The notes beneath the pieces were generated by a model. That model was given only the letters and a program-made list of their open reading frames with translations. It did no database searches and was not told the DNA's origin. DNA of 32,910 nt from Candidatus Aenigmatarchaeota archaeon (GTDB taxonomy: Archaea > Aenigmatarchaeota > Aenigmatarchaeia > QMZP01 > QMZT01): the NCBI GenBank assembly GCA_021162425.1, contig JAGGYQ010000013.1, positions 1 through 32,910 of the forward strand. Reading direction: 5' to 3'. Positions 1 to 32,910 of this stretch are shown here, one piece after another (the first letter of the stretch is position 1; every line of letters begins with the position of its first letter). The translations under genes were made by a program, and so were the position numbers.

Positions 1-104
1 CCCTTATTCCCTTATGGCTCGGAAGGGTTGATAAGGGCGGGCGTGGCGCCCTTATTCCCTTATGGCTCGGAAGGGTTGATAAGGGAGGGGAAGGCTCCCT
101 TATG
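1..104 (+). repeat. Two tandem ~48-nt units (1-48, 49-96) plus the start of a third, inside the putative tRNA intron
   Basis: cccttattcccttatggctcggaagggttgataaggg occurs at 1-37 and 49-85; hairpin-forming linkers follow each copy. Confidence 0.85.
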
Positions 105-125
105 TTGGAAATCCCAGCGGCCCCA
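1..125 (+). tRNA. 3' portion of an intron-containing tRNA (isotype undetermined); exon 3' end = U60 + CCCAG + CGGCCCC + A at 112-125, intron = 1-111 and extending upstream of the window
   Basis: The sequence ...GTTGGAAAT CCCAG CGGCCCC A has the same layout as the 3' end of tRNA-Val(CAC) (...GTTGGAAAT CCCTC CTGGCCC A, - strand 10155-10174), and positions 33-115 are identical to - strand 10247-10165. The 5' half lies outside the window. Confidence 0.6.
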
Positions 126-161
126 TTCTCTTTTTTATTCTTCCTAAACGAAAAATAGTTT

Positions 162-566
162 ATGAAAGCTCAAGCTGCTTTTGAATATATGGTCATAGCC
201 ATTTTCATTTTAGGTTTCCTTACACCGATATGGATCTACGCATCCCAAGTTAAGACCCAGACAAACGACGACTTCATCCTTTCATATGCAAAAAATGCTG
301 TTTCACAGATAGCAAAATACGCCGATATGGTATATTCTCAACGAAGCAGTGCGAAGGTTAAGATAGGTGTTTATATTCCAAGCAACGTTCAATACACAAA
401 CATAACGGACCATCTAATAAACATAAGAGTTCTTTCGAGTTCAGGACCAGTTGACATCTTTGAAAATTCGATAGCCAAACTTAACGGAACTTTACCTTCT
501 GATGAAGGCTTTTACTGGGTCCTGATAAAGGCAGAAGGAGATTATGTTAACATAACACTGGCGTGA
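162..566 (+). CDS. Class III signal peptide / type IV pilin-like protein
   Basis: N-terminus MKAQAAFEYMVIAIFILGFLTPIWIYA: QxxxE-type motif followed by a hydrophobic helix. Confidence 0.7.
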   Translation: MKAQAAFEYMVIAIFILGFLTPIWIYASQVKTQTNDDFILSYAKNAVSQIAKYADMVYSQRSSAKVKIGVYIPSNVQYTNITDHLINIRVLSSSGPVDIFENSIAKLNGTLPSDEGFYWVLIKAEGDYVNITLA

Positions 567-570
567 TTCC

Positions 571-954
571 ATGAAGGCGCAACTTGCGGTAGAATTCATA
601 TTAATCTTTGCAATTTTCCTCGCAGCGCTAACAATCATAGCGTTGTCATTGCTGAATAAGGCGGTTGATATAAGTCGTTCCACAATAGAAAGAGAAGCGA
701 ATACTCTCCTATCTAAGGTGGCAAACACAATAAACACAGTCTTTCTGGAAGGAGACGGATTTGCTATAAACTTGACACTTCCAGAAAAAATCAAAGGCTT
801 TGACTACAATATCAGCATAGAAAATCAGAGTATATGGCTCACAATGAATCAGCGCAGTTACCACAAAAGACTGCTAACGAACAATGTCACAGGTGAGTTA
901 AAGAAGGGGGAAAATTTGTTAAAAAATGTAAACGGCGGTATTGTGATAAAATGA
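571..954 (+). CDS. Class III signal peptide / type IV pilin-like protein
   Basis: MKAQLAVEFILIFAIFLAALTIIALS; same architecture as the preceding ORF, 4-nt gap. Confidence 0.7.
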   Translation: MKAQLAVEFILIFAIFLAALTIIALSLLNKAVDISRSTIEREANTLLSKVANTINTVFLEGDGFAINLTLPEKIKGFDYNISIENQSIWLTMNQRSYHKRLLTNNVTGELKKGENLLKNVNGGIVIK

Positions 955-1427
955 AAAAAGCCCAGGTATGGTCTCTTGATTTCATAACATCTGTGGTTTT
1001 ATTCACACTCGTAATTGCCATGTTTTTCTTTGCATGGACATACGTAAACACCCAAAGTGAGCAGCAAAGATTTTTCAATGATATAGAAAAGGCAGCATTA
1101 TCTGTTTCAGATGCGCTCGTGAGAACAAAGGGCATGCCTGAATTTTGGAACCCTGACAATGTGAAAATCATAGGGCTTGCAGCTGACGAAAATGTTCTAA
1201 ATTCGACAAAAGTAGGATATTTTTTTGAAATGGGAAACGCAGATTACAACAGAACAAAAGTCCTGCTTGTGGGAACCTATGACTTCTTTTTTGAGATAAA
1301 AGACCTTAATGGGACATCCTACGGGAAAATAGGCACAAAACCGAAGGAAAGGATCACGGTGCCTGTGACAAGATATTGCATTTTGGATAATAGAATTGTT
1401 AAAGTAGAATTTGCGTTGATAGCCTAA
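951..1427 (+). CDS. Pilin-like membrane-anchored protein
   Basis: MKKAQVWSLDFITSVVLFTLVIAMFFFAW; overlaps the previous stop (ATGA). Confidence 0.65.
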   Translation: MKKAQVWSLDFITSVVLFTLVIAMFFFAWTYVNTQSEQQRFFNDIEKAALSVSDALVRTKGMPEFWNPDNVKIIGLAADENVLNSTKVGYFFEMGNADYNRTKVLLVGTYDFFFEIKDLNGTSYGKIGTKPKERITVPVTRYCILDNRIVKVEFALIA

Positions 1428-1687
1428 ATATTAAGTTCAAGCATCTTGTATTTTATTTTCAGTTTATAGCCCATTCTCTTTAATGTCTCTATAACACCTA
1501 CTTCGTATGGCCCTTCGCCGTTTAAAAACTCTTTAATACCAAGTTCAATAGCAACAATAGGATGTATTATATCAATAACTATGGTCTTGCCCTCGATTTT
1601 AATTTCAGCTGCGGGAGACTTGCCCAAAAAAACCATGAAGTGAAGCCTCCCCACGAGCGATGTGAGAATATCCGTGAAAAAGCCCAT
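1424..1687 (-). CDS. Hypothetical small protein
   Basis: ORF of 87 aa with plausible composition, paired with the next - strand ORF. Confidence 0.55.
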   Translation of the reverse strand: MGFFTDILTSLVGRLHFMVFLGKSPAAEIKIEGKTIVIDIIHPIVAIELGIKEFLNGEGPYEVGVIETLKRMGYKLKIKYKMLELNI

Positions 1688-1696
1688 AGCGATCTT

Positions 1697-1891
1697 TTAT
1701 TTTTCTTTCTTTGCAAACGGCGCGATTGTTATATCTATTTTGCCATCAACCTTTAGCGCGACGTCCCCGATTTTGAACTCGACGCCATCGAGATTTATCT
1801 TTGTTTTGGCTTCCCTGCCCTGCAGGAGTTGCAAAATTTTGGCTATCAGCTCATCTTTGTTTTGAATCATTTCCTCAAACACACCCATCAT
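1697..1891 (-). CDS. Hypothetical small protein
   Basis: 64 aa ORF, amphipathic N-terminus then beta-rich region. Confidence 0.5.
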   Translation of the reverse strand: MMGVFEEMIQNKDELIAKILQLLQGREAKTKINLDGVEFKIGDVALKVDGKIDITIAPFAKKEK

Positions 1892-1986
1892 ACCACCTCA
1901 TCGTTTTTTATAAATAATTTGTTTGTTTGCCTTATTAACCTAATGGGCGTCAAATCTATAAATTAGAATAAAACAAACTAATTATT

Positions 1987-3285
1987 ATGGTTGAAAAGAT
2001 TATTGTCGGCAAGGATTGGAAAGACCTGAGGAAATTCGGGGATAAGGGGACAGCATTCATAGGCAAGCACGTCGTCGGTAAAGGCGAGGAAGCCCATTTG
2101 ACAAATCCTGTTCTTATGGATGTTTCAAGACCGCATGTGATTTTGTTGTGTGGTAAAAGGGGAACTGGCAAGTCATATTCAGGTGGCGTAATAGCAGAAG
2201 AGATTTCAAGACTCCCGAGCGATATAAAAAAGAACATATCTGTTCTGATGGTTGACACAATGGGCATATACTGGTCGATGAAGATGCCGAATGAAAAAGA
2301 TGCAGAGCTTCTGAAAAAATGGGGTCTGAAGCCCCAGGGTCTAAAAAGTGCAAGGATATTCGTTCCGAAAGGGTATTTCGATGAATACAAACAATCTGGA
2401 ATAGATGTCGATTTCCCTTTCACCATCTCTGTTGGCGAGCTTACAGCAGAGGACTGGATAGTAACCTTTGGGTTTTCCATGATAGACGACCAAGGCATAC
2501 TTATAGAGAAAGCCATCGAGAAGGTGCGAAAAGAAAAAGGAAACACATACTCTATAGATGACATCATAGGTGTAATCGAAGGGGACGATGAGACGGAGAA
2601 AAGGGTAAAATATGCTGTTATAAATCGTTTCAGGGCAGCGAAAAGCTGGGGCATATTTGAAAAAGAGGGAACAAGAACAGAAGAGCTTCTGTCGCCGGGT
2701 GTTATTACTATATTAGATGTTTCCCATTACATGCGTGTTTCCGAGTCGTGGTCAATACGCTCCATGGTTGTTGGCCTGCTCGGGAGAAAAATATTCACCG
2801 AGCGACTTAAAGCAAGAAAAATAGAGGAATACAGCCAAATCACGGGTCAGGCGAAAAAAACTGTTCCTATGGTATGGATAATGATAGATGAAGCGCATCA
2901 ATTCATACCAAACAAGGGATTCACAGCTGCAACAGGACCTTTGCTCACAGCAATAAAAGAAGGAAGAGAACCAGGTATATCCATGCTTTTGATAACACAG
3001 AGACCTGATAAACTCCATGAAGATGCCCTTTCTCAGGCAGACCTTATAATTTCCCATAGGTTAACCTCTCGCGCAGACATAGAGGCGTTGCGTTCGATTA
3101 TGCAGACATACATGCTTGAAGACATACAAGAATATCTGGCTAACTTGCCAAAAACAAAGGGTTCAGCCATCTTGCTGGACGATAACTCCGAACGCATATA
3201 TCAGATACAGGTAAGACCAAGGTTTTCGTGGCACGCTGGCGGCTCACCTATAATAATAAAGAAGAAATCACTTCTGAAAGAATAG
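1987..3285 (+). CDS. HerA/DUF87-type P-loop ATPase
   Basis: Walker A GKRGTGKS, Walker B MVWIMIDEAHQF, LLITQRPDKL motif typical of HerA-like ATPases. Confidence 0.85.
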   Translation: MVEKIIVGKDWKDLRKFGDKGTAFIGKHVVGKGEEAHLTNPVLMDVSRPHVILLCGKRGTGKSYSGGVIAEEISRLPSDIKKNISVLMVDTMGIYWSMKMPNEKDAELLKKWGLKPQGLKSARIFVPKGYFDEYKQSGIDVDFPFTISVGELTAEDWIVTFGFSMIDDQGILIEKAIEKVRKEKGNTYSIDDIIGVIEGDDETEKRVKYAVINRFRAAKSWGIFEKEGTRTEELLSPGVITILDVSHYMRVSESWSIRSMVVGLLGRKIFTERLKARKIEEYSQITGQAKKTVPMVWIMIDEAHQFIPNKGFTAATGPLLTAIKEGREPGISMLLITQRPDKLHEDALSQADLIISHRLTSRADIEALRSIMQTYMLEDIQEYLANLPKTKGSAILLDDNSERIYQIQVRPRFSWHAGGSPIIIKKKSLLKE

Positions 3286-3289
3286 GGCT

Positions 3290-4540
3290 CTACCGTTTGA
3301 TTTTCCCTCTAATTTTTACGATCTTTATCCATTTCAGCCCTTCGTTTTTGTTGGCATCTTTAACTACTAGCTTGAAATTTTTGAGTCTTATGATGTCACC
3401 TTTTTTTGCTGGTTTACCGAGCAGCTTAGTTATGAGCTCACCAATGGTTTTAAGACCACCCTTATATTTCAGACCTGTCAGTTTTTCAACATCTTCCAGC
3501 GACGTGTCTGGTTTCACCATCATCGTCCTTTTATCAAGAATTCGTATGTTTGTTTTGCTTATATCACTTTCATCGTATATCTCACCGACAATCTCTTCCA
3601 GCAAATCTTCGAGTGTGACGAGACCTTTCACTTTTCCTTTTCTGTCTTTTACAATAGCTATATGTGTCCCGCTTTCCCTGAATTCGTCCAGCAAAAGGTC
3701 CAGATTCTTGTTTTCAGGGATGAACATTACAGGCGAGGATATGGTTGACACATGAATGTCATGCTGCCCTTTTTTCAGATATTTTAGGACATCTTTCACA
3801 TGCAGAATGCCTATGATATTGTCCAGCCCGCCTTTGTATATGGGTATTCTTGAGTATTTCGATTTTATAATCTCTGGCAACGCTTCCATGAGTTTGGCGT
3901 CATATCTGACTGCAATGATGTCCTTTCTCGGTGTCATGACCTCGGAGACTGTTGTATCGCCGAATTCGAATATGTTGTGTATCATCTCCTCTTCGTCCCT
4001 CTCGATTATCCCGGCTTCAACACCCATGCTTAAAGCAGCTTTTATTTCATCTTCACTTATCTTTCGCTCCTTTTTCCTGCGTTCGAACAGGTCAAGCAGT
4101 ATTAAACTTAACTTCTCTATGAATATCACCACAGGGTAAAGCAGCTTCATCAAAATATAGAGCGGTGTCGCAAAAAACAGGGACATTCTCTCCGCGTTTT
4201 GATAACAGAAAGACTTCGGGAATATCTCACCGAAAACCAGAATGAAAAATGTCATTATTCCTGTTGCGAGACCAATGCCCAGCGAACCAAACATATTTGT
4301 GAAGACAATAGTTGCGAAAGACGCGGCTGAAATATTGACAAGATTGTTTCCTATGAGGATTGTTATGAGGAGTTTATGTGGGTTTTCCTTTATTTTTTTG
4401 AGTGTTTTTGCCCCTCTTTTTCTCTGTCTTATGAGTTTCTTCACTTTTATATCACTCAGCGAAAAAAGTGCGATTTCCGAACCTGAGAATAGGGCGGAAA
4501 GCAGTATGAGAATCACAAGGACGACAGTCTCGACAAGCAT
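3290..4540 (-). CDS. CNNM/CorC (HlyC) family protein: DUF21 membrane domain, two CBS domains, CorC_HlyC domain
   Basis: SALFSGSEIALFSLS, GIIERDEEEMIHNIFEFGDTTVSEVMTPRKDI, VTLEDLLEEIVGEI motifs. Confidence 0.9.
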   Translation of the reverse strand: MLVETVVLVILILLSALFSGSEIALFSLSDIKVKKLIRQRKRGAKTLKKIKENPHKLLITILIGNNLVNISAASFATIVFTNMFGSLGIGLATGIMTFFILVFGEIFPKSFCYQNAERMSLFFATPLYILMKLLYPVVIFIEKLSLILLDLFERRKKERKISEDEIKAALSMGVEAGIIERDEEEMIHNIFEFGDTTVSEVMTPRKDIIAVRYDAKLMEALPEIIKSKYSRIPIYKGGLDNIIGILHVKDVLKYLKKGQHDIHVSTISSPVMFIPENKNLDLLLDEFRESGTHIAIVKDRKGKVKGLVTLEDLLEEIVGEIYDESDISKTNIRILDKRTMMVKPDTSLEDVEKLTGLKYKGGLKTIGELITKLLGKPAKKGDIIRLKNFKLVVKDANKNEGLKWIKIVKIRGKIKR

Positions 4541-4562
4541 ACTTAATAATTTGCTCCGATAT

Positions 4563-5324
4563 TTAAATTTCAGGAATAAACTTGTAAAGATGTTTTTTGA
4601 GGTTCACCTTGTTCTTTTTCACGCTTACGCCCTCTTTTTTGAGCATTCTCACTCTTTTTTTCACAGAGATGTTGCCTGTTTTAACCACGAGGCCATCGCT
4701 TCTGACAACCCTGTGAAAAGGTATGCTTTTAAGGTGCGTGCTTCTTGAAAGTATTTTTCCCACAGCCTTGGACGCTTTTGGGTTGCCCAGAATCTTTGCT
4801 ATCTCCGAGTAGGTTGTTACTTTTCCATGAGGAACGTTCCTTATAAGGTTCAGGACTTTTTCTGAAAAGCTCTCACCTGCCTGTGCGTTCAGGCGTTGTA
4901 GCTCCCTTTCTATAAACGTCTTTGATAATCTGTTGACCTTGTTCTCTATTTCTATGAGCTTTTTTGCGATGTCTCTGTAATTCTTATCTATTTTTGTTTC
5001 TATGTCCCTTCTCTTTTTGTTTAGCGTGTAGAATCTGAAGTCTGTTCGCTCTTTGTGTGCATTTGCCATGTTGAACGTCTGTTCGAGTTGTTTTGAAACT
5101 GTGTGCAGCTTTCTGTATAAATCATCCTGATAGTTCAGGGTTTTCCTTCCAAAAACTTCTTGCGATAGTTTGCCTGAACCTATGAGTATCAGAAACACCC
5201 ACAACACGATATGCTCAAATTTTATAGTTGACTGCATCGCGCTGGCAGCGAGAAACACAAGCATAGCTATGAATGTGAGCCAGAATATTTTATCCCAATG
5301 CTTCACCAGATGGATAGAAGCCAT
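4563..5324 (-). CDS. Membrane-anchored coiled-coil protein with C-terminal O6-alkylguanine alkyltransferase-like (ATL) domain; catalytic Cys replaced by Phe
   Basis: Two N-terminal hydrophobic segments, coiled-coil-like middle, then GKVTTYSEIAKILGNPKASKAVGKIL...IPFHRVVRSDG (MGMT family, PCHR -> PFHR). Confidence 0.8.
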   Translation of the reverse strand: MASIHLVKHWDKIFWLTFIAMLVFLAASAMQSTIKFEHIVLWVFLILIGSGKLSQEVFGRKTLNYQDDLYRKLHTVSKQLEQTFNMANAHKERTDFRFYTLNKKRRDIETKIDKNYRDIAKKLIEIENKVNRLSKTFIERELQRLNAQAGESFSEKVLNLIRNVPHGKVTTYSEIAKILGNPKASKAVGKILSRSTHLKSIPFHRVVRSDGLVVKTGNISVKKRVRMLKKEGVSVKKNKVNLKKHLYKFIPEI

Positions 5325-5476
5325 AGTTATTATTTAATGGTAAAGAATTTAAGCTTTTATAGTTAGTAATGAATTTGTCTATCTGTTTGAACCATATATG
5401 AATCGACAAAAAACAGAAAGGCAATCTTTTTAAAAAGATTTGAACATATATGTGTTATTGACGTGGATGTGATATT

Positions 5477-5761
5477 ATGAAATTCCCAAAGACTGTTCGA
5501 ACATATTGCCCCAAATGCAAGAAGCATACTGAGCACGCGGTTAAACAATCGAAAAAGCGTGGGCGCTCGCAGGCTCATCCAAAATCTCAATCCCAGAGAA
5601 GATTCGAGCGAAAGCTAAAGGGATACGGCTCGTTCCCGAGACCGAATCCGAAGGGCGAGGGGAAGCCAACGAAAAAGGTCGACCTTCGCCTGACGTGCAA
5701 AGAATGCGGAAAATCCCACACGAAGAAAGGATTCAGAATAAAGAAATTTGAACTTACATAA
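5477..5761 (+). CDS. rpl44e: Ribosomal protein eL42/L44e
   Basis: [22 protein letters not shown]...[23 protein letters not shown]...[20 protein letters not shown]. Confidence 0.96.
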
Positions 5762-5773
5762 CGGTGATGAGTC

Positions 5774-5941
5774 ATGGCGTCAAAATTCGTAAAGGTTAAG
5801 TGCAAAAAATGCAAAAATGAGCAGATAATATTCGAGAAGGCGTCGCTCGCTGTTAAATGTCTGGTCTGCGGTGAGCTTCTTGCGGAACCGACAGGCGGGA
5901 AGGCTGTGATAAAGGCTGAAATAATAAAAGCGGTTTCCTGA
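5774..5941 (+). CDS. rps27e: Ribosomal protein eS27/S27e (55 aa, absent from the ORF track because of length)
   Basis: Translation MASKFVKVKCKKCKNEQIIFEKASLAVKCLVCGELLAEPTGGKAVIKAEIIKAVS*, two CxxC pairs, between L44e and aIF2alpha. Confidence 0.95.
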   Translation: MASKFVKVKCKKCKNEQIIFEKASLAVKCLVCGELLAEPTGGKAVIKAEIIKAVS

Positions 5942-5960
5942 AGCTCCTATACGTGATTTT

Positions 5961-6713
5961 ATGGTAGAAAAGGGTTTGCCTAAAGTTGGAGAATTAGTTG
6001 TGTGCAAAATAACGCGCATAAATCCGCATTCGGCTACTGCACATCTGATGGAATATGATAAAGAGGGCATGATACATGTTTCCGAGGTCGCCTCCAGATG
6101 GGTAAGGGATATACGCGAGTTCGTGAGAGAGAATCAATACGTTGTGTGCAAAGTGATGAGGGTTGACCACTACCACATATCCCTCTCCCTAAAACGTGTG
6201 CATAAAGAAGAAGCGAACAGAAAGCTGAATGAATACAAAAGGGAGACAAGGTGCAGAAAACTTTTGGAAATGTCAGGGAAGCTTGCTGGGAAGAACGAGA
6301 GGGACATTGAAAAGATGCAGGAGTTTTTGATCGAGGAGTTCGGCTCGATTAGAAAGGTTTTCGATACCGCGTTAAAAAATGCAAATCTTTTGTCAAGAAA
6401 AAATATCCCTAAAGACTGGTGCGACGCGATCGTAGAGGTTGCAAAAAAGAATTACGCAGAGAAGGTGTTTCAGGTTCGGGCTGTCCTGACACTTGTCACA
6501 ACGAAATCTGACGGCGTGAATGTCATAAAGAAATTTTTGCACGGGTTGGAAAAACAGGGGCTTGGCGTCCACTATATCGCTGCGCCAAAATACCTCGTCT
6601 CGCTCACAGGCAAAAATTACAAAGATGTGGAAGCGAAACTGGCTAACGCGTGCGAAAACGTATGCAAGGAGTTCAAAAAAATAGGCGAGGCCGACTTTGA
6701 GCTGAAAGATTAA
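5961..6713 (+). CDS. Translation initiation factor aIF2 subunit alpha
   Basis: S1 domain (GELVVCKITRINPHSATAHLMEYDKEGMIHVSEVASRWVRDIREFV) and downstream aIF2alpha domains. Confidence 0.95.
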   Translation: MVEKGLPKVGELVVCKITRINPHSATAHLMEYDKEGMIHVSEVASRWVRDIREFVRENQYVVCKVMRVDHYHISLSLKRVHKEEANRKLNEYKRETRCRKLLEMSGKLAGKNERDIEKMQEFLIEEFGSIRKVFDTALKNANLLSRKNIPKDWCDAIVEVAKKNYAEKVFQVRAVLTLVTTKSDGVNVIKKFLHGLEKQGLGVHYIAAPKYLVSLTGKNYKDVEAKLANACENVCKEFKKIGEADFELKD

Positions 6714-7162
6714 TGAACATATTCTTTCAATTCTTTAGGTATTTTTATCGCGCTTTCCGGCACTTGGATACATGACGTTGGTTCGATTTTCGATGGATCA
6801 ATTTTTGGGTTGAATGCGGACACAATTTCATCCGATAGACCAAATTCTTTAAGGATTTTGTGATAGCCGATGAGTTCTTCACTCATAATACTACCCACTT
6901 CTACGGTAACTATGTTGTCGTCCTTGTATCGGTCTCTTATTTCTTTTTCGTATCTATTCACCTCACGCTTTACGTATTGTTCGAAATAATCTTTGATGGA
7001 ACGCTTGGATGTATGCGTAACAGTAGCAGGTGAAGATATTTTGTTAAATTTTGTTAAATATTCTGCTATTTTATCACTCTCTGAATAGAGCAATGCTGCC
7101 AGTCCTAGCAGTCCTGCAGCGAGCCACGATACAATTTTCGAGGGTTTTGTATATTTTTTCAT
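6710..7162 (-). CDS. Hypothetical single-pass membrane protein
   Basis: ORF trimmed to the internal ATG (MKKYTKPSKIVSWLAAGLLGLAALLY...); the upstream part of the listed ORF overlaps the neighbouring gene. Confidence 0.55.
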   Translation of the reverse strand: MKKYTKPSKIVSWLAAGLLGLAALLYSESDKIAEYLTKFNKISSPATVTHTSKRSIKDYFEQYVKREVNRYEKEIRDRYKDDNIVTVEVGSIMSEELIGYHKILKEFGLSDEIVSAFNPKIDPSKIEPTSCIQVPESAIKIPKELKEYVH

Positions 7163-7212
7163 TTTTTCACTATCTTTAAGTGGTGATTTATATTTATAAA
7201 TCTTTCGCCTGC

Positions 7213-7812
7213 CTAAAACACATGGATTACGAGGGGAAGGGTTGGTCCCCAGTTTGTTGTCGCCTCGTTGCATTCGTCGAAATCTATGTCTTTGCAAGCC
7301 ACGACATTGTACATGTATGTGCCCTCGACCGCGTCTTGTGGTATTTCTATAGTTATTTGGGACAGCCCCACGAATGTGTAGTTGACTTCAACAGGCTCTT
7401 TCAGTTGATGTATGAAGTTAAGCATATCAGCTTTAAGTCTTTTACATTCCACAAAATGTAGACATTGGTATGCCGAGTAAACATCGAAATCAGCGGCAAA
7501 GGGTATAACTTTCGACACGAATTTATGCGCTTGCCCGTCCTCGTCCACATTGTTGAACACAGCGTAGACAATGGCCCGCTTTCCTCTCTTGACCCATATA
7601 TTGCTTTCTTTGTAAAGCTCAAAGACGAAGTCTTTCTTGATGTTCATGTGGGCTGGGTGTGTCGAGTTTTCAAATGATATGTTTTGGGACATGTTTGACT
7701 GCTTTGATGTTGATGTGATGCACCCGCTCGATGTTACTACTGCTACAATAAGCGCGAACAGAATCCATGTGGCGGCAATTCTCGTATATGTCATATAATA
7801 TATATGTCCCAT
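7213..7812 (-). CDS. Hypothetical lipoprotein (start may be the internal Met at 7794)
   Basis: Signal peptide with lipobox-like ...VAVVTSSGC followed by Ser/Thr/Asn-rich linker. Confidence 0.65.
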   Translation of the reverse strand: MGHIYYMTYTRIAATWILFALIVAVVTSSGCITSTSKQSNMSQNISFENSTHPAHMNIKKDFVFELYKESNIWVKRGKRAIVYAVFNNVDEDGQAHKFVSKVIPFAADFDVYSAYQCLHFVECKRLKADMLNFIHQLKEPVEVNYTFVGLSQITIEIPQDAVEGTYMYNVVACKDIDFDECNEATTNWGPTLPLVIHVF

Positions 7813-7902
7813 TGGTATAAATTACGAATTCACGGCAATTTTCTGCGGTCTATGCCCGCGGGGATAAGTTTATAAATAACCGTTTTTAATATTTAATCAC
7901 TT

Positions 7903-8238
7903 ATGAGTAGTAAATTATATAGAGACGGGAGACTGGGAAAACTCGCCGAAGAACTAGCCTTGAAAATTATGGTAGAACTTGGTTACAATGCGCGGATGGC
8001 TACGAAGGAGGAAGACTACAGCGGAAAGACAGATATAGTGGTCAAGAAAAATGGTAAGGAACACCGAATCCAAGTTTCGCTTCATGGCAAATCAAAACGC
8101 GAGAGGGAACGTCTGGAAAAGCGTGGTGTTTATCATGTTGCTTTGGACGGTAGCGGTGAGTTGTTTAAAACACGAGAATTTCCGTTACCCAGAATAACGA
8201 AAAATATACAACGTCAACTCGCAGAATATGGGTTGTGA
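7903..8238 (+). CDS. Putative PD-(D/E)XK-like nuclease-fold protein
   Basis: GRLGKLAEELALKIMVELGYNARMATKEEDYSGKTDIVVKKNGKEHRIQVSLHGKSKRER: layout of a restriction-endonuclease-like core, with Q where the second acidic residue is usual. Confidence 0.5.
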   Translation: MSSKLYRDGRLGKLAEELALKIMVELGYNARMATKEEDYSGKTDIVVKKNGKEHRIQVSLHGKSKRERERLEKRGVYHVALDGSGELFKTREFPLPRITKNIQRQLAEYGL

Positions 8239-8241
8239 GAC

Positions 8242-8820
8242 TCACGAAAACACGAGCGCCACGATTCCGAATATTAATGAAGAAATCCATATTCTCTTAT
8301 TCCATCGGAAAACCTTCAACCCATCAAGCGGTCCAAACGGTATGAGGTTGAAAACAGCAAGCCACGCATTCACGGTTGAGATGAACCTGAAAATGCCCAC
8401 GCCTGTCAGGTGAAATAGCAATATGCTCATATACGAAACAGATAGGTTGAATACAACACCCGCTACTCCTATCTTCCCTATTTCATTCATTGTCGGTTTT
8501 TTGAATACCCAATATGAAGAAAAGACAACAGCGCCCGGAGCCGCAAATACGAACGCTCCACCCGAAACTATTGCAAAAATAAACGCGAGCAACAAACCTT
8601 CTGTCCACATCTTGTATGCAGAGTAATAACCAAGCCTTCTCGCGACAAATCTATGCGAAAGCTCATGCCCGATGAAGGCAACACCCACGCCAAGAAGAGA
8701 GTATAAGAAAAACACAGGGTTAAAAAATACGTCAGGATACGCAAAGACAAAACTCAAAACTAACACGGATATGGTTATTTCTTTTATTTCCCGCTTGCTG
8801 AAGTCCCATGGGCTTAACAT
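8242..8820 (-). CDS. Site-2 protease-like (M50) membrane metalloprotease
   Basis: GHELSHRFVARRLGY (HExxH) and NLIPFGPLDG motif in a multi-TM protein. Confidence 0.85.
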   Translation of the reverse strand: MLSPWDFSKREIKEITISVLVLSFVFAYPDVFFNPVFFLYSLLGVGVAFIGHELSHRFVARRLGYYSAYKMWTEGLLLAFIFAIVSGGAFVFAAPGAVVFSSYWVFKKPTMNEIGKIGVAGVVFNLSVSYMSILLFHLTGVGIFRFISTVNAWLAVFNLIPFGPLDGLKVFRWNKRIWISSLIFGIVALVFS

Positions 8821-8898
8821 ACTAATCTATAGGGGGTTTCCTGTATTTAATTGTTTCTTGCATAAGGTTCCTTTCTATTTCTTTTTGCCTTCGGGGAG

Positions 8899-9216
8899 CT
8901 AAATTTTCTTTCTTTTTCTATAAGACCTGCCTTTCCTTCTTGAACCGGAGTCCTTGAGCTTTGCTATCCCGTAGTTCTTGTCTTTTTCTTCGATTTTCAT
9001 GGGTTTGAACAAATAGTACATGGCAATACCTGTTACAGCTGCTATGTAAATCGCAGTCCACAACGCAACGAATATGACCATCAAAAACAGCACATCCAGA
9101 GCAAGTGGAAGTATGTAGGGAAGCAGTATCCAAAATATCGCAACTGCCGCCAGAAGCGAAATTGTGCCAATTACGATCGCTGCCCCAATGGTGATGAAAT
9201 GCGATTTCTCTCTCAT
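8899..9216 (-). CDS. Hypothetical membrane protein
   Basis: Two or three hydrophobic segments, basic C-terminal tail; adjacent to the AIM24 gene. Confidence 0.6.
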   Translation of the reverse strand: MREKSHFITIGAAIVIGTISLLAAVAIFWILLPYILPLALDVLFLMVIFVALWTAIYIAAVTGIAMYYLFKPMKIEEKDKNYGIAKLKDSGSRRKGRSYRKRKKI

Positions 9217-9975
9217 CTATCTCTCCCCAAACATTGTGTTTTTCAGGATGCTTCCTATTGCCACGCCCGCTGCTGCTGATGCGAGAGTGTTCTTGCTACC
9301 GCCCGCGGGCATGTATTCGAGAAGTTTGGCGGCAAGCTCGTTTACGGGCATGCTCTGAACCCATACTCTTCCGGGACCTCTGCATGTCGCCAGAAACAAT
9401 CCTTCACCTCCCCATATTATGTTCCTGATTCCTTTGACCCGCTCTACCGAGTATTCCACGCTTGAATCAAACATCGCCAAATTACCTGTATCCACGCGTA
9501 TTTTTTGCCCTTCTTCGAGTTTCACCTTTGTTATCTCCCCGCCCACGTTGAAGAAAACGATGCCGGGACCCCTTACCTTTATGAGGACAAGACCTTCCCT
9601 GCCGAGCAACCCTGCTCCGATTCTTCTCGTCCAAGCAGCGTTGAAGTCAACGGAATTTTCTGCGCAGAGAAATGCATCCTTCTGTGCGATGATCTCCTCG
9701 TTTTCTTTCAGTTCCATTGGTATGATTTTGCCCGGGAATTCAGAGCCGAATCCTATGATGCCATTGCCTTTAGTGGACGTGAAATTCACGAGAAAAAATG
9801 ATTCACCTGCGAATTTTCTCTTTATCGCAGACCAAAGCCCGCCTTTCATTTCTGTTGTCATCTCAATGTTGTCACTCATATAGACGAGACGACCTGATTC
9901 GGAGATTATGCTTTCTCCTTCCTCTAGTTCGATATTTAACATCTGCATTGTGGTGCCGTGGAGTTCATATTTCAT
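9217..9975 (-). CDS. AIM24/TIGR00266 family protein
   Basis: MKYELHGTTMQMLNIELEEGESIISESGRLVYMSDNIEM...GGLWSAIKRKFAGESFFLVNF...GPGRVWVQSMP. Confidence 0.88.
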   Translation of the reverse strand: MKYELHGTTMQMLNIELEEGESIISESGRLVYMSDNIEMTTEMKGGLWSAIKRKFAGESFFLVNFTSTKGNGIIGFGSEFPGKIIPMELKENEEIIAQKDAFLCAENSVDFNAAWTRRIGAGLLGREGLVLIKVRGPGIVFFNVGGEITKVKLEEGQKIRVDTGNLAMFDSSVEYSVERVKGIRNIIWGGEGLFLATCRGPGRVWVQSMPVNELAAKLLEYMPAGGSKNTLASAAAGVAIGSILKNTMFGER

Positions 9976-10020
9976 ATATATTTGTGTGTTTTACGGTTTT
10001 ATAAAAAATAAGAAGCTGAA

Positions 10021-10119
10021 TGGGTCCGGCCGGAGTTTCAGCGATGGAATCGAATTTGCTATTGAACCGGCGACCTTCCGCACGTCAAGCGGACGTCATA
10101 GCCACTAGACCACGGACCC
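10021..10119 (-). tRNA. tRNA-Val(GAC) interrupted by a 26-nt T-loop intron
   Basis: - strand: GGGTCCG TG GTCTAGTGGCTATGAC G TCCGC TTGACGT GCGGA AGGTC GCCGG TTCAAT^[intron]^T CCGGC CGGACCC A. All stems pair; 73 nt after removal. Confidence 0.92.
10035..10060 (-). other. tRNA intron (position 59/60) with bulge-helix-bulge
   Basis: Outer helix GCCGG:CCGGC; 3' bulge ACU; central helix UUCA:UGAA; 5' bulge AUA; inner helix starts GC:GC. Cleavage after bulge nt 2 on both sides leaves T-loop UUCAAUU (7 nt). Confidence 0.88.
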
Positions 10120-10154
10120 ATGTTACAATATTTTCGAATTCGTATTTAAAAGTA

Positions 10155-10375
10155 TGGGCCAGGAGGGATTTCCAACATAAGGGAGCCTTCCCCTCCCTTA
10201 TCAACCCTTCCGAGCCATAAGGGAATAAGGGCGCCACGCCCGCCCTTGTCAACCCATCCTACCGTTAAGAGCGCATACCCGCCCTTATCAACCTTTCCAA
10301 ACCAACGATGTCAGCTTTTGAACCCTCGACCTCCGCCGTGTGAAGGCGGCGTCATAACCACTAGACCACCGGCCC
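10155..10375 (-). tRNA. tRNA-Val(CAC) interrupted by a 148-nt T-loop intron
   Basis: - strand: GGGCCGG TG GTCTAGTGGTTATGAC G CCGCC TTCACAC GGCGG AGGTC GAGGG TTCAAA^[148 nt]^T CCCTC CTGGCCC A; 73 nt after removal, one G-U pair in the acceptor stem. Confidence 0.85.
10169..10316 (-). other. 148-nt tRNA intron (position 59/60) containing ~48-nt repeat units
   Basis: Central helix UUCA:UGGA and 3' bulge AAU fit a BHB; exons rejoin to UUCAAAU. 83 nt of it (10165-10247, including 3 exon nt and U60) match window positions 33-115 exactly. Confidence 0.8.
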
Positions 10376-10417
10376 ATATAAAGGTATATATACGAAATAT
10401 AAATAAACTTTGATTTG

Positions 10418-10933
10418 TCACGAATTCAGTTTTATGAGACAAATACCTTTATCGTACTCTTCCAACTGCGACAAATCCTTTTCTCTTATCTCACCTGTAA
10501 GCGGTTCAAAATAAATAAGATTTTCACTTCTCACATCCACACCACAGATAACATGAGCGGAATACCAATTATTGAGGTTTCCTTTACCGAAAAAATCCAG
10601 CCATTGGGGAAAGGTAAACTTTAAAGATATTAGAGGTTTAAGCTCTATGTTTTGCTCTATAGTGCTGATTTCTGCGTATGGATATAACTTAACCTCATAC
10701 CCATGTGAGGATAAATAATCCGCGAGAGTGTTTATTTCCAAAGGCTCATCTCCCCTGCAAATCTTTTCTTTCAGCGTTTTGTAACCATCACAATTTGTGA
10801 GTATTGGACGGATGTCGGTATAAATTTTTTCATGAATTTCTCTCGAGAGTAGCGAAAAAACCATACTTGCCAGCACGCACGTGTTGCCTTTCTGCTTAAT
10901 TCTTTTTGCCAAATTTGTCAAGTCCATATTCAA
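10418..10933 (-). CDS. Papain-like cysteine peptidase (C39-like) candidate
   Basis: N-terminal KQKGNTCVLASMVFSLL and later SAHVICGVDVRSENLIYFEPLTG resemble the Cys and His/Asp regions of C39-like peptidases. Confidence 0.55.
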   Translation of the reverse strand: MNMDLTNLAKRIKQKGNTCVLASMVFSLLSREIHEKIYTDIRPILTNCDGYKTLKEKICRGDEPLEINTLADYLSSHGYEVKLYPYAEISTIEQNIELKPLISLKFTFPQWLDFFGKGNLNNWYSAHVICGVDVRSENLIYFEPLTGEIREKDLSQLEEYDKGICLIKLNS

Positions 10934-10994
10934 AGATTATCACTTAAAATAAAAAGACTTGTCATCACAAAGAAAGAACACGCTGGGGGCAGGA

Positions 10995-11101
10995 ATTCAG
11001 ACAGCCGGAAGTGTCAACTCCCTCTTGAAACTTTCGATGAGATGCATACTGCGTATGCATCGTTCGCTTTCCTGCCTCTGTTGGGAGCAGGGGAAGCTGT
11101 G
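10995..11101 (-). other. tRNA-Ser T-loop intron, 107 nt, position 59/60
   Basis: 3-4-3 geometry: 3' bulge AUU, central UUCG:CUGA (one C-U mismatch), 5' bulge AAC, inner helix ACAGC:GCUGU; exons rejoin to UUCGAAU. Confidence 0.8.
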
Positions 11102-11119
11102 TTCGAACCTGCGCGGGCG

Positions 11120-11200
11120 TACGAGCGAGCGACGCACACTCCATGCGCGTCAATCTGGAGTAGCGAAAGACGCACACTCCATGCGCGTCAATCTGCTTTT
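11120..11200 (-). other. tRNA-Ser variable-arm insertion (about 77 of these 81 nt would need removing)
   Basis: The variable stem GGGCG(11205-11201)/CGCCC(11119-11115) encloses 81 nt instead of a short loop. Exact splice sites not resolved. Confidence 0.6.
11131..11195. repeat. 27-nt direct repeat (11131-11157 and 11169-11195), each copy forming a hairpin
   Basis: gacgcacactccatgcgcgtcaatctg occurs twice exactly; GACGCGCA-UGGAG-UGUGCGUC hairpin on the - strand. Confidence 0.9.
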
Positions 11201-11212
11201 CGCCCAGCGGAT

Positions 11213-11274
11213 GTCACACAATCATAAGGTTCGAAAGACGTTCGCAAGCGAACGTCGACCTTCTTCTCATCCGT
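11213..11274 (-). other. tRNA-Ser anticodon-loop intron, 62 nt, canonical position 37/38
   Basis: CUCGAG^ACGGAUG...UGUGAC^A UCCGC; contains GACGUUCG-CUUG-CGAACGUC hairpin. The BHB central helix is imperfect (CUCG:UGUG). Confidence 0.78.
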
Positions 11275-11290
11275 CTCGAGTCCGCCGCCT

Positions 11291-11321
11291 TAAGCCCGTC
11301 TTCGCGGAGGCGAAGCACGTT
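11291..11321 (-). other. tRNA-Ser D-loop intron, about 30 nt (exact ends ambiguous by 1-3 nt)
   Basis: GCCGAGCCCGGUU CAACGUG CUUCGC CUCC GCGAAG ACGGGCUU AAGGC: the insert contains a 6-bp hairpin and GGGC that can pair with GCCC of the 5' exon. Confidence 0.7.
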
Positions 11322-11385
11322 GAACCGGGCTCGGCCACCCCAGCGTCATATATTTTATTAAAACTCGAAGACTTTAAATAATCTT

Positions 11386-11586
11386 ATGAAGGTCAAAGTG
11401 AAATTCTGGGATGGGATGAAGAATGCGGAAATTAAAGAGAACGCAAAGGTTATAGATGTTTTAAGAGAGCTGAACGTGAACCCAGAGACAGTCATAGTCA
11501 AAAAACGCAATGAAATTGTGCTTGAGGATGAAAAGCTTTCAGATAACGAGGAAATAGAGCTCATAAAGGTCGTTTCTGGCGGTTGA
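11386..11586 (+). CDS. ThiS/MoaD-like ubiquitin-fold protein (SAMP-like), C-terminal GG
   Basis: 66 aa MKVKVKFWDGMKNAEIKENAKVIDVLRELNVNPETVIVKKRNEIVLEDEKLSDNEEIELIKVVSGG*. Confidence 0.85.
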   Translation: MKVKVKFWDGMKNAEIKENAKVIDVLRELNVNPETVIVKKRNEIVLEDEKLSDNEEIELIKVVSGG

Positions 11587-11587
11587 A

Positions 11588-12526
11588 TCATGCCAGTCTG
11601 GAGATGGCTTTGTAAACAAGTTTGTAAACTTTACGTTTTTCTCGCTCGTCCAAGATGTATGCATAGCGTCTAACTTCGTATATTTCATGGCACTTGCGCC
11701 CGAACAAATCTTTCATAAACCCATCAAGGCCTACAATATGCACAGAAATCCTATCTGCAGGTTCTTCCTGCTTCTTTTCAAGCACCAGTTTGTGGTATTG
11801 CCAAGGAACGGATTTTGTTTCGCTGATGTATATATCAAATCCTAAATTTTTGCCTGCCTGATTAAAGAAATTCAGCACATGCTTAACATCTTTGTCACAT
11901 TTTTCTATTTCCCTCAAAAAGATGATTTTCATTCTGGCGATGTCATTGAGGTAGCTTGAATTTCTCACAATCTCTGTCTTTTCCTCTTCGCCTATATCTG
12001 CATATTCGTCTTTGTTCTCCACGATGTATTTGTTGAAAATAAATTTTCTGACTATTTTTTCTATCGCGCTTCTTTGTGTTTTCAGGCCTGTGAAAAGCAT
12101 CAAATCCAAACCTTCTGGCTCGTGAAGCTTTATGTAGATGTTGTTTCTGGAGAGGTGTGGATATTTCTCTCTTCTCATGCGACGCTCTTCGTCTCTTAAT
12201 GCCCGCTCCCATGCCTTTCTTTTGTGTTCGTTCAATCCAAGTTGCTTTATTTTTTCATGGAACATCGTGCTTTTGAAATCGTGATAGTTTTCAAAATATC
12301 TTTCATTGATTTTTCTTTTTTTGCAGAATTCTTCGGTAAAATTTTTGGTAATTTGCCCCAGTATCTTGATATTCTGCTCTCTTAACTCATCTAACCGTTT
12401 TTTCACAATATCTTTGTGTTTGGGAAACTCTAAGCGGTTCAAATTATACGGGTCAATGACTTCAAAATAAATTTCCGACGTGTTTGACATCTCAAGCAAC
12501 CCACTTACATCTTTGTAAGAATCCAT
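11588..12526 (-). CDS. Hypothetical protein (312 aa, charged)
   Basis: Long ORF with consistent coding composition; family not recognised. Confidence 0.7.
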   Translation of the reverse strand: MDSYKDVSGLLEMSNTSEIYFEVIDPYNLNRLEFPKHKDIVKKRLDELREQNIKILGQITKNFTEEFCKKRKINERYFENYHDFKSTMFHEKIKQLGLNEHKRKAWERALRDEERRMRREKYPHLSRNNIYIKLHEPEGLDLMLFTGLKTQRSAIEKIVRKFIFNKYIVENKDEYADIGEEEKTEIVRNSSYLNDIARMKIIFLREIEKCDKDVKHVLNFFNQAGKNLGFDIYISETKSVPWQYHKLVLEKKQEEPADRISVHIVGLDGFMKDLFGRKCHEIYEVRRYAYILDEREKRKVYKLVYKAISRLA

Positions 12527-12578
12527 AACTTTTTATTTTAACCTAAAAATTAAAACTCTTACTCTCCAAACCATTATT

Positions 12579-13322
12579 ATGGGTATCATAAAGGTCGGGA
12601 GCTGCGGCTGGTCATACCTAAACGCGGAAAAATATGTCCCAAGATGGAAGGATAAATTCAAAAGCAAGCTCCAGGTCTACGCAAAGCTTTTCGACCTGGT
12701 CGAGATCAACTCGACGTTCTACCGAATCCCGAAACTTTCGACCGCGAGGAAGTGGAGGGAGGAGGCGGACGAGGTAAACGAGGGATTCGAGTTCACCGTG
12801 AAGGTTTCGCAGTTAATCACGCACAAAGACCCCTTCGGAAAACAATCGCTCTGGGCATTCGAGCGGATGAAGGAAATCGCGAGAGAGTTGCGAGCGAAAA
12901 TCCTTCTCTTCCAGAGTCCTGCGAGCTTCAAGCCGACGGAGGACAACCTTGAGAAAGCGAGGGGATTTTTCGAAAAGATAGACAGAGATGACTTCGTTCT
13001 CGTATGGGAGGTCAGGTGGGCGAAGGACTGGACAAAAGAAATCGTAAGGCGTGTGTTCTCTAAGCTCGGGCTAAATCAATGTATTGACCCATTCAGGCAG
13101 GAATGTTTTTATGCGAACAGCGTAATCTACTACCGCTTACATGGCTTCGGGAAGCCGAGCATGTACAACTACGGATTCTCGGAAGAAGAGCTGAAAACCC
13201 TTGCCAACAACGTCCGCCAACAGAAAAAGCCCGTTTACGTTTTGTTCAACAACGCAAGCTGTTACGAGGATGGCTTGGTGTTGAAGAGGTTGTTATTCGG
13301 TAGTCAAAAATCCAGCACATAG
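12579..13322 (+). CDS. DUF72 (YecE-like) family protein
   Basis: KVGSCGWSYLNAEKYVPRW...LFDLVEINSTFYRIPKLSTARKW...FTVKVSQLITH. Confidence 0.9.
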   Translation: MGIIKVGSCGWSYLNAEKYVPRWKDKFKSKLQVYAKLFDLVEINSTFYRIPKLSTARKWREEADEVNEGFEFTVKVSQLITHKDPFGKQSLWAFERMKEIARELRAKILLFQSPASFKPTEDNLEKARGFFEKIDRDDFVLVWEVRWAKDWTKEIVRRVFSKLGLNQCIDPFRQECFYANSVIYYRLHGFGKPSMYNYGFSEEELKTLANNVRQQKKPVYVLFNNASCYEDGLVLKRLLFGSQKSST

Positions 13323-14086
13323 GCGTTCGGAAGCAGAAACCCTTTTATAAATTCGTCTCTGGTCTTCGTGAGTTTGTGCTGGGGGACATCTCCCTTGATC
13401 TGAATCCCCTCAAGTCTGGCTCTGCTAAAAACAATGCTGTTCTTGTAGTGATTGAACATCTTTCTCCAAAGCTTTTTCTTGTGGGCTGGGACCCTGACAA
13501 AAACTTTGAGCATTCTTTCAAGGAACTCGAATGGGTCTTTGTGGGGGTTGGAAAGTACTTCGTCCCTTTCCATATACTGGCTGATGCCCCCTATAATTTT
13601 CGTAGCGTTCACATATTCTCTTTCTCTTTGAAAATCTATGTTTTCCATATCGAGCAACCAGGGTCTGCTTTTGAACTTCTCATAATCCTCTTTTCCAAAC
13701 ACACAGAATGTGACAATTCTTTTCTCTGGTCTTTCGAGGCAAGGCAGGATTCTCTTAGCCTTCACGCCGTTCTCATAAGCTATTTCCTTAATCTCTTCTT
13801 TCATTTTCCTTATCTCTTCACCAGACCCGTCATAAAAGAACAAGAGGTCAACATCATCCTTTTCATTAGCTCCCCCGCGGGAGACGCTCCCTCTAATACC
13901 CGCATACACTACCCCCCTATTAATAGCTTTTATCGTTTTGTAACCAGCGGAAAAAAGAACTCGTTGAGCCATGTTTCTTGGGTCAAACCCCTGTAAAATT
14001 TTCTCAAGTCTTGTTTTTTGGTTTTCAGATAGAGAACCATTAATCGAAGATAGATAATCACCAATAAGTAGCGAATATTCTTCCAT
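13304..14086 (-). CDS. Nucleotidyltransferase-fold protein
   Basis: AGIRGSVSRGGANEKDDVDLLFFYDG (GSxxRG...DxDL-type motif). Confidence 0.75.
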   Translation of the reverse strand: MEEYSLLIGDYLSSINGSLSENQKTRLEKILQGFDPRNMAQRVLFSAGYKTIKAINRGVVYAGIRGSVSRGGANEKDDVDLLFFYDGSGEEIRKMKEEIKEIAYENGVKAKRILPCLERPEKRIVTFCVFGKEDYEKFKSRPWLLDMENIDFQREREYVNATKIIGGISQYMERDEVLSNPHKDPFEFLERMLKVFVRVPAHKKKLWRKMFNHYKNSIVFSRARLEGIQIKGDVPQHKLTKTRDEFIKGFLLPNAYVLDF

Positions 14087-14136
14087 AACTGTAATATTTA
14101 AATTAAGCTTTTAAATTATTTTTGTTTTCTCTAAAT

Positions 14137-15075
14137 ATGACAAAATTTATGTGTTCATTCTGCACAAGAAAAGCAGTCTACCACCGCAAATACGAAGGCG
14201 TCTACCTCTGCGAGAGGCATTTCGTGAGGAGCATAGAGGAGAAGGTTAAACGAACAATTCGGAGGCATAGAATGGTTCAGCGGAATGATTGCATAGCCTT
14301 CGCCCTGTCCGGAGGCAAGGATTCGTCCGCGGTTCTTTACATAATGAAAAAAATATTCAAAAACCGCAAAGACCTCAAATTCTTTGCCATATCCGTCGAT
14401 GAAGGTATTCCAGGATACAGGGATGAGAGTCTGAAAATCGCAAAAAGGCTCTGCGAAACCCTTGGCGTGGAACATCATATTTTCTCGTTCAAGAAGGAAT
14501 TCGGAAAAACGCTCGAAGAGAAGGTGAGAGATGTGAAGAAGTCGGACATATGGGAAGGAACGGCATGCACATACTGCGGTCTTGCTAGGCGTTGGCTGCT
14601 TAACAAAAAGGCGAGGGAATTGGGAGCGAAAAAAATCGCGTTTGGCATGAATCTCGATGACGAAGTCCAGGGAATAATGATGGACTATGTTCGCGGGGAC
14701 CTCGTCCGTCTCGCACGCATGGGGGGAGAACCTATTGTTTCGCACAAGCTCTTCGTCCCGAGGATAAAGCCGTTTCGCGAAATCCCGGAGAAGGAGATTG
14801 GTCTTTACGCTATTCTTTCGGGTCTTGAAATCCAGGAAAGGGAGTGTCCATACCTTGAAGGCCCAAGGTTTCGTGTGCGTGATTTCCTCAACGACCTTGA
14901 ATCCGAAAGTCCGGGGATAAAGTTTTCAGTCCTGAGGACATTTGAAAAACTCCTCCCGCATGTGAGGGAGATCGTAAAAAAAGAGGGAGTGAAGATCAGG
15001 AAATGCGAAAAATGTGGGGAACCGAGTTCTCAAAAGATTTGCAAAACGTGTGAGTTGTGGAGGAAACAAAAGTAA
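14137..15075 (+). CDS. tRNA 2-thiolation protein of the Ncs6/NcsA (TtcA-like) PP-loop family
   Basis: Zn-binding CSFCTRKAVYHRKYEGVYLCERHF, PP-loop ALSGGKDSS, CTYCGLARRW, C-terminal CEKCGEPSSQKICKTCEL. Start set at internal ATG (MTKFMCSFC). Confidence 0.9.
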   Translation: MTKFMCSFCTRKAVYHRKYEGVYLCERHFVRSIEEKVKRTIRRHRMVQRNDCIAFALSGGKDSSAVLYIMKKIFKNRKDLKFFAISVDEGIPGYRDESLKIAKRLCETLGVEHHIFSFKKEFGKTLEEKVRDVKKSDIWEGTACTYCGLARRWLLNKKARELGAKKIAFGMNLDDEVQGIMMDYVRGDLVRLARMGGEPIVSHKLFVPRIKPFREIPEKEIGLYAILSGLEIQERECPYLEGPRFRVRDFLNDLESESPGIKFSVLRTFEKLLPHVREIVKKEGVKIRKCEKCGEPSSQKICKTCELWRKQK

Positions 15076-15099
15076 TACATTCAATTAAATATAAAATAT

Positions 15100-15723
15100 A
15101 TGATATGTGAAAAAACATACTACATACCTTTAACAGAAGAAGAGCACAACATCGTGATACGTACCGAAACAGGCAGTGTTCAGCTGAGTCTTAAATCACC
15201 TGCTGTCCTTGTTTTGGAAGAACATATTCACCCCAAATACAAGAAATGTTTTTTATACCTCCTCAATTCTGCCGAAGAATTTAACAACCTACCAAAAATC
15301 CTCAAAAGCGAATATGATAAAATACCCGAATTCCCAAAAATGAAAAACAACTGCACACAAATCTCGCCGATAGAGATAACAGACGTGTTTTTCAACATTG
15401 CGGAGCAACTGATGGGATGGACAATAGATGAGAAGGAAAGAATCATAGAGTCAAAACAAACAACAAAAAATGTTAAACTCAGAAAGTTTAGGTACAACGA
15501 TGAAAAAAGGGCATATTTCAAATATCTTGCCCCAAGACCCAACGGATATGAGGAAAGGATGATTGTCAAAGAAGAGGCGAACGGCCATACCTACGTGTAT
15601 AGACAGAAACTCAGAGACGACGAACCTGTAAGTTCGCATAAGATAGGCGGACCGTTCTGTTCGTTTGAAAAAGTTGTTTCATATCTCACAAATTCAGAGC
15701 TCTTCCAAAAAGTTATTTTATAA
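15100..15723 (+). CDS. Hypothetical protein
   Basis: 207 aa ORF, no recognised family. Confidence 0.65.
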   Translation: MICEKTYYIPLTEEEHNIVIRTETGSVQLSLKSPAVLVLEEHIHPKYKKCFLYLLNSAEEFNNLPKILKSEYDKIPEFPKMKNNCTQISPIEITDVFFNIAEQLMGWTIDEKERIIESKQTTKNVKLRKFRYNDEKRAYFKYLAPRPNGYEERMIVKEEANGHTYVYRQKLRDDEPVSSHKIGGPFCSFEKVVSYLTNSELFQKVIL

Positions 15724-15741
15724 AAATCTCTTAACCTATTT

Positions 15742-16350
15742 ATGGCTATGGATAGAATCATTCAACGCGGAGCCGAGGCAGTTCTTTACCTGAAGAATGG
15801 AAAGCTCGTCAAAGAAAGAGTTAAAAAGGGCTATCGAATCCAGCAGCTTGATTACAAAATAAGAAAACAGAGAACCAAAGGCGAAGCCAAGCTCATGGAA
15901 AGGGCAAGGGCTTCGGGCATCAGAGTTCCAAATGTTCGGGTAGAAGACGAATTTAAACTTGTGATGGATTACATAAAAGGAAGGAAACTTAAAGACGCGC
16001 TAAACAACATGAGTGAAAAAAATAGAAAAGCCGTGTGCGAAGAGATAGGCAAGATGGTGGCAAAACTTCATGCATCGTGTATAATACACGGTGATCTGAC
16101 AACATCAAATATGATACTTGCAAAAGATGGATTATTTTTCATAGATTTCGGTCTGGGAAAGTTTTCCAACCGTGTTGAAGACCAGGCAGTAGACCTTTTC
16201 CTTTTATACGAAGCGTTGAAATCCACGCATTTTGATATTCTGGAAGAGGCATGGGTGAAAATAATAAAAGCATATGCATGTAATTATTCGCAGGCACAAG
16301 ATGTGCTGAAAAGAATAGAAAAAATTAAAAAAAGAAGAAGATATAAATAA
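15742..16350 (+). CDS. bud32: Kae1-associated kinase Bud32
   Basis: RGAEAVLYLKNGKLVKERVKKGYR...RTKGEAKLMERARASGIRVPNV...IIHGDLTTSNMIL...FIDFGLG. Confidence 0.95.
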   Translation: MAMDRIIQRGAEAVLYLKNGKLVKERVKKGYRIQQLDYKIRKQRTKGEAKLMERARASGIRVPNVRVEDEFKLVMDYIKGRKLKDALNNMSEKNRKAVCEEIGKMVAKLHASCIIHGDLTTSNMILAKDGLFFIDFGLGKFSNRVEDQAVDLFLLYEALKSTHFDILEEAWVKIIKAYACNYSQAQDVLKRIEKIKKRRRYK

Positions 16351-16376
16351 CTATTACCTTAATATAAGGAATACGG

Positions 16377-17180
16377 GTGGTCAACATACCGAAGGAAAAA
16401 ACAAAGGAAGACGTAGAAAAGAAGAAAGAAGCTGCGGAAAGCGAAAAAATAGAAGTAGAAAGCGAAGGCATAGAAGAAGTAGAAGAGACACCAGAAGAGA
16501 AGGTAAAGGAGATACCAGCACAGCAGAGAGAAGAACTGACCGAATGGGTACCAAAGACAAAACTCGGAAAAGAAATAGTCGCGGGAAAATACAAAGACAT
16601 AAAAGACGTATTGATGGCGGGCGAGATAATATTAGAGCCAGAAATAGTAGATTATCTTGTCCCCGATCTTAAACAGGAACTTATCTATATAGGCGGAACA
16701 CCAGGAAAAGGCGGGGGTATCAGAAGAACCCCGACAAAAATGACCGCACGTATGCACAAATCTGGACGAAGGTATAAGGTTTCTGCAATGGTTGTCGTTG
16801 GAAATGAGAACGGTGTTGTTGGCGTAGGTAAGGCAAAATCAGTCGAGCATAGGATAGCGATAGAAAAAGCGTTGCAACAGGCAAAACTTAACGTCATATA
16901 TGTTAAAAGAGGATGCGGTTCATGGGAATGCAACTGCGGTCGCGACCACTCAATCCCGTTCAAGGTAACCGGCAAATGCGGCTCTGTCAGAATTATGCTT
17001 TTGCCTTCCCCAAAAGGTGTCGGCATTGTGGCAGGAGACGAAAGCAAAAAAATATTGGGCTTGGCTGGAATAAAAGATGTATGGATAAAAACGTTCGGGC
17101 AGACAGCCACAAGGATTAATTTGGCGGCTGCTGTTTTTGATGCCCTGAAAAACTTAAGCCAAACAAAAGGTGACTTATAA
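16377..17180 (+). CDS. rps5: Ribosomal protein uS5 with Lys/Glu-rich N-terminal extension (GTG start)
   Basis: EWVPKTKLGKEIVAGK...RYKVSAMVVVGNENGVVGVGKAKSVEHRIAIEKALQQAKLNVIYVKRGCGSWECNCG. Confidence 0.95.
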   Translation: MVNIPKEKTKEDVEKKKEAAESEKIEVESEGIEEVEETPEEKVKEIPAQQREELTEWVPKTKLGKEIVAGKYKDIKDVLMAGEIILEPEIVDYLVPDLKQELIYIGGTPGKGGGIRRTPTKMTARMHKSGRRYKVSAMVVVGNENGVVGVGKAKSVEHRIAIEKALQQAKLNVIYVKRGCGSWECNCGRDHSIPFKVTGKCGSVRIMLLPSPKGVGIVAGDESKKILGLAGIKDVWIKTFGQTATRINLAAAVFDALKNLSQTKGDL

Positions 17181-17611
17181 TGTATGCCGTCATAAGGGTC
17201 AGAGGAAATGTAAATCTGAAAAAAGAGGTGAAGGACACATTGAAAATGCTCAGGCTTAACAGGATACACCACTGCGTCCTTGTCAGAAAAGACCCAAGAG
17301 TTGAGGGCATGATAAAAAAGGTTAAAGATTACGTCACATGGGGAGAAATTGCAGACGAGATGCTCAAAAAACTCATCGAAAAAAGAGGCAGATTGGTTGG
17401 AAATAAGAAAATAGACCCCAAAGATGTTGAGAAGATACTCAAAAAAATCAAAAAGATGAAAAACCTTGCGAAAGATGTCCCCGAAATCGAACCTGTTTTC
17501 AGGCTGAACCCTCCAAGAAAGGGTCACGGCTCAATAAAAATTCATTACCCTAAAGGAGCTTTGGGCTACAGGGGAGAAAAGATAAACGAGCTCATAGAAA
17601 GAATGTTGTGA
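17180..17611 (+). CDS. rpl30: Ribosomal protein uL30
   Basis: MYAVIRVRGNVNLKKEVKDTLKMLRLNRIHHCVLV...NPPRKGHGSIKIHYPKGALGYRGEKINELIERML. Confidence 0.95.
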   Translation: MYAVIRVRGNVNLKKEVKDTLKMLRLNRIHHCVLVRKDPRVEGMIKKVKDYVTWGEIADEMLKKLIEKRGRLVGNKKIDPKDVEKILKKIKKMKNLAKDVPEIEPVFRLNPPRKGHGSIKIHYPKGALGYRGEKINELIERML

Positions 17612-17615
17612 TAAC

Positions 17616-18011
17616 ATGGCAAAAAAGAAAACAGAAAAGAAAAGAGGGAGCAGAACGTGCGGCAAAGGCGGAATAAAGAAGTGGAGAGGGAAAGGTCACC
17701 GAGGCGGCAGAGGCTTTTCTGGGTCAAAAAAACACAGAAAGTCATGGATAATAAAGAACGCCCCAAATCACCTTGGAAAACGTGGTTTTGTCCCGAAGAC
17801 AAGCAAAGAGATAAATGCAATAAACCTAAAAGACCTTGAAAAATTGATAGGGGATAAGGAAGAAGTAGTTTTACCAGAGCTGGGTTTTCACAAAGTTCTG
17901 GGTACAGGCAAACTCAAAAAGAAAGTCGTCATTAAGGCTTATGCCTTTTCTGAAAGGGCAAAAGAAAAAATAGAAAAAATTGGTGGAAAGGCTTTGGTGA
18001 TAGAGCAATAG
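17616..18011 (+). CDS. rpl15: Ribosomal protein uL15
   Basis: KKRGSRTCGKGGIKKWRGKGHRGGRGFSGSKKHRKSW; position between L30 and SecY. Confidence 0.93.
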   Translation: MAKKKTEKKRGSRTCGKGGIKKWRGKGHRGGRGFSGSKKHRKSWIIKNAPNHLGKRGFVPKTSKEINAINLKDLEKLIGDKEEVVLPELGFHKVLGTGKLKKKVVIKAYAFSERAKEKIEKIGGKALVIEQ

Positions 18012-18076
18012 ACAGAAGGAAAATTATTAAATTCAAGCTTAAAAATTATATAAAAACCAAAAATTAAAGTGTTACC

Positions 18077-19615
18077 ATGAGTTTCGAGGATTCATATATA
18101 AAACTGTTGAAGGGCCTGCCCGGTATCAGAGAACCCATAAAAAGGCTCACATTCAAGGAAAGGCTTAAGTGGACAGGAATTGTTCTTTTGATTTATTTTG
18201 TAATGACACAGATAACCATTTTTGGAATAAGCAAAACTAATTACGAGTATTTCAAATATTTAGAGATTCTGATGGGCTCAACATTTGGTTCGCTGGTGAC
18301 GCTTGGTATCGGTCCTATAGTTACAGCATCCATCATTCTTCAATTGCTTGTTGGTTCCAAAATAATCCCGTGGGATTTGAAAGAAGAAAGGGGAAGAGTC
18401 CTCTTTCAAGGAACGCAGAAACTGCTGGCTATTCTGTTCTGTCTGATTGAAGGATACGTTTATGTTTCGTTCGGTGCAATAGCAGCAGAGCCAGGGTTTG
18501 TATCGATAGTTGTGTTGCAACTCGCGCTGGGCGGGTGGCTTATAATCTTCATGGATGAGCTAATATCAAAATGGGGTTTTGGTTCTGGTGTCGGATTGTT
18601 CATAGTTTCTGGTGTCGCGAAAACCATAATAATAAGGGCATTCAATCCACTGACAACTGACGGGACAATTTCGACAGGCATACAGAACCCACCTGCAGGA
18701 TTAATACCAAATGCTGCCATGCTTTTCGCTTCTGGTGAGCCATTGAGTGCGTTGTTTGTCCTCTTCCCCATAATAGCAACAATGATAGTGTTTTTCTTGG
18801 TGGTTTACGCCCAAGCCATACGGGTAGAAATACCGTTAGCATTCTCGACCATCAGGGGTTTCGGTAGACGCTGGCCGTTGAAGTTTCTCTACACCTCGAA
18901 CATACCTGTTATACTCACAGCTGCGCTTCTTGCAAACATACAGGTTTTTGCGCGTGTTTTGTCACAAAGAGGTGCCTCATGGCTCGGTGTTTTTGACAAT
19001 AACGGACGTGCGGTCGGTGGCTTGGTGTATTTTTTCACACCACCGCATACCCAGGCTATTTCCGGTTTGATGACATCCATCGGTCTTTTTGCATTGATGG
19101 GGGCATTGTTCGTTTATTACACGAAAAGGGCAAATGCATTGAGAATAGTTTTGCTTTCTGGTGTTTTGGGCGGCATTGTCTGGTATGCAGGTGTATCAAG
19201 TCTCGGTCTGACAGCATTGGTTGCCGTAAACCCACTCGATATTTTGAGACTTTTCACATATTCTGTGTTTCTTATCGGCGGCGCTGTCATATTTTCGATT
19301 TTCTGGGTCAGCACGTCTGGTATGGATGCGAAAAGCGTAGCAGAACAAATAGAGTCAACAGGTATGCAAATACCAGGGTTCAGAAGGGACATAAGGATAA
19401 TAGAAAGGGTTTTGAACCGATATATTCCAGCATTGGCAATACTTGGCGGTGCTGCTGTTGGTTTTCTCGCTGCCTTTGCTGACTTTACAGGTGCGCTTGG
19501 AACAGGAACAGGCATATTGCTGGCGGTCATGATTATATACCAATTATACGAGCAAATCGCGATGCAGCATATGGAAGACATGCATCCGGCGCTTCGAAGG
19601 TTCTTTGGGAAGTAA
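18077..19615 (+). CDS. secY: Preprotein translocase subunit SecY
   Basis: 512 aa multi-TM; LGIGPIVTASIILQLLVGSKII, GFGSGVGLFI, RGFGRRWPLKFLYTSNIPVILTAALLANIQ. Confidence 0.97.
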   Translation: MSFEDSYIKLLKGLPGIREPIKRLTFKERLKWTGIVLLIYFVMTQITIFGISKTNYEYFKYLEILMGSTFGSLVTLGIGPIVTASIILQLLVGSKIIPWDLKEERGRVLFQGTQKLLAILFCLIEGYVYVSFGAIAAEPGFVSIVVLQLALGGWLIIFMDELISKWGFGSGVGLFIVSGVAKTIIIRAFNPLTTDGTISTGIQNPPAGLIPNAAMLFASGEPLSALFVLFPIIATMIVFFLVVYAQAIRVEIPLAFSTIRGFGRRWPLKFLYTSNIPVILTAALLANIQVFARVLSQRGASWLGVFDNNGRAVGGLVYFFTPPHTQAISGLMTSIGLFALMGALFVYYTKRANALRIVLLSGVLGGIVWYAGVSSLGLTALVAVNPLDILRLFTYSVFLIGGAVIFSIFWVSTSGMDAKSVAEQIESTGMQIPGFRRDIRIIERVLNRYIPALAILGGAAVGFLAAFADFTGALGTGTGILLAVMIIYQLYEQIAMQHMEDMHPALRRFFGK

Positions 19616-19643
19616 ATTTATTTACAACCAATATAACTAACTT

Positions 19644-20069
19644 ATGAAAGGTTCCTATGTCCTTCTTATCGAAGTGGAACGTCCCATGAGTTTAAGAATC
19701 GGCTCTTTGGGGCTTGTTCATTTCAGAAAAGGATTTTACGCATATGTAGGGTCTGCGATGAACTCGCTCGAAAAACGAATAGAAAGACATACTCGAAAGC
19801 GAAAGAAAAAATTCTGGCATATAGACTATCTCCTTGAAAGAGCAAAACTTGTTGATGTTGTTTTTTGGGTGCATGAAGAGAGGAGGGAATGCGAGATAGC
19901 GAACGCTATGGCAAAGATGTTCGGTGCCATGCCCAATTTTGGTTCTTCTGACTGCATGTGCAAAAGTCATCTGTTCTATTCAGAAGATTACAATAAATTA
20001 AAAAACTATACTAAAAAGATTCTTCGAGCTCCTCGACTTCTGAGTAAGCAGAAGGCTTTCTTATTTTGA
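19644..20069 (+). CDS. GIY-YIG family protein of the DUF123/Uri type
   Basis: GSYVLLIEV...FRKGFYAYVGSAMNSLEKRIERHTRKRKKKFWHIDYLL...GSSDCMCKSHLF. Confidence 0.9.
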   Translation: MKGSYVLLIEVERPMSLRIGSLGLVHFRKGFYAYVGSAMNSLEKRIERHTRKRKKKFWHIDYLLERAKLVDVVFWVHEERRECEIANAMAKMFGAMPNFGSSDCMCKSHLFYSEDYNKLKNYTKKILRAPRLLSKQKAFLF

Positions 20070-21912
20070 AATACCATACAAGCCCGATCGCGACAGCAAT
20101 TACTATGATAATTATTATCCATACCGGACTGAACCCACCTGTTTTCTCTCCGCCAGCAGACTCGAACGCCTCGATTTTGGCTGCCGCGATTTGGTAGTTT
20201 TCGTATGCCTTTTTATAATTCCCAACAGACTCTGCATTCTTTGAATTGCTGATGTATTCAAGTATCTCCTGTTTTGCACTTTCTGGTATGTCTGCGTTGT
20301 TGAGTCTTTTTTCAATTAGGTCCCTATCGCCCGAAATGTCTTTGAAACAATCCAAAACAACGAATATGCTGGCATATTTGTCACCGCTGTGTAGCTCTAT
20401 CGACCCGACATATTTTCCACTTCTTTCAGGGGTGAGCGAGATATTGATTTTCTTGGATTCACCTGCCTCTAATATGAGGTCGTCCAGGGGGATATCAACA
20501 TTGCCGTCTGAATCCAATTCGTACAGGCTTTCGTCTGTTGAAGATGAATCTTCAATTTCATAGCTGAAATATGACAACTCGTTGCTCCCTGTGTTCTTTA
20601 CCGTAAAGGTTTTGCTGATTGTTTCCTGCTCGACACATGTCTGCGTCCATATGCTGGGAAATATCTCCAGTGCAGACCCTGCGCAAGGAGGACATTCAAC
20701 AGGCCTGCCACCCTCAACAACAGTTAAACTTATTGGTATCTCAACTTTGAAACCCAAATCCGACGTTATCACTACACTACCTTCAACATCTTTCTCAACA
20801 TCGGGGATATTTATGGTTAAAGATGCCGAGTCTTGCGGGTTAAGTATGGTCCTGTCAATTGTGACGTAATCATTCAGAATATCACCCTTTGTGCTTATCG
20901 ATATGTTTGTTGAATTTTCTCTTATGTTCCTTATTTCGATTGTTTTGGAGAAATCCTCGGACCTATTCACATTTTCCTTTACATCCTTTGGTCTTACCTC
21001 AAAAAATTCAGATAGACTGAATTTCAAGGTTTTTTCCAGCGGTTCTGCTATGCGTATCTCGTAATCGCCTTCATCCCAGTTGCTTCTGGAGTAAAAGCTG
21101 TAAGAGAATGTGTTGTTTGAGGTGACGGGTATGGAAATGTCTAAAATCTTTTTGTTGTCCGGGGAATATACAGAACCTGATACCTTCTCTGCGTTTGTCG
21201 TCCCGCTTATCTTTATCTTCTCGCCTACCCAGTATTTGTTCTTGTCCGTATTTATGAGCAAAAATTCACCCGAAGGTATTACTATTTTTTTCATCGCTCC
21301 TGCGTAGCTTCCGCTGTCATTGAGCGTGAAAACAAAGTAATAAACACCCGGGTTTAACGTTATGTTTCCCTCGTATCTTCCGTTCTGGACATCATATGCA
21401 AGAGGTCTGTCTGTCTGATATATGGTGAGGTCGTCTTTGTAGATGCTGTATTTCATCCAGTCCTTTTTATCCATGTAGAAATACATATAGACTATATTGC
21501 CATCTCTGTTCACACCGTTGGTGTTGAGTTTTATGCTGGAGACATTGAGGTAAATTGTTTTGTTATAGATATGTGAAGGTGTGACAACATAGACATAAAA
21601 CTCTGTTTCCCCTGGTACAAAAAATGGAGATGGGCCGCATGTTGCGTTTTCGTCATCATTTGAAAAATAGCACACCCCCCTTCCATCGGTTATAGGGAAC
21701 GAACCCACTCCGATGTTGCCTGTGTTGTAGACAGACCATGTGATACGCATGGGTTTTTCCGTTGTCTTGGGGTCTACTTTAACGAAGCATGATGAGTTCA
21801 CAGATATTATCTGCGGTATTATCGTCACATCAGGTGTTTGGGCGCGTGCTGTATTGACCTGAAACACCGCAAATAAAAAAATCACACCTACGATAAATGC
21901 AAAATTCTTCAT
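20011..21912 (-). CDS. Secreted/membrane-anchored beta-sandwich-rich surface protein
   Basis: Signal peptide MKNFAFIVGVIFLFAVFQVNTARA, multiple Ig/CARDB-like segments, C-terminal TM VWIIIIIVIAVAIGLVWYF and acidic tail. Confidence 0.75.
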   Translation of the reverse strand: MKNFAFIVGVIFLFAVFQVNTARAQTPDVTIIPQIISVNSSCFVKVDPKTTEKPMRITWSVYNTGNIGVGSFPITDGRGVCYFSNDDENATCGPSPFFVPGETEFYVYVVTPSHIYNKTIYLNVSSIKLNTNGVNRDGNIVYMYFYMDKKDWMKYSIYKDDLTIYQTDRPLAYDVQNGRYEGNITLNPGVYYFVFTLNDSGSYAGAMKKIVIPSGEFLLINTDKNKYWVGEKIKISGTTNAEKVSGSVYSPDNKKILDISIPVTSNNTFSYSFYSRSNWDEGDYEIRIAEPLEKTLKFSLSEFFEVRPKDVKENVNRSEDFSKTIEIRNIRENSTNISISTKGDILNDYVTIDRTILNPQDSASLTINIPDVEKDVEGSVVITSDLGFKVEIPISLTVVEGGRPVECPPCAGSALEIFPSIWTQTCVEQETISKTFTVKNTGSNELSYFSYEIEDSSSTDESLYELDSDGNVDIPLDDLILEAGESKKINISLTPERSGKYVGSIELHSGDKYASIFVVLDCFKDISGDRDLIEKRLNNADIPESAKQEILEYISNSKNAESVGNYKKAYENYQIAAAKIEAFESAGGEKTGGFSPVWIIIIIVIAVAIGLVWYFKIRKPSAYSEVEELEESF

Positions 21913-22007
21913 AATTATAATTTCGGCACGACTCTAATAAATATTACAGCCAAAATTACAGCTCGGATGCAAATCAAATTTATAAATTTAATATAGATTT
22001 ACTACTT

Positions 22008-22610
22008 ATGAAATACGAAATTAATCGCTACTACAACAATGTGGAACGTATATTGACTACGAGATTTCAGAAGATTCCGGAGCCAGTGCCAGAAAAAGAA
22101 CTGAAATACGGGTGGAGTTTTGAGGCTGTAAAGTATTTGGCAGAGCAGAGACCAATCCCGAGACCAAAACATGTTAAACTCTCTGAAAGGAAAGAAGTCA
22201 ATGGATTAGAAATTTCTTATCTCGAATTAGACGGAAGTCGTGAAGGCTTGGTTTTGATGAATAAATACCCAGCAGAGGGATTATGTAAAGAGTGCGGGCT
22301 GGAGAAAAATTGCGATAGATGTGAAACAGGCGTCTTGTTTCTCAACAATGAAATCTGTGTGGGAGGGATATACAGAACCGTTGAAATATCTGCTTGGCCG
22401 GATACGAACACCCCTTCCAACGGTCAAGTAATTTGTCCTTCTGTCATAATAATTGATGCTCTCTCCGTCGAAGAGTTTATCCATCAAACGAAATCTATGC
22501 TTTCAGGGGAAAAAAGAGGGAATGAAAGAGAATTAACTGACAACGAAAAAACAACATACAAAATAATTGTAGACGCGTTTGAACGAGATTTTAACAATTT
22601 CGTAATGTAA
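22008..22610 (+). CDS. Hypothetical protein with CxxC cluster
   Basis: LCKECGLEKNCDRCETGVLF within a 200 aa ORF. Confidence 0.6.
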   Translation: MKYEINRYYNNVERILTTRFQKIPEPVPEKELKYGWSFEAVKYLAEQRPIPRPKHVKLSERKEVNGLEISYLELDGSREGLVLMNKYPAEGLCKECGLEKNCDRCETGVLFLNNEICVGGIYRTVEISAWPDTNTPSNGQVICPSVIIIDALSVEEFIHQTKSMLSGEKRGNERELTDNEKTTYKIIVDAFERDFNNFVM

Positions 22611-22667
22611 AAATGTTTTTACAGTGTTGTTTTTTAAAGTTTTTTGGGAAATATTTGGTGTGATTGA

Positions 22668-22922
22668 ATGACAAGTTATATAACACACATAGGTCATTGG
22701 GAATACAAAGTCAGCGGTCCTGATGAATTAAAGAAGCTAAAAAAAGCAATTGAAAGTTTAGAAGAAGAGCTTACTATAATATGCGAAGGAACATTGAGAG
22801 TACGATTGGAAGAAGGACGGGTTGCGATAAGACCGACCCGAGATTCTTCAATTAAAGAAATTTACCGCAAAAAGGACGAAGGCAAGAGAGATGATGATAG
22901 ACATCAGCAACGAACCTCTTGA
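22668..22922 (+). CDS. Hypothetical small protein
   Basis: 84 aa ORF, same strand as the preceding gene. Confidence 0.5.
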   Translation: MTSYITHIGHWEYKVSGPDELKKLKKAIESLEEELTIICEGTLRVRLEEGRVAIRPTRDSSIKEIYRKKDEGKRDDDRHQQRTS

Positions 22923-23095
22923 AATCTCGGTCAGAGAATTTAAATATAAAATTAACCCCAAAGCAATAGCGAATTATTTTTAATACCTGTTGTGCGGCCT
23001 TGCGAAGCAACCGCAGACTTAATTTTAGGTGCCATTCGTTAATGCGAATTTAATGGCATCATATTTTTCTTTAATAATCTCTTTTGCTTCTAGAA

Positions 23096-23590
23096 TCAAT
23101 TTATTCCAGCTTCTTTCCAATTTATCAAGAACCCATTTGTTTCTTGCTCTATATCCATTTTGTGAACTGCAAATGCCAAATAAAGCAAAGAGCGAACATT
23201 GTCAAAATGCGCCATTGAATCCGCACTGGCGATTATTTTGGCTTCTATAGTTTCTTGTGGAATATTTTTACTTGCTCTATGAGACATAATACAATGTTTT
23301 ACCGCCTCAATTTTTTCTTTTGGATAATTATATTTTGATAAAATCTCTTCTGCTAATCTTGCGCTGTGAATATGGTGTTCAGGATACCAATCTTTATTTA
23401 GTATAGAAGCGTAATCATGTAGTAAAGCGGCAATTTCGCAAATCTCTTCATCAGCATTTAATTTTTTGGATAGAATCTTCGCATACTTCACAACAGAAGA
23501 GATATGATGAGACCAAGCACCATAACCAAAATGATTTGTATCTTTTTTGCACGCTTCTTCAACTAATTTTTTAATTTCTTCTATCATCAT
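23096..23590 (-). CDS. HD-domain phosphohydrolase
   Basis: SHHISSVVKYAKILSKKLNADEEICEIAALLHDYASIL...HHIHSARLAEEIL...AKIIASADSMAH. Confidence 0.88.
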   Translation of the reverse strand: MMIEEIKKLVEEACKKDTNHFGYGAWSHHISSVVKYAKILSKKLNADEEICEIAALLHDYASILNKDWYPEHHIHSARLAEEILSKYNYPKEKIEAVKHCIMSHRASKNIPQETIEAKIIASADSMAHFDNVRSLLYLAFAVHKMDIEQETNGFLINWKEAGIN

Positions 23591-23694
23591 AGTAAGTATA
23601 AAGCGAGATATTATTAAATCTTTTCTCGTAAACCCTAAAATTAATTCCGCGCATTCTCAACGAATTTTATATTCTCTCTTACAAATATTAATTT

Positions 23695-24855
23695 ATGAAC
23701 GAATTTTACATACCGTTCGGTCCGCAGCATCCAGCGTTGATAGAACCTGTTCACATAAAGCTCAAAGTGGATGGTGAGAAGATTGTTGACTCTGAACTCG
23801 TTCTCGGATACAATCATAAAGGTATTGAAAAATCTTTTGAAAATCGTTGGTGGGCGAAAGGGATGTATTTATCAGAAAGGGTCTGCGGAATCTGCGGTCA
23901 TTATCACACGTCCTGTTTTGCGCAGGGTGTTGAAAATTTACTTGACCTCGAAATTCCTGAAAGGGCGAAATACATCCGTGTAATAATAGGAGAAATCGAA
24001 CGAATCCATTCACATATGTTGGCACTTGGAATAGTCGCGTATGAGCTAGGCCTGGATACGCTTTTCCATTACATATTCAGAGACAGAGAACTCGCGATGG
24101 AGACACAGGAGCTGTTAACGGGCAACAGGGTCCACTTTGTAATGAACGTAATAGGCGGCGTGAGAAAGGATATAGAAACAAAGTATTTTAATCTGGTTGA
24201 AAAGAACATGGAAAGACTCGATAATAGACTTCATGAATATCTGAAAATTTTCAAAACAGACACGGCAATAAGGAAAAGAATCACCCACATTGGGTATCTC
24301 TCAAGAAGAAAGGCAAAGGAGTTAACGCCTGTCGGACCAAACATCAGGGCATCAGGTATAAAATACGATGTCAGGGAATCGGGATACCTAGTTTACGATA
24401 ATCTTGGCTTCAAAGCAGTGACAGGCGAGGGCGGTGATGTTCTGGAGAGATGCGTGGTAAGGATAAAAGAATGCTTGGAATCAGTAAGATTGATTGAAGA
24501 TGCCTTAGTCAAAATACCAAAAGGTGAAATATCGAAGAGCGTTCCACTTTTGCTTAAAATACCTGAAGGCAGGGAAACGGTTTCCCGTGTTGAAGCGCCG
24601 AGAGGCGAACTTATATATTATTTAAAATCCGCGGGTGACAAACCATACCGAGTCAAAATAAGAACCCCTACATATCAGACATTCACAATTATAAATGAGA
24701 TACTGAGAGGGTACGAGATACCCGATGTCCCTGTCATAATTGCTTCACTTGACCCATGTCTTTCATGCACAGACAGGTTGACGATAGTAGACCTCAATAC
24801 GGAAAGAGAACGAGTCGTTAGTGGTGATGATATAAGAAGGAGGGAGACTTTATGA
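23695..24855 (+). CDS. Group-4 (membrane-bound, Ech/Mbh-like) [NiFe]-hydrogenase large subunit
   Basis: N-terminal RVCGICGHYHTSC and C-terminal DPCLSCTDR, both CxxC ligands retained; YNHKGIEK and RIHSHMLALG motifs. Confidence 0.88.
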   Translation: MNEFYIPFGPQHPALIEPVHIKLKVDGEKIVDSELVLGYNHKGIEKSFENRWWAKGMYLSERVCGICGHYHTSCFAQGVENLLDLEIPERAKYIRVIIGEIERIHSHMLALGIVAYELGLDTLFHYIFRDRELAMETQELLTGNRVHFVMNVIGGVRKDIETKYFNLVEKNMERLDNRLHEYLKIFKTDTAIRKRITHIGYLSRRKAKELTPVGPNIRASGIKYDVRESGYLVYDNLGFKAVTGEGGDVLERCVVRIKECLESVRLIEDALVKIPKGEISKSVPLLLKIPEGRETVSRVEAPRGELIYYLKSAGDKPYRVKIRTPTYQTFTIINEILRGYEIPDVPVIIASLDPCLSCTDRLTIVDLNTERERVVSGDDIRRRETL

Positions 24856-25730
24856 TAGATTTTGTTGTATACACATTGATTTTCCCAGGGTTTGCATCAG
24901 CATTTTTTGCAGGATTCATTTACTATGGCATACTAAGGAAGGTTACTGCTCATATGCAACACAGAATAGGCCCTCCTGTATGGCAGCCTTTTCTTGATTT
25001 TGTAAAGTTGTTAGCCAAAGAGAACATAACACCAGATGATTCAACAGGATTTGTGATGACTTTATGTCCAATCGTATCTTTTGCATCGCTGATGACGGTG
25101 TTGGTATTCATCCCGTTTAACGGTTATGCATTGGTTTCGTTTTCGGGAAGTATTTTAATTGTGATATATCTTTTGGTAATGGCAAGCGCGTTTATAGCGA
25201 TAGCAGGATTTGCAACAGGAAATCCGTTCGGCAAAATTGGAAGTGTAAGGGAACTGACACAGCTCATTGCGTATGAGTTTCCGTTCATAGTATCGCTTCT
25301 GACGATAGGTTTTCTCACTAATTTTAAGGTTTCTCCTTTTGTGGCGTTGCAATTTCCGTTTGCATTTGTTGCGTTCGTCGCGGGTATGCAGGGTAAATTT
25401 TCTTTACCTCCTTTTCATATACCAGAAGCTGAGCAGGAAATAGTCGCAGGACCATTCACAGAATATAGCGGACCGAGACTCGCGATGTTTGAGCTCGCGA
25501 AGGCGGCGAGTTTCTGGGTTCTCATATCTTTGGGTTCTGTCATGTTTATGGGGGCGAGCAACATTTTTGCATTTTTCATAAACTCATTTGTCCTCCTGTT
25601 CGCAGTAATGGTTATGCGCGCGGTGTTTGCGAGACTGAGAATTCAACAGGCGTTCAGGTTGTATTGGTTTGTAATTGCCCCGCTTGCCATCATTGATTTT
25701 GTGAGAGTCTTGACGGGTTTATATTGGTGA
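24852..25730 (+). CDS. NuoH/EchB-like membrane subunit
   Basis: HRIGPPVWQPFLDFVKLLAKENITPDDS, PFHIPEAEQEIVAGPFTEYSGPRLAMFELAK; overlaps the large subunit stop. Confidence 0.9.
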   Translation: MIDFVVYTLIFPGFASAFFAGFIYYGILRKVTAHMQHRIGPPVWQPFLDFVKLLAKENITPDDSTGFVMTLCPIVSFASLMTVLVFIPFNGYALVSFSGSILIVIYLLVMASAFIAIAGFATGNPFGKIGSVRELTQLIAYEFPFIVSLLTIGFLTNFKVSPFVALQFPFAFVAFVAGMQGKFSLPPFHIPEAEQEIVAGPFTEYSGPRLAMFELAKAASFWVLISLGSVMFMGASNIFAFFINSFVLLFAVMVMRAVFARLRIQQAFRLYWFVIAPLAIIDFVRVLTGLYW

Positions 25731-25735
25731 AGGTC

Positions 25736-26089
25736 ATGGGGATATTGAGCGAAGCAATAAAGAGGATTTTGGAGAGACCTGCTACTAGGAAATATCCGAA
25801 GGAGAAACCGAAAATCCCAGAAGGGTTTCGCGGAAGAATCGAATGGAATCCGGAGACATGCATATTCTGCATGCTCTGCGCCATCAACTGCCCCACGAAC
25901 GCGATAACCATAAACAAGGAAAAGAAGGAGTGGAGTATAGACATAGGAAAATGTATTTTCTGCGGGAGATGCCACGACGTTTGCCCCACAAAGCCGAAAT
26001 CCGTCTCCAACTCGAAAAAATACGAGCTGGCAGAATACGAGAAGGAAAAATTCAGGCTGAAGTTCAGGAAGTCAGAAAGGGGTGGGTAA
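25736..26089 (+). CDS. NuoI/EchF-like 2x[4Fe-4S] ferredoxin subunit
   Basis: CIFCMLCAINCPTNAI and CIFCGRCHDVCPTKP clusters; start chosen at ATG (MGILSEAIKRIL). Confidence 0.9.
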   Translation: MGILSEAIKRILERPATRKYPKEKPKIPEGFRGRIEWNPETCIFCMLCAINCPTNAITINKEKKEWSIDIGKCIFCGRCHDVCPTKPKSVSNSKKYELAEYEKEKFRLKFRKSERGG

Positions 26090-26111
26090 TTTTTGACCCG
26101 ATTCCCGGATG

Positions 26112-26155
26112 TTACGGGCACAGTTTTTACAATTATTTCATGCTTGTGCCCGTAA
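26112..26155. repeat. Inverted repeat, 10-nt arms TTACGGGCAC...GTGCCCGTAA, 24-nt spacer
   Basis: Arms 26112-26121 and 26146-26155, perfect. Confidence 0.9.
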
Positions 26156-26158
26156 TTT

Positions 26159-27112
26159 TCATTCGAATTCGTTTTCCCTCAGGTACTTTATCACCAAAGA
26201 AACGAAAGGTCTCAGATTTCCCCTGTGCGCTTCCCGTATGGCCCTGTAGTATTCTTCCTTGTTCCTGTTCTTTATATCAATCATCGGAAATCCGTTCTTT
26301 TTGAGGATAAAATTGAGAAGCAGTCTTCCTATCCTGCCATTTCCGTCAAGAAACGGATGTATGCCTTCAAATGCCGTGTGAACATACGCAGCGACCACCA
26401 CAGGATGGTATTTCTTCCTATTTCTTCTGTACCACTTCATCAGTTTTTTGAATTCCCTTTCCACGAAAGCAGGCTTTGGGGGCATCAGCTCCGCTCCTCT
26501 TACGAAGACCTGTCTGTCCCTGAACACACCGGCATATTTTCCCAGTATGTTGTGCATGAGTTTTCTGTGCATTTCCAAGATGAACTCTTTGCTCACGTCA
26601 CCTTCGTATTCGACCATGTAGTCGAATGCTTCCTTGTGGTTTTCCGCTTCTCTTATCTCCCTTATACTCTTTCCACCGGGAACTGTTTTCTCGAAAAGTA
26701 TGAGAGCGGTTTCCTGGAGCGTGAGTGTGCTTCCCTCAATCGCGTTCGTGTCGTATGTGAATCTTGTTACAAACCATTCGTAATACTTCCTTTTTTCCGC
26801 GTCCGTCGCAGTTTTTATGTAATTTTCGAACTTTCTCTTTATTTTTTCCATCTCCTTTTCTTCCTCGGTTGTGACAAGGGCAAAAAGCGGGTCCACTGAT
26901 TTGAGATAATTTCGCACCTTTTCCCTGAGTTTTTCCCTGTTTTTCTTCAACATGTCTTCTATCTGCCTTTTGGACTTCTTTCCTCTGCCCATGTACATCC
27001 TTATCTTCTTCCATTTGTTTTTCCCAGTCCTTACATTTTCCACAAGGTAATGGTATTTTCTCCCCCTTATTATCTTCTCCTCGTAATACATCCCATCATC
27101 CTCCGTCCACAT
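26159..27112 (-). CDS. Fic family protein (putative AMPylase) with inhibitory-helix motif
   Basis: HPFLDGNGRIGRLLLNFIL catalytic motif and upstream TNAIEGS matching (S/T)xxxE(G/N). Confidence 0.92.
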   Translation of the reverse strand: MWTEDDGMYYEEKIIRGRKYHYLVENVRTGKNKWKKIRMYMGRGKKSKRQIEDMLKKNREKLREKVRNYLKSVDPLFALVTTEEEKEMEKIKRKFENYIKTATDAEKRKYYEWFVTRFTYDTNAIEGSTLTLQETALILFEKTVPGGKSIREIREAENHKEAFDYMVEYEGDVSKEFILEMHRKLMHNILGKYAGVFRDRQVFVRGAELMPPKPAFVEREFKKLMKWYRRNRKKYHPVVVAAYVHTAFEGIHPFLDGNGRIGRLLLNFILKKNGFPMIDIKNRNKEEYYRAIREAHRGNLRPFVSLVIKYLRENEFE

Positions 27113-27118
27113 TATTTA

Positions 27119-27163
27119 TTACGGGCACGGTATTTATAAAATTTTATACATTTGTGCCCGTAA
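27119..27163. promoter_or_regulatory. Second copy of the same inverted repeat, spanning a TATA-like element upstream of fic
   Basis: Arms 27119-27128 and 27154-27163 (TTACGGGCAC...GTGCCCGTAA) around GGTATTTATAAAATTTTATACATTT. Confidence 0.75.
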
Positions 27164-27219
27164 TTTCCGGATACCGGACCAAGAAAACAGATTTTTATCC
27201 CGCCGGACAAAATTTAAAC

Positions 27220-28890
27220 ATGAGATTGGCGGTTTTCACCCTGCTCTCCCTCGTCCTCCTCGCGAGTCCGAGTCTCGCGTATGAACTTCACGAGGGCGAT
27301 TTCGTCGTGGGAAGCGGGGAGACATTCGTTCTGAAGGACAGAACGCTCGAAGTGGACGGGGACTTCATCCTGGAAGACGGCTCAACCTTCATTATGGAAA
27401 ACGCCGTTCTTATCATAAGGGAGAGGTACAAATCCGAACATTCCCTGAAGGCGACGCGCGCGAAAATAACGGTCAGGAATTCCCAGATAAGATCCTCGCA
27501 GAACGTGATGGCGCAGACCCTGGGGAATCTCCTCGGGCCGGAGCTAAACCTCCACATGGACCGCAGAAGCGAAATAACCGTGGAGGGAAGCGAAATATAC
27601 GGGAGAATCATCCTCCACGAAGCTTCCACCGGACATATTGAAAATTCGACAGTCTCGTATGTTTACTGGAGCATGGACTCGAAGCTCACCCTGGAGAAAT
27701 CGGTTCTGGGAAGTTTCGTGTTCGAGTGTTTCGGTGGCAAAAGAGGAGAGATGACGCTCAGCGATTTGAAAAGGAACGCGAGCACAAACCTCGAACTCTC
27801 AAACCTTCCCGAAGGCGGGTTTCTCGAGATGAGGGACACGAACGTGAAGATGCTGTGGAGTTTCAACATGGAGGCCGAATGCGAAAAGGACGTGACGTTG
27901 CGAAACTCGAATTTCAACCTGTTCTGGGTGAAATTCCCGCCCACGGATGAGCGCATAAGGATAGAGAACCTCCCGACCGGTTTTGTGACCAGTTTCGATT
28001 TGCGGGAAGTCGTCTCTGGCATAACGCTCCCCTACAACGTGAGAATCGAAAACGCGCGAATTGACTTCTTCAAACCGGAGATGCTGGGGACGAAGGCGGA
28101 AATCGTGAATTCCCACGCTATGGTCCACCCCTACGATTTCGCCGACCTCGTGATACGCAATTCCACCCTTTACAGTTTTTTCAACTACGGTTCGAAGCGG
28201 GTGGAATTTCACAACGTTTACATTCGCGAAAACCTCCAGCTCATCGAGAAGGTGGAGTTCAGGGGCGGAGGAAGGAAGGTGAACGGAAAAACCATAGGGG
28301 CGGGAGGAAATTTCGATTTCCTTTTCGATAACCTCGTGATCAACGCCCCTGAAATAATCGTCGCCTGCAACGAGGGGAAGATGAACGGAAGCGTTAAATT
28401 CCTTTCGCCCCTTTCGCTCTCGAACGTCCACTGGGTTAAAGGGAAGATCACGCGGACCTATCCCGTGATTTCCGATCCGAACGCAAAAATAACCCTCTGG
28501 GACGGTGAAACCCTGAAACAAACGAAAACCACGGACGAAAACGGAAGGACCTCATTCACCCTCATTTTCGACCCGACCACCTACAACAAAACCTACACCC
28601 TCAAACTCTCGAACTCCTCCTTCGAATTTCCCCTAACCTTCATCACGAGCACCCCAATAAACCTCACAGCACCAAAACCGGAACCAGAAGAGCCACCAGA
28701 ACAACCCGGACAGGCAGAAATGGGGAATAAATCCAACACCCCGCCCGCATCCGCAACCACGCCCGAACCGGAAGGATCAGAATCACCCCCTCCACCCACA
28801 CCGACACCAATACCCGTGATTTTGGGTGTTCTGGGGATTTTCGCGATTTTGATAGCAATAGGGGTGTGGGTGGTGTGGAGGAAGAGATGA
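27220..28890 (+). CDS. Secreted beta-helix-like surface protein with Pro-rich stalk and C-terminal TM anchor
   Basis: Signal peptide MRLAVFTLLSLVLLASPSLAYEL, repeated short beta segments, Pro/Glu/Thr-rich linker, terminal VILGVLGIFAILIAIGVWVVWRKR. Confidence 0.75.
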   Translation: MRLAVFTLLSLVLLASPSLAYELHEGDFVVGSGETFVLKDRTLEVDGDFILEDGSTFIMENAVLIIRERYKSEHSLKATRAKITVRNSQIRSSQNVMAQTLGNLLGPELNLHMDRRSEITVEGSEIYGRIILHEASTGHIENSTVSYVYWSMDSKLTLEKSVLGSFVFECFGGKRGEMTLSDLKRNASTNLELSNLPEGGFLEMRDTNVKMLWSFNMEAECEKDVTLRNSNFNLFWVKFPPTDERIRIENLPTGFVTSFDLREVVSGITLPYNVRIENARIDFFKPEMLGTKAEIVNSHAMVHPYDFADLVIRNSTLYSFFNYGSKRVEFHNVYIRENLQLIEKVEFRGGGRKVNGKTIGAGGNFDFLFDNLVINAPEIIVACNEGKMNGSVKFLSPLSLSNVHWVKGKITRTYPVISDPNAKITLWDGETLKQTKTTDENGRTSFTLIFDPTTYNKTYTLKLSNSSFEFPLTFITSTPINLTAPKPEPEEPPEQPGQAEMGNKSNTPPASATTPEPEGSESPPPPTPTPIPVILGVLGIFAILIAIGVWVVWRKR

Positions 28891-28937
28891 AAGTAAACCG
28901 AGCCGGGTCTGGTCGGTGGCACGTCTTATTGTTTATC

Positions 28938-30140
28938 CTAATAAAGCAAACCGAAAAGGTAAAGGGAGCGCTCTTTTCCAGAAAGGTTCACACCCTCTTT
29001 CACCACGTAGGCATTTTCCATCCCGGAGATTTGTGAGTGGCCTTTTGATTTACCGCCAACTTCGAATATGTAATCTCCGACAACAAAGTCAGGTGTTCTT
29101 CTAACCCTTCCTGTCTTGAGATAAAAACATTCGCCCACATGCTGAACAAAAAAATCCTCCCTTATACCCCCCATTTCAGGCGATATTCCATAATACGAGC
29201 ATAACGCACTTCTTAAAGAGAGTGGCATTAAAATCTTATCCTCCTTTCTTACACTTTTCTTTCCCTTCGCATACGGACTCACCCTGTAAACAACCCCGGA
29301 CCTTTCCAGAGAAGATATAATCTCCTTAACCAGTTTTATACTTATCCCCAGGCTGTTCGAAAGTCCCGAATAACTTAATTCCAATGGCTTCGAAACCGCC
29401 ACGCTTTTAATTACCCTGTACACGGCATCTATGTAATAATTGTCGATCTCTCTGAGATAAGCAAGGTCATACCTTATTGTTCTTTCCAGGATGTTTACGT
29501 ATATCTCGGGGTTCTTTTCAAAAAATGCAGCGGGTAAAGCATCAAAGCTTACATACGGCTGGTAGTAATTAAGGTACGGAATCAGCATATTTTCGATTTT
29601 TCCTGTATCCTTCCTGACAATATCCTTTATATCTATCTTCGGTAGAAGTTTTCCGGAGGCAAAGTATATGTATTCCCTGAATGAAAGCGGTTTCATTTCA
29701 TGAAATCTCGCCCTTCTCGAAAGTTCGGATCCCTTTGCCCTCAGATATATGGCTGAAGACCCGGAAACCACGATTTTTGAGTGCGTCTCGTCATAAAATA
29801 TCTTTAAATCCTTTTCCCAGTCAGGAATCATATGGATCTCATCGATTAAAAAGACCCTGTGGCGTTTTGCATACGCATAGTGAAGCAGGTCCAGCAAGGA
29901 AACACCCTGCTTTAAAACAATCTCGCTATTGATGAATATGGCATCCCTTTCGGTTTTGTAGATTTTTGATAGCAACGTTGTCTTTCCGCTTCCCCTTATC
30001 CCGGAAATAACGGAGATCCCCTGATATCTCTGCACATCCCTCATAACAGCTTGGCTCAACGGCCTTAATTTCCTGACCACGCTCCTTTCTGCTATATTTG
30101 AGGACACCGTCGCTATCGATGAAAAGGTTTTCTCATCCAT
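28938..30140 (-). CDS. AAA_14/DUF4143-type archaeal ATPase
   Basis: ISGIRGSGKTTLLSKIY (Walker A), VFLIDEIHMIPDWEKDLK (Walker B), IVVSGSSAIYL sensor, C-terminal FFVQHVGECFYLKTGRVRRTPDFVV nuclease-like region. Confidence 0.88.
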   Translation of the reverse strand: MDEKTFSSIATVSSNIAERSVVRKLRPLSQAVMRDVQRYQGISVISGIRGSGKTTLLSKIYKTERDAIFINSEIVLKQGVSLLDLLHYAYAKRHRVFLIDEIHMIPDWEKDLKIFYDETHSKIVVSGSSAIYLRAKGSELSRRARFHEMKPLSFREYIYFASGKLLPKIDIKDIVRKDTGKIENMLIPYLNYYQPYVSFDALPAAFFEKNPEIYVNILERTIRYDLAYLREIDNYYIDAVYRVIKSVAVSKPLELSYSGLSNSLGISIKLVKEIISSLERSGVVYRVSPYAKGKKSVRKEDKILMPLSLRSALCSYYGISPEMGGIREDFFVQHVGECFYLKTGRVRRTPDFVVGDYIFEVGGKSKGHSQISGMENAYVVKEGVNLSGKERSLYLFGLLY

Positions 30141-30168
30141 GATTATATTTTCCCGTTTGGTCTTTAAA

Positions 30169-30218
30169 AACTTTCCTGTAGGGAAGTTTTTATTGTGAAT
30201 AACTTTCCTGTAGGGAAG
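30169..30218. promoter_or_regulatory. Two copies of near-palindrome AACTTTCCTGTAGGGAAG (30169-30186, 30201-30218)
   Basis: 18-nt exact repeats just upstream of the ATPase start; a third related site TTTCCTGTCGGGAA at 30429-30442. Confidence 0.6.
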
Positions 30219-30428
30219 AAATTAGAAAAATCCCCCGGCCAAGTTATTACAACTAGTAATAAAATTATTAAAAATCGTAATGATTGCGAACATGAAACAA
30301 AAATACTGAAAAAGAGAAGTTTTATCCAGTATGACACCCCAGAAATAATTAAAATTTCAAAAGTTAAAACCTCTTTGAAAAGAGCTAAAGAATTCATGCT
30401 TCACATAGGAAAATTGATAGAGGAGTAG
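30195..30428 (+). CDS. Hypothetical 77-aa protein (GTG start)
   Basis: ORF MNNFPVGKKLEKSPGQV..., divergent from the ATPase gene. Confidence 0.4.
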   Translation: MNNFPVGKKLEKSPGQVITTSNKIIKNRNDCEHETKILKKRSFIQYDTPEIIKISKVKTSLKRAKEFMLHIGKLIEE

Positions 30429-30561
30429 TTTCCTGTCGGGAATTTCTCAATAGCAAATAATGGTGTTTTAATCCAGGTATCTTCTATATCTTGGGGTCGG
30501 CGCAATGTTCACATCGATCCTTCTCTTCTTTCTCTCTCGCCTTGAATACCGTCCATCGTGC

Positions 30562-30590
30562 GTTTAAACGTAAGGGTTTTAAAGCGGGGA
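30562..30590 (+). repeat. Direct repeat copy 1: gtttaaacgtaagggttttaaagcgggga
   Basis: 29-nt exact match to 32127-32155. Confidence 0.9.
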
Positions 30591-30668
30591 AAGAAGAGAT
30601 AAACATAGGTAACGGAGGGAGACGCCACTCACTAGTGACCTGAGAAAGTCGAGACTTTTGGGAGGAAA

Positions 30669-31984
30669 ATGAACAGGAGAGAGTTATCGGAACTTATAGA
30701 GACAGGTGAAGGGTACACTTTGGAGTTTAAGGAATCCGTAAGCTCTTCAATAGGGAAGGATATATGTGCCTTTGCCAATTCTTCTGGTGGGAAAATCATC
30801 TTGGGGGTTACAGACAAAGGAGAGATTAAAGGTTATAAAATAAGCAACAGAGATAGGTCAAGGGTTCAGAACATAGCCAAGAACATGGACCCTTCTGTTG
30901 AGGTTAAAATAGAACAAATTGGAGATTTGGGAGTAATTTTTGTTCCGGAGGGAAAGAATAAGCCCTACTTTGCTGGTGGTCATTGTTATATAAGGCAGGG
31001 AGCAAGCTCTGTGTTGCTAAAAGGGATGAAATAAGAGAATTTTTTCAAAGAGAGAACTTGATACAATTTGACAGGAGACCAAATTACGAGTTTGATTGGA
31101 AGGAAGATTTTAACAAAAAAGCCTTCGAAAATTTCAGGGAAATTGCGGGAATACCGAAAGATTTATCCGTAGAGCATGTTTTGAAAAATTTGAACCTGAT
31201 AACTGATGAGAAAGTGAACAATGCTGGTGTTTTGTTTTTCTGTAACGATTTAAGAAAGTTTTTCATTAATGCCGGTGTTGTTGTGGTTTTGTATAGAACT
31301 CCTGATAAGGCCGATGTGATGGATATTAAAGAATTCTGCGATGATTTTGTCACCAATTACGAAAATGTTATGAAGTATATTATGATTTTCCTGAGCAAGG
31401 AAATTGAAATTAAAGGATTAAAAAGAATAGAAAATCCCGAAATACCTGAAGAGGCATTGAGGGAAGCTTTGATTAACGCTATGGTTCATAGAGATTATTT
31501 CATTCAGGGAAGGGTGCAAATTGATATTTACCCTGATAGATTGGAAATTACAAATCCCGGGAAACTCCTGTTTGATGAAAAGGATTTGGGAAATATAAGC
31601 ATAGCCAGAAATCCTATAATATTCGATTTGGCCCATAGACTGCACTATGTTGAAAAAATAGGTTCTGGAATAAGAAGGATTAGAAATTTAGTTCCTGATG
31701 TTGAGTTTAAAATTGGTTCTAACTGGTTCAGAGTTGTTTTCAAAAGAAAGTTGGTGGAAAAGTTCCCAGAAAAGTGGTCAGAAAGGTGGTCAGAACTATC
31801 AGAAAGGCAAAAGGAAATAGTAAGGTTGTTAGAGGAAAATCCGAGGATAAGTAGAGCAAAGTTAGCTGAGAAACTTGGCATTAATCCTTCAGCTGTCCAG
31901 AAGCACTTAAAGAAATTAAAAGAGAAGGGTATAATCACAAGGGTCGGCCCTGCCAAAGGAGGATACTGGAAGGTCTTAAAGTGA
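30669..31984 (+). pseudogene. AlbA_2/Schlafen-type ATP-binding + HTH protein split by a frameshift (30669-31034 and 30983-31984)
   Basis: ORF1 has the AlbA_2 domain (GYTLEFKESVSSSIGKDICAFANSSGGKIILGV...YIRQGASSV); ORF2 in the -1 frame continues AKRDEIREFF...EALINAMVHRDYF...IEITNPG...GSGIRRI and a C-terminal HTH. Confidence 0.75.
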
Positions 31985-32126
31985 ATCGGACAAACAGGAC
32001 AATCACAGGACAATCGAATTCTTAATTTCCTGCCAAAAATCCCCCCTCCCTCACTCCGACCGTTCTGCCTCGACGCCCTCGCAAGTTTTTGCTTCAAAGG
32101 ATAAATGAAAATAAAACAAGACCCAA

Positions 32127-32155
32127 GTTTAAACGTAAGGGTTTTAAAGCGGGGA
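32127..32155 (+). repeat. Direct repeat copy 2: gtttaaacgtaagggttttaaagcgggga
   Basis: 29-nt exact match to 30562-30590. Confidence 0.9.
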
Positions 32156-32331
32156 GGGGAAGAAATAAAGGAGTGGCTGGAAATGCTCAGGATCGCGTAG
32201 CTCGAGAAAAATTTCGCTTTAATTCATAATCTCAAGAGGTTATGTGAATAAAAGGTGCGTGAAATATTCGTTGTCCGAAATTGCGGGCGACGGGCTAACA
32301 AAATTAAAAGTAAGGAATTGGGGATAATATC

Positions 32332-32910
32332 ATGAAGCACTTGACAGTAAGGTTCGCTTGGCATGATAATAAATGGAATGGGAAAATCTGTAAAAATCCA
32401 TCAGAGAATGTTTATTGTGTTGATAATTATTCTCTTTTATCTTCTAGGATTCAAAGAAGGAGAAATGTTGAGATTGAAGAAAAATTTAAGGAAAGACCTA
32501 TATCAGAAGTAAAAGATAACTCAAATTATATTCCACCCTGTTATTGGTGTATAAATATACTTGGAAAAGAAGAATATGGCATAGAAGATATTCATCCTTT
32601 TGGAGACACATGGGATAAATTTAGTAATGTTCCACCACTTAGTGAATCCTTAAAACCCTTTTCAATATTCACTTGGAATTTTAAGTTATCATTCACAACA
32701 ACCGGAGCATATAAATATCCTCCTGACCTAGAGGATCGAGTTAGGAAGTATATAAAAAATATTGAACCCTTGAAATCCATAACTTTTTTCTATGCAAATT
32801 ATAGCAATCCTATTACCGGGGATGAAAGAAAATATCTGGTATTAGGAGCAGGTTTAGTGAAAGAAAAGATAAAGTTTCCAAAGGAATATGATTTTCCTAA
32901 AGAATTATAT
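32332..32910 (+). CDS. 5' part of an uncharacterised large protein, open to the window end
   Basis: ATG at 32332, continuous ORF MKHLTVRFAWHDNKWNGKICKNPSENVYCVDNYSLLSSRIQRRRNVEIEEKF...YIPPCYWCINILG... with no stop before 32910. Confidence 0.7.
   Translation, partial: MKHLTVRFAWHDNKWNGKICKNPSENVYCVDNYSLLSSRIQRRRNVEIEEKFKERPISEVKDNSNYIPPCYWCINILGKEEYGIEDIHPFGDTWDKFSNVPPLSESLKPFSIFTWNFKLSFTTTGAYKYPPDLEDRVRKYIKNIEPLKSITFFYANYSNPITGDERKYLVLGAGLVKEKIKFPKEYDFPKELY

Follow-up and report, generated by a model that had tools for sequence, protein, structure and literature searches.

The window, the whole 32,910-nt stretch of DNA analysed here, is contig 24 of a 954-kb draft genome that is 92.6% complete, and it carries on its minus strand a 364-nt tRNA-Ser(CGA) gene made up of five exons and four introns (positions 10981–11344). 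Very probably, this gene is functional, with the four introns removed by an epsilon-2 splicing endonuclease and the exons joined by RtcB. Transcription, actual cleavage, the order of cleavage and aminoacylation are steps that we infer. In the proposed mechanism, the single-copy gene would be transcribed as one 364-nt precursor, from which an ARMAN-type three-unit (epsilon-2) endonuclease would excise four BHB or relaxed-BHB introns, one each in the D-loop and the variable-arm loop and one each at positions 37/38 and 59/60. RtcB would then ligate the five exons to give an 85-nt tRNA decoding UCG, a codon found 75 times among the 7340 codons of the window.

Anatomy of the interrupted tRNA-Ser(CGA) gene

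Read 5' to 3' along the minus strand, exons 1 and 2 (GCUGGGG-UG-GCC-GAGCCCGGU and UAAGGC-G-GCGGA-CUCGAG) are separated by 31 nt, 62 nt follow, and exons 3–5 (A-UCCGC-U-GGGC-GAAA, GCCC-GC-GCAGG-UUCGAA and U-CCUGC-CCCCAGC-G) are separated by 79 and 107 nt. Exon 1 (11324–11344) contains the 5' acceptor strand, the 5' D-stem strand and the D-loop as far as GGU. Exon 2 (11275–11292) continues with the 3' D-stem strand, the 5' anticodon-stem strand, the anticodon CGA and G37, and exon 3 (11198–11212) with A38, the 3' anticodon-stem strand, the 5' V-stem strand and the V-loop GAAA. The 3' V-stem strand, the 5' T-stem strand and T-loop UUCGAA form exon 4 (11102–11118), and U60, the 3' T-stem and 3' acceptor strands and the discriminator G form exon 5 (10981–10994). 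The predicted exon junctions are GGU/UAAGGC, CUCGAG/AUCCGC, GGGCGAAA/GCCC and UUCGAA/UCCUGC.

Intron 1 (11293–11323, 31 nt) lies in the D-loop; its MFE structure has the central helix CCCG:CGGG, and its 5' side is a long loop of bulge-helix-loop-like form. Intron 2 (11213–11274, 62 nt) occupies the canonical 37/38 position, starts with CGGAUG, complementary to CAUCCG of the 3' exon, and has a kink-turn-like AAGA box. Intron 3 (11119–11197, 79 nt), in the variable-arm loop, consists of two tandem hairpin units, GACGCGCA-UGGA-GUGUGCGUC at 11169–11189 and an identical copy 38 nt downstream at 11131–11151. Intron 4 (10995–11101, 107 nt), at position 59/60 of the T-loop, resembles a T-loop intron in a related genome (G006:C12).

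An earlier sequence-only reading had listed acceptor GCUGGGG/CCCCAGC, discriminator G, D-stem GCC/GGC, anticodon stem GCGGA/UCCGC with CGA and T-stem GCAGG/CCUGC in tRNA order without giving a strand, and all of these were confirmed on the minus strand. The variable stem it described as GGGCG/CGCCC is present and is read here as GGGC/GCCC, and its insert lengths of about 30, 62, about 77 and 107 nt were refined to 31, 62, 79 and 107 nt. Its expectation of a normal tRNA-Ser after splicing held, as ARAGORN called the spliced sequence tRNA-Ser(cga) with all arms complete, but the length is 85 nt and not about 88 nt. The spliced tRNA is of class II, with a full cloverleaf, a long variable arm and discriminator G.

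Unspliced, the gene received no ARAGORN call on the raw window, no Rfam match at gathering thresholds and no tRNA-model match even at E ≤ 10. Because such genes escape ARAGORN and the Rfam tRNA model, tRNAs reported as 'missing' from small archaeal genomes may be false absences. No Rfam intron model for group I or II self-splicing introns matched either, the inserts being 31–107 nt long. Spliced alignment of the mature tRNA sequence from the G006 ortholog to the gene region scored 36; 60 shuffles averaged −35.8 and never exceeded −29, and the best of 59 other pieces of the window reached −26. A search of the genome for another tRNA-Ser(CGA), which the sequence-only reading had proposed as a check, found none; at 92.6% completeness, the assembly could lack an intact second copy. 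ARAGORN did report a 'tRNA-Ser(cga)' on another contig (G000:C58, G000 being the gene's own genome), which proved to be a tRNA-Met(CAT) that contains a canonical intron and had been split wrongly.

Splice sites, orthologs and splicing machinery

In a BHB motif, each bulge has three nucleotides and is cut between its second and third. Exon boundaries followed the tRNA consensus and uninterrupted relatives, with ambiguous boundary letters assigned by the BHB register. At the exact sites, 63 of 72 possible pairs of the BHB central helix were formed across 18 introns of the family. Shifting one or both sites by 1–4 nt left 6–37 pairs, and random 3' sites gave 28.6 ± 4.1 pairs, never more than 46 in 20,000 trials. 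In G000, the central helices are CCCG:CGGG (4/4) for the D intron, CUCG:UGUG (3/4, weak) for 37/38, GCGA:UCGU (4/4) for the variable-arm (V) intron and UUCG:CUGA (3/4) for the T-loop intron. Folding the introns for BHB, another check proposed earlier, gave a divided answer, as only the D intron has its helix in the MFE structure, while strict BHB lies above the local MFE by 3.3 (37/38), 7.2 (V) and 4.8 (T) kcal/mol. The T intron has 3/4 bp in the register with 3-nt bulges, and its MFE contains a near-identical 4-bp helix with a 2-nt 3' bulge. The splice motifs of G000 are relaxed BHB, and that of the D intron is BHL-like with a 10-nt 5' loop.

Positional orthologs of the gene were read in seven other genomes of the family. 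One intron is present in G001 (37/38); two in G002 and G007 (37/38 and T), G005 (D and 37/38) and G006 (D and T); three in G004 (37/38, V and T); and four at matching positions in G000 and G008 (D, 37/38, V and T). The mature lengths of the eight genes, G000 included, are 83–86 nt. The V intron is absent in G005 and present in G008, two members of the same genus, and the predicted V-arm of G000, GGGC-GAAA-GCCC-GC, is identical to the naturally uninterrupted V-arm of G006. As every one of the four inserts is lacking in one ortholog or more and the G000 join restores the uninterrupted sequence, none of them is an integral part of the tRNA body. The earlier proposal of four introns is supported by inserts that are missing in orthologs at exactly the predicted splice sites, by splice-site helices enriched at those sites and by the broad-specificity endonuclease encoded in the genome.

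All 200 stem cells of the eight mature sequences are paired. Changes on both sides occurred at 10 of the 25 stem pairs (20 cells), compared to 3.8 expected by shuffling, and none of 500 shuffles matched this; with sliding of the partner strand as a control, pairing fell to 31–50%. The G000 copy keeps every stem pair (25/25), which counts against a pseudogene. The gene's surroundings were also compared. A ThiS/SAMP2-like gene on the plus strand (11386–11586) is its divergent neighbour and served as a synteny marker, and a similar-looking reading frame was seen by eye upstream of tRNA-Ser(CGA) in the relatives inspected; a related-locus search queried with the neighbouring ORF returned no relatives. 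On the other side, tRNA-Val(CAC) (10155–10375, minus strand, 149-nt T-loop intron) and tRNA-Val(GAC) (10021–10119, minus strand, 26-nt T-loop insert) are the second and third genes of a conserved tRNA cluster, whose order is the same in the window and G007 and likewise in G034 and G036 of another family.

The splicing endonuclease encoded in the genome has 400 aa and matches the epsilon-2 enzyme of ARMAN-2 (PDB 4fz2 and 9w2k) end to end, with 351 bits and E = 7.8e-104 against 4fz2. Tyr160-Lys161 of the specificity loop (ASL) and catalytic Tyr236, His251 and Lys282 of ARMAN-2, roles assigned in PMC12397907, are kept in the alignment. The ARMAN-2 enzyme cleaves both BHB and BHL substrates and requires the ASL (PMC12397907). 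Of the 61 genomes searched first, the host's own and those of relatives, 58 gave endonuclease matches, and most members of the host family have the form of about 400 aa. An RtcB ligase is likewise encoded (E = 2.2e-160). Among named records, those closest to the endonuclease are filed under Candidatus Aenigmatarchaeota and Micrarchaeota, which points to a DPANN-type archaeon as the uncultured host.

Alternative readings, intron copying and a possible guide RNA

The stable hairpin array of the V insert, whose strict BHB lies well above the local MFE, and the tolerance of class II variable arms for length change leave room for a gene with three introns and a retained insert, in which the mature tRNA would have a very long variable arm. 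We regard this as very unlikely, as in G000, G004 and G008 a BHB central helix of 4 bp forms at the insert boundaries, splicing yields the same arm that relatives have without interruption, and a difference of two units in CGA versus three in tRNA-Ser(GCU) is more easily tolerated in excised sequence. The count could also err in the other direction if a second intron were nested in the 107-nt T-loop insert, in which, compared to the related intron in G006:C12, the apical part is swapped for a longer hairpin block. That block, however, sits in the apical part of one intron for which a single BHB-like outer site pair is enough, and the insert holds no tRNA exon, so that five introns are highly improbable.

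The presence of a tRNA-Ser(UGA) in the genome, which could read UCG by wobble, and the gene's escape from standard tools would suit a decayed relic in which inserts built up after the gene had died. With every stem pair intact, both sides paired where family members differ and the place beside the ThiS-like and tRNA-Val genes kept, such decay is extremely unlikely; the inserts themselves are no mark of it because other tRNA genes of the genome are similarly interrupted. Chance resemblance or an assembly artefact, for which only the draft state of the assembly speaks, has a negligible probability given the shuffle control and the G008 ortholog, a separate assembly with four introns at the same positions.

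Interruptions, chiefly of the D-loop or T-loop, also affect many other tRNA genes of G000. Its tRNA-Ser genes contain four (CGA), three (GGA, with the 37/38 exon boundary placed by eye), two (GCU) and two (UGA) introns, and tRNA-Ser(UGA) of G004 contains four. The V introns of CGA and GCU (G000:C52, L084) share a 38-nt hairpin unit, 94–97% identical between units and arranged in tandem twice and three times, respectively, and the first 77 nt of the T-loop introns of tRNA-Ser(GGA) (G000:C31, L100) and tRNA-Ser(GCU) are identical. The simplest reading of these sequence identities would be recent intron copying or gene conversion between tRNA genes, as proposed for Thermoproteales (PMC4090602).

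Several side observations concern the same introns. The T-loop introns of tRNA-Ser(GGA) and tRNA-Ser(GCU) are very long (169 and 193 nt). Near-identical GGTTGATAAGGG...CCCTTATGTTGGAAA blocks, arranged in tandem hairpin units, are common to the T-loop introns of tRNA-Val(CAC), Ala, Phe and His (window 10169–10317, minus strand; L012, L018 and L020), which would fit recent copying of introns inside this genome. The core of the T-loop intron, CTGCTCCCAACAGA...AAGAGGGAG, recurs in a T-loop intron of tRNA-Met and, in a different family, at a place where no tRNA was recognised (L204 G006:C12, L203 G021:C10 and L096 G024:C67). As a strict pattern, this core was found in 2 of 41 genomes of the order, in one of them within a tRNA T-loop and in the other at a different place, and it is possibly an independent small RNA. 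The hairpin GACG-N-CGTCTTTCG, which occurs in tRNA introns and intergenic sequence, is over-represented in G004 (18, compared to 1 for the reversed control), G006 and G000, and may be a small repeat seeding introns.

Across the orthologs that have a 37/38 intron, its start repeats the 5' anticodon-stem strand and complements the 3' exon strand, and these intron–exon pairs covary (AUAGA/UCUAU, AUGGA/UCCAU and CGGA/UCCG). A kink-turn-like GA box then follows in five of seven orthologs, with the nucleotide five before the box pairing with U39 and 5–7 of 6–7 guide pairs formed. A guide function is a lead only, because the boxes are degenerate and 2–25% of shuffled introns also show the kink-turn pattern by itself. 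By analogy with the tRNA-Trp intron, we entertain as a tentative and rather doubtful reading that the introns might have functions of their own and not be mere ballast, that the 37/38 intron might be a minimal cis box C/D-like guide for 2'-O-methylation of U39 before splicing, and that the V and T-loop introns might spread and expand as hairpin units copied between tRNA genes. Separately, the 37/38 intron of tRNA-Ser(UGA), about 90–120 nt long, contains the blocks GATGA..TTCATGGCTTGACTCTGAT..GGCGG..ATGAGGAG, strongly conserved across genera (L019, L089, L090, L091, L102 and L116), and this sequence conservation suggests a functional guide RNA.

Comparison with known systems

In agreement with the earlier statement that up to three introns are described, the published maximum is three per archaeal tRNA gene (PMC8450103; PMC4033280, a 2014 review), and three per gene are also known from a nucleomorph (PMC4090602). 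No archaeal tRNA gene with four introns was found in the open-access literature searched, a scope that does not prove priority. The four-intron count appears to be new and the kind of intron is not, since positions 20/21, 45/46 and 59/60 are already known (PMC4090602). The earlier epithet 'exceptional' has to be softened, given that position 45/46 is already listed and that four introns are also present in tRNA-Ser(CGA) of G008 and tRNA-Ser(UGA) of G004 in the same family. The gene lifts the published ceiling from three to four, and the series of orthologs with one, two, three and four introns in one family makes tRNA intron gain and loss traceable. Such genes would also be naturally occurring substrates with several cleavage sites for the epsilon-2 endonuclease, the RNA-bound structure of which was lately solved.

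Among Asgard archaea, PMC11291895 describes Atabeyarchaeia and Freyarchaeia as similar in that more than half of their tRNA genes are multi-intron, often at non-canonical positions. They belong to a different phylum, and four-intron precedents are possible there, with per-gene counts given in the supplement. The 37/38 intron is comparable to the box C/D RNA in the tRNA-Trp intron of Haloferax volcanii and others, in that it complements its own pre-tRNA and points to U39 (PMC4090602), but here the tRNA is tRNA-Ser, the boxes are degenerate and the putative guide has a kink-turn-like core only. ARMAN-1 and ARMAN-2 share the epsilon-2 enzyme type, matched over its full length and with the Tyr-Lys of the ARMAN-specific loop, an enzyme that in ARMAN-2 cleaves BHB and BHL (PMC12397907), and differ in that the accessible part of PMC4033280 lists multiple-intron tRNAs for them without reporting four per gene. 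Thermoproteales such as Pyrobaculum likewise have multiple-intron tRNA genes, with similar introns common to different tRNA genes (PMC4033280 and PMC4090602), whereas they reach at most three introns (PMC8450103 and PMC4033280) with an (alpha-beta)2 endonuclease, compared to four introns and an epsilon-2 enzyme here.
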